The translations under genes were made by a program, and so were the position numbers. The notes beneath the pieces were generated by a model. The model was given only the letters and a program-made list of their open reading frames with translations. It did no database searches and was not told the origin of the DNA. Source: Acholeplasmataceae bacterium (lineage in GTDB: Bacteria > Bacillota_I > Bacilli_A > Acholeplasmatales > Acholeplasmataceae). From it: DNA of 48,168 bases. The stretch covers positions 1 to 48,168 of the forward strand of contig JAIPGC010000004.1 of NCBI GenBank assembly GCA_021736335.1, in the 5' to 3' direction. Of this stretch, positions 1-48,168 are shown piece after piece (position 1 is the first letter of the stretch; each line of letters starts with the position of its first letter).

Positions 1-99
1 AGAACTGTGGTAAGAGTCTCCTTTAATAGTCTAAGCTATACAAAAATGAAACAAATCCACAGTGCTTTATTTAATTATAACAATAGAAAGAAAGGAAGC

Positions 100-132
100 T
101 ATACTCAATCTACTATTATAGTTTTGAGTATA
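100..132 (+). promoter_or_regulatory. Inverted repeat just upstream of thrS
   Basis: A perfect 9-bp inverted repeat, TATACTCAA at 100-108 and TTGAGTATA at 124-132, ends 12 bases before the thrS start codon and lies immediately 5' of the weak ribosome site (GAGAT). It could be an operator or an mRNA hairpin affecting translation. No T-box consensus is seen in the 144 bases available, though a longer leader could lie outside the window. Confidence 0.4.
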
Positions 133-144
133 CAAGAGATAAAA

Positions 145-2079
145 ATGATCAATATTACATTTCCAGATGGAAGCATTAAAGCTTTTCAAAAAGGAATTTC
201 TGCATTAGAGATTGCAGAAAGCATTTCAATCAGTTTAGCTAAAAAAGCAATAGCTGCTGTTTTTAACAGCGACTATATTGAACTGTCAAGAACATTGGAA
301 GAAGATGGAGTTTTAGAGCTGCTCACTGATAAAGACCCTAGAGTTTTAGATGTGGTAAACCACAGTACTGCACACTTAATGGCGCAAGCAATTACACATT
401 TATATCCAGGTGTGGCTTTTGGTGTTGGACCAGCAATAGAAGAAGGATTTTACTATGATGTCGACTTTGGTGATGCTAAGGTCAATGATGAAGATCTTGT
501 TGCTATAGAAAAAGAAATGCTTAAGATTTCAGAACAAGATTTGAAAATAGTTAGAAGTGAAGTTACTTATGCTGAAGCAAAAAAGATTTTTGCTCATGAT
601 CCATATAAACTTGAATTGATTGAAGAACATAAGGATGCAGGACTTACTGTCTATACACAAGGCGATTTTACTGATTTGTGCCGTGGTGGACATGTTCCAA
701 GCACCAAAATGCTAAAAAACTTCAAACTCTTGAATCTTGCAGGTGCCTATTGGCGTGGAGATTCTCATAATAAAATGCTTAATCGCATCTATGGAACTAG
801 CTTTTTAAATAAAAAAGATTTAGATGCTCATCTTTTATTATTGGAAGAAAGAAAACAAAGAGACCATCGTAAGATTGGTAAGGAATTAAATTTATTTATG
901 TTAAGCAAAGAAGTTGGTGCAGGTCTTCCTTTTTGGTTACCTAAGGGAGCAACCATCAGACGCGTGATTGAAAGATACATCACTGATGTTGAAATCAATT
1001 TAGGTTATCTTCATGTTTATACACCAATTTTAGCTGATGTCAATTTATATAAGACTTCAGGACACTGGGATCACTATCAAGACAGCATGTTCCCACCTAT
1101 GGATATGGGTGATGGAGAAATGTTGGTCATTAGACCAATGAATTGTCCTCACCATATGATTATGTATAAGAATGAAGTGCATAGTTATCGTGAACTGCCA
1201 TTAAGAATTGCTGAACTAGGTATGATGCACCGCTATGAAAAGAGTGGGGCATTATCGGGACTTCAACGTGTAAGAGAAATGACATTAAACGATGCACATA
1301 TTTTTGTGCGTCCTGATCAAATCAAAGATGAATTTAAAAGAACAGTCGCATTAATGTTAGCTGTTTATGAGGATTTCAATATTAAAGATTATGTATTTAG
1401 AGTCAGTTATAGGGATCCAAAGGATACAGAAAAATATTTCCCTGATGATGAGATGTGGAATAAGGCTGAAAAGATGCTTAAGGAAGCCATGGATGAACTA
1501 GAAGTGGATTATTTTGAAGCTATTGGTGAAGCTGCTTTCTATGGACCAAAGCTTGATGTCCAAGTCAAAACTGCTTTAGGTAATTCGGAAACATTATCAA
1601 CCATTCAACTAGATTTCTTACTACCTGAAAGATTTGAACTCACATATGTAGGTGAAGATGGGAAAAACATTTACCGTCCGGTCGTGATTCATAGAGGTAT
1701 AGTCTCAACTATGGAAAGATTTGTTGCATATTTGATTGAAGAGTATAAGGGAGCCTTTCCATTCTGGCTTGCTCCAGTTCAGGTAAAAATCTTACCTGTT
1801 AATGTTGAACTTCATCACCAATATGTCATGGATGTTCATGAAACACTTCAGATCATGGGATTCAGAGTTGAAAGTGATTTAAGAGAAGAAAAGCTTGGTT
1901 ATAAGATTAGAGAAGTACAGACAATGAAAATCCCTTATTCACTCGTTTTAGGTGATAAGGAAAAAGATGAAGGTCTTGTCACTTATAGAGCATATGGTTC
2001 CCAGCAACAAATAACTGTATCTTTAACACAGTTCATAGAACTGATATCAAAAGAAACTAAAAATAGAAACAAGAAATAA
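145..2079 (+). CDS. thrS: Threonyl-tRNA synthetase
   Basis: This enzyme charges tRNA-Thr with threonine in the cytosol. The 644-residue product has the full domain order: an N-terminal TGS domain (MINITFPDG...), the editing domain with HSTAH and CRGGH metal-type residues, the class II catalytic core with the zinc-site cysteine in MNCPHH, motif 2 (around MMHRYEKSG) and motif 3 ([11 protein letters not shown]), and an anticodon-binding domain. I chose the ATG at 145 because it begins exactly at the TGS domain. The frame stays open upstream to a GTG at 7, but that extension has no family match. A hairpin terminator follows. The gene is intact and length is normal for ThrS. Confidence 0.97.
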
Positions 2080-2085
2080 GAAGAT

Positions 2086-2120
2086 TCATGGTGCAATGAT
2101 TAAGTTGCATCATGATTTTT
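2086..2120 (+). terminator. Rho-independent terminator of thrS
   Basis: ATGGTGCAA (2088-2096) pairs with TTGCATCAT (2105-2113) with one G-U pair, followed shortly by a T5 run. Confidence 0.75.
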
Positions 2121-2172
2121 GTCTATTGGACTAGAATTTAATAATCAAAAATAATAATTGATAATAATTATA

Positions 2173-2201
2173 TTGCAAAAATAATAATTTTATGTTATCA
2201 T
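2173..2201 (+). promoter_or_regulatory. Promoter of the natAB-like pair
   Basis: A -35 TTGCAA (2173-2178) and a -10 TATCAT (2196-2201) are separated by exactly 17 bases. This predicts a leader of about 115 nt before the ATG at 2325. Confidence 0.5.
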
Positions 2202-2324
2202 ATAGTAGTAAACAGTTTATATCTACAAGAAAAATACTGTTTAATAATTAAGAAACTGGTAAAATAGTTATATGGGAAGAATATAATAAGTAACAATTTA
2301 GACTGTGAAAGAAGGTTTTAAAAA

Positions 2325-3227
2325 ATGCTAGAAGTAAGAAACGCACGTATGCTTTATGGAGATTTGGTTGCTGTTGACCACCTAAGTTTTCAAATCAGTC
2401 CAGGAGAGATTTTTGGATTACTTGGAACAAATGGTGCCGGTAAAACAACGACATTTAGAATGATTATGGGACTACTCGATCCAACTGAAGGAGAAATTCT
2501 TTATAATGGAGAAAAAGTTGGATATCATAGTGTCAATGAAATTGGGTATATGATTGAAGAGCGTTCATTGTTAACAAAAATAACGGTTAAGGAATTAATG
2601 TTATATTTTGGACAGCTCAAAGATATGGATCCAAAGGTTATTCTTGAGCGATTGGATTATTGGTTGGATCGATTTGATATTGTTGATTATAAGAATAAGA
2701 AAATCAAAGAACTATCTAAAGGAAATCAGCAAAAGATTCAATTTATATCAGCCATCATCAATAATCCTAAATTACTAGTTCTTGATGAACCATTTAGTGG
2801 TTTAGATCCCATCAATATGGAACTTTTCGTTGAGGTTATTCGTGATTTTCAAAAACAAGGATCCATGGTAGTCTTTTCATCTCATCAGCTTGATCATGTT
2901 GAATCATTTTGTGAACAATTGATTGTTCTTGAAAAAGGCAAAGCTATTATAGAAGGTAGAATTGATCAGGTAAAAAAAGACTTTAAGAAACAAAACATTA
3001 GAATTATAGGTGATGTTGATGTTGAGATTATAAAGAAAATACCTGGAGTCTTTAAAGTTATTGAGAATTCAAACGAAATCATAGCTAAGATTGAAAATGA
3101 AGAAGTTGCTGAAGCTGTATTTGATTATATTCGTACCTGCCATCACATTGTAAAATATGATGTTGAGCAAGCAACCCTTTCAGAAATATTCATAGCAAAG
3201 GTAGGTCAAAGCCATGAAGAAGTTTAA
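2325..3227 (+). CDS. ABC transporter ATP-binding protein (NatA-like)
   Basis: This is the ATPase subunit of an ABC-2 type exporter. The 300-residue protein has Walker A GTNGAGKTT (about residues 35-43), the signature LSKGNQQKI and Walker B LLVLDEPFSGLD. The signature has LSKGNQQ rather than LSGGQ, as in the NatA/YhaQ group. A C-terminal extension of about 80 residues follows the nucleotide-binding domain, also as in that group. AGAAGG precedes the ATG at good spacing. The stop overlaps the start of the permease gene by 14 bases, so the two are translationally coupled. The substrate (sodium, antibiotic or peptide) cannot be read from sequence. Confidence 0.9.
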   Translation: MLEVRNARMLYGDLVAVDHLSFQISPGEIFGLLGTNGAGKTTTFRMIMGLLDPTEGEILYNGEKVGYHSVNEIGYMIEERSLLTKITVKELMLYFGQLKDMDPKVILERLDYWLDRFDIVDYKNKKIKELSKGNQQKIQFISAIINNPKLLVLDEPFSGLDPINMELFVEVIRDFQKQGSMVVFSSHQLDHVESFCEQLIVLEKGKAIIEGRIDQVKKDFKKQNIRIIGDVDVEIIKKIPGVFKVIENSNEIIAKIENEEVAEAVFDYIRTCHHIVKYDVEQATLSEIFIAKVGQSHEEV

Positions 3228-4497
3228 ATTCCTTGTGAGATATGGTTTAAAAAAGAGAATAGGAAGAAAGGCTTTTCTTATTTCAAATATTGTGATTGCT
3301 GTGTTGATGATTGCGATTATCAATATTCCATCCATTGTGAGTTTATTTGGTGGGGGAGAAGATCCAAATGAACAGGTGAATATTGGTTTGATCAATGAAA
3401 CAGCAGAGGTGAGCTTACCTTCTGATTATTCAGACCTAATGAATGAAGGAAGCACAGGTATTGATTATTTTGTTTTTAGAACAATTAATGTCAGCGAATT
3501 CGATCTCTCAGCTTTCTGGGAAGATGTTGATACTGATATTGTCATACAAATCACGGGCTCTATTGAAACTCCTACAGTGACATTTTATAGTAAAATACCA
3601 CAACTCAACAATTATCTATTATCAAAGCTTGAATTACAATTAATCAACTATCAAATCACAAATTATCAATCGCCTGTTGTCAATCAGATTTATGCTCCTG
3701 ATTATGAAGATCCTGAACAAGAAGCATTCATCAGCTCAATGACAAGCATGTTGGTACTACCCATGTTTATATTGATTGTTATGGCTACACAATTTGTTGG
3801 AGTCGATATCATTGAAGAAAAATCAACCAAAGCAATCGAGACGATTATTTCAAGTGTGCCATCAAAAACACATTTTCTTTCAAAAATCACAGCAAGTATT
3901 TTGTTTGTGATTGTACAAGGTGCTCTAACGATTGGTTATGCAACCATTGCATCATTGATTGGCAAACTTAGTGCATCATCTAGTGCTGTATCATTACCAG
4001 TTGGAACCACTTCACTTTTATCATATTTGAGTGATATCATTCCTAATTGGCCAGTAGTATTAACATTTTCTCTGCTCTTCATGATTGTAGGAACACTGTT
4101 TTATTTGGTGGTTGCTTCATTATTTGCATCCATGGCGGTTACTCAAGAGGATTATCAGCAATTTCAGACACCACTTATGCTTACATTGCTTGCTGCGTTT
4201 TATATTGGTATTTTTGCACCAATGGCACAAGGTTATGGATTTATGAAAGTTATGGCGTTTATTCCAATATTCACACCAATTCTTGCCCCAATTGCATATG
4301 CAACAGGATTAATGACTGTTTGGGAAGCGATTATTGCTTTAGTGTCAGTTTCAATTTTCCTAATCATTTCCTTATACTTAGTTGCTCCTGTATACAAGGT
4401 TGCCATCTTAAGTTATGATCAAACAAAGTTTGTTACAAGAATTAAGAACAACTTTAAAAAAGCATTTCCAAAAAACGGAAAAATAGAAGCTAAATAG
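3214..4497 (+). CDS. ABC-2 type exporter permease (NatB-like)
   Basis: This is the membrane partner of the preceding ATPase. The 427-residue product has one N-terminal membrane segment (about residues 22-46), a roughly 130-residue extracytoplasmic domain, and then five or six hydrophobic segments starting near residue 173. IEEKSTKAIETIISS, shortly after the second membrane segment, is the conserved amphipathic stretch of the ABC-2 permease/NatB family. The 14-base overlap with the ATPase gene and the strong terminator after the stop make this a two-gene operon. Export of sodium or a toxic compound is the family expectation; the substrate is not determined. Confidence 0.88.
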   Translation: MKKFKFLVRYGLKKRIGRKAFLISNIVIAVLMIAIINIPSIVSLFGGGEDPNEQVNIGLINETAEVSLPSDYSDLMNEGSTGIDYFVFRTINVSEFDLSAFWEDVDTDIVIQITGSIETPTVTFYSKIPQLNNYLLSKLELQLINYQITNYQSPVVNQIYAPDYEDPEQEAFISSMTSMLVLPMFILIVMATQFVGVDIIEEKSTKAIETIISSVPSKTHFLSKITASILFVIVQGALTIGYATIASLIGKLSASSSAVSLPVGTTSLLSYLSDIIPNWPVVLTFSLLFMIVGTLFYLVVASLFASMAVTQEDYQQFQTPLMLTLLAAFYIGIFAPMAQGYGFMKVMAFIPIFTPILAPIAYATGLMTVWEAIIALVSVSIFLIISLYLVAPVYKVAILSYDQTKFVTRIKNNFKKAFPKNGKIEAK

Positions 4498-4516
4498 ACA
4501 ATGATGTAGAAAAAAG

Positions 4517-4550
4517 AAAACATATGATGAGAATTCATATGTTTTTTATG
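4517..4550 (+). terminator. Terminator of the natAB-like operon
   Basis: A perfect 11-bp stem pairs AAAACATATGA (4517-4527) with TCATATGTTTT (4535-4545) across a 7-base loop, and the stem runs into a T6 tract. Confidence 0.85.
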
Positions 4551-4601
4551 TTTTTAACATCATTTGATATTTATTTTGTTTTGTACCAATAAAAAATGCA
4601 T

Positions 4602-4629
4602 TTGACAACGTTAATATAGTGTATAGAAT
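4602..4629 (+). promoter_or_regulatory. Promoter of the acidic secreted protein
   Basis: A consensus -35 TTGACA (4602-4607) is followed after 16 bases by a -10 TAGAAT (4624-4629). AAAGGAG precedes the ATG at 4685. Confidence 0.6.
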
Positions 4630-4684
4630 TAAAACAAGAGTGTATCAGCCTCATTTATTAATTTAGTCAAAGGAGCGTGAGTCT

Positions 4685-5215
4685 ATGAAAAACAAAATAT
4701 TGATGTTCATATTTATCAGTTTATTTGGAGCAAGTGCTATCATAGAACCCATTAGCTCAGCAGCTGATTTTGTAACGGGTGCTACATATATAGTCCATGA
4801 CAATACAGCTGACCAAGTTGCAGGTGCATCAAGAGATGCAAATGGGAATTATCTAGAAGTACCATCAACAAATGCACAAGGTGATGTTACAACAGGAGCT
4901 TCTATTACAAGTCATCCAGATACAGGGACTACAGGTAGTGATCTTACTGCAGGTGCATCAACGAATACGCATTCATCAACAGCTACAAGTGATCTCACAG
5001 CAGGAGCATCAACATCTAGATCATCAAGAGATGACGATGACGATGATGATGACGAGTATGAAGATCATGACGAATATGAAGATCATGATGAAGAGGATGA
5101 GCATGATGAATACGAAGATGAAGAAGATGAAGAAGATGAAGAAGATGAAGATTATGAATCAAGAACATCATATTTATATTATCGCCATGATGATGACGAT
5201 GACAATGACGATTAA
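4685..5215 (+). CDS. Secreted Asp/Glu-rich low-complexity protein
   Basis: I do not recognise a family. The 176-residue product starts with a signal peptide (hydrophobic residues 5-19, likely cleavage after ISSA near residue 26) and has no lipobox cysteine. The mature N-terminal half is Ser/Thr-rich and carries five GA[ST] motifs (around residues 32, 47, 71, 90 and 107), two of them within identical DLTAGAST units. From about residue 115 to 158 it is almost pure Asp/Glu with scattered Tyr and His, and it ends in DDDDDNDD. The gene stands alone between a strong promoter and a strong terminator. Cation or calcium binding at the cell surface is a reasonable guess from composition only. Confidence 0.75.
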   Translation: MKNKILMFIFISLFGASAIIEPISSAADFVTGATYIVHDNTADQVAGASRDANGNYLEVPSTNAQGDVTTGASITSHPDTGTTGSDLTAGASTNTHSSTATSDLTAGASTSRSSRDDDDDDDDEYEDHDEYEDHDEEDEHDEYEDEEDEEDEEDEDYESRTSYLYYRHDDDDDNDD

Positions 5216-5231
5216 TGATTAAAAGATAAAT

Positions 5232-5266
5232 AAAAAGGAACTTTTGTTTTTCAAAGTTCCTTTTTT
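5232..5266. terminator. Bidirectional terminator between the acidic protein gene and ptsH
   Basis: A 13-bp perfect stem pairs AAAAAGGAACTTT (5232-5244) with AAAGTTCCTTTTT (5253-5265). It has a T run on both strands, so it serves the acidic protein gene on plus and ptsH on minus. Confidence 0.85.
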
Positions 5267-5270
5267 CATA

Positions 5271-5528
5271 TTATATGAGATGATTTTCTTTTAAATATTG
5301 TTCAATTTGTTTCATGTGTTCATGGTTTTCAGATTCGATTTTTATCTTAAAGACGGAATCTTTTGCTAAACCCACACTCATGATAGCCATAATTGATTTG
5401 GCATCAGCAACAAAATCTTTATAAATGAGATAAACGGTAAATGGTAATGATGACATAAAACGAACAAAATTAGTTGCTGGTCTTGCATGCAATCCTTGCT
5501 CAGCTTTTAATACAAATTCTTTTTCCAT
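5271..5528 (-). CDS. ptsH: Phosphocarrier protein HPr
   Basis: HPr is the phosphate carrier of the sugar phosphotransferase system, relaying phosphate from enzyme I to EIIA domains. The product is 85 residues, the normal length. His14 in GLHARPA is the phosphorylated histidine. Ser45 in AKSIM occupies the HPr-kinase regulatory site (Ser46 of Bacillus subtilis), so a regulatory HPr(Ser-P) form is possible. GAAGGAG lies upstream of the ATG. An EIIA gene lies 105 bases upstream on the same strand; no enzyme I gene is nearby. Confidence 0.96.
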   Translation of the reverse strand: MEKEFVLKAEQGLHARPATNFVRFMSSLPFTVYLIYKDFVADAKSIMAIMSVGLAKDSVFKIKIESENHEHMKQIEQYLKENHLI

Positions 5529-5633
5529 ATAAACTCCTTCATAACTGATTGATTTTTATTACTACTGCTTTATTTTATCACATTCATCTCTCATTTAACA
5601 TGGAAGTGATACATTCAAGCATATTTCACATGA

Positions 5634-6080
5634 TTACATAATATCTAAAATCATTTCTACAAAATCACCATTGTTATCTATTTTTAAAATCTTCAGGTTA
5701 TCTTTTTGCATAAAAACAACTGGAACATCCATAGAGATAACATTTCTACTTAAAAAATCATAATCAAATGTCAACAATAAGTCTCCTTGTTTAACAGTTT
5801 GATCAACTTCAACAAAAGTATTGATGCCTTGACCTTTTAATTCAACAGTACCAAATCCCAAGTGAATCAAGATATTTATACCAGTTTCATGCTTGATGAC
5901 TATGGCATGTTTTGATGGAAAAATATGAACTACTTTACCATCAATTGGAGCATATAGTTTATGATCAGCAGGATAAATAACAAATCCTTTGCCAACTAAA
6001 TACTGACTAAATGTATCGTCATGAGTCATTGAGACATCATGATGCTCTCCCTTAATGGGAGCTCTATAATTAATAATCAT
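5634..6080 (-). CDS. crr: PTS glucose-type EIIA, free-standing
   Basis: This cytosolic EIIA domain takes phosphate from HPr and passes it to an EIIB. The 148-residue product shows the two active-site histidines 15 residues apart, His58 (SKHAI) and His73 (ILIHLGFGTVELKG), matching His75 and His90 of E. coli EIIA-Glc. The frame remains open to an ATG at 6113, but I place the start at 6080. AAAGG (6088-6092 on minus) sits 7 bases upstream of it, and a -10 TATAAT (6112-6117 on minus) overlaps the alternative start. No EIIB or EIIC permease is linked here, so it either serves a distant permease or acts in regulation. The symbol is by family. Confidence 0.9.
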   Translation of the reverse strand: MIINYRAPIKGEHHDVSMTHDDTFSQYLVGKGFVIYPADHKLYAPIDGKVVHIFPSKHAIVIKHETGINILIHLGFGTVELKGQGINTFVEVDQTVKQGDLLLTFDYDFLSRNVISMDVPVVFMQKDNLKILKIDNNGDFVEMILDIM

Positions 6081-6111
6081 AAGTGAGCCTTTCATATTGC
6101 ATGTCATGTTC

Positions 6112-6117
6112 ATTATA
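6112..6117 (-). promoter_or_regulatory. -10 box of the EIIA gene
   Basis: TATAAT on the minus strand lies about 32 bases upstream of the chosen start. No convincing -35 hexamer is seen. Its position argues against the longer EIIA start at 6113. Confidence 0.45.
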
Positions 6118-6189
6118 ATAGAAATTGATGCGTTTGATTCTTTTTATTTTGATATTACCTTTTCATGAGCAAATTAAACATGTTTTTGT

Positions 6190-6195
6190 TATAAT
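6190..6195 (+). promoter_or_regulatory. -10 box of the mrp gene
   Basis: TATAAT is followed by the ribosome site GAGGTGAG and the ATG at 6215. The -35 region is poor. Confidence 0.4.
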
Positions 6196-6214
6196 AGTTT
6201 TGAGGTGAGTCAAG

Positions 6215-7210
6215 ATGACATATGATGAATTAAGAAGTAGAATAGAAGAAATCATCGACCCAGGATTCAATTTACCATTTAAGGAAGTTAATGGGATAAA
6301 AAAATTAGTAATTGGACCTACAGGTGTTGCTGAATTAGAAATTTATCTAAAAGATAAGGTAAAACATGAGCAAGCTGTAAAAATCCAAATTGTTCGCTTA
6401 GTGAAAATTGAGCTTGGATTTCCTGGAATCAAAATTGATTTCTTTGAATCAGAGTTTGTTCCAGAAGGACAAAAAGCTATTAAGTATTTGGCAATAGCAT
6501 CAGGTAAAGGTGGCGTTGGTAAATCCACTGTTGCTGCCAACTTAGCTGCAGCTATGATCAGACAAGGGAAGAAAGTAGGTATCATCGATGCTGATATCTA
6601 TGGGGCGAGTATTCCATACATCCTAAGATTGCCAATCAAACCTTTAACATCGACTGAAGATGAAAAAATGATTCCACTAGAACAAAATGGAATTCAAGTG
6701 ATATCAACAGAATTTTTCATGCCACCAGAAAAACCAATTATGTGGCGTGGACCTATGTTAGGGAAATTATTAACACATTTCTTCAATGGCGTTGCATGGC
6801 AAGAAGATATTGATTTAATCATTATTGATTTGCCACCTGGAACTGGGGATGTTGCATTAGATGTGAAAACCTATGCACCAACAAGTAAAATTGTTGTTGT
6901 TACAACACCACATCACAATGCATCAAGTATTGCTGTAAAAGCTGGACTAGGTGCACAACAAATAGGACATGAAGTTATCGGTGTTATTGAAAACATGAGT
7001 TATTACTTAAATGAATGCAATCAAAAACGCGAGTTCATCTTTGGATCTGGTGGTGGTGCACTAGTTGCTAAGAAATTGGGAACAAATTTATTAGGTCAAA
7101 TTCCTATTGGACAACCACAACAAGGTCATTTTCTATTTGAAGGTAAAGAAGAAACTGGTAAAATCTATAACGATATAGCAGTCAAATTAATTGAAGAATT
7201 AAATCTATAA
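6215..7210 (+). CDS. mrp: Mrp/ApbC-family P-loop ATPase (Fe-S carrier-like)
   Basis: The Mrp/NBP35 family carries or inserts iron-sulfur clusters in the cytosol. The 331-residue protein has an N-terminal MIP18/DUF59-type domain (residues 1-80), the deviant Walker A GKGGVGKS (97-104), switch I DADIYG, and Walker B IIIDLPPGTGD. The usual CxxC after NMSY, which bridges the cluster between protomers, is not present: the segment reads NMSYYLNECNQKREF and Cys268 is the only cysteine in the protein. It may therefore act without a classic bridging cluster. The gene is monocistronic, with its own -10 box and terminator. Confidence 0.9.
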   Translation: MTYDELRSRIEEIIDPGFNLPFKEVNGIKKLVIGPTGVAELEIYLKDKVKHEQAVKIQIVRLVKIELGFPGIKIDFFESEFVPEGQKAIKYLAIASGKGGVGKSTVAANLAAAMIRQGKKVGIIDADIYGASIPYILRLPIKPLTSTEDEKMIPLEQNGIQVISTEFFMPPEKPIMWRGPMLGKLLTHFFNGVAWQEDIDLIIIDLPPGTGDVALDVKTYAPTSKIVVVTTPHHNASSIAVKAGLGAQQIGHEVIGVIENMSYYLNECNQKREFIFGSGGGALVAKKLGTNLLGQIPIGQPQQGHFLFEGKEETGKIYNDIAVKLIEELNL

Positions 7211-7225
7211 GTACAAATAAAGATT

Positions 7226-7257
7226 AATCCTCTATTTCAGAATAGGGGATTTTTTTA
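7226..7257 (+). terminator. Terminator of mrp
   Basis: AATCCTCTATT (7226-7236) pairs with AATAGGGGATT (7241-7251) with one G-U pair and a TCAG loop, and the stem is followed by T7. Confidence 0.85.
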
Positions 7258-7626
7258 TGCAATATAACTGCATAAAAAATAATTTATTTATATTTATGAA
7301 AATTAATACATTAACGTGGTTGATTTATAAACAATAAAGGAATAAAATTAAGCAGTAGAGACAACTTCGTCGTTTATTTTTAATAAAAGCTTAAAATATC
7401 ACTTTTTTAGGCTAAAAATGGATAGAATCAGACAAAAAAATGACAAATAGGTATTGTGTTACAAACAGTAGTGTGTTATGATTGGTTTAAGCATAAACTG
7501 AAATAAATCTAAATAAAGTTGTATTTCAAGGTCTGATTTATGTATTACACGTTAAATTCATTGCATTTTTAACAATAATAGGAATAGAATGAACAAAAGA
7601 ATATTTTATGGATAGGAGCAGTGCTT
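7258..7626 (+). promoter_or_regulatory. AT-rich leader and promoter region of the opp operon
   Basis: This 370-base gene-free stretch is AT-rich. The best promoter is TTGTGT (7454-7459), a 17-base spacer and TATGAT (7477-7482), predicting a leader of about 135 nt. I see no riboswitch consensus, no convincing hairpin and no coding remnant in the rest of it. Confidence 0.4.
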
Positions 7627-8553
7627 ATGGACTCTAAAATGGTCGTATATGTCGTTAAACGATTATTGCTTGCTGTAGTAACAATATGGCTGATCATTAC
7701 AATAACATTTTTTGTTATGAATGCAATCCCTGGAGGACCATTTTTAAGTGAGAAAGCTGTTACACAAGAAGTCATAGATGCACTGAATGCCAAATACGGT
7801 TTGGATAAACCTCTCATGACTCAGTACTTTACTTATTTGAAAGATATTGTTCAATTTGATTTTGGACCTTCTTTAAAAAGTAGAGGTAGAGATGTAATAG
7901 ATATCATTGCTGAAGGATTCGCGGTTTCAGGTAAATTAGGAATCATTGCAGCTGGTTTAGCAATTGGATTTGGTGTCACCTTTGGATCAATTGCAGCAAT
8001 TTATCGCAATAAATTTATTGATAGTACGATTATGGTTAGCACTACAGCATTTGTAGCGATGCCATCATTTGTTATAGGATCATTCTTGCTTATTGTATTT
8101 TGCGTATATTGGCAAGTATTTCCTGCTAATGGTAGTTTACCGGGAGGTATGTTCTTACCAACAATTGCCCTTGCATTATATCCAATGGCATATATTACCA
8201 GATTAACTAGATCAAGTATGCTAGATGTATTACAACAAGATTATATCCGTACCGCAAGAGCAAAAGGTGTATCAAATTTCTTATTAATATTCAAACATGC
8301 TTTAAAAAATGCACTCATTCCAGTCATTACATATGTAGGACCAATGATTGCTTACATATTAACAGGTAGCTTTGTCGTTGAAAAGATATTTTCAGTCCCA
8401 GGACTTGGAAGAACATTCATTAACTGTATAACCAATAGAGACTATCCAGTTATTATGGGAACTACTATATTTTTAGCAACAATGGTTGTCTTAATGAATC
8501 TAGTATCCGATATTTTATATAAGGCAGTTGACCCAAGAATTGATTTTAGCTAA
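7627..8553 (+). CDS. oppB: Oligopeptide ABC transporter permease OppB
   Basis: This is the first membrane subunit of a peptide importer (DppB/OppB family, binding-protein-dependent). The 308-residue product has a TM helix at residues 10-28 ending in the typical FFVMNAIPGGPF, the conserved LNAKYGLDKPLMTQY loop, further membrane segments, and the EAA-type loop around DYIRTARAKGVSN, which contacts the ATPases. I use the ATG at 7627: AGGAG (7614-7618) is 8 bases upstream of it but only 2 bases from the in-frame GTG at 7621. It is the first gene of oppB-C-D-F-A. Confidence 0.94.
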   Translation: MDSKMVVYVVKRLLLAVVTIWLIITITFFVMNAIPGGPFLSEKAVTQEVIDALNAKYGLDKPLMTQYFTYLKDIVQFDFGPSLKSRGRDVIDIIAEGFAVSGKLGIIAAGLAIGFGVTFGSIAAIYRNKFIDSTIMVSTTAFVAMPSFVIGSFLLIVFCVYWQVFPANGSLPGGMFLPTIALALYPMAYITRLTRSSMLDVLQQDYIRTARAKGVSNFLLIFKHALKNALIPVITYVGPMIAYILTGSFVVEKIFSVPGLGRTFINCITNRDYPVIMGTTIFLATMVVLMNLVSDILYKAVDPRIDFS

Positions 8554-8575
8554 TGAATTTAGTGAGGAAATCTAA

Positions 8576-9667
8576 ATGAAAAATAACAATCTTGATAAAA
8601 AAGTAAAACTATATAATAAACCATTTTCTTTTCATGTTAACGTGGACAGTTTTATACCTGCGACTGCAGAAGAAAGAAGACAACAAATACTTTTAAGAGA
8701 AAGTACCAGTTTTTGGAAAGATGGTTTAAGAAGATTATGGAAAAACAAGGTTGCTATGACTTGTGTCTTTATTCTAACGATCATCATCATCTCTATCATT
8801 GTCATACCCATGGTTTGGCCATACGCATATGATGATCAACTCGGTGTTACACAAGGACAACCAGTGGATCCTTCATTTGCCAATTTAAAACCTTTTCAAT
8901 ATGGAGAGACAGAACTTGAAATTATAGCTGATGGTGGAGATGTTTTTCCTCATATATTTGGAACAGATACAGCAGGTAGAGATTATTTTATTCGTGTGAT
9001 CTATGGTGCTCGTGTTTCACTAGCTGTTGGATTCTTCGCAAGTATTATCGTTTTAATTATAGGAACACTTTATGGATCTATATCAGGATACATTGGAGGG
9101 AAACTCGATTTATTCATGATGCGTATTGTTGATATCATTTATTCACTTCCAGATATGCTGGTCATCATTATACTTTCAGTGGTGCTCAATCAGATCTTTA
9201 AAGACACTCTAGCGAATTCTGTTTTTGCCTCATTAGGGGCGAACATGATTAGTATATTTATTGTATTTGGATTACTTTATTGGGTTGGTATGGCAAGACT
9301 AATTAGAGGACAAATACTCACTCTTAAAGAACAAGATTATGTCTTAGCTGCGAAGTCAATTGGTGCTTCACATGGACGTATCATTAGAAAGCACTTATTA
9401 CCAAACTCCATTAGTGTCATCATCATATCAACTGCTTTACAAATTCCAAGTGCTATTTTTACAGAAAGCTTCCTTAGTTTCTTAGGACTGGGTGTTTCAG
9501 CACCTATGCCTTCGTTAGGATCTCTAGCAAGCAATGCATTAAGTGGTGTTTATAGTTATACTTATCGTTTAATTATTCCAGCTATATTTATTAGCTTAAT
9601 TGTTTTATCACTCAATTTGCTTGGCGATGGATTAAGGGATGCCTTTGATCCAAAAATGAAAGTTTAG
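8576..9667 (+). CDS. oppC: Oligopeptide ABC transporter permease OppC
   Basis: This is the second membrane subunit of the peptide importer. The 363-residue protein has a cytoplasmic N-terminal extension of about 65 residues, a first TM helix (around 62-82), an extracytoplasmic loop with HIFGTDTAGRDYF (a hallmark of DppC/OppC), and the EAA loop EQDYVLAAKSIGASHGRIIRKHLLPN. It ends with the family motif LNLLGDGLRDAFDPK. It lies 22 bases after oppB and 8 bases before oppD. The N-terminal PATAEERRQQ region is longer than in most DppC but common in OppC of Bacillota. Confidence 0.94.
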   Translation: MKNNNLDKKVKLYNKPFSFHVNVDSFIPATAEERRQQILLRESTSFWKDGLRRLWKNKVAMTCVFILTIIIISIIVIPMVWPYAYDDQLGVTQGQPVDPSFANLKPFQYGETELEIIADGGDVFPHIFGTDTAGRDYFIRVIYGARVSLAVGFFASIIVLIIGTLYGSISGYIGGKLDLFMMRIVDIIYSLPDMLVIIILSVVLNQIFKDTLANSVFASLGANMISIFIVFGLLYWVGMARLIRGQILTLKEQDYVLAAKSIGASHGRIIRKHLLPNSISVIIISTALQIPSAIFTESFLSFLGLGVSAPMPSLGSLASNALSGVYSYTYRLIIPAIFISLIVLSLNLLGDGLRDAFDPKMKV

Positions 9668-9675
9668 GTGATGAC

Positions 9676-10686
9676 ATGAGCTTATTAGAAGTTAGAGATT
9701 TAAAAACATCATTTTTAACTGATTCTGGAGAAGTTAAGGCTGTTGACGGCATCTCATTTAATGTCGAAAAAGGAAGAGTATTAGGTATTGTAGGAGAATC
9801 AGGTAGTGGTAAGAGTGTTACAGCATATTCACTGATGCAGATTTTATCCAATCCTGGAAAAATAACTGGTGGAAGTATTAAATTTGATGGAGAAGAACTC
9901 GTTAATGCTGAAAAGAAGGTTCTTCGCAACATAAGAGGCAGCAAAATCAGCATGATCTTTCAAGACCCAATGACAAGTCTTAATCCAGTATTTACAATTG
10001 GTAATCAACTGATTGAAGCCATTATGCTTCATACAGATAGAAACAAGGCTCAAGCAACTGTTCGTGCTATAGAAATGATCAAGCTTGTAGGAATCAATGA
10101 CCCAGAAAAACGGTTAAAACAATATCCACATGAACTATCAGGTGGTATGAGACAACGTGTCATGATAGCTATTGCACTTGCTTGTGAACCCGATATACTT
10201 ATTGCTGATGAACCTACAACAGCATTGGATGTTACCATTCAAGCTCAAATTCTTGAATTAATGAAGAAGCTTCAAAAAGAATTAGGTATGGCAATCATCA
10301 TGGTCACCCACGATTTAGGTGTTATTGTGACGATGTGTGATGAAGTAATCGTTATGTATGCCGGAAAGATTTGTGAAAAAGGAAGTGTAGATGAAATTTT
10401 CTATGATCCTAAACATGAGTATACAAAGGGTTTATTAAAGTCGATACCTTATGGGTCAAAGACTTTAGGGCGTTTGGTACCAATCGAAGGATCACCTGTT
10501 GACATGATGAACATGCCAAAAGGATGTGCTTTTGCTCCACGCTGTAGCAAAGCAATGAAAATATGTTTAGAGCACAAATGTGAAGAGGTTCACCTTTCAG
10601 GAACGCATAGTGCAGCCTGTTGGGTAAACATCAAGGAAAAAATAGATAAAAAAGAAATTGTACCAATTAAGGCAAATGAAGAATAA
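9676..10686 (+). CDS. oppD: Oligopeptide ABC transporter ATPase OppD
   Basis: This is the first of two ATPases of the peptide importer. The 336-residue product has Walker A GESGSGKSV, Q-loop FQDPMTSLNP, signature LSGGMRQRV, Walker B ILIADEPTTALD and the C-terminal oligopeptide-transporter domain with cysteines in GCAFAPRCSKAMKIC. Equivalent cysteine clusters ligate an iron-sulfur cluster in at least one structurally studied dipeptide transporter. TGAG before the ATG is a modest ribosome site, and the gene follows oppC closely. Confidence 0.95.
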   Translation: MSLLEVRDLKTSFLTDSGEVKAVDGISFNVEKGRVLGIVGESGSGKSVTAYSLMQILSNPGKITGGSIKFDGEELVNAEKKVLRNIRGSKISMIFQDPMTSLNPVFTIGNQLIEAIMLHTDRNKAQATVRAIEMIKLVGINDPEKRLKQYPHELSGGMRQRVMIAIALACEPDILIADEPTTALDVTIQAQILELMKKLQKELGMAIIMVTHDLGVIVTMCDEVIVMYAGKICEKGSVDEIFYDPKHEYTKGLLKSIPYGSKTLGRLVPIEGSPVDMMNMPKGCAFAPRCSKAMKICLEHKCEEVHLSGTHSAACWVNIKEKIDKKEIVPIKANEE

Positions 10687-10719
10687 ACTAAGACCTTATG
10701 AGAATTGGAGGTGATGATT

Positions 10720-11706
10720 ATGATTGAAAATGAATCCAAGAAAATTTTAGTAGAAGTTGTTGGGCTTAAACAATATTTTGACATCCAAACAGGTTTTCTA
10801 AAATCAAAAAAACTGAAAGCAGTAGATGGTATTTCCTTTAAAATCAATCAAGGAGAGACCTTAGGTCTAGTAGGTGAATCAGGTTGTGGTAAAACCACAG
10901 CTGGTAGATCTTTATTGCATCTATATGAACCAACTGCTGGCCAGATATTTTTTAATGAACAAGAAATAAAGACAAAAGAAGATATTGAAAATTTTAGACA
11001 AAATGCATCGATGGTATTTCAGGATCCATATTCATCACTGAATCCGAGAATGACCATCGGAGATATCATTGGCGAGCCTTTGGATGTCCATCATTTGTAT
11101 GCTACAAAGGAAGAAAGAAGTGCTCGCATCAGAGAGTTGATGGAACTCGTTGGTTTATCAAGCGAACATGCTACAAGATATGCACATGAATTTAGTGGAG
11201 GGCAACGACAAAGAGTTGGTATTGCTAGAGCTTTGGCTGTTAGCCCACAACTGATTGTATGTGACGAACCTGTATCAGCATTAGATGTATCCATCCAAGC
11301 TCAAATCATTAATATGTTTGAAGATTTACAAGCTAAACTTGGACTTACCTATTTGTTCATTGCACATGATTTATTGGTTGTAAGACATATCAGCGATAAA
11401 ATCGCTGTCATGTATCTAGGTGAAATTGTTGAAACTGCTTATACAGAGGAATTATTTAAATCACCACTTCATCCATACACCAAATCATTGATGTCTGCAG
11501 TACCTTCACCAGATCCAAAGACTGCAAGAACATCACAACGTATTGTTTTAACAGGTGATGTTCCAAGTCCACTAGCAAAACCAAGTGGATGTCCGTTTAG
11601 AACAAGATGTCCTCAGGCTCATGAAAGATGCATATCTGAAAAGCCTGAATTAAGAGAGATAACTGCAGATCATTTTGCGAGTTGTCATTTATTAGATGAT
11701 TTATAA
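10720..11706 (+). CDS. oppF: Oligopeptide ABC transporter ATPase OppF
   Basis: This is the second ATPase of the importer, pairing with OppD. The 328-residue product has Walker [11 protein letters not shown]-loop [11 protein letters not shown], signature FSGGQRQRV, Walker [13 protein letters not shown] and a C-terminal cysteine cluster ([15 protein letters not shown]). The region contains in-frame TTG, GTG and ATG codons from 10705 on. The ATG at 10720 is preferred because GGAGG (10707-10711) sits 8 bases before it, while the ATG at 10714 would be too close. Confidence 0.95.
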
Positions 11707-11751
11707 AATCTAGAGCATTTTAGGTTTTAAAATAAAAAGGAGAGAGGAAAT

Positions 11752-13536
11752 ATGAAAAAAATTGGTTTATTAGTTTTATCGCTAGCACTAGTTTTAGTTT
11801 TATTCGGTTGCAACAAACCTGGTAGCGAATCAGTAAAAACAGTTGATAATTCAGAAGCTGAAATTTACTCAATGGATTTATCTGATATTCCAGGATACGA
11901 AAGTTATGTTGTAACAAATGGTACTTGGGCTGAAACATATGATGTCATTATCGGTTTATCAAGACTCGAAACAGATGCAGTCAAGAGAACGGCATTATAT
12001 CATGCAGCAGAAGATTTATTGATGTTTACTGGAATGATTGTTCCATTGTACTACTATACTGACTTATTTATGGCAGCTACAGGAGTTGATGGAGTCTTTA
12101 CAACACCAACCAGTATTAAGATTTTTAAGTTTGCTACGATTGACGATGTAGGAACTAACATGAATATTTGTCTTGCTTCCGAGCCAGATACAATCGATCC
12201 TGCACTTAATAGTTCTGTTGATGGTGCTACATACATCACACATGCATTTTCTGCACTTACAGGATACAATGCTGACAATCAGCTTGTAGCAGATTTAGCT
12301 GTAGCTATACCAACACCTACTGAAAATCTTGACGGAACAGTTACTTATGTATTTGAACTAAGAACAGGTCTTAAATGGTCAGATGGTTCAGCATTAACAG
12401 CTGCAGATTTTGAATATTCTTGGAGACGCGCAGCTGCTGATGAAACAGCTTCAGATTATGGTTACCTATTCTCAATTATTGATGGTTATGATGATGGTGA
12501 TCTAAATATTGATGCAGTTGATGCAACTCATTTTTCGGTAACATTAAATGTTGATGTTCCTTACTTTTTAGAATTGATAAGCAATCCAACATTTATGCCA
12601 GTTAAACAATCAATCGTTGAAGCTGATCCAGATGGATGGGCAACAGATCCAGCAACTTATATTACAAATGGTGCTTATTATGTTAGTTCATGGGATCACA
12701 ATTCAAAGATCGTTTTGACAAAGAATGATGAGTATTGGAATGCAGATTCTATCGTCATGGAACAATTAACTTTCTGGTTATCAGATGATGATATTGCTAT
12801 TCTATCTAATTTCAAGAGTGGTACATATGATTTCATTGACAATGTTCCAAATGATGAAATTGCAGATTTGAAAGTGAATTATGCAGATGAATTCTTTATC
12901 ACTGGTCAATTAGGTACATATTTTACTGTATTCAGTAATAATAAAGACTTACTTCCATCAAAAGTTTCTGAAGATATGACCGCTGAAGAAAATTTACTTG
13001 CTAACATGGAAATTCGCAAAGCTTTATCTTTACTCCTTGACCGCAACTACATTGTTGAAGAAATCGGTCAAGCAGGACAACTTCCAGCATCATCTTATGT
13101 TGCTATGGGTATTACAAATGCTGATGGATCACAATTTTATCTAAGTGCAGGACATTCATCTAGTTTTATCGGATACTATAATACAGCAGCAAGCGCATAT
13201 GCTGCAAACTGTGCAGAAGCAGTTGAAATATTGAAACAATACTTTGAATATGATGAAGATACAGATAAGTTTACAAACTTCACTACATTTGATTATCTAT
13301 TCAATACAAGTACTGGACACCAAGCAATTGCTGAATATATCCAAGCTGCATTTGAAGCATATGGTATCAATATCACATTGGTCAATCAAGAATGGGGAAC
13401 TTTCCTTAACACTAGAAAGAATGGTGAATACACATTTGCTCGTAGTGGTTGGTTAGGTGACTTTAATGATGCAATCACATTCCTTGATATGTGGACATCT
13501 GATTCTGGTAACAATGATGCTCAATTTGGTAAATAA
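11752..13536 (+). CDS. oppA: Peptide-binding lipoprotein OppA, apparently circularly permuted
   Basis: This is the extracellular SBP_bac_5 receptor for the OppBCDF importer. The 594-residue protein starts with a lipoprotein signal (lipobox LFGC, Cys20), but what follows is out of family order. Residues about 43-128 (GTWAETYD, ALYHAAEDLL, IVPLYYYTDLF) are the segment normally found at the C-terminus of OppA. The usual mature N-terminus (LASEPDTIDPALNSSVDG) begins only near residue 140. The protein then runs through the normal order, including LRTGLKWSDG, and stops at WTSDSGNNDAQFGK, exactly where the relocated segment would normally follow. Total length is that of one ordinary OppA, so this is a permutation and not a duplication. 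It is the last gene of the operon, 45 bases after oppF, with AGGAGAGAGG upstream. Confidence 0.9.
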   Translation: MKKIGLLVLSLALVLVLFGCNKPGSESVKTVDNSEAEIYSMDLSDIPGYESYVVTNGTWAETYDVIIGLSRLETDAVKRTALYHAAEDLLMFTGMIVPLYYYTDLFMAATGVDGVFTTPTSIKIFKFATIDDVGTNMNICLASEPDTIDPALNSSVDGATYITHAFSALTGYNADNQLVADLAVAIPTPTENLDGTVTYVFELRTGLKWSDGSALTAADFEYSWRRAAADETASDYGYLFSIIDGYDDGDLNIDAVDATHFSVTLNVDVPYFLELISNPTFMPVKQSIVEADPDGWATDPATYITNGAYYVSSWDHNSKIVLTKNDEYWNADSIVMEQLTFWLSDDDIAILSNFKSGTYDFIDNVPNDEIADLKVNYADEFFITGQLGTYFTVFSNNKDLLPSKVSEDMTAEENLLANMEIRKALSLLLDRNYIVEEIGQAGQLPASSYVAMGITNADGSQFYLSAGHSSSFIGYYNTAASAYAANCAEAVEILKQYFEYDEDTDKFTNFTTFDYLFNTSTGHQAIAEYIQAAFEAYGINITLVNQEWGTFLNTRKNGEYTFARSGWLGDFNDAITFLDMWTSDSGNNDAQFGK

Positions 13537-13578
13537 ACATTATCCAAATTAAAATTTACGCTTTAGAATCAAATTGAT

Positions 13579-13615
13579 AAAAAATCCCAACTCGAGTTTA
13601 GAGTTGGGATTTTTC
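13579..13615. terminator. Bidirectional terminator between oppA and gcvPB
   Basis: AAAAATCCCAACTC pairs with GAGTTGGGATTTTT (arms within 13579-13593 and 13601-13614) around a 7-base loop, with T runs on both strands. It serves the convergent oppA and gcvPB ends. Confidence 0.9.
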
Positions 13616-15061
13616 TTATTTGATATCCTTGAATTTAACAATTGGATTTCTTGCTGCCTTGACTTCATCAAGTCTTCTTACGATGGTGTTATGAGGCGCA
13701 GTTTTTAACATTTCTGGATCTTCAATGGCTTCTTTTGCTACAATTCTCATGACATGAATGAATTCATCTAATGTTTGTTTGGATTCAACTTCTGTAGGTT
13801 CTATCATCATCGATTGGGAGAATATGAGTGGGAAGTAAATTGTTGGAGCATGGAATCCATAATCCAATAATCTTTTGGCAAGATCTAGTGTTCTTACACC
13901 AGTTGAGTTATCCTTGAGTCCATCAAAAACAAACTCATGCATACATGGACGATCAATTGGAAGCACAAATAGATCTTTAAGTGAATCCTTGATATAATTT
14001 GCATTAAGAACTGCTAAAGGTCCGATGTCACTCATGTTTTCTTTGCCTAAGGTCATCATATAGACATAAGCTCTGATATAAACACTTGCATTGCCATAAA
14101 ACTGTCCTAATGCCCCTATAGAGTCATTTGAGTTCTCAAAGAAGTAGAAGCCATCTTTTTCCTTAACAATCGGATTAGGAAGGAAATTGATGAGTTTTTC
14201 ACAAACACCAACTGGACCAGATCCTGGACCGCCACCACCATGTGGTGTGGAAAATGTCTTATGTAAATTAATATGTGTAATATCAAAACCCATATCACCA
14301 GGTTTAGCTTTACCTAATAGGGCATTTAAATTAGCTCCATCATAATAAAGTAATCCACCTGCTTCATGAACTAATCTTGATACTTCTAAAATGTCTTTTT
14401 CAAAGACACCTGCAGTATTAGGGTTTGTAAGCATCAAACCAGCAATCTCATCATTGAGAACTGCCTTTAGAGCTTCTAAATTGACTGTTCCATCAGGATT
14501 AGATTTGATTTCAACTGTATCAAATCCACAAACTGTTGCACTTGCTGGATTGGTTCCATGTGCACTATCTGGGACAATGATCTTATTTCTTTTGTGATCA
14601 TTGTTTTTTTGATGATAAGCCTTGATAATCATTAGACCAGCGAGTTCACCATGTGCACCTGCAAATGGATTTAAAGAATAAGCTGCTAATCCGGATATTT
14701 CTGACAACATTTTTTGAGTGTCATGATAAATATTTAATAATCCTTGAACTGTTTCAACAGGTTGTAATGGATGAATATTAGCAAAACCAGAAAGAGTTGC
14801 TAACTCATCATTTATTTTCGGATTATATTTCATAGTGCAAGATCCAAGAGGATAGAATCCTGTTTCAACACCAAAATTCTTTTGACTGACATTTGTATAA
14901 TGTCTGACGACATCAAATTCGGATACTTCGGGTAGCTCAGCCTTTTGGTCTCTTGTGATTTCTTTAGGGAGATGAACTTTAGGAAGATTCTTTTTCTCTA
15001 AATGATAACCGATACGGTTTTCTTCTGATATTTCAAATATCAATTGATCATAGTATTTCAT
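13616..15061 (-). CDS. gcvPB: Glycine dehydrogenase (decarboxylating) subunit 2
   Basis: This is the PLP-binding half of the split P-protein, which decarboxylates glycine and passes the aminomethyl group to lipoyl-GcvH. The 481-residue product has the PLP lysine, Lys268, in INLHKTFSTPHGGGG, and the family segments GFYPLGSCTMKYNP and DSAHGTNPASA. Its ATG overlaps the gcvPA stop by 4 bases (ATGA), as expected for stoichiometric translation. It is the last gene of the gcv operon. Confidence 0.97.
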   Translation of the reverse strand: MKYYDQLIFEISEENRIGYHLEKKNLPKVHLPKEITRDQKAELPEVSEFDVVRHYTNVSQKNFGVETGFYPLGSCTMKYNPKINDELATLSGFANIHPLQPVETVQGLLNIYHDTQKMLSEISGLAAYSLNPFAGAHGELAGLMIIKAYHQKNNDHKRNKIIVPDSAHGTNPASATVCGFDTVEIKSNPDGTVNLEALKAVLNDEIAGLMLTNPNTAGVFEKDILEVSRLVHEAGGLLYYDGANLNALLGKAKPGDMGFDITHINLHKTFSTPHGGGGPGSGPVGVCEKLINFLPNPIVKEKDGFYFFENSNDSIGALGQFYGNASVYIRAYVYMMTLGKENMSDIGPLAVLNANYIKDSLKDLFVLPIDRPCMHEFVFDGLKDNSTGVRTLDLAKRLLDYGFHAPTIYFPLIFSQSMMIEPTEVESKQTLDEFIHVMRIVAKEAIEDPEMLKTAPHNTIVRRLDEVKAARNPIVKFKDIK

Positions 15062-16371
15062 AGCTGTTCCACCACCTTTTGCACAAGATGATCCATTTCT
15101 TCAATTGTTCGTCTTTCTGTGACTGCGAATAATAAAAGATTATCTCCAAGATGAAGAGGTCCTAAAATACCATCTGAAAGGAGTGATTTTTCGAAAGCAG
15201 CTACATCAAATTTAGCTTTTAGTGTAAATTCTTTGAAGAATGGTTCATTGCTAATCATTTCAAACTTATTAGTATCTAAAAGTTTTTGATAGAGGTAATG
15301 AGCACCTTGCATAGATTCAGTTGCAACATCAATTAAGCCTTGTTTGCCCATCGTAGATAGGTAAATTGTCACAGCTAATGCCATTAACGATTGGTTTGAG
15401 CATATATTCGAATTTGCTTTTGCACGTCTGATGTGTTGTTCTCTTGCTTGCAAGGTTAACACAAATGCGCGTTTGCCATCAACATCTGTGGTAACACCAC
15501 AGATTCTTCCTGGCATTTTTCTAACAAATTGATTGAGCGTGGCTAGATATCCACCATATGCTCCTCCAAATGATAAAGGAAGCCCAAATGATTGAAGATC
15601 ACCACATGCGATATCAGCATGATATGCTCCAGGTGTCTTGAGGAGTGCTAAGGATTGTCCTTCAGCATTCATGATGAACATGCCATCATGAGCATGAACA
15701 ACTTCAGCAAATCCTTCATAATTTTCAATAACACCAAAATAATTAGGATTTTGAACAATCAACCCCATAGAATCTTGCATATTATTCTTTATAAAATTCA
15801 AATCAGTTATAAAATTTTTTTGAGGAACGATAACGACTTCAATGTTTCTATATTTAGCATAAGTTTGAACGACTTCAATGATTCTTGGATTGACTGTTTC
15901 ACTGATTAAAATCTTATCCTTACCAGTTTGAGCCTTTGCCATAAACATTGCTTCAGCAGTAGAAGTTGCACCATCATACATGGATGCATTAGATACTTCC
16001 ATACCAGTAAGTTCACAAATCATCGATTGATATTCAAAAATATACTGAAGAGTGCCTTGTGCAACCTCAGGTTGATAAGGTGTATATGAAGTTAAAAATT
16101 CTTGACGGCTGATCAAGCTTTTTACCACACTTGGTGTGTAATGATCATAACTTCCAGCTCCTCTAAAGATTATAAGCTCTTGATTAAAAGAAGCTAAAGC
16201 TTTCATATGTTTGGTCAGATTATCATCTGATAGGGCACTTGGAATATCATAAGGGTTTTTCAAACGTAATGCCTTTGGAATAGACACAAATAAGTCATCA
16301 ATGGTTTCCACCTTTGAGACTAAAAGCATCTGTTCTATATCTTTATCTGTATGAGGCAGGTATTTATGCAT
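15058..16371 (-). CDS. gcvPA: Glycine dehydrogenase (decarboxylating) subunit 1
   Basis: This is the other half of the split P-protein, forming a heterotetramer with GcvPB. The 437-residue product begins MHKYLPHTDKDIEQML and carries the characteristic GAGSYDHYTPSVV and SYTPYQPEVAQGTLQ segments. It has no PLP lysine, as expected for this subunit. It starts 8 bases after gcvH and ends in the 4-base overlap with gcvPB. Confidence 0.96.
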   Translation of the reverse strand: MHKYLPHTDKDIEQMLLVSKVETIDDLFVSIPKALRLKNPYDIPSALSDDNLTKHMKALASFNQELIIFRGAGSYDHYTPSVVKSLISRQEFLTSYTPYQPEVAQGTLQYIFEYQSMICELTGMEVSNASMYDGATSTAEAMFMAKAQTGKDKILISETVNPRIIEVVQTYAKYRNIEVVIVPQKNFITDLNFIKNNMQDSMGLIVQNPNYFGVIENYEGFAEVVHAHDGMFIMNAEGQSLALLKTPGAYHADIACGDLQSFGLPLSFGGAYGGYLATLNQFVRKMPGRICGVTTDVDGKRAFVLTLQAREQHIRRAKANSNICSNQSLMALAVTIYLSTMGKQGLIDVATESMQGAHYLYQKLLDTNKFEMISNEPFFKEFTLKAKFDVAAFEKSLLSDGILGPLHLGDNLLLFAVTERRTIEEMDHLVQKVVEQL

Positions 16372-16379
16372 GATAACAC

Positions 16380-16754
16380 CTATTCCTCACAACAAGCTTT
16401 GTATTGGTCTGATTTTAATAATGAATCGAGTTCTTTGATATTAAGTATATCAATCTTGACTATCCAATTTCCATAAGGATCTTCATTGAGTTTTTCAGGA
16501 GAGTTGAGCAGTGTTGTATTAACTTCAACAATCTTACCTGAAACAGGTAGATAAAGGTCAGAAGCAGCCTTGACACTTTCAACAGCACCAAACATGTCAC
16601 CTTTTTTAATGGTGGATCCTACTTTTGGTAATTCAATAAAAACAACGTCACCCATACTGTGTTGAGCATAATCTGAAATGCCCACATAACCTTGATTGCC
16701 AGTCACTTTAATCCATTCGTGGCTTTCTGCGTACAACAAACCTTCTAAAATCAT
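16380..16754 (-). CDS. gcvH: Glycine cleavage system H protein
   Basis: This is the lipoyl carrier that shuttles the aminomethyl group between P and T proteins. The 124-residue product is normal length; Lys62 in ESVKAAS is the lipoylation site and GDVVFIELPKVG is conserved. The C-terminal tail ends in two adjacent cysteines (ACCEE), a small oddity of unknown meaning. It lies 10 bases after gcvT and 8 before gcvPA, with AGGAGG upstream. Confidence 0.97.
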   Translation of the reverse strand: MILEGLLYAESHEWIKVTGNQGYVGISDYAQHSMGDVVFIELPKVGSTIKKGDMFGAVESVKAASDLYLPVSGKIVEVNTTLLNSPEKLNEDPYGNWIVKIDILNIKELDSLLKSDQYKACCEE

Positions 16755-16764
16755 GTGAAACCTC

Positions 16765-17844
16765 CTATTTTTTATAATTCTTGATGTAGAATTTTCTATT
16801 TCTTACTTTTGCTGGAATTTTCTTATTTCTAATCAAAACTGATAATTCAGTTCCGATTGCTGAATACGCTAGATCAACTAATGCACAAGCAATTGGTGTT
16901 GATACATTAGGAAGAAGATAACCTGTTGTGATATGACCCACTAAAGTGTCATCTGAATATACTTCATAACCATGTCTTGGAATATTTCTTTCTAGTAATT
17001 CTAATCCAACAACCTTACGTTTTGGATCTTCTTTATACAATGCTAAAGCATCTCTTCCTATAAATGTTTTATCAAGTTTTACTGCAAAGTTTAATCCCGC
17101 TTCAACTGGGTTGATGGATTCACTAATTTCATGGCCATATAAGGGTAGATTTGCTTCAAATCTTAGGGTATCTCTTGAACCTAGACCACAGGGAACAGCA
17201 CCAGCTTCAATTGAATCATCCCATAATTGTGAGATTAAATAGTTTTTTGCATAGATTTCAAAACCATCTTCACCAGTATATCCTGTTCTAGAAACAATGA
17301 TATGAAGATCTTGATATGGAACCACTGCAAATGTCATGAATTTTAGATCTTTAACATCTTGTCCAACAATTTTGTTAATGTGTTCTAAAGCATTTGGTCC
17401 TTGAATAGCAATTTGACTAAAATCATTAGATTTATTGGAAACTTCAACATTAAAAGCTTTCGATTGAAGCATAACCCAATCAAAGTCTTTTTCCATATTA
17501 CCAGCATTGACTACAAGGAGAATTTGGGTTGGTTTAATGACATAAACTAATAGATCATCAACAACAAAACCTTGATTGTCACACATGAGAGCATATGTAA
17601 CTTTATGTGGTTCTTCTGTAATAATATTGGTTACTAGATGATTAACAAATGCTAGTGATTGTTCTCCGGTAACAACAAATTCACCCATATGCGAAACGTC
17701 AAAAATACCCATACTTGTTCGTACGGCAATATGCTCTTCAGTAATTCCTGTGTATGACACTGGCATACTGAATCCAGCATATTCAATCATTTTCGCGTTT
17801 AACGCTAGGTGTTTTTCGTATAATGCAGTGGTTTTCATAGACAT
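16765..17844 (-). CDS. gcvT: Aminomethyltransferase (glycine cleavage T protein)
   Basis: This enzyme transfers the methylene unit from GcvH to tetrahydrofolate and releases ammonia. The 359-residue product starts MSMKTTALYEKH and shows the family segments GIFDVSHMGE, FSQIAIQGPNA, SRTGYTGEDGFEIY and GLGSRDTLRFEA. It is the first gene of gcvT-H-PA-PB. AGGAGA is the ribosome site. The L protein (lpd) and glyA are not in the window. A cre-like motif lies in its leader. Confidence 0.96.
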   Translation of the reverse strand: MSMKTTALYEKHLALNAKMIEYAGFSMPVSYTGITEEHIAVRTSMGIFDVSHMGEFVVTGEQSLAFVNHLVTNIITEEPHKVTYALMCDNQGFVVDDLLVYVIKPTQILLVVNAGNMEKDFDWVMLQSKAFNVEVSNKSNDFSQIAIQGPNALEHINKIVGQDVKDLKFMTFAVVPYQDLHIIVSRTGYTGEDGFEIYAKNYLISQLWDDSIEAGAVPCGLGSRDTLRFEANLPLYGHEISESINPVEAGLNFAVKLDKTFIGRDALALYKEDPKRKVVGLELLERNIPRHGYEVYSDDTLVGHITTGYLLPNVSTPIACALVDLAYSAIGTELSVLIRNKKIPAKVRNRKFYIKNYKK

Positions 17845-18131
17845 CTCCTAAAAGCGTTTTCTATTTACATTATACAATATATTTTTAGATTTAAAATCGA
17901 TATGTTTAAAAAACCTTTATTTTATAAAAAATAAAAAAAACTCTTATGATAATTGAATGAAATAGCATCTATTTTGTATTGTATTGATTGAAAAAAGATG
18001 AGATTAAATGATATTTTTTAAGGAAGAAAATGATGAGTAAAACCTATATTATTGGGGTTGCATTTCATGAAATGGTTCTTATTTGAAAGAATATTTAGCT
18101 ATATCATATAAATTATACTCTGCTCGAGCCT
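17845..18131. promoter_or_regulatory. Intergenic region between gcvT and the hydrolase gene
   Basis: About 290 bases between divergent genes. On the minus strand a gcvT -10 TATAAT (17869-17874) is preceded by TG at the extended -10 position, and a cre-like motif GAAAACGCTTTT lies between it and the ribosome site. On plus it holds a perfect 14-bp palindrome, CATTTCATGAAATG (18061-18074), and a possible 18-codon reading frame (18030-18086). I see no glycine riboswitch core on the minus strand. Confidence 0.5.
17848..17863 (-). promoter_or_regulatory. Putative cre-like operator in the gcv leader
   Basis: On the minus strand AGAAAACGCTTTTA matches the CcpA cre consensus TGWAANCGNTNWCA at all but two defined positions. 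It lies between the gcvT -10 box and ribosome site, where binding would block transcription. Whether this organism has CcpA is unknown, although HPr retains the regulatory serine. Confidence 0.35.
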
Positions 18132-18147
18132 ATTTTCAAGTATAATA
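18132..18147 (+). promoter_or_regulatory. -10 region of the alpha/beta hydrolase gene
   Basis: ATTTTCAAGTATAATA contains a consensus -10 (18141-18146) placed 21 bases before the ATG. The same 16 bases occur at the -10 region of gpmI (minus strand, 23737-23752). No -35 hexamer is evident in either. Confidence 0.5.
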
Positions 18148-18167
18148 AGATTAAAGGAGATGAAACG

Positions 18168-18962
18168 ATGCTAATTAATGATGTTTTATTACATGTAAAA
18201 AGAAATGATGTTGAAAATTCAAAAGCTAGCGTAATCATCACACATGGTATTGCTGAACACTCAGGTAGATATGAGGAAATCACTCAAAAGCTCAATGAAG
18301 CTGGATATTCTGTCGTTCGGTATGATATTAGAGGACATGGCCAAAGCCAAGGTAAAAGAGGTTCTTTGAAGTCGTATCACCAAACCATTGATGATCTGCA
18401 TGCTTTAGTCGTTGAGGAAAAGAAGTTGAATCCTAAGAAAGTATTCATTTTAGGACACAGCATGGGTGGATTAATTGTCAATATGTATGCTGTTAAATAT
18501 CATGATATCGATGGTGTCATTTCTAGTGCTGCACCATCTAATTTCATTAAAGATGTTTTACCATTTAGATTCATTGGATTTAGATGGTTAGGATTCTTGC
18601 CTAGAAAAACTAATTTTGCAGATGATCAATTATCTAGAATCAAATCTGTAGAAGATGCTTATATTGCTGATCCTCTCAATTTAAAGAAATTTTACTTTTC
18701 ATTAGCAGGAAACATGTTTGTTGGTGGAGTAAGATTTTTGAACAGACATATAGCAGAATATGATGCACCTGTATTAATTCTTCACGGCAGTGCTGATAAG
18801 ATTGTACCTACTGAATTTTCAGAAAGATTATATAATTTAGTGCCTTCTAGAGATAAGAAGTTATTGATATATCCAGATTCATATCATGAAATATTCAATG
18901 ATTTGGACAGAGAAAAGGTATTTACTGATGTCATCGCTTGGTTAAACGAACATACAAGTTAG
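18168..18962 (+). CDS. Alpha/beta hydrolase, monoacylglycerol lipase/lysophospholipase-like
   Basis: This is a serine hydrolase of the Hydrolase_4 (PldB/MGL) type, likely acting on lysophospholipids or monoacylglycerols. The 264-residue product shows the catalytic triad Ser98 (GHSMGG), Asp210 (HGSADKIVP) and His240 (YHEIFND), plus the oxyanion segment THGIAEHSGRY typical of the MGL family. A cap region lies between about residues 125 and 190. No signal peptide is seen, so it is cytosolic. AAAGGAGATG precedes the ATG. The next gene follows after 9 bases. Confidence 0.9.
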   Translation: MLINDVLLHVKRNDVENSKASVIITHGIAEHSGRYEEITQKLNEAGYSVVRYDIRGHGQSQGKRGSLKSYHQTIDDLHALVVEEKKLNPKKVFILGHSMGGLIVNMYAVKYHDIDGVISSAAPSNFIKDVLPFRFIGFRWLGFLPRKTNFADDQLSRIKSVEDAYIADPLNLKKFYFSLAGNMFVGGVRFLNRHIAEYDAPVLILHGSADKIVPTEFSERLYNLVPSRDKKLLIYPDSYHEIFNDLDREKVFTDVIAWLNEHTS

Positions 18963-18971
18963 GAGACCGAT

Positions 18972-19823
18972 ATGAAAATAGCATTTATTGGAACTGGTGT
19001 CATGGGAAAACCTATGGCTTTGCATCTAAGTGATGCAGGACATGATGTTTTTGTCTATAATAGAACATTTGAGAAAGCTAAAGCACTTGAACCTAAAGCA
19101 AAAGCATTTAATACAATTAGGGAATGTGTAAAGGATGTTGACGTTGTGATGAGTATTGTAGGATATCCATCAGATGTTATAGACGTTTATGACAAAGTCA
19201 TAGAATATGCTAAAAAAGGAACCGTCTTAGTCGATATGACATCATCTTCACCTACATTAGCTAAAGAACTATATCACATGGCAAAACAAAAAGGGTTACC
19301 TATGTTAGATGCTCCAGTAACGGGTGGGGATATTGGAGCAATCAAGGGAACACTTTCTATTATGGTTGGTGGCGATGAACCTATATTTCAAAAAATATTG
19401 CCATTATTTAAGTTAATGGGAACAACTGTAACTTATATGGGAGAACCAGGATCTGGTATGCACGCAAAACTGGCGAATCAAACAGTTATTGCTGGTAATA
19501 TCATTGGTATCTGTGAAGCTCTCACATACGCAAAAGAGAAAAACCTTGATTTAAATAAAATGCTTTCAGTTATCGTTGGGGGATCAGCAAGTTCTTGGCA
19601 AGCAGCTAACAATGGTCCTAAGATGATTAATCAAGATTATCGTCCAGGATTTTTCGTTAAACATTATTTAAAAGATTTAAAACTTGTCTTAGAAGAAAAA
19701 GGTGAGTTGAAGTTAGAAGTAGTAGAAAAAGTAGCAAAAGCATATCAACTATTATCAGATCAAGGGTTTGCTGATTTAGGAACACAGAGCATTATTGAGT
19801 ATTATTTAAGAAAAATGAGCTAG
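18972..19823 (+). CDS. NAD(P)-dependent beta-hydroxyacid dehydrogenase (3-hydroxyisobutyrate dehydrogenase family)
   Basis: The family reversibly oxidises beta-hydroxyacids such as 3-hydroxyisobutyrate or tartronate semialdehyde, or reduces succinic semialdehyde. The 283-residue product has the Rossmann motif GTGVMG (7-12), the substrate segment DAPVTGGDIGA and the catalytic Lys166 in AKLANQ. It lies 9 bases after the hydrolase gene and is probably co-transcribed, although no shared pathway is evident. The exact substrate cannot be assigned. Confidence 0.9.
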   Translation: MKIAFIGTGVMGKPMALHLSDAGHDVFVYNRTFEKAKALEPKAKAFNTIRECVKDVDVVMSIVGYPSDVIDVYDKVIEYAKKGTVLVDMTSSSPTLAKELYHMAKQKGLPMLDAPVTGGDIGAIKGTLSIMVGGDEPIFQKILPLFKLMGTTVTYMGEPGSGMHAKLANQTVIAGNIIGICEALTYAKEKNLDLNKMLSVIVGGSASSWQAANNGPKMINQDYRPGFFVKHYLKDLKLVLEEKGELKLEVVEKVAKAYQLLSDQGFADLGTQSIIEYYLRKMS

Positions 19824-19999
19824 ATTTGATCATTTTAAAATAAAATAATGTCAATGATTTTTTATTTATAGTATTTTTATTTACTATTAAGTTTTTTTAT
19901 GTTGTTCTGACATTTGTACATAGTGTGGAACAAGCCATTAATAAAATATAAGCATAAAATCGAGAAATAAGATACGAAACTATAATTATTGTATTCATA

Positions 20000-20028
20000 T
20001 TGACAAATATAATAAAATCGTCTAAAAT
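20000..20028 (+). promoter_or_regulatory. Promoter of the DUF4143 ATPase gene
   Basis: A consensus -35 TTGACA (20000-20005), a 17-base spacer and a -10 TAAAAT (20023-20028). AGAGG precedes the ATG at 20068. Confidence 0.7.
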
Positions 20029-20067
20029 GGAATTGAAATCCATAATAGACGAAAAGAGGTTTAGTTT

Positions 20068-21285
20068 ATGTATATAGATAGACAAATAGAATCTAGAATT
20101 CTAAAAATTAAAGATATGTTTAAAGTATTATTGGTCACTGGGCCAAGACAATCAGGGAAAACTACAACACTCAAGCACTTATTTGAAGGCGACTATAATT
20201 ATGTAACTTTGGATGACATAACTGATTTGGAAATTGCAAAAAATGATCCAAAACTCTTCTTTCTTAATCATCCATTACCTCTAATCATTGATGAAGTTCA
20301 GCTGGCACCTAATCTATTTAGCGAAATTAAAAGAATAGTTGATGAAATAGAAGAATATGGACAAATCATTCTAACGGGATCTCAAACATTTCATTTAATG
20401 CAAAATATTACAGAAACACTTGCTGGTAGAGTTGCTATTCTTGAGTTTTCCGGATTATCATTTCGAGAAATAAGTGGCGACCAGTATTCTGGTCCATTTA
20501 TTCCAAATGATGATTTTTTGAATTCAAGTAGAAGTTCAAGAAACAATATAGATTTATGGGAGACAATTCATAAGGGGAGTATGCCCGAACTATATAAAAA
20601 AGGCGATATTGATTGGAAGACATATTATGCTTCATATGTTAGAACATATATTGAGCGGGATGTAAGAAGTTTATTAAATGTAAAGAATCTAGACTTATTT
20701 TCAAGATTTATTGTTAGTCTTGCTGCTAGAACTGGACAATTAGTAAATTATACAAACATTTCAAATGAAGTCGGTGTAGATGTTAAGACAATTCAAAGTT
20801 GGGTTAAGGTACTTGAAGCTTCAGGAATTATTGCTGTTATAAGCCCTTTTTCGAATAATGCACTAAACAGAATTGTACAAGCACCTATGATATATTTTCT
20901 TGATACAGGATTAGTTAGCTATCTACTTAAATGGTATACAAAAGATACATTACAAAATGGGGCTTTGAGTGGGGCTATATTAGAGACATACGCAGTTTCT
21001 GAAATTATTAAGTCATTTAAAAACAATGGCTTTCTTGATATTCCCATCTCTTTTTATCGTGATAAGGATATGAAAGAAATAGATTTAATCGTAAATGATA
21101 ATGGAGTTTTATATCCAATCGAGATCAAAAAGACAATGAATCCAAATTCATCGATGGCTAAAAATTTCAAGATACTTCATAAAGCACTCGGCTTCCAAAT
21201 ATTTAATGAGATGATTCTTTGCCTAGTTAATAAAAAAATAATTCTAAAAGATTACTTGGTTGCATACCCAATAGAAAAAATTTAG
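20068..21285 (+). CDS. AAA_14/DUF4143 family ATPase
   Basis: The family is widespread and mobile among prokaryotes but its cellular role is unsettled. The 405-residue protein has Walker A GPRQSGKTT (25-33), Walker B PLIIDEVQ, and a sensor-like ILTGSQ. The C-terminal DUF4143 region follows with the winged-helix-like stretch (NYTNISNEVGVDVKTIQSWVKVLEASGII) and the nuclease-fold-like ending (ILETYAVSEI, DKDMKEIDLIVNDNGVLYPIEIK). The E..D..IEIK pattern recalls PD-(D/E)xK cores. It stands alone with its own near-consensus promoter. Confidence 0.88.
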   Translation: MYIDRQIESRILKIKDMFKVLLVTGPRQSGKTTTLKHLFEGDYNYVTLDDITDLEIAKNDPKLFFLNHPLPLIIDEVQLAPNLFSEIKRIVDEIEEYGQIILTGSQTFHLMQNITETLAGRVAILEFSGLSFREISGDQYSGPFIPNDDFLNSSRSSRNNIDLWETIHKGSMPELYKKGDIDWKTYYASYVRTYIERDVRSLLNVKNLDLFSRFIVSLAARTGQLVNYTNISNEVGVDVKTIQSWVKVLEASGIIAVISPFSNNALNRIVQAPMIYFLDTGLVSYLLKWYTKDTLQNGALSGAILETYAVSEIIKSFKNNGFLDIPISFYRDKDMKEIDLIVNDNGVLYPIEIKKTMNPNSSMAKNFKILHKALGFQIFNEMILCLVNKKIILKDYLVAYPIEKI

Positions 21286-21546
21286 TAGTCTATTTTCTTT
21301 CGTGGGTGATATTAACAGCAGTTTTGTAAATTATAATCAATTAGCGATATGCATACTGTGCAAACAATCCAGTGTTATACCAATATGTACTAGCATGAAA
21401 CGACTAAAAATCATTTTCATTATCAAATAATAAATTTTTAATTATGATTAACAGATAATTAAAGAACAATCAAAATGCCAGTATCAATACTTAAAGTTTG
21501 AGATTTAGATTACAATATATAAGGAAAATCCATATGGAGGTACGAT

Positions 21547-22029
21547 ATGTTAATAGATACTAAGAAATCTAAAAATCAAATTATATTAGAATGTAAACCA
21601 TTTTTTAGAGGAATAGATAGTTTAGATGTGACTATCGATCGAATAGAGAAGTATTTCTTAGGAAAATCATTTATTGTAGATGAAAGAGGCAAAGATAAAC
21701 TCGTCGTCTCTAAAGGGAATCTTTTCACTAATATTTTTGCCTTTAAAATGAGTAAACTGAAAAGAAATATATCATTTAGCTTTGATCAAAATGATCAAGT
21801 AAAGCTCATCTCTGTTATAGATACAACTGGACAAGTGATTCGACAATCTGAAATGGATTTTTTTATTTTAGAAGTAAAGGAAACTATTAGGTTTATACAG
21901 ACAAAAGAAGAATACTCATTTTCTCAAAAGCAAAATAAGAAAGCCACAATTGGTAATTACTTAATTTTTTTATTTAGTATTATAATTACTTTGGGGGTTC
22001 TCCTGTATATCATAATTTTCTTTTTTTAA
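21547..22029 (+). CDS. Hypothetical C-tail-anchored protein
   Basis: I do not recognise this 160-residue protein. Residues 1-130 are hydrophilic with alternating beta-strand-like hydrophobics. The last 25 residues (YLIFLFSIIITLGVLLYIIIFFF) form a single membrane helix ending at the stop codon, so the bulk of the protein should face the cytosol. GGAGG lies 5-6 bases before the ATG. It follows the DUF4143 gene after 260 bases that show no clear terminator. No function is assigned. Confidence 0.7.
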   Translation: MLIDTKKSKNQIILECKPFFRGIDSLDVTIDRIEKYFLGKSFIVDERGKDKLVVSKGNLFTNIFAFKMSKLKRNISFSFDQNDQVKLISVIDTTGQVIRQSEMDFFILEVKETIRFIQTKEEYSFSQKQNKKATIGNYLIFLFSIIITLGVLLYIIIFFF

Positions 22030-22115
22030 AAGTACATAACAACCTTTAATTTGATAAAGTCTTCATAGTAAATTGCATCATTTATTAATATCTCAAGATC
22101 CTACATTTCAATAGA

Positions 22116-22157
22116 CAAAAAAAGACGGTTGTACTTTATTTCGTACAATCGTCTTTC
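22116..22157. terminator. Terminator of gpmI (usable from both sides)
   Basis: A 14-bp stem pairs AAAGACGGTTGTAC (22121-22134) with GTACAATCGTCTTT (22143-22156) with one G-U pair. On the minus strand the stem runs straight into T7, so it is a canonical gpmI terminator. On plus the T run is displaced by four bases. Confidence 0.85.
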
Positions 22158-22182
22158 ACATTTTTTTTACTTGTAATTTCGT

Positions 22183-23706
22183 CTACTTGATAATCAGACT
22201 ATGCCCAGTCATTTCCTTTGGTTGAGCAACACCCAATAGATCTAATAATGTTGGTGCGATATCACATAATGAACCAGTACCAACTTGAATATCTTTTCTA
22301 GTAATCACAACAGGAACAAGATTGGTTGTATGAGCAGTATGTGGTTCTCCATCTTCACTTCTCATTTTTTCTGCATTACCATGATCTGCAATCACGATAG
22401 CAACACCACCTATAGAAAGAATGGCATCTACGACTTCATGTGTGCATTGATCGACAGTTTCAACAGCTTTAATTGCTGCTGGAATTGATCCAGTGTGACC
22501 AACCATATCTGGATTAGCAAAATTCAAAATCATCGTATCAAATTTTCCTGATAAAACAGCTTCTACTGCCTTATCTTTGACTTCAAAGGCACTCATTTCA
22601 GGCTTTAAATCATATGTTGGAACTTTTGGAGATTCAACAAGAATTCTGGTTGCTCCTTCAAGTTTTCGTTCTTGACCACCATCAAAGAAGAAGGTCACAT
22701 GCGCATATTTTTCTGTTTCAGCAATTCTAAGTTGTTTTAGTCCAGCATCAGCAATAACTTCACCATATAAATTATTCAAGGTTTGAAGTTCATATGCCAA
22801 TGGACCCTTAACTGTCTTATTATAATGCATCATCGAAACCAAGAAGATATCTGTAGGAACATTTTTAGGATCAAAGCTTGCTTTACCTTCGGTATGATAT
22901 GTATTTGCTTCGCTTGGGTTTGAAAATGCAGTTGCTATTCTGATGGCTCTATCTGGTCTAAAATTAGCAAAGATAATAGAATCATGATCACCAATTAATC
23001 CATTTTTGTCGACTACAAAAGGTTCGATGAACTCATCTGTAATACCAGCATCATAAGAAGCTTGAGTGCCAACTAGTGCGTCATCATATTTCTTTCCTGT
23101 GCCTAAGACCATGTTATCAAATGCAAGTTGAATACGATCCCAATTGTTATCACGATCCATTGCATAATATCTGCCAGATACAGTAGCTACTTTCATCCCG
23201 TGATCAATTAAAGTTTTAAGAAATCCTAATCCTGAAACTTGAGGCGTATCTCTACCATCCATAAAAGCATGTAAATAAGGTGTTATACCTTGAGAAACAG
23301 CCAAATCATGAAGTGCCATGATGTGTGTAGGATATGCATGAACACCACCATCGCTAACTAAACCAAAAATATGTAATTTACTCTTATTTTTCTTTGCATG
23401 ATCAATCGCATCTAGGAACGCTTGATTCTTAAAGAAAGAACCATCTTTAATAGCGACATTGATTCTCGTAAGTGATTGATAAACAACACGACCTGCACCT
23501 AAATTTAAGTGACCAACTTCACTGTTACCCATTTGACCTTCAGGTAAACCAACACTTTCTCCGCTTGCTTCTAAGACATTATTTGGATATTCCTTAAATA
23601 GTTGATCTAAAAATGGTTTTTTCGCAAGAGAAACTGCGTTGCTATTACTATCTGGTGCAAGACCATAGCCATCCATAATTATTAATGCTGCAAATTTTTT
23701 ATTCAT
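22183..23706 (-). CDS. gpmI: Cofactor-independent phosphoglycerate mutase
   Basis: This Mn-dependent glycolytic enzyme interconverts 3- and 2-phosphoglycerate. The 507-residue product has normal length, the metal motif IMDGYG near the N-terminus, catalytic Ser62 in GNSEVGHLNLGAG, and the C-terminal metal-binding NPDMVGHTG and ADHGNAE segments. The frame is open nine codons further, but GAAGGAG lies 7 bases before the ATG at 23706, which also matches the family start. The next glycolytic enzyme, enolase, is encoded 1.6 kb away on the other strand. Confidence 0.96.
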   Translation of the reverse strand: MNKKFAALIIMDGYGLAPDSNSNAVSLAKKPFLDQLFKEYPNNVLEASGESVGLPEGQMGNSEVGHLNLGAGRVVYQSLTRINVAIKDGSFFKNQAFLDAIDHAKKNKSKLHIFGLVSDGGVHAYPTHIMALHDLAVSQGITPYLHAFMDGRDTPQVSGLGFLKTLIDHGMKVATVSGRYYAMDRDNNWDRIQLAFDNMVLGTGKKYDDALVGTQASYDAGITDEFIEPFVVDKNGLIGDHDSIIFANFRPDRAIRIATAFSNPSEANTYHTEGKASFDPKNVPTDIFLVSMMHYNKTVKGPLAYELQTLNNLYGEVIADAGLKQLRIAETEKYAHVTFFFDGGQERKLEGATRILVESPKVPTYDLKPEMSAFEVKDKAVEAVLSGKFDTMILNFANPDMVGHTGSIPAAIKAVETVDQCTHEVVDAILSIGGVAIVIADHGNAEKMRSEDGEPHTAHTTNLVPVVITRKDIQVGTGSLCDIAPTLLDLLGVAQPKEMTGHSLIIK

Positions 23707-23736
23707 TATATACTCCTTCGAATGCTTTATCACATC

Positions 23737-23752
23737 TATTATACTTGAAAAT
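23737..23752 (-). promoter_or_regulatory. -10 region of gpmI
   Basis: On minus, ATTTTCAAGTATAATA carries a consensus TATAAT at 23738-23743 and is identical over 16 bases to the -10 region of the hydrolase gene at 18132. An AAAACGTTTT palindrome (23780-23789) lies about 40 bases upstream of it. Confidence 0.5.
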
Positions 23753-23802
23753 CCTTTGGATAGGTCATACTATGCAAAAAAAACGTTTTCAAGTGAACAT
23801 GT

Positions 23803-23830
23803 TTGAATATTATAAATATTATGATAAAAT
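23803..23830 (+). promoter_or_regulatory. Promoter of the FMN riboswitch-ribU transcript
   Basis: TTGAAT (23803-23808), a 16-base spacer and TAAAAT (23825-23830) predict a start near 23837, just before the riboswitch P1 helix. Confidence 0.5.
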
Positions 23831-23840
23831 ATATATGTAA

Positions 23841-23948
23841 TACTTCGGGGCAGGGTGAAATTCCCTACCGGCGGTAAAAGTCCGCGAGCCTTAGGGCAGA
23901 CCTTGTGTAACTCAAGGACCGACAGTAAAGTCTGGATGGAAGAAGTAA
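23841..23948 (+). ncRNA. FMN riboswitch (RFN element)
   Basis: The conserved RFN core is present in order: CGGGGCAGGGTGAAATTCCC, CCGGCGGT, AGTCCGCGAGCC, the GGACCGACAGT segment and CTGGATGGAAGAAG. P1 is formed by TACTTC (23841-23846) and GAAGTA (23942-23947). FMN binding should stabilise P1 and permit the downstream terminator, lowering ribU expression when flavin is plentiful. Confidence 0.96.
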
Positions 23949-23971
23949 TGTCAATTTGACATGCCTTTTTG

Positions 23972-23998
23972 TCGCCGAAGTAATTTGGCGATTTTTTG
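23972..23998 (+). terminator. Riboswitch-controlled terminator upstream of ribU
   Basis: TCGCCGAA (23972-23979) pairs with TTTGGCGA (23984-23991) with one G-U pair and a GTAA loop, followed by T6. Part of its 5' arm and loop, CCGAAGTA (23975-23982), is perfectly complementary to TACTTCGG at the 5' edge of the riboswitch (23841-23848), giving an antiterminator in the FMN-free state. Confidence 0.85.
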
Positions 23999-24016
23999 TT
24001 ACATAGGAGGTAAATC

Positions 24017-24679
24017 ATGTCAAATTACTTACGATTAAAAAAAATGTTATATGTTGTTTCACTAGCCGCAGTTTCAATTGTTCTTTCATTAATTGAAATT
24101 CCATGGCCGCTTGCTAGCTATCTTAAACTGGATTTCAGTGAGATTGCTATATTGGTTGCATTGCTTGTTCTAGGAACAAAAGAAACCTTGATGGTTGTTT
24201 TGGTCAGAACAGTAGCAAGAAGGATTTTTAGAGGATTTGATCCAGGAGAACTCGTTGGTGAAATGCTTGCGATGTTTGCATCATTTTCAATTATCTTCGC
24301 TTATAATCTATCTAGAAAAGTATTAAAGCTTAATGAAAAACCATTATTATATGAAGTCAGTGTTAATGGCAATAAAATGCATCTTAAGGAAATCATTGTG
24401 ACAACTGCAATGATTACAGGATTTTTAACTGTGATTTTGTATGCAGTGAATTTCTTTGTAGCAACACCTTTATACTACACATTACCACCTTATAGTGTTT
24501 CAATTAGTGGTAGAGTTCATTTTACAGTATTCTCATTTATCCCTGATTCACCATTCACTTATGGACAATTCTTTTGGACAACATTTACATTATACATGCC
24601 ATTTAATATCTTTAAAGGCATACTCATAAGTATTATCTTCATGATGCTAAAACCTAGAATGAAGTACTTAGAATTATAA
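24017..24679 (+). CDS. ribU: Riboflavin transporter, ECF S component RibU
   Basis: RibU is the riboflavin-binding membrane subunit of an energy-coupling factor importer and uses a shared EcfAAT module, not encoded here. The 220-residue product has about five or six hydrophobic segments, and the loop SYLKLDFSEIAIL matches the conserved RibU YLKxDFSxIP-type riboflavin site. Placement directly behind an FMN riboswitch supports the assignment. AGGAGG is the ribosome site. A loop insert of roughly 30 residues (about 100-130) is longer than in the shortest homologues. Confidence 0.93.
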   Translation: MSNYLRLKKMLYVVSLAAVSIVLSLIEIPWPLASYLKLDFSEIAILVALLVLGTKETLMVVLVRTVARRIFRGFDPGELVGEMLAMFASFSIIFAYNLSRKVLKLNEKPLLYEVSVNGNKMHLKEIIVTTAMITGFLTVILYAVNFFVATPLYYTLPPYSVSISGRVHFTVFSFIPDSPFTYGQFFWTTFTLYMPFNIFKGILISIIFMMLKPRMKYLEL

Positions 24680-24707
24680 TGTGTTATACTTGGTTTGAGG
24701 AAATCAA

Positions 24708-25175
24708 ATGAAAATATTAGAAATGTTTAAAGAACCTATCAATCGTAAAGATTTATTATCTGTGATTAAACAAGCTCTTTTTATGTCTGTTGTTGGTGGG
24801 TTATTAGTGGGTGCAGTTCACTTGCTTGTAAGTCAGATATTTCATATTTCATTAGAATGGATGTTTCTCTTTATTTTTGGCATGACACTTGCTAGAAGAT
24901 TACAAGATTCTTATCATCATCCACATATCATCTATAAGATTATTGCCATAATTTCAATACTCATCACATATTATTTACTCAATGTCACTTTCTTTTCAGG
25001 TTACTTTTATATGTATGAAGTTTTAAATATAGAAACCTTTAAAATCATCTTATATCCGTTTGGATACTTTAGTTTTTTAAATTTTTTGAATCAAGGGTTT
25101 TTCATGGTAGAAAACCTACTAAACGTCTTCTTTTTCATTGTAGTAAACATTTATGTCTTAAGATATGTCAAGTAA
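24708..25175 (+). CDS. Hypothetical polytopic membrane protein
   Basis: I do not recognise this 155-residue protein. It has a short cytosolic N-terminus and four or five hydrophobic segments (about residues 24-44, 49-62, 79-100, 108-130 and 133-152), with the only charged cluster at residues 65-75 (LARRLQDSYHHPH). It starts 28 bases after ribU with GAGGAAA upstream, so it may be transcribed with ribU under the FMN riboswitch. A link to flavin uptake is possible but not shown. Confidence 0.7.
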   Translation: MKILEMFKEPINRKDLLSVIKQALFMSVVGGLLVGAVHLLVSQIFHISLEWMFLFIFGMTLARRLQDSYHHPHIIYKIIAIISILITYYLLNVTFFSGYFYMYEVLNIETFKIILYPFGYFSFLNFLNQGFFMVENLLNVFFFIVVNIYVLRYVK

Positions 25176-26570
<1,395 letters not shown>

Positions 26571-26586
26571 TCTAAATTAACAGTCA

Positions 26587-26620
26587 AATAGAAATCAGAA
26601 ATGGTTTCTATTTTTTTTAT
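26587..26620 (+). terminator. Terminator of eno
   Basis: AATAGAAATC (26587-26596) pairs with GGTTTCTATT (26603-26612) with one G-U pair, and the stem runs into a T8 tract. Confidence 0.85.
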
Positions 26621-26676
26621 TCAAGCCTCATGATTTAGGAAATATAACAAAATATATCGTTTTAAGGTAAATTATG

Positions 26677-26705
26677 TTGCAAAAAGAAAGCGATTACATT
26701 ATAAT
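26677..26705 (+). promoter_or_regulatory. Main promoter of the glycan locus
   Basis: TTGCAA (26677-26682), exactly 17 bases, and TATAAT (26700-26705). The predicted start near 26712 lies inside the first GAAACGTTTC operator. The leader to the ATG at 26930 is about 215 nt; apart from the second operator I see no riboswitch or gene in it. Confidence 0.75.
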
Positions 26706-26709
26706 ATGA

Positions 26710-26723
26710 TTGAAACGTTTCGA
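26710..26723 (+). promoter_or_regulatory. LacI-type operator 1
   Basis: TTGAAACGTTTCGA is a 14-bp palindrome with one mismatch, covering the predicted transcription start of the glycan operon. The core GAAACGTTTC recurs at 26864-26873 and 46567-46576. Confidence 0.75.
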
Positions 26724-26861
26724 TGACTGTGTCGAGCGATAGAAAAAATATGATTAAAGCATCCAGTTTCATGGCAAAATTATCTAATCCTTGCAAAAAA
26801 AACATGCGTGAGTGATTACTGATAGGATTAAATATGATCTGGATTATATTTTAGCTAAAAC

Positions 26862-26875
26862 TCGAAACGTTTCGA
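26862..26875 (+). promoter_or_regulatory. LacI-type operator 2
   Basis: TCGAAACGTTTCGA is a perfect 14-bp palindrome in the leader, centred 152 bp downstream of operator 1. TATATT at 26845-26850 might be the -10 of a second promoter, but no -35 is evident; otherwise the site could act as a roadblock. Confidence 0.75.
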
Positions 26876-26929
26876 ATAGTTTTAAAAAAACAAAAATTTT
26901 TAAGGATAAGAAAATTTAGGAGGAGAAAA

Positions 26930-29900
26930 ATGAACAAAGTTTTTAAACTATTTACAGTTTTGTTAATGGTTGGATTAGCCTTTGGGATCACAGCATGTAA
27001 GCCAGAAGAAATCATCCCAGAAATTACTGAATTCAACGTTTTAGGCGGATGGACAGATGGTGGAGATGGTGTATACACCTTAAATACGAACACAACATCT
27101 GAATTAGATTTTTCTTATGATAAAGCTACCTACCCATATGCATTTATGAGTAGTGCCGATATCACTCAAGACCTTTCTATATTTAAGAAGCTTGTTATTA
27201 CTGTAGAAGGTACAGGAACAATGCTTGTTAAATTGGAAACAAATGATTCAACACCTGCAAAGGAAGTTGGACTCAATGTTACAGGTATTCAAGGCACATA
27301 TGAATGGAATTTGTTGGCTGATTCAGATTTCTTAGCTAAAGTTGACAAAGTAGTAGTCATTGCTGCTCCAGGCAAAGAAGATTCAATTGGTAGTATAACA
27401 ATTTCACAATTGAAATTTGATGTTGCAGTTGCTACAGGATTTATCATTCAATCAGATTTTAACAATATTCCTACAAATGTAAATGAATATAATGGAACAG
27501 ATGAAACTTTTGATTTCAACATGAAATGGGAAAATTTTGCTGAAGAAACTTATACAATCTCATATGTAGGTACTACAACAGTTGTATCCTTTGATAAAGC
27601 TGCTGGCCAAGAATGGTCAACAATGCAGTCTCAAGTTCAAGGTGACTTTTCTGATTTTAATTATGTTGTTGCAATCGTAAGTGGTACTGTTGGACAAAAA
27701 TTCTTACTGAAAGCAGCTAATAATTATGAAAATTTCATTTTCTTAACAGCTGAAGAACAAGAAGTTGTTGTTGATATCTCAGAAATGACAGCAGCAGAAA
27801 AGAATGCGATAACAGCTATCTTCGCTTTTGGTAAAGCAGGTGCAATTGGTACTGGTGATTTTGTTATTCATGAAGCTTTCATGACAGCAGAATATGACTA
27901 TCAACCTCCTGTCATCATCAAGAATGTTTATAATGGCACTGATTTATCATTTGCTGTTACAAAATGGTATGATGGTGGAGATTTAAATTATACACTAACT
28001 GAAGATGGATCAGATTTAATCGTTGATTATAATAAGACTTCAGATTGGGCATATATGGTTGGTCATATTGAAGGAGATTTAAGTTCATTTGCAACACTTG
28101 AATTTGAAGTTACAGGCACTTTAAACAAGACAGCCTTATTCAAAGTCGAAAGTCCATCTGGAAACATTGAACAATCAGTTACTTTTGATGGAACAAGACA
28201 AACAGTTGTTATTGAATTGTCAGGTATGACACCTACATCTCTTTCTACAATTAATAAAGTCGTCATATTCGCTGCTCCAGGTGGTTCTGGATCAGGTCAA
28301 TTTACACTACATAGTACAACATTCATGACATCTGATTTCAGTCTACAAGATACTTGGGCTGAAAATGATGCTGGAACCTATACTTTCACAACTACTGTTG
28401 ATAATACAGTTTTAGTTACTTATACCAAAGTTGCTCAAGGTTGGGTCTTTATGAAGAGTGTATTCACTCCAGAAGAAGTAGCCGGATTGAACACATTAAA
28501 CATCACATTAAAAGGAACAGATGGTAAACAAGTTCTTGTCAAAGTTAATGGTGTAGAACAATGGGTTACTTTCGTTGGTACCGATGAAACTACAGTTACA
28601 TTTACAGCTCCAGCATTTACAGAAATCATCATGTTTGCTGAAGGTGGCGTTGATAATGCAACTGGCACATTTGAAATCATTAGTGCAGTAATGACTTATG
28701 TTGCACCTGACATGGATCCAACACTTATTGTTGATATCAACTCTAATTGGGCTGAAAACGATCTAGGAACTTATGCATTTACTACAGTTGATGACGTTGT
28801 CACAGTTGACTATACGAAGGCTGCAGGACAAGAATGGGTATTCTTCAGACAAAATTTTGATGCTCAAGAAGTTGCTGGTCTCAATACATTAACACTCGTG
28901 TTACAAGGTACTGCAGACAAACAAGTTTTAGTTAAACCAAATGATAGTGGTGCTCTAGAACAATGGGTTACTTTTGGTGCTGAACCAGTGACAGTTGTAG
29001 TTTACGCTGATGCATTTGCTAATATCATTTTCTTTGCTGAAGCAGGTGTCGCACCTGCATCAGGATCATTTGAAATTCTAAGTGCTACATTAAGCTATAC
29101 CTATATGATTGAAGATTGGGTAGCTAACGTATCATCTATTTATACAATTACAGAAGATGCTGGTGCATTTACTGTAGATTATGCAAAACTAGCTGGTAAT
29201 GAATGGGAATGGATTAGAGTTCAATTCGATGCAAACGAAGTTGCTGGATTAAATACATTAACTATCGTTTTATCTGGTACTGCTGGTAATCAAGTTTTAG
29301 TTAAACCAAATGACAGTGGTGCACTTGAACAAATGGTCACATTCGTTGATGAAAGTCCTATTACGGTTACAGTAACTGCGGAAGCATTTGCTAATATCAT
29401 CTTATTTGCACAACCAGGAACTGCTCCAGCTACTGGTTCATTTACAATAGTCAGTGCTACTTTATCATATGTCAGTGATGAACCAGAATGGATAGGCTAC
29501 AACATGACTGTTGATCAAACTGAAAATGATGTTACCATCACATATTCTGCAACACCTGCAACTTGGTGGGATAACAATGCACAACTTCCAGTCGTAGGTT
29601 TCGATGGAACGATGAACCAAGTGTTATTCACATTTACTGGTGTTCTTGGTCATGAATATCTGTTTAAGATTGAAGGCGGCGGACAAGCTAAAGAATTAGC
29701 AATCGTTGGTACTGGTGTTGAACAAGAATTATTATTGCCACTTGACACCATGTCAGAAGTACAAAGAGATGGCTTAAACTTAATCATCGTCTTTGTTAAG
29801 ACAGAAGCTGCTGCTGGTACACTTGTATTAAAGAATTGGGAATATGGTCCAGTGCTTCCACCTGCTGATCCAGAATGGGTTGCAGTAGGAACGGCAACAG

Positions 29901-30253
29901 TAGTCACTACAGTTACTGAAACAACAATAACATATACGAATACACCTACTCCAAATTGGTGGGATAACCATGCGAAACTCGCTGTTCCTGATTTCAATGG
30001 AGCAACTACATCCATCGTGTTTACATTCACAGGTGTTGTTGACAAAGAATATGTATTTAAAGTTGAAGGTGGTGGAGCTGGTGTTGAAGTATCAGTTGTA
30101 GCTACTGGTGCTGAACAAACAGCAACCATCTCATTAAGCACTTTAAATCAAACTCAAAAAGACGGTTTGAACTTACTTGTAGTTTTCGCTAAAACAGCTG
30201 GATTCTCAGGTACGGTCGTCATCACTAATATCGAATACGTCGTTACACCATAA
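26930..30253 (+). CDS. Lipoprotein of eight tandem CBM-like modules
   Basis: This is a surface lipoprotein (lipobox ITAC, Cys23) of 1107 residues, with no recognisable catalytic domain. The rest is eight degenerate repeats of about 120 residues (approximately 35-165, 195-322, 340-467, 473-591, 605-724, 728-848, 853-973 and 982-1105). Each has an early W..G..YT or equivalent strand, a [FY][TD]K..[GE]W segment, a VLVK or FKVE strand and a closing G.F.I.....Y strand, typical of beta-sandwich carbohydrate-binding modules. Modules 4-6 are the most alike (EVAGLNTL recurs in all three), as are 7 and 8 (WWDN, EGGG, KDGLNL/RDGLNL). As first gene of the locus it probably captures polysaccharide at the cell surface. 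Binding is inferred from fold and context. Confidence 0.82.
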   Translation: MNKVFKLFTVLLMVGLAFGITACKPEEIIPEITEFNVLGGWTDGGDGVYTLNTNTTSELDFSYDKATYPYAFMSSADITQDLSIFKKLVITVEGTGTMLVKLETNDSTPAKEVGLNVTGIQGTYEWNLLADSDFLAKVDKVVVIAAPGKEDSIGSITISQLKFDVAVATGFIIQSDFNNIPTNVNEYNGTDETFDFNMKWENFAEETYTISYVGTTTVVSFDKAAGQEWSTMQSQVQGDFSDFNYVVAIVSGTVGQKFLLKAANNYENFIFLTAEEQEVVVDISEMTAAEKNAITAIFAFGKAGAIGTGDFVIHEAFMTAEYDYQPPVIIKNVYNGTDLSFAVTKWYDGGDLNYTLTEDGSDLIVDYNKTSDWAYMVGHIEGDLSSFATLEFEVTGTLNKTALFKVESPSGNIEQSVTFDGTRQTVVIELSGMTPTSLSTINKVVIFAAPGGSGSGQFTLHSTTFMTSDFSLQDTWAENDAGTYTFTTTVDNTVLVTYTKVAQGWVFMKSVFTPEEVAGLNTLNITLKGTDGKQVLVKVNGVEQWVTFVGTDETTVTFTAPAFTEIIMFAEGGVDNATGTFEIISAVMTYVAPDMDPTLIVDINSNWAENDLGTYAFTTVDDVVTVDYTKAAGQEWVFFRQNFDAQEVAGLNTLTLVLQGTADKQVLVKPNDSGALEQWVTFGAEPVTVVVYADAFANIIFFAEAGVAPASGSFEILSATLSYTYMIEDWVANVSSIYTITEDAGAFTVDYAKLAGNEWEWIRVQFDANEVAGLNTLTIVLSGTAGNQVLVKPNDSGALEQMVTFVDESPITVTVTAEAFANIILFAQPGTAPATGSFTIVSATLSYVSDEPEWIGYNMTVDQTENDVTITYSATPATWWDNNAQLPVVGFDGTMNQVLFTFTGVLGHEYLFKIEGGGQAKELAIVGTGVEQELLLPLDTMSEVQRDGLNLIIVFVKTEAAAGTLVLKNWEYGPVLPPADPEWVAVGTATVVTTVTETTITYTNTPTPNWWDNHAKLAVPDFNGATTSIVFTFTGVVDKEYVFKVEGGGAGVEVSVVATGAEQTATISLSTLNQTQKDGLNLLVVFAKTAGFSGTVVITNIEYVVTP

Positions 30254-30273
30254 TTAAAAATTGATAACTTGAG

Positions 30274-30303
30274 ATGGCGCATGGAAGCTTTTCTATGCGC
30301 CAT
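30274..30303 (+). other. Intergenic stem-loop without a T tract
   Basis: A 13-bp stem pairs 30274-30286 (ATGGCGCATGGAA) with 30291-30303 (TTCTATGCGCCAT) with one G-U pair and a GCTT loop. No U run follows. It is better read as an mRNA-stabilising or processing hairpin than as a terminator. Confidence 0.7.
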
Positions 30304-30341
30304 ACTCTAAATATTACGTATTAATGAATAGGAGGAAAAAA

Positions 30342-31775
30342 ATGAAGAAAATTATGATTATCGTAGGGGCGATTTTCTTAGCATTTGGTCTTTTTGCCTG
30401 TGCAAAGGATGAGACTCCAAGTGGTAAAACCGTTATTACCTATGCATCTTGGAATTTAGGATCTGCAGAATCTGAAGAGCCTAACATGGAAAGATTAATG
30501 ATTGATGCTTTTATGGAAGAATATACAGATATTGAAGTACAAATCATTGAAAGACCTAAAATTCCAGGAACAAACAATGATCTTGGGTGGAATGAATTTC
30601 TAGCAGCACGTGCATCAACTCAAACATTACCAGATGTTTTTCAATCTGATAATATTCCATATTATGTCATTAATGACTGGGCTTATAATTTAACAACAAT
30701 TGCAAATGCAGATCCAGAATATCTTAACGTGAGTGAAGATATTAGAGCAGTTGCTACATATGATGGGAAAGTCATGGCACTGCCAAATGCAGTCCATTAT
30801 GCAGGATATGTTGTCAATCAATCTTTATATGATCGTCAAGGTCAAGATTATCCAACAGTAGATTCAACAATGGATGAAGTCATTCAATTGACGAAAGCAG
30901 CTGCAAACCATGCCAGCACCAATAATACAGGTGTTGTTGGTTTTGAAGGTATTGAACATATCATTCATTGGTATCCTGCTCAATTGAATTCAGATTTCGG
31001 ATGGTTTACACTTTCTGAGGATGGATTTAATCTTGATTCTCCAGAGTTTGCTACTACGATGGCATTATATCGTACAATGAGAACAGATACGACTTATGTA
31101 CTAGAAGCACTTTTTGATGCTGCTGGTGAAGAAAATCCAACAGTTGTCTTAGGTGATATTTTCCCAGAAGGTGATTATTTCAATAATGGTGTCATTTTGA
31201 TTAAATGGTATTATTCATGGGATTTTGGTTGGATACAATCCAAGATCAATTCTGGTCAATACACATGGGATTTAGATTTCATAGGAACACCAGTTGTCAA
31301 CGGTAATAAACGTGTGCCTATTGTTGCTGATTTCTTTACTGTCGCATCTAACACCGCACATCCAGAAGAAGCTTATTTGCTTGCTAAATGGATGGGTTAT
31401 GGCAAAGATGGATATAACGAACGTTTAAATCTAAGTTCAACTGTAGCAGGCATTTCACAAGTTAACTTTGCACCTATTCAAAATGATTCAGATTTGCTAG
31501 ATGCATATTTTGCTTTGTATCCATCATTTTCAAATTTAAGAAGTATCATTGAAGATGGAACATTGATTGTTGAACCTCCAAAATATTTACCTGGTTACAT
31601 TAATGCCAGATATCAAGGAACTTATGATGCTGAAAACAAAATGGGTGATATTATCAATAGCTTGTTAGCTGGAGAGGTATTGCTTGCAGATATTAAGACA
31701 CAACTCAATTTAAGAGCAAATGCTTTATATGATGAGGCACGTCAAGAATTCGAAACTGCATTAGCTAATAAATAA
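30342..31775 (+). CDS. Sugar ABC transporter substrate-binding lipoprotein
   Basis: This is a family 1 extracellular solute-binding protein for oligosaccharides. The 477-residue product has a lipoprotein signal (lipobox LFAC, Cys20), an N-terminal ITYASWNLGS strand, a central hinge region and the conserved DFFTVASNTAHPEEAYLLAKWM near the C-terminus. I use the ATG at 30342 with AGGAGG just upstream; the ATG at 30324 would place the ribosome site inside the gene. It is the second gene of the glycan locus and probably feeds one of the two permease pairs. Confidence 0.9.
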   Translation: MKKIMIIVGAIFLAFGLFACAKDETPSGKTVITYASWNLGSAESEEPNMERLMIDAFMEEYTDIEVQIIERPKIPGTNNDLGWNEFLAARASTQTLPDVFQSDNIPYYVINDWAYNLTTIANADPEYLNVSEDIRAVATYDGKVMALPNAVHYAGYVVNQSLYDRQGQDYPTVDSTMDEVIQLTKAAANHASTNNTGVVGFEGIEHIIHWYPAQLNSDFGWFTLSEDGFNLDSPEFATTMALYRTMRTDTTYVLEALFDAAGEENPTVVLGDIFPEGDYFNNGVILIKWYYSWDFGWIQSKINSGQYTWDLDFIGTPVVNGNKRVPIVADFFTVASNTAHPEEAYLLAKWMGYGKDGYNERLNLSSTVAGISQVNFAPIQNDSDLLDAYFALYPSFSNLRSIIEDGTLIVEPPKYLPGYINARYQGTYDAENKMGDIINSLLAGEVLLADIKTQLNLRANALYDEARQEFETALANK

Positions 31776-31791
31776 TGCATCTTACTATGAT

Positions 31792-31819
31792 AAGGGAACC
31801 CCTATCTGGGGGTCCCTTT
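31792..31819 (+). other. GC-rich stem-loop after the binding lipoprotein gene
   Basis: AAGGGA-A-CCCC pairs with GGGG-G-TCCCTT across TATCT, with one internal mismatch. Only three T residues follow. It may be a partial terminator or an RNA-end stabiliser that favours the binding-protein mRNA over the genes downstream. Confidence 0.6.
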
Positions 31820-31839
31820 CAAAATAGATGAGGGGACAT

Positions 31840-34812
31840 ATGAAAATTACTGTTAAACTAAAAAAATATGTTATATGGGGACTTTCTGGACTCATTCTCA
31901 TTTTTGTTTTACTCGGATTGGGTGGAACCTTCAGTTCAAAGGGAGTTGCTCATCCAACATTAGATTTATTACCAGCAATTGCAGTAGAAGATTATTATTC
32001 TGCATACTTGCTTTCAAATGAACAGGCAATCCAAGATAGCGATGAAATACATGTCATTTCAGCGCCTGATTTTATCTTGCCTATTGGTGAGGTTTTAAGT
32101 GAAGATCAAACATATTATGAATGGATAGATGATCACACTGTAACAGTTCAATTTACGATTGCTACAAGTGGTATGTATCACCTATATTTTAACTATTTAT
32201 CACAAACAGATTCACATATGCCTATATCTCTATCAGTAAAACTCAATGGTGCAGAATATGCTCCATATTACGAAGCTTCACAGATTACTTTAAATACCCT
32301 ATGGAAGGAATCAACCAATGAATTAGGTACTGATCGATATGGGAATGATGTTAGTGTGATGCAAGAGATTGTTGAAACGTGGCAATATGTTGCACTTAAG
32401 GATGCAAGACGTTTATATCCAGAAGGACTGATGTTTTATTTGCCAGCCGGTGAAAACGAGATTCAATTTGAAAAACTGTCTGGTGAATTATTACTTAAAG
32501 AAATAAAGATTCAAGCTAAAACCGATTATCTTAACTATGAAAATTATCTCAACTTACAAGACGCGACCTCTGCAAAAGGGTTGATTCGTCTTGAAGCTGA
32601 GCAAGCATATTATAAAAATTCTTCAACCATTGGAAGAGGTGTGAGTAGAGATCCACTCGTGCTTCCTTTTTCCATGACAAAATTAAAACTTAATGTTTTA
32701 GGTACAGATTCTTATGATGTTTCTGGGGATGCAGCAACTTGGATTGCTCAAGTTGAACAACCAGGATATTATGCGATTACATTGAAAGTAAAACAAGTGA
32801 GACAAAATACGACCGTCTATCGGAGTTTATATATCAATGGGGAAATTCCTTTTCAAGAGGCACAAGTTTTGCCAATCTCATATGATAGAGACTGGCAAAA
32901 TTTGACGCTTTCAAATTCAGAAAATGAGCCTTATTTATTTTATTTGGAACCTGGTGACACAATCACCTTGGAGGTCAACAGTTCGATGTTTGCTACAATT
33001 GTTGATCGAATTAGAATTGTAAGTAATGAAATGAGCCAGCTTGGCTTAGATATAACTAAACTAACAAGAAATAATACAGATCAAGGTATTGATTGGGACA
33101 TGATTCTATATTTTCCTAATCTTTATCTGCAATTGACTGAATGGATAACTGAATTAAATCTCATAACAGAGTCATTAAGTGCAATGTATGGATTTGAAAA
33201 AGATGCTCAGATTGTTCAAGATATCCAAGCTGCTATTGATAAGATTGAAAAAATCGAAGATGATATCAATGAATTACCTCGTCGTTTAACTCTATTATCC
33301 ACAGGATCTTCGAGTGCTGTTCAATTGTTAAGCAGCCAAATCGATAGTATCTTGAAACAACCGATGATTTTTGATTCGATATTTATTCATACACTGGATC
33401 AAAAACTTCCAAGAGCCAATGGAAGTGGTTGGGACAGTTTTAGAATTTCTGCTGGTCGCTTCTTTATGTCGTTTTTTGATGTCTCGTATACAGAAAAAGC
33501 TTCAGCTGATGAACTTGAAGTATGGGTTAATCGATCTCGTCAATATGTTGATTTACTTCAAAAACTAACAGATGACCAATTTACTTCTGTATCAGGAATC
33601 AAAGTTAAAATATCTTTGATTAGTGATGATAGTAAGTTATTGCTCGCAAACTCAGCTGATCAGCAACCTGATGCTGCTCTAGGGATCTCTGCATGGATTC
33701 CTAATGAATATGGCATGCGAGGCATGCTCTATGATATGAGTCAAGCTGAAGGATTCTCTGATGTTATCTCTGTTTTTAATCCTGAACAACTCATTCCAAT
33801 GGTTTATGATGGTAAATTATATGGTTTACCTGAAACAGAAAATTTCTTTGTTTTATTTTATCGTCAAGATATTTTAGATCAATTAGGATTAAGTGTTCCT
33901 AACACATGGGAAGATGTTTTAAATATGCTACCAGTACTGAGAAGATATGGTATGAGTTTTTATATTCCTCTATCAAACAGTAGTGCATTGAAATCTTTTG
34001 ATGCGACAGGACCATTTATCAATCAGTTTGAAGGAGAAATCTATGCAGCAGACGGTTTATCTGCTGCACTAGATAATGAAAATACAATTGAGGCTATGAC
34101 CTTTATGACTGATTTATTTCGTGAGTATAGTATGCCCTATCAAGTAGCTAGTTTCTTTAACAGTTTCAGATATTCTAGTATTCCAATTGGTATCGGTGAT
34201 TTTGGAATGTACTTACAGTTAATGAATGCTGCATCTGATATTAGTGGATTATGGGATATTGCACTTGTACCTGGTATTCAGCATGAAAAGTTTAATCCTG
34301 AAACAAATCAGATGGAAACAGTCATCAATCGTTCAATGTCTGGTGCTCAACAAGCAAGTGTTATCTTTGATAAGAGTGAAAAGAAAGAAGAAGCGTGGGA
34401 GTTTTTATCATGGTGGATGTCTACTGATACGCAACTGATGTTTTCTAGTACTTTGCTTAATACATTAGGAACGAGATACTTATGGAATAGTGCCAATCTA
34501 GAAGCATTTGAACAGTTTAGTTGGAATGAAGAGCATAAAGCAATTATCCTTGAACAATGGACACATCTAAAAGAAATTCCTAAAATACCTGGAAGTTATA
34601 TCATTGAACGCGAGATCAGCAACACTTGGAACAGTGTTGTTTATGATGATGCCAATCTCAGAAGCACAATCAGTGATGCTATTATAAAAATTGATAAAGA
34701 ATTAGCAAGAAAGATGAAGGAATTCGGATATCTTGATGCTAAAGGCAATATGATCAAACCGTTTAATTTACCGACAAGAGAAGAAATAGAGGGGTGGTAT
34801 CCTCATGACTAA
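31840..34812 (+). CDS. Membrane-anchored CBM-like/solute-binding protein fusion
   Basis: A 990-residue protein with one N-terminal membrane helix (residues 9-28, no lipobox). Two beta-sandwich, carbohydrate-binding-like regions follow (about 48-230 and 245-395; YHLYFNYLS and [11 protein letters not shown] strands), then a helical linker (about 415-510), and from about 555 to 960 a family 1 solute-binding domain ([47 protein letters not shown]). It is therefore a tethered receptor with its own glycan-binding front end. I use the ATG at 31840 behind AGGGG. It overlaps the next permease gene by 8 bases, so it is coupled to that pair. Confidence 0.85.
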
Positions 34813-35752
34813 TCAAGTGAAAAAAGATCATAAAATCAGAAAGTTCATAGCAACCGAGAAACTACTTTTTAAAAAAGACGATAAAATTGCTTATCTTTTC
34901 TCATTACCTTACATTCTTTTGTTTCTTACATTTATTGTTATTCCAATCGTTTTAGCAATCTATTTGTCTTTTACGACTTTTGATTTAGTAAGTTTTCCAA
35001 AATTCAATGGATTCAATAATTACATATATTTATTGACTTCTGATGAAGAATTTATGAAATATATCTTACCAAACACCATCAAGTTTGCAATTATAGTCGG
35101 ACCTGGAGGATATGCACTTTCATTTGTTATGGCTTGGGCACTTGCTCAATTACCACATCGTTTGAGAACCGTTCTTGCTATCGTCTTATATTCCCCATCA
35201 TTAACTGCTGGGGTTACAATGACTGTTGTTTGGCGTGTTTTCTTTGCTGGTGATCAATCAGGATATCTAAATGCTATTTTGTTGCAGCTAGGTATGATTG
35301 TCGAACCAATCTCCTTTTTACAATCACCAGACTTTCTCTTTACAATCATGATTCTCGTTGCATTATGGGGAAGCATGGGTATTGGTTTTTTAGCAATGCT
35401 CGCTGGTATCTTGAATATTGATCAAGAACTTTATGAAGCTGCTGCAATTGATGGTATGAAGAATCGGTTCCAAGAAGTATTCTATATTACCATCCCATCA
35501 ATGAAACCGCAAATGCTCTTTGGAGCAGTTATGGCTATTGTTGGGACATTTAGTGCTGGAGCATTAGGTGTTCAGCTTTCAGGTGCAAATCCAACACCTA
35601 ATTATGCTGGATCACTCATTGTAAACCATATTGAAGATTATGGTTTCATTCGTTATGATATGGGCTATGCTGCTGCATTGTCTTTAATATTATTGTTAAT
35701 CATTTACTTTTTCAGCCGTCTATCATGGCGGTTCTTTGGCGATAAGGATTAG
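34805..35752 (+). CDS. Sugar ABC transporter permease, MalF-type (pair 1)
   Basis: This is the first inner-membrane subunit of permease pair 1. The 315-residue product has a cytosolic basic N-terminus, six hydrophobic segments, and the EAA loop [25 protein letters not shown] that docks on the ATPase. The start overlaps the preceding binding-protein fusion by 8 bases, suggesting that fusion is its receptor. The loop after TM1 ([23 protein letters not shown]) is characteristic of MalF/UgpA-type sugar permeases. Confidence 0.92.
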
Positions 35753-35761
35753 GTGACGCAT

Positions 35762-36637
35762 ATGAAGAAAAGTTATAGAGCTGTCAAAGTTAATCCAACT
35801 AAATTCGGAATGGATCAAGTGCCGTTTTTACTCATGGTTGCACCTGTTGCATTATTTATGTTATTGCCTTTGGTTTATATCTTTAATCATGCATTTAAAC
35901 CATTTGATGAATTAATTGAATATCCACCAAGATTTTTCGTAAGAAGACCAACGCTGATCAACGTTTATGAACTTTTCCAAACATCAACAACAACAGGTAT
36001 CCCTGTATCTAGATATTTGTTTAATAGTATCGTAATAACAATTATTGTTGTTGTCTTATCCATTTTCTTAAGTACAATTACAGGATATGCACTTTCTAAG
36101 TTGAAGTTTCATATCAAAGGAACCATATCAAAAATCAATACGCTTGCTATGATGTTTGTTGGTACTGCAGTCATTATTCCTAGATACATCATCATCGAGC
36201 AATTAGGCTTCATTGATAGTTTCTTTGTTCATATTATTCCAGTGATTGCCATTCCTGTGGGCTTATTCTTGGTTAAACAATTTATTGATCAAATACCCAA
36301 TGAATTATTGGATGCTGCTAAAATTGATGGAGCAAGCAGTTTCACCATCTATTTGAAGATTATCTTGCCATTAATTAAGCCTGCAATAGCAACTATTGCC
36401 ATATTATCTTTTCAAAGTGTATGGAATAATGCAGACATATCAGCTACCTACATCAATACCGATTCACTCAAAACATTTGCCTATTATATGGCAACTCTTT
36501 CATCGTCTTCCAATGTTGTTGCTGGACAAGGCATGAATGCAGTTGCATCACTCATCATGTTTTTACCGAACCTAATCATCTTCATATTCTTACAAAGTAA
36601 GGTTATGAGCACGATGGTTAATTCGGGGATTAAGTAG
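35762..36637 (+). CDS. Sugar ABC transporter permease, MalG-type (pair 1)
   Basis: This is the second membrane subunit of permease pair 1 (291 residues). It shows six hydrophobic segments and the EAA loop DAAKIDGASSFTIYLKIILPLIKP. The frame opens at a GTG (35753), but AGGTGA (35751-35756) overlaps that codon and lies properly before the ATG at 35762, so the ATG is used. It follows the MalF-type gene after 9 bases. Confidence 0.92.
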   Translation: MKKSYRAVKVNPTKFGMDQVPFLLMVAPVALFMLLPLVYIFNHAFKPFDELIEYPPRFFVRRPTLINVYELFQTSTTTGIPVSRYLFNSIVITIIVVVLSIFLSTITGYALSKLKFHIKGTISKINTLAMMFVGTAVIIPRYIIIEQLGFIDSFFVHIIPVIAIPVGLFLVKQFIDQIPNELLDAAKIDGASSFTIYLKIILPLIKPAIATIAILSFQSVWNNADISATYINTDSLKTFAYYMATLSSSSNVVAGQGMNAVASLIMFLPNLIIFIFLQSKVMSTMVNSGIK

Positions 36638-36645
36638 GTGAGCAT

Positions 36646-38673
36646 ATGAAAAAATTAACTATATTTAGCTTATTGCTTGCTTTGCTAATGATTCTCACAC
36701 AGTTTAATCCTACTCAAGCAGCAGGACAATTATCAAATTATGGCATTCCATATCAAACCTATACACTGTCTTCATCTGATAGATTGATACCAACTCAAAC
36801 AGCTTATATCCCAGTTGGTGTTTTAGGTTCAGATCTCGGATTGAATGCTCCAGAAGATATCTTCTATTTAGATGATCTTTTCTATATCGCTGATACGGGT
36901 AACAAGCGTATAGTTGTCATGGATATCAGTGGAGCACTTATAGATACTTATGAATTTGATGAATTTGAAAGCCCAACAGGTATTTTTGTTAAGGATGAAT
37001 ATCTATATGTTGCTGATAAGGTCGCTAAAGCAGTTTTCCAAATCAATATGGATACCAAAACAATCACTCAAAGAGTAAATAAACCCGTATCTCCAATATA
37101 TGGGCAGCAAAATGATTTTGTTCCCTCCAAAGTAGCAGTCGATAGCAGTGATAGCATTTATATCATTGGTGAAGGATCTACAAGTGGAGTCATTCAAGTG
37201 AATTATGCAGGTGAATTTGTTGGTTACTTAGGTATCAACACAGTTGCTTTAAGTTTAAGAAAAATCTTGTATAATTTCTTTGTCCAAGACTCAGATTTAG
37301 CATCGAGTACACCACCATCACCAACAAATTTAGCGCTTGGTGCCAAAGGATCCATATTAACAACAAATGCTAATGTCAGAGAGACATTCAAGAGACTCAA
37401 TATTTCAGGAATTAATACATTGTTTGATACAACAGTTTACCCATCTGTGGGTTTAGCTGATATTTGGATGAACAATGAAAATTATATCTATTTGGTTGCT
37501 GACACAGGAGAAGTATATGAATATGACTCAAATGGCAACATGCTGTTTTATTTCAATACAAGCGATACAACATTAACGCAAACACTTGGATTAACATCTC
37601 AAGCTAAAGGTATAGGAACTGATAGCATTGGTAATCTTTATATTTTAGATAAAGGATATAATTCAATTCAGGTTTATCAACGGACAGTTTTCGTGGATTT
37701 AGTCCATGAAGCTGTAACGATGTATAACGATGGCAAGTATGTCGAATCTAAACCCATATGGGAAGAGATTATAAGACAAAACAGCTCATTTGCACTAGCA
37801 CATTCAGCACTTGGAAGTGCTCTTGCAAAGGAAGGCGATTATAAAAATGCATTATCTGAATTTTATGATGCAAAAGATTATAAAGGATATTCAGACACAT
37901 TCTGGGAAATTAGAAATGTTTCTATCCAAGATAATTTAGGCACATGGGTCATTTCATTATTTGGTATCTATATCGCATTTAAGGTTTTAAGAGCTGTCTT
38001 TAGGAAATCAACAGTCTATGATACCTATCTTGAAAAGAAGCATAAAGTGTTAAATCGTAAACTCATATCCGAAGTCATGTATTCAGTCAATGTGATTAAA
38101 AGACCTAATGATATGTTTTTTGGGATTAAGCGATATAATTCAGCAAGCTATCTATCTGGATTGATTGTCTTCTTCTTGTTCATTGTTGTTTATTTGATTA
38201 ATGTTTATGCAACAGGATTCTTATTTAGGGAAACCAACTTGAACAATGTCTTTGTTCAACTAGCTATGGTTATTGGTATTTTCTTACTCTATGTTGTTGT
38301 AAACTATCTTGTCAGTACATTAAATGATGGAGAAGGAAGATTTAAGGATATTGTGATTTCAACAACTTACATATTGGTGCCATTCATCATCTTCACACTT
38401 CCTATGACATTTCTTTCTAATTATTTGACATACAATGAATCATTTATTTTCACTTTCTATCATCAAATCATACTTGTTTGGACGATCATTTTAGTTTTTC
38501 TATCCATCAAGAGTGTTCATAATTATACTTTTTGGGAAACAATCAAGAATATTATGATTATTATTTTTGGTATGTTCATTTTAATATTAATTGGACTACT
38601 CATCTATTCTTTCTTAGGTCAACTCATCGAATTTGTTTTATCGATCATCAAGGAGGTGATTTATCGTGTTTAA
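36646..38673 (+). CDS. Beta-propeller (NHL-like)-TPR-Yip1 membrane protein
   Basis: A 675-residue protein with an unusual modular build. It has a signal peptide (1-25), NHL/propeller-type repeats (about 45-345; LDDLFYIADTGNKRIVVMD, IYIIGEG, LYILDKGYNSIQVY) and a TPR pair (about 350-412). A membrane segment follows near 431-451, and then a C-terminal Yip1-type domain of about five helices (500-525, 535-557, 568-593, 605-622, 635-670). The propeller and TPR part should face outside. It sits between the two permease pairs and overlaps the next gene by 8 bases. Similar propeller/Yip1 genes accompany sugar ABC operons in some Bacillota, as I recall, but the function is not known. Confidence 0.8.
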   Translation: MKKLTIFSLLLALLMILTQFNPTQAAGQLSNYGIPYQTYTLSSSDRLIPTQTAYIPVGVLGSDLGLNAPEDIFYLDDLFYIADTGNKRIVVMDISGALIDTYEFDEFESPTGIFVKDEYLYVADKVAKAVFQINMDTKTITQRVNKPVSPIYGQQNDFVPSKVAVDSSDSIYIIGEGSTSGVIQVNYAGEFVGYLGINTVALSLRKILYNFFVQDSDLASSTPPSPTNLALGAKGSILTTNANVRETFKRLNISGINTLFDTTVYPSVGLADIWMNNENYIYLVADTGEVYEYDSNGNMLFYFNTSDTTLTQTLGLTSQAKGIGTDSIGNLYILDKGYNSIQVYQRTVFVDLVHEAVTMYNDGKYVESKPIWEEIIRQNSSFALAHSALGSALAKEGDYKNALSEFYDAKDYKGYSDTFWEIRNVSIQDNLGTWVISLFGIYIAFKVLRAVFRKSTVYDTYLEKKHKVLNRKLISEVMYSVNVIKRPNDMFFGIKRYNSASYLSGLIVFFLFIVVYLINVYATGFLFRETNLNNVFVQLAMVIGIFLLYVVVNYLVSTLNDGEGRFKDIVISTTYILVPFIIFTLPMTFLSNYLTYNESFIFTFYHQIILVWTIILVFLSIKSVHNYTFWETIKNIMIIIFGMFILILIGLLIYSFLGQLIEFVLSIIKEVIYRV

Positions 38674-40921
38674 GCATATAAGCATCAAACATGTCATGAT
38701 ATTGTCACTTACCTTCGTTTTAACATGGCTTGGAGTGAGTCAATTACTATACGCAACCAGTCTTGTTGACACACCTCTACCTAGCTTCGAAGTGATTAGC
38801 CCATTTGTTGATTCAAATAAATACACGCATCTTAAAACAGATGAAATTGCTCAAAATCAGCAAAGTATTAATTTAAATGCGACAGTTATTTCAACTGATA
38901 GCGGAACAATTTATTTAGATGAAGAGTCACTTTCTTTTCAAATTATGAATGGAAATGGATATGTGTGGTCTTCAACGATAGATTATGAGCAACCTGATTT
39001 TCCAAACTCATTTAAGCAAAGAGCACGTAGTGCAATTATTGTCGAATCTTATAATATTGATAGCAGTAATTATGCGATCACTGAAGAAAATCTATTTACT
39101 GCAGGAACGACCGTGGATACAACAATCAACAGTCAAGGATTTGTCTCAGAAATCCGATTTGGTAAATCAAACATTTTAATACAACTTGAAGTATCTTTTA
39201 TAGATGATCAAATCATTGTTCAAATTCCTCAAGCAGCAATCGACGAAAGTGGTAACTTCAAAATATCATCAATTAAAGTTTATCCATATTTTGGTGCTGT
39301 TCATGAAGCTGATATTCCAGGATATGTCTTTTTGCCTGATGGTATTGGTGCTCTAATTGATTACAAAGCTGAAAATCCATTGGTCAACACCAATTACCAA
39401 AAAGAAATATATGATCGAAATATCGGCTATAACATTGAACCTAATTTATCGACTTTTACCAGTGGAGGTACACATATTTACGCTCCTGTATTTGGTTTTG
39501 TCCATGGTGTCAATCAAAATGCTGTATTTGCAAATATTACTTCAGGTGCTGAATATGGATTGATCAATGTTTACTATCCTGCTAGAACAAGAGGATATAA
39601 AACGGTATTTTCTGAGTTCGTTTATAGAAAACCATATAAACAACCTATTGATAAGGTGGGAAACACGATTGCTTTACTTCAAAGCTATCCTAATGAGATT
39701 GATATTACGATTGAATACAATCTTTTAGAAAATGAGCAAGCAAATTATGTTGGTATGGCAAAAGAGTATCGCAGTTATTTAGAGGAAAACATATTTTCAG
39801 ATCTCAATATGAATAGTTATAGTAATGTACCTTTAAAACTTGAAACAATAGGTATTGAAAAAGTCGATGGTGTTTTATTCACCAAGAGCATTGTGATGAC
39901 AACTCTTTCTGACTTTTCACAAATGATTACCGAGTTAGAATCCGAAGGTATTGATCATATCGTTGCTAATATCAATGGTTTTACAGCAAAAGGCGTTACT
40001 TGGTCTGCACCAAATTATGAGAAGCTATCTTCAAAACTTGGTAATAAAGCAGATTTGATAGCTATTTCTAATCAAGTATCGGATTTATATTTAACCACTG
40101 ATTATTTAATGGCAAGTAGCCGCTCTCGTGGATATAATCAATATTTTGATCTAGCAAAGAAAATATCTGATCAGCTTTACATGTTTGAATCAGCAACCGA
40201 TACGAAGTATTTGTTAGAGTACAGTAAAGTCAGATCAATTTTCAATTCAAGTGTTGATTATCTATCTCTATATGATGTGAGTGGGTTATCCATTCTCTCA
40301 ATGGGAAGCCTATTATATAGTGATTTCAATAATCAGTTATACATCAAAGATCAAATCACAATGATGAATGAATTGTTATCAACATATGAAAAAAAGATTG
40401 CTTTATATGATGTAAATGCTTATTTATGGGGTCAGATTGACGCATTTTATGATTTTCCAATGTATTCAAGTCAATATGTCACCTTTGATGATACAGTCCC
40501 ATTTATGTCCATCGCTTTAAGTGGATATGTGGATTTATTTGGATCAAATGCTAATTTCTATCCTTATGCAAGAGATGAACTTTTAAGACTGATTGACTTC
40601 CACGTTTATCCATCTTTTATCATCACTGAAGAATCTTCAAAGATGTTACAAAAAACTGGACTAGAATCCATTTATTCATCCAAGTTCAGTGATTTAAAGC
40701 CATCAATTATTGCTTATTATGGTTTTGTAAATGATGCCTTGAAGTATGTTCAAAATGCTCAAATCATCGATCGTATCGTTATCAGTTCTGGTGTTATTAA
40801 AGTCATTTATGACAATGATTATGAGATTATCATCAATTATTCAAGCGAAACGATTACTTATGAAAGTCAGTCGATATCACCTAAGAATTATCTTGTGATC
40901 GATTCGAATCCATTGGATTAG
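38666..40921 (+). CDS. DUF5696-like secreted or membrane-anchored protein
   Basis: A 751-residue protein with one N-terminal hydrophobic segment (residues 10-30). It then has beta-rich domains to about residue 210 and a larger domain beginning near IPGYVFLPDGIGALIDYK. That segment is the motif I associate with DUF5696, and the following region could be a glycosidase-like barrel. It starts with GTG at 38666, justified by the ideal ribosome site AAGGAGGTGAT (38650-38660). Coupled to the preceding Yip1 gene by an 8-base overlap. A catalytic role is possible but no active-site residues can be assigned. Confidence 0.75.
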   Translation: MFKHISIKHVMILSLTFVLTWLGVSQLLYATSLVDTPLPSFEVISPFVDSNKYTHLKTDEIAQNQQSINLNATVISTDSGTIYLDEESLSFQIMNGNGYVWSSTIDYEQPDFPNSFKQRARSAIIVESYNIDSSNYAITEENLFTAGTTVDTTINSQGFVSEIRFGKSNILIQLEVSFIDDQIIVQIPQAAIDESGNFKISSIKVYPYFGAVHEADIPGYVFLPDGIGALIDYKAENPLVNTNYQKEIYDRNIGYNIEPNLSTFTSGGTHIYAPVFGFVHGVNQNAVFANITSGAEYGLINVYYPARTRGYKTVFSEFVYRKPYKQPIDKVGNTIALLQSYPNEIDITIEYNLLENEQANYVGMAKEYRSYLEENIFSDLNMNSYSNVPLKLETIGIEKVDGVLFTKSIVMTTLSDFSQMITELESEGIDHIVANINGFTAKGVTWSAPNYEKLSSKLGNKADLIAISNQVSDLYLTTDYLMASSRSRGYNQYFDLAKKISDQLYMFESATDTKYLLEYSKVRSIFNSSVDYLSLYDVSGLSILSMGSLLYSDFNNQLYIKDQITMMNELLSTYEKKIALYDVNAYLWGQIDAFYDFPMYSSQYVTFDDTVPFMSIALSGYVDLFGSNANFYPYARDELLRLIDFHVYPSFIITEESSKMLQKTGLESIYSSKFSDLKPSIIAYYGFVNDALKYVQNAQIIDRIVISSGVIKVIYDNDYEIIINYSSETITYESQSISPKNYLVIDSNPLD

Positions 40922-40932
40922 GGGGAGATCAG

Positions 40933-41820
40933 ATGAAAAAACGTAAAATGAGTCGTGGACTTAGAGAAAATCTTATCGGTTACTCCTTCATTGGTATTTG
41001 GATTTTAGGGTTTTTAATCTTCATGTTATATCCATTTATTTCATCAATCATCTATAGCTTAAGTGATGTTAGCATTTTAGGTACAGGAATAGAATTCCAA
41101 TTCCAGTGGTTTGAAAATTTTAGAAATATCTTTCAGATAGAAGAAGGTTTCGCTTTCGTAGAAGCTTTAATCTCCTTTCTAAAGGAACTTGTTTTTCAGG
41201 TTCCAATTATCATCGTATTCTCAGTATTAATTGCTGTTTTACTTAATCAACCCATCAAGGGAAGAGGCATGTTTAGATCAATTTTCTTTTTACCGGTCAT
41301 CATCTCATCTGGACCAGTCATCAATGAACTCATTTCACAAGGTGCTGGTGGAGCTAATATATTTGAAAGCTATGGTTTTATCAGTATCATAGAAAACACA
41401 TTAAATCCTGCTTTTGCTGCTCCGATTGTCTCTGTTTTCTCACAAATCATCATCATATTTTGGTTCTCAGGTGTTCAAATCCTAATATTTCTTGCAGGAT
41501 TACAAAAAGTTGATCGACAAATATATGAAGCAGCACGTGTTGATGGTGCTGGACCATGGGAATCTTTTTGGAAGATTACACTGCCATCTTTAACAAATTT
41601 GGTCTTTATCAATATCATCTATACCATTGTTTTACTCGCAACATTCTCAGAAAATGCAGTCATTGTCAGCATTAAATCAAATATGTTTAACATCAATACT
41701 GGATACGGTATGGCATCAGCAATGGCTTGGGTATATTTCATTGTTGTTATGGTCATCATTGGTATTGTAGCATTTATATTCATTCCTAAAAATGTCAAGG
41801 TAAAGGGGGCTAAAAGATGA
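40933..41820 (+). CDS. Sugar ABC transporter permease, MalF-type (pair 2)
   Basis: This is the first membrane subunit of permease pair 2. The 295-residue product has six hydrophobic segments and the EAA loop EAARVDGAGPWESFWKITLPSLTN. GGGGGAG precedes the ATG. It is clearly distinct in sequence from the pair-1 MalF-type protein, so the pairs are not a recent duplication. Its stop codon overlaps the next start (ATGA). Confidence 0.92.
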   Translation: MKKRKMSRGLRENLIGYSFIGIWILGFLIFMLYPFISSIIYSLSDVSILGTGIEFQFQWFENFRNIFQIEEGFAFVEALISFLKELVFQVPIIIVFSVLIAVLLNQPIKGRGMFRSIFFLPVIISSGPVINELISQGAGGANIFESYGFISIIENTLNPAFAAPIVSVFSQIIIIFWFSGVQILIFLAGLQKVDRQIYEAARVDGAGPWESFWKITLPSLTNLVFINIIYTIVLLATFSENAVIVSIKSNMFNINTGYGMASAMAWVYFIVVMVIIGIVAFIFIPKNVKVKGAKR

Positions 41821-42761
41821 AAAAATTCATGAAACCCAAACGCCCCACTGATTTTAAAACTAAAGTTAGAAGATTCTTTTTTGGTACACATGTAACAGAT
41901 TCATTATTTACCAAGATCGCAATTTATACACTGCTGATTAGCATTGGATTCTTATACATATATCCTATGCTCTACATGCTTTCTAATAGTTTTAAGAGTC
42001 AATCGGATATTGTCAATCCAATGGTTAATTGGGTACCAACAAGCTTATATTTTGGCAATTATCAAAGAGCTTTCAGTGTCTTGAATTATTTTCCAACACT
42101 TTGGAAAAGCATGTTTGTAACTTTCTTACCAGCACTGATTCAAACCTTGATTACTTCTGTAATCGGATATGGATTTGCTAAGTTTAATTTCAAGTTTAAG
42201 AAAATGTGGTTTGTTTTAGTTTTATTAACGTTTGTCATTCCAGTACAGGTCTATATGATTCCAAGATATGTTATGTTTTTCAATCTTGGTTTACTTGAAA
42301 ACCCATTATCAATCATTTTACCCGCTACATTTGGTCAAGGGATCAATTCAGCTATATTTGTTTTGATATTTTATCAATTCTTTAGAATGATACCCAATAG
42401 TATTAATGAAGCTGCGGAAATAGATGGCGCAGGACCTTATTATATATTCTTTAAGATTGGGGTTCCACTTGCAGGTCCAGCTTTCATTACTTCATTCTTA
42501 TTTGGATTGGTCTGGTATTGGAACGAAACATACATCTCATCACTGTTCCTAGGATCAGCTTATCCTAATATGCAGCTCAGACTTGCAAACTTCGTTTCAG
42601 AATATACCCAAATTTATGCAAGTGACGAATTACTTAGAATCAATGAAGGTGTGAGATTAGCTGCAACGCTATTAATCATTCTTCCGATGCTCATCATATA
42701 TTTCACGATCCAACGATGGTTCGTAGAAGGAGTTGAAAATACCGGAATTACCGGTGAATAA
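41817..42761 (+). CDS. Sugar ABC transporter permease, MalG-type (pair 2)
   Basis: This is the second membrane subunit of permease pair 2 (314 residues, six hydrophobic segments, EAA loop EAAEIDGAGPYYIFFKIGVPLAGP). ATGA overlap with the preceding gene gives translational coupling. It ends with WFVEGVENTGITGE, a family-typical C-terminus (the segment WFVEGV...GI is common in MalG-type subunits). The GH144-like gene starts 1 base after the stop codon. Confidence 0.93.
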   Translation: MKKFMKPKRPTDFKTKVRRFFFGTHVTDSLFTKIAIYTLLISIGFLYIYPMLYMLSNSFKSQSDIVNPMVNWVPTSLYFGNYQRAFSVLNYFPTLWKSMFVTFLPALIQTLITSVIGYGFAKFNFKFKKMWFVLVLLTFVIPVQVYMIPRYVMFFNLGLLENPLSIILPATFGQGINSAIFVLIFYQFFRMIPNSINEAAEIDGAGPYYIFFKIGVPLAGPAFITSFLFGLVWYWNETYISSLFLGSAYPNMQLRLANFVSEYTQIYASDELLRINEGVRLAATLLIILPMLIIYFTIQRWFVEGVENTGITGE

Positions 42762-42762
42762 T

Positions 42763-44130
42763 ATGAAAAAACTAATCAATAAAAAATTACTGTTACTCAT
42801 ATTCGCAATTTTACTAAGTGTAGGATTAATATCCTGCAAGGATGATCAAGTACCAATAGATGAATTACCTGCAGTTAATACGACATTATATAGAACTGAC
42901 GTGCTAACTGGAGTCGAACAGGTTATTCTAGATGAATTGGAATTAGGTTTTGATTTCTTTTGGGAAACTGCAAATTCAAATCTTGAATCAAGCGGTTATG
43001 GTCTCATTCCTGATCGATATAACACCTATACCAATACGGCTGGTAATGTAGCAAGCATCGCATCGGTTGGATTTGGGCTGACAGCTATTCCAATTGGTAT
43101 TGAAAATGATTGGATTACTAGAGTTCAAGGTGAAGAACGTGCATATTATACATTGGTAACTTTGCAAAATATGGCACGCACTCATGGCTTTTGGTATCAT
43201 TTCGTTGATATGCAAACAGGTGTTCGAGTTTGGAATTCTGAAGTATCAATTATTGACTCTGCACTATTAATCAATGGTGTTTTAACTGTTGGTAGATACT
43301 TTGGTGGACGAGTTGAACAACTCGCTTATCAGCTCTATGAAGAAATAGAATGGAACTGGTACTTCGATTATGAGGTTAACAAGTTCTATATGGGCTACAA
43401 GCCTGAAACAGGTTTTGAGGGTTACTGGGGTGGCTATGCTGAGCAATTGACGGTCTTTGTGTTAGCTGCAGGTAGTCCTGATTATTCAGTTGGCAAAGGT
43501 GCTTACCAGTTAATGAAATTATCAAGCAGTAAAGTAAGTTCTGGTGTTGATTATGGTAGTTTCTATCCGACTTGGACAGGAAGTCTATTTACTCACCAGT
43601 ACTCCCATGCATGGATTGATTTTGCTTCATATAATGATGAGCAAGGCTATAATTGGTTTACAAACAGTGTTAATGCTGTCGATGCTGCTATTGCGTATGC
43701 AAAGTCTCAAACAAGTCAATATATAGGCATCAATGAAAACTCATGGGGTATGTCAGCTAGCGATGGACCTAGTGGCTATGTCGGTAATTATGGTAGTGGA
43801 CCTTCTGCAGGCAACGCACATTTTGTTGATGGAACAGTTCCAGCTTACGGTGCTCTTGGATCTATCGTGTTTAGACCAGCTGAAGCAATCGCTGCAGCAA
43901 TCAATTACCGTACATATGAAAGATTTTGGAGTATTTATGGATTTAAAGATGCATATAATTTATCGAACTCAGCAAATGGTTGGTTTGGAAATGACATCAT
44001 AGGTATTGACAAAGGTATTTCTGTTTTGATGATTGAAAATTATATGTCTCAGATGATTTGGAAAATCTATATGGAAGTTCCTTATGTCCTTGATGGTTTA
44101 GAAAATCTAGATTTCGTAGCTGTAGAATAA
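42763..44130 (+). CDS. Secreted glycoamylase-fold (GH144-like) lipoprotein
   Basis: A surface lipoprotein (lipobox LISC, Cys25) of 455 residues that is almost entirely one (alpha/alpha)6-barrel domain of the Glycoamylase family (PF10091). Characterised members in GH144 are endo-beta-1,2-glucanases or sophorose-releasing enzymes. Recognisable segments are FFWETANSN, SSGYGLIPDRY, ASVGFGLTAIPIG, YHFVDMQTG, THQYSHAWIDF and GSIVFRPAEAIAA. The ATG at 42763 is used, with GGTGA upstream. It is the last gene of the plus-strand operon and would cleave glycan outside the cell. Beta-1,2 specificity is inferred from family only. Confidence 0.85.
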   Translation: MKKLINKKLLLLIFAILLSVGLISCKDDQVPIDELPAVNTTLYRTDVLTGVEQVILDELELGFDFFWETANSNLESSGYGLIPDRYNTYTNTAGNVASIASVGFGLTAIPIGIENDWITRVQGEERAYYTLVTLQNMARTHGFWYHFVDMQTGVRVWNSEVSIIDSALLINGVLTVGRYFGGRVEQLAYQLYEEIEWNWYFDYEVNKFYMGYKPETGFEGYWGGYAEQLTVFVLAAGSPDYSVGKGAYQLMKLSSSKVSSGVDYGSFYPTWTGSLFTHQYSHAWIDFASYNDEQGYNWFTNSVNAVDAAIAYAKSQTSQYIGINENSWGMSASDGPSGYVGNYGSGPSAGNAHFVDGTVPAYGALGSIVFRPAEAIAAAINYRTYERFWSIYGFKDAYNLSNSANGWFGNDIIGIDKGISVLMIENYMSQMIWKIYMEVPYVLDGLENLDFVAVE

Positions 44131-44161
44131 AAAAATGGATGTGTTCAACGAACACATCCAA
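44131..44161 (-). terminator. Terminator of the GH35 gene
   Basis: A perfect 11-bp stem pairs TGGATGTGTTC (44136-44146) with GAACACATCCA (44150-44160) around a 3-base loop. On minus it runs into a T7 tract, so it is canonical for the GH35 gene. On plus there is no T run. Confidence 0.85.
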
Positions 44162-44165
44162 ATAA

Positions 44166-46481
44166 TCATTTAAAATAGAGTTTTATGGTTGATTTTACTT
44201 TTGAATGAACAAGACTGATGAAATGAAATGTATCTCCTTGTTGAGTAAATGAAACATATTCATTCATGATTGGATTCATTGGTGTTTTGATAACTATCTC
44301 ATCTTGAGCTTGTGTGAGTCTAAATTCGATTTCATGAGAATCATAACTGATGATTTCAGCAGTTGAGAAGATGATATCAAAATTTGGGAGATTAAGATTT
44401 ATGGGTAACATAAGTCCATCTTGAGCAAATAGATCAATCGTCTTACCATTGAATAATGCTTGGTTTTTATATTGTATCTGGATTTTTTGATCGAAGTGAT
44501 CAAGATTGAGCAGGTGCAAAAACGATTCACTTTGATTAGACATGGTTGTTGAAAAGATATATCCGGATGCACCTCGTATCTTTAATTGAGGATGAATCTT
44601 TAAATGATTAAGAAAAGATTCAGTTAACTCTAGATAACCTGGATATAAAGAAGTAATGAAGATCGTCTGATCACTTATTAATCCTGATTTTTCTTGATTG
44701 ATTGCATGACTGAACAAAGTGTTTTCTTCTGTCTCAATTGTTTGACAATAGAATGTTCTAAATTCCTTGGCACCCTTAATATCAAATGCAGAGACTAAAG
44801 ATAAATTTTTATGTTCCCAGTCATAGTATGTGGTTATTGGTTTTACTCTCAGATAATCAATAAGCAGTGTGCAAGGTTGTCCAAACATATCATAAATTGG
44901 ACATTCACCGATCAAGAAGACTTTACCGCCTTGTTTTAGGTAGTTTACTAGTTTTTCCTGGATATCTTTTGCTAAATATTGAGCGACACCTAGAATAAGT
45001 AACTTATGTGTCTTTGGAGTTAAAGGCATTTCTTCAAGATGAATGGCTTTCATACGATAGTGTAGTAATAGCATATGCTTGATCAACGTATCCCAAAAAA
45101 GCGAATTACGATGAAATTGAAGATTTTCTTGCATCTTTTTAATAGATTCGCTATTAGGATTTGTATATTCTGTCATATAGTAATCTGCAATAAAACCGAT
45201 ATAGACATCATCTGTATCTTCAGTCATTAAAGACAACTTATCTTGAAGATTTGACATCATTTTAGTCGTATACTTCAATTTGTCATAAGTGTAATTCAAT
45301 GAACCATCAGGTTGTATGGGAGCTGCAAAGCCGTGACGTTCTCCTGTGATTGCTAAACGGTTGTTGCCATCTGGTTCAACAATATGATCTAACTTTCGAT
45401 TGAATCCTCCTGTTAAGAGGTAATAATTGAGTAATTTATGATTTTGAGCAATAGATAATCTTATTTTGAAATCAACAGCAGAAGGAAGATATCTTGTTGA
45501 TATCTGATCGCCAAAATTTCCATCACCAACATTAAATTCAAGTGATGTTAGTGGTTGTCCATCATGAATGGTCGAGGCTGTAAAAGCATTAATAATATAA
45601 AAGTCATGAAATGTTTCGAGATCAATATTGCCAAAATATACATCTGTTCCTGTTATGATGCCGTTCTTTTGATAAGTTTCAAGAAGTTGAGAAATGCCAA
45701 TAGGAAAGGTTTTACCTCTATTTTGAGATGTTCCATGAATATTGACAAAGTATAGCATATCTTTTAAACCAAATGATTCCCACATTGCTTTTAGGGTTTC
45801 AATATACTTTTTGAAGCGATGTCTCATGGTATGTCCGAGCAAATCTCTTAGTTTGAATTGATTGTTCTTATTGGAATCGTGAAAATCAGGGTAACCTAGT
45901 TCCTTTAAAACATCATCAGTTAAGTCAGGTGAATTGCTCACCCATGATAACATACCAACTTCATTATCTAATTGAATGCCAACAATGTTTCCACCATTTT
46001 GAGCTAAAAAAGGTTTTATTACTTGAAAAAGATGATGGTACCACTGCTTCGTTTCCATTAAAAATGAAGGGGCAAGATAGTCAACTGTTGCTGTGGGTAC
46101 GCATTTATTATTCCAGGTTTTAGGTATGATTTCCGGATATTTTTGATACAACCAATAAGGGAGTCCTTCATTTTTCAATTCAGCCATGATAAAAGGACCA
46201 GGTCTTAAAATGACCATCAAGCCTTTTTGCTTGGCAAGTTCTAAAAAGAGAAGCAAATTCTGATTTGGATGCAAATGACCATCAAAATCAATTTCTCCCT
46301 CGATTTCTTCGTGGACAATCCACGGAACATATGTAGCTACGGTATTACATCCTGTCTCTTTTAGAAGATCCAAATGCATTGACCAAGATTCAACGGGCAA
46401 TCGAAAATAATGAACCTCACCTGATAAAACTAAGACTGGATGTCCATTGAGATAAAATGAATTGGATTGATATGTTAACAT
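44166..46481 (-). CDS. GH35 family glycosidase
   Basis: A 771-residue cytosolic protein (no signal peptide) with a GH35 TIM barrel at the N-terminus. Visible family segments are SGEVHYFRLPVESW, NTVATYVPW, ILRPGPFI, GIQLDNEVG with acid/base candidate Glu174, and SLEFNVGDGNF with nucleophile candidate Glu315. The family is mostly beta-galactosidases, but one GH35 branch (from Ignavibacterium) acts on beta-1,2-glucosides, and linkage to two GH144-like genes favours such a role here. Start at 46481: AAGGAA lies 9 bases before that ATG and abuts the in-frame GTG at 46490. It is the only minus-strand gene of the locus and shares its control region with the gene starting at 46590. Confidence 0.85.
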   Translation of the reverse strand: MLTYQSNSFYLNGHPVLVLSGEVHYFRLPVESWSMHLDLLKETGCNTVATYVPWIVHEEIEGEIDFDGHLHPNQNLLLFLELAKQKGLMVILRPGPFIMAELKNEGLPYWLYQKYPEIIPKTWNNKCVPTATVDYLAPSFLMETKQWYHHLFQVIKPFLAQNGGNIVGIQLDNEVGMLSWVSNSPDLTDDVLKELGYPDFHDSNKNNQFKLRDLLGHTMRHRFKKYIETLKAMWESFGLKDMLYFVNIHGTSQNRGKTFPIGISQLLETYQKNGIITGTDVYFGNIDLETFHDFYIINAFTASTIHDGQPLTSLEFNVGDGNFGDQISTRYLPSAVDFKIRLSIAQNHKLLNYYLLTGGFNRKLDHIVEPDGNNRLAITGERHGFAAPIQPDGSLNYTYDKLKYTTKMMSNLQDKLSLMTEDTDDVYIGFIADYYMTEYTNPNSESIKKMQENLQFHRNSLFWDTLIKHMLLLHYRMKAIHLEEMPLTPKTHKLLILGVAQYLAKDIQEKLVNYLKQGGKVFLIGECPIYDMFGQPCTLLIDYLRVKPITTYYDWEHKNLSLVSAFDIKGAKEFRTFYCQTIETEENTLFSHAINQEKSGLISDQTIFITSLYPGYLELTESFLNHLKIHPQLKIRGASGYIFSTTMSNQSESFLHLLNLDHFDQKIQIQYKNQALFNGKTIDLFAQDGLMLPINLNLPNFDIIFSTAEIISYDSHEIEFRLTQAQDEIVIKTPMNPIMNEYVSFTQQGDTFHFISLVHSKVKSTIKLYFK

Positions 46482-46589
46482 GAGAAACACTTCCTTTTGG
46501 TCAACAGCAATAAAAAAATGTAAGTAACTTAAATCTATTTTATCATATAAAATACAAAGTGATAACGAAACGTTTCATTGAGGAGAATC
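46482..46589. promoter_or_regulatory. Divergent control region of the GH35 and cytosolic GH144-like genes
   Basis: 108 bases between divergent starts, AT-rich, with the GAAACGTTTC operator at 46567-46576. On minus a weak TTATCA, 17-base, TAAAAT promoter can be drawn with the operator just upstream of it. On plus only AT-rich -10 candidates (TATAAA or TAAAAT near 46546-46553) are seen. Confidence 0.45.
46567..46576 (+). promoter_or_regulatory. LacI-type operator 3
   Basis: GAAACGTTTC is a perfect 10-bp palindrome 13 bases before the start of the cytosolic GH144-like gene. It shares its core with the two operators at 26.7-26.9 kb. The LacI-family gene follows in the same transcription unit, so autoregulation is expected. 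Confidence 0.72.
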
Positions 46590-47813
46590 ATGGAAAATAA
46601 GACACTAGAAAATATTCAAAAGACAGCATTTCAGTTCTTTCAAGACTTCACCAATTTTGATGAACAATCCAGTGGTTATGGGTTGACACTTGATCATACC
46701 AATAATCTAGAATCTGCGTCGATTGCAGCAACTGGATTTATGTTATCAAGTTTAATCATTGGTGTTAAGCATCAATATATCAGTCATGAAAAAGCACTTC
46801 ATCAAGCGAGAAAGACATTATTTACACTCTATCATCATGCTGATCATAAATACGGATTTTATGCTCATTTTTTCGATATTCAAACAGGACAAAGAAGAGG
46901 AAAATGTGAATATTCGACCATTGATACTGCACTTGCTTTATGTGGGATCATAGCTGTTGATTCATTTTTTGAGGATCAAGAGATTTCAAGATTAGCTCAT
47001 TTAATATTGGATCGTGTTGATTGGGGTGAATTTATATTTGAAAGAGATAACAAAAAGCTTTTGCGAATGTCATATAACCCAAATAAAGATGGAGCATATG
47101 CATTAGGAAAAGCAGGATTTATTCACCAATGGGATATGTTTGCTGAGCAACTCATGATGTATGTCATTATTGGTGGAAGCACATATCATCAACAAGCTTA
47201 CGAACTCTATCAAGGATTTGAGCGAGATAAAAGACAATATGGTCAGTATGAATATTTCATATCACCTGGAAATACACTTTTTAATTATCAATTTCCTTTA
47301 GCTTGGCTGGATCTAAAGAATTATCAAGATGAACAGGGCATCTGTTGGTTTGATAATGCTAAAATTGCTACTCTTGCCCATCAAAAATGTTCTTTAGATT
47401 ATCAAAAGACATTTAAGACGTTTAGTACATATTTTTTTGGGTTCAATGCATCAGACACACCACTTGGTTATCGTGTGTTTAGTGCTTTACCAAATAAGTT
47501 GAATGAGCTCAAGACTGATGGGACTGTTGCTCCATTTTCAATGATTGGATCACTCCCATTTACACCTAATGAAAGTATGCTGTCCATAGATAAAATGCTT
47601 GAGATAAAAAATTTATGGGGTACATATGGTTTCTACGATGCTTTCAATTTTGAAAGTGATCAGCCTTGGATTAGTAATAGATATATTGCCATAGACAAAG
47701 GATTGGAAATGTTGATGGTCAATGCTGTTTTGACTCAAGATGTGCAAAATGCCTTTATGAAACACATGATTATCGTAAAGGGATTAAAGACGCTTCATTT
47801 TATGAAAAAATAG
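46590..47813 (+). CDS. Cytosolic glycoamylase-fold (GH144-like) protein
   Basis: A 407-residue paralogue of the lipoprotein enzyme at 42763, but without a signal peptide. The same PF10091-type blocks appear in order (SSGYGLTLDHTN, AATGFMLSS, YAHFFDIQTG, YQDEQGICWFDNA, GSLPFTPNES, GTYGFYDAFNF). The block THQYSHAWIDF of the secreted protein reads FNYQFPLAWLDL here, so two histidines are replaced. It may act on imported oligosaccharides with altered specificity. ATG at 46590 follows AGGAG. The LacI gene starts 30 bases downstream. Confidence 0.82.
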   Translation: MENKTLENIQKTAFQFFQDFTNFDEQSSGYGLTLDHTNNLESASIAATGFMLSSLIIGVKHQYISHEKALHQARKTLFTLYHHADHKYGFYAHFFDIQTGQRRGKCEYSTIDTALALCGIIAVDSFFEDQEISRLAHLILDRVDWGEFIFERDNKKLLRMSYNPNKDGAYALGKAGFIHQWDMFAEQLMMYVIIGGSTYHQQAYELYQGFERDKRQYGQYEYFISPGNTLFNYQFPLAWLDLKNYQDEQGICWFDNAKIATLAHQKCSLDYQKTFKTFSTYFFGFNASDTPLGYRVFSALPNKLNELKTDGTVAPFSMIGSLPFTPNESMLSIDKMLEIKNLWGTYGFYDAFNFESDQPWISNRYIAIDKGLEMLMVNAVLTQDVQNAFMKHMIIVKGLKTLHFMKK

Positions 47814-47843
47814 TTTTAAATTTATGAGAAAAGAGATGATTTT

Positions 47844-48168
47844 ATGACTACAATTAAGGATGTTGCAAAAAAGGCTGGAGTATCTATTTCAACCGCTTCA
47901 TATGCACTTAACAATCTACCGAATGTTCATCCCGATACAAGAAAGAGAATCCTCGAAGCTGCAAATGAATTAAATTATCATCCCAATGGCATTGCACGCA
48001 ATCTGAAAACAAAAAGAACTGGAAACATAGGTGTTTTCATTTATGGATTCTCAGGACCTATTTTCAGTGATGTCCTTGAGGGGATCAGACAGAAGCTTCA
48101 AGAAAATAATTTCAATATCGTTGTAAGTAGTGGTAAGTCATCAGCAAACTTATTACAAGAAAGACAAG
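47844..48168 (+). CDS. LacI-family transcriptional regulator, partial (cut by window end)
   Basis: The first 108 codons of a LacI/GalR-type repressor; the gene continues beyond the window. The DNA-binding helix-turn-helix is clear (TIKDVAKKAGVSISTASYAL), as are the hinge helix region (HPNGIARNLKTKRTGNIGVF) and the start of the sugar-binding domain (FSDVLEGIRQKLQ). AAAGAGATG lies upstream. Family members bind 14-bp palindromes with a central CG, which fits the three GAAACGTTTC sites. The likely effector is a sugar made by the locus. Confidence 0.93.
   Translation, partial: MTTIKDVAKKAGVSISTASYALNNLPNVHPDTRKRILEAANELNYHPNGIARNLKTKRTGNIGVFIYGFSGPIFSDVLEGIRQKLQENNFNIVVSSGKSSANLLQERQ

Follow-up and report, generated by a model that had tools for sequence, protein, structure and literature searches.

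The window (the whole stretch of DNA analysed here, 48,168 nucleotides from an Acholeplasmataceae bacterium) carries on its forward strand a frame at 11752-13536 that encodes an OppA protein of 594 amino acids. The gene stands at the end of an opp operon, as the initial annotation had claimed: the four frames directly upstream are ones which we take to be oppB, oppC, oppD and oppF. Past the oppA stop codon lie a T-tailed inverted repeat and a convergent gene. The protein is a member of SBP family 5 (Pfam SBP_bac_5, PF00496), scoring 219.3 bits against a cut-off of 32.4 in a match that covers residues 192-588 only. Against the OppA equivalog of NCBIfam, PRK15104, it reached 216.1 bits, below the equivalog cut-off of 947, and is thus a relative and not that equivalog. 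The features of the locus are collected in Table 1.

Table 1. Features of the opp locus and segments of the OppA protein, in window coordinates.
Feature	Position	Strand	Basis
oppB, oppC, oppD, oppF (permease and ATPase genes)	7621..11706	+	frames directly upstream of oppA
Signal peptide with lipobox-like LFGC (Cys20)	11752..11811	+	translation, by eye
New N-terminal linker, residues 21-31	11812..11844	+	unmatched by the profile, between Cys20 and the relocated segment
Relocated C-terminal segment, residues 32-130 (profile 476-572)	11845..12141	+	89 bits; weaker against PDB OppA chains
Junction of ~5 residues, old C-terminus to old mature N-terminus	12142..12156	+	gap between profile 572 and 2
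N-terminal and middle part, residues 136-594 (profile 2-474), ending SGNNDAQFGK	12157..13533	+	649 bits; Pfam SBP_bac_5 at 192-588
Inverted repeat with T-run behind the stop codon, terminator-like	13580..13614	+	by eye

We built a profile of 573 positions from 16 relatives with ordinary segment order. Residues 32-130 of the window protein match profile positions 476-572 with 89 bits, and residues 136-594 match positions 2-474 of the same profile with 649 bits. Both parts are homologous to the reference and stand in swapped order, which meets the profile test for a circular permutant. The cut falls at 474|476, with neither gap nor overlap. The results show that the protein is a natural circular permutant, with the tail segment first and the head segment second, and that no part of OppA is missing or doubled. 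A Pfam search does not reveal the rotation, and the protein appears there as an ordinary SBP_bac_5. Searches of the PDB with phmmer also returned swapped pieces: residues 135-590 match positions 20-450 of 8are and residues 63-124 match positions 457-518, while in 1b05 residues 190-451 and 511-592 match 64-319 and 359-441, and residues 63-114 match 446-497. The relocated piece is weak against these chains, scoring 15.2, 13.4 and 7.1 bits in three alignments.

The relocated segment carries a loop insert and the motifs TWAETYD and VPLYYYTD. The junction behind it is coding, without stop or signal peptide, and is contiguous in eight aligned proteins. Cys20 is invariant in five aligned proteins of the window's break-point type (type A, below); by the lipobox rule, F at -2 is atypical. 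The initial annotation, made from sequence alone, had proposed a circularly permuted OppA of unit length, with a lipobox cysteine behind the signal peptide and a relocated segment of C-terminal nature, and all of this held. Its boundaries, residues 43-128 for the segment and about 140 for the old N-terminus, were slightly off and right in substance, the profile giving 32-130 and 136. Two observations that would have refuted it failed to occur: the relocated segment is not collinear with ordinary N-termini in the profile, and a six-frame search of the window found no other oppA piece, hence no second C-terminal segment. As a weak control, the profile assigned 31 of 70 oppA-like frames to the permuted class and left 39 outside it; the 39 include the profile's own 16 seeds as well as L248, which is half of a frame-broken permuted gene. 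AlphaFold2 models were of low confidence, with a pLDDT of 47.7 for the window protein (an alignment of only 5 rows) and 49.2 for a type-B protein (only 4 rows).

That the N-terminal segment is unrelated or recruited, the true C-terminus having been lost, is virtually ruled out: the PDB alignments shown do score it at only 7-15 bits, but it obtains 89 bits against the C-terminal end of its own subfamily, on which ground we rejected C-terminal loss plus a foreign domain, its end and start meet at 474|476, and permutants of types B and C (below) show equal complementarity of their parts.

Another objection is misassembly, in which a tandem oppA pair was collapsed or rearranged in a metagenome assembly. 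The window's assembly consists of 99 contigs at 85% completeness, and tandem oppA arrays do exist. Against this, diverged sequences in other genomes carry the same rotation: it is collinear over residues 1-594 in G005 (95% identity) and G022 (63%), and recurs in the records SZUA-431, Zod_Metabat.734 and Reindeer_2_mag_61. Permuted oppA genes also lie on near-whole-genome contigs, of 3,122,901 bp in G1324 and 3,135,972 bp in G1051. The coding junction speaks against misassembly as well, and so does selection. The dN/dS ratio is 0.082 for the window gene and that of G005; four more close pairs of permuted genes gave 0.048, 0.050, 0.095 and 0.086, showing that permuted oppA genes are under purifying selection. 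No raw reads of this genome were available; since other assemblies and genome-sized contigs show the same order, a collapsed tandem pair is excluded as a general explanation, and we regard misassembly as very improbable.

The rotation is neither unique to this genome nor local, which goes beyond the initial annotation. Three classified sets contributed 31, 10 and 10 permuted frames, in total 51 frames in 45 genomes; these include an identical pair (G325, G524), several near-copies and seven frames of one genome (G1561), and leave out the split genes of G203 and G1043. Among the matches returned by a fused-junction profile, those crossing the junction came from 15 of 394 genomes in the order of G116 (in one of the 15, G203, the match is split over two frames), from 10 of 248 genomes in the order of G113, including a partial match of G731, and from 2 of 296 genomes in the window's class. 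A second, broader profile matched 10 of 391 genomes in the class of G116; in the window's phylum it matched 4 of 392. The count of 2 in 296 is an undercount, because G761 and G812, among the last four, were probably missed in the class search. A full-length profile matched 3 of 88 genomes of the window's family. The searched genome sets overlap. In G203 (L248 / L170) and G1043 (L364) a permuted oppA runs over two frames, by decay or sequencing error.

Four break points, types A to D, were found among the permuted proteins. Type A proteins of the window's clade are cut at 474|476; those of another, divergent clade are cut at 474|492-503 and lack most of the loop insert. Type B proteins end at profile positions 333-382 and start at 371-390, and type C proteins end mostly at 277-285 and start at 279-297. 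Type D, starting at 537, rests on a single protein (G731), whose moved piece scores 18 bits. On OppA 1b05 the breaks correspond to about 443 (A; the window protein is opened between 441 and 446), 357 (B), 280-286 (C) and 478 (D), types B, C and D having been placed partly by hand via other chains. Published boundaries place domain III of OppA at 270-486 and assign both chain ends to domain I (PMC6305025). Thus the breaks found all open domain III. None was found in domains I-II, though cuts across most of these two domains should be within reach of the junction profile; the design has little power for breaks that lie ~75 residues or less from the old ends. By a rough, post hoc hand estimate that takes 1b05 75-446 as detectable, 11 events would all fall in domain III by chance with a probability of ~0.0003. 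Three very divergent type-A permutants, L225, L226 and L227, were also seen.

We examined how often the rotation arose by restoring permuted sequences to ordinary order and building trees. A careful 52-row tree has 7 changes of state, where the minimum possible is 3. In it the window's type-A clade of six rows is supported at 99/91, and the type-C gene of G186 nests within ordinary-order genes, at 98/92 with its ordinary sister. The tests rejected a single clade for the permuted rows as a whole and for types A and C; for B they did not (p 0.28). A quick tree of 110 rows has at least 14 changes of rotation state, the minimum possible being 4. Its well-supported branches force 11 changes when ordinary order is set against the rest and, by type, 5 for C, 4 for B and 2 for A; a single clade was rejected for B and for C. 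This tree and its clade tests used a quick method without bootstrap, and long branches are present. The counted changes do not separate gain from reversal. The 67-row set left out L187, L237 and L248, and the 52-row tree dropped a further 15 of the 67 rows, namely the long permuted L225, L226, L227 and L258 and 11 distant ordinary ones. Left out of the 110-row tree were the partial or frame-broken L187, L248, L279, L284, L287, L310 and L364, twice-fetched loci, the near-copies L049, L050 and L244, the ordinary L036 and L038, and L237; the type of L354, whose start the profile missed, was assigned by hand. Recurrence is shown, and we consider it very likely, as part of the whole explanation, that OppA in Bacillota underwent many independent rotations at four places in domain III.

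The youngest rotation bears on the route of origin. In G186 the type-C gene (L246) encodes a protein that is 84.6% identical, over 557 amino acids, to the product of the ordinary-order gene L233 of G735; the swapped order is shown at the DNA level for this pair alone. A collinear block comprising oppF and the signal-peptide start (75% identity) is followed by two swapped blocks of 79-80% identity: L246 10713-11554 aligns with L233 9542-10383 (842 bp), and L246 11567-12376 with L233 8713-9522 (810 bp). The L246 junction, CTV-PTGSS-ISV, resembles what is left of an N-terminal linker of ordinary type (TGEPSSIAV), which is what a fusion of two copies with loss of the second signal peptide should leave behind. 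Directly behind the gene lies a truncated 3' oppA piece (12457-13101), the only extra oppA piece beside the 31 permuted frames searched for duplication leftovers. It is 62% identical to the matching L233 DNA and, judged by eye, looks like part of a different oppA paralogue.

This pair is our best evidence for an inferred route of three steps: oppA would be duplicated in tandem, both copies would be fused in frame, and the fusion would be trimmed, so that the chain would then begin anew after the original signal peptide and end at a different stop. In G429 (L260, G429:C50:88000-107000) one opp operon is followed by three ordinary-order oppA genes in tandem, and G1561 has five tandem permuted type-C genes (L352, G1561:C13:44000-63000, frames 5340-15490) and, elsewhere in the genome, two more permuted copies, L353 and L354. 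Thus oppA copies do arise. No fused double-length oppA was seen among the frames searched, and the route is therefore without a direct witness; a 961-amino-acid frame in G547 (L237) was rejected as a fusion, being an open frame upstream of a normal start. The initial annotation's proposal of tandem duplication followed by truncation accordingly remains an inference.

Gene context, conserved contact residues and purifying selection point to function as a peptide receptor, for which we have no binding data. Homologues of oppBCDF adjoin 41 of the 51 permuted frames: directly upstream in 29 of 31 in the first set; beside all 10 in the second, where oppA precedes oppB in 4 and oppBCDF is on the opposite strand in 2; and upstream in 2 of 10 in the third. 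In the fetched stretches, full oppBCDF was not found for the other 8 frames of the third set (G1561, G1555), the five tandem genes of L352 included, nor for L226 and L227, of which L226 starts 587 bases from a contig end. Some permuted proteins may therefore serve no permease of this kind. A docking study lists H371, R404, R413, W416 and D419 of OppA among the peptide contacts (PMC6305025). They align with H523, R555, R564, W567 and D570 of the window protein, each invariant in alignment A4 (five of the listed contacts were examined). The window protein is most likely the working receptor of the adjoining OppBCDF importer; binding, transport and the bilobed Venus-flytrap fold of the family are inferred.

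In the structure we propose, the old ends, both in domain I, would be joined by ~5 residues, and the chain would be opened in domain III (lobe 2) instead. That both ends pack in lobe I, as had been suggested, fits the published boundaries of domain I (PMC6305025). The binding cleft would keep its key residues, and the anchored N-terminus would enter via lobe 2, not lobe 1, so that an anchor there should tether the protein by lobe 2. This change of tether is inferred. L193 and L194, two permutants from the divergent type-A clade, have no cysteine in the signal region. Thus anchoring cannot be the reason for rotation everywhere, which argues against a single adaptive reason. In another permuted protein, L196, the signal-region cysteine stands in an unusual setting.

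Two readings of why the rotation occurred remain. Selection may have favoured the rotation because lobe 2, in place of lobe 1, then carries the membrane anchor and is exported first. In favour of this reading, the breaks found map to domain III (1b05 ~280, 357, 443 and 478) and none to domains I-II, and a published model of a related importer has one of the permease subunits touching lobe 2 (PMC11192437). Against it, functional data are absent, some members lack the signal-region cysteine, and breaks near the old ends easily escape detection. Its bolder form, in which repeated rotation at four hot-spot loops of lobe 2 is a convergent adaptation, is likewise no more than possible; if true, each rotation alters how the receptor is presented to its permease. 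Alternatively, the rotation may be neutral: loops tolerate new termini, tandem duplication supplies the material, and the anchor moves without benefit. Support comes from the tandem oppA arrays (one of three ordinary genes, one of five permuted ones), from the operon position that permuted and ordinary proteins share, and from L193 and L194, which have no signal-region cysteine; against it, independent rotations have recurred at the same places, each of them in domain III. On balance we lean slightly towards the neutral reading. The explanation as a whole, a permuted receptor rotated recurrently by way of duplication, is very likely, though fold, peptide binding, anchor move and route are inferred parts of it.

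The window protein resembles OppA (1b05, 8are; PF00496) in family, segments, operon partners and the five aligned contact residues, and differs in that its segments are rotated and its termini lie in domain III and not in domain I. Circular permutation, its origin by duplication and one permuted binding protein of another family are already known. The last is TpMglB-2 (Tp0684) of Treponema pallidum, a circularly permuted glucose-binding lipoprotein whose homologues of like topology occur mostly in treponemes and Gram-positive bacteria (PMC4990184). It is likewise a tethered ABC-type binding protein, and it binds its ligand (PMC4990184). In contrast to permuted OppA, it belongs to a Type I / cluster B sugar-binding family, has one described topology and shows poor similarity in the moved part; permuted OppA is of peptide-binding family 5, with four break points and repeated, partly young events. 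The TpMglB-2 group itself (Type Ic / cluster Bc, with the first N-lobe strands moved to the C-terminus) was rejected as a home for the window protein, which is of SBP family 5. Permutation by duplication has been described for saposin/swaposin and DNA methyltransferases (PMC3320104). The route is alike (duplication, fusion, new start and stop), whereas permuted OppA offers many events in one family and one pair comparable as DNA. We found no paper on permuted OppA by title or abstract start in the open-access literature searched, subscription papers lying mostly and preprints wholly outside it.

Natural circular permutation is mostly known from single, old pairs. What is unusual in permuted OppA is repeated origin at four places, with ~11 well-supported changes of rotation state in one family. 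It forms an unusually good natural record of proteins re-cut without loss. Pairs as close as 84.6% open the debated routes, duplication-and-trimming against fission-and-fusion, to DNA comparison, and matched natural pairs allow one to ask how termini, folding order and anchor position affect a binding protein.

The history of the window's operon extends beyond oppA. Its OppBCDF proteins share 78-84% identity with their counterparts in three further genomes of type A (L035, L043 and L046), of which L035, from G022, belongs to another genus of the window's family. With the counterparts in four operons of ordinary order from the window's own genus (L036, L037, L038 and L040), identity is only 47-56%. 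Therefore the whole operon has a different history, and transfer of the opp operon is likely, as inferred from these identities alone. The window's genome also has a second opp-like locus (L041, G000:C21:95000-112000), in which the OppD and OppF matches are broken by a few hundred bases, and the same contig carries two very long SBP frames, of 945 and 1067 amino acids.
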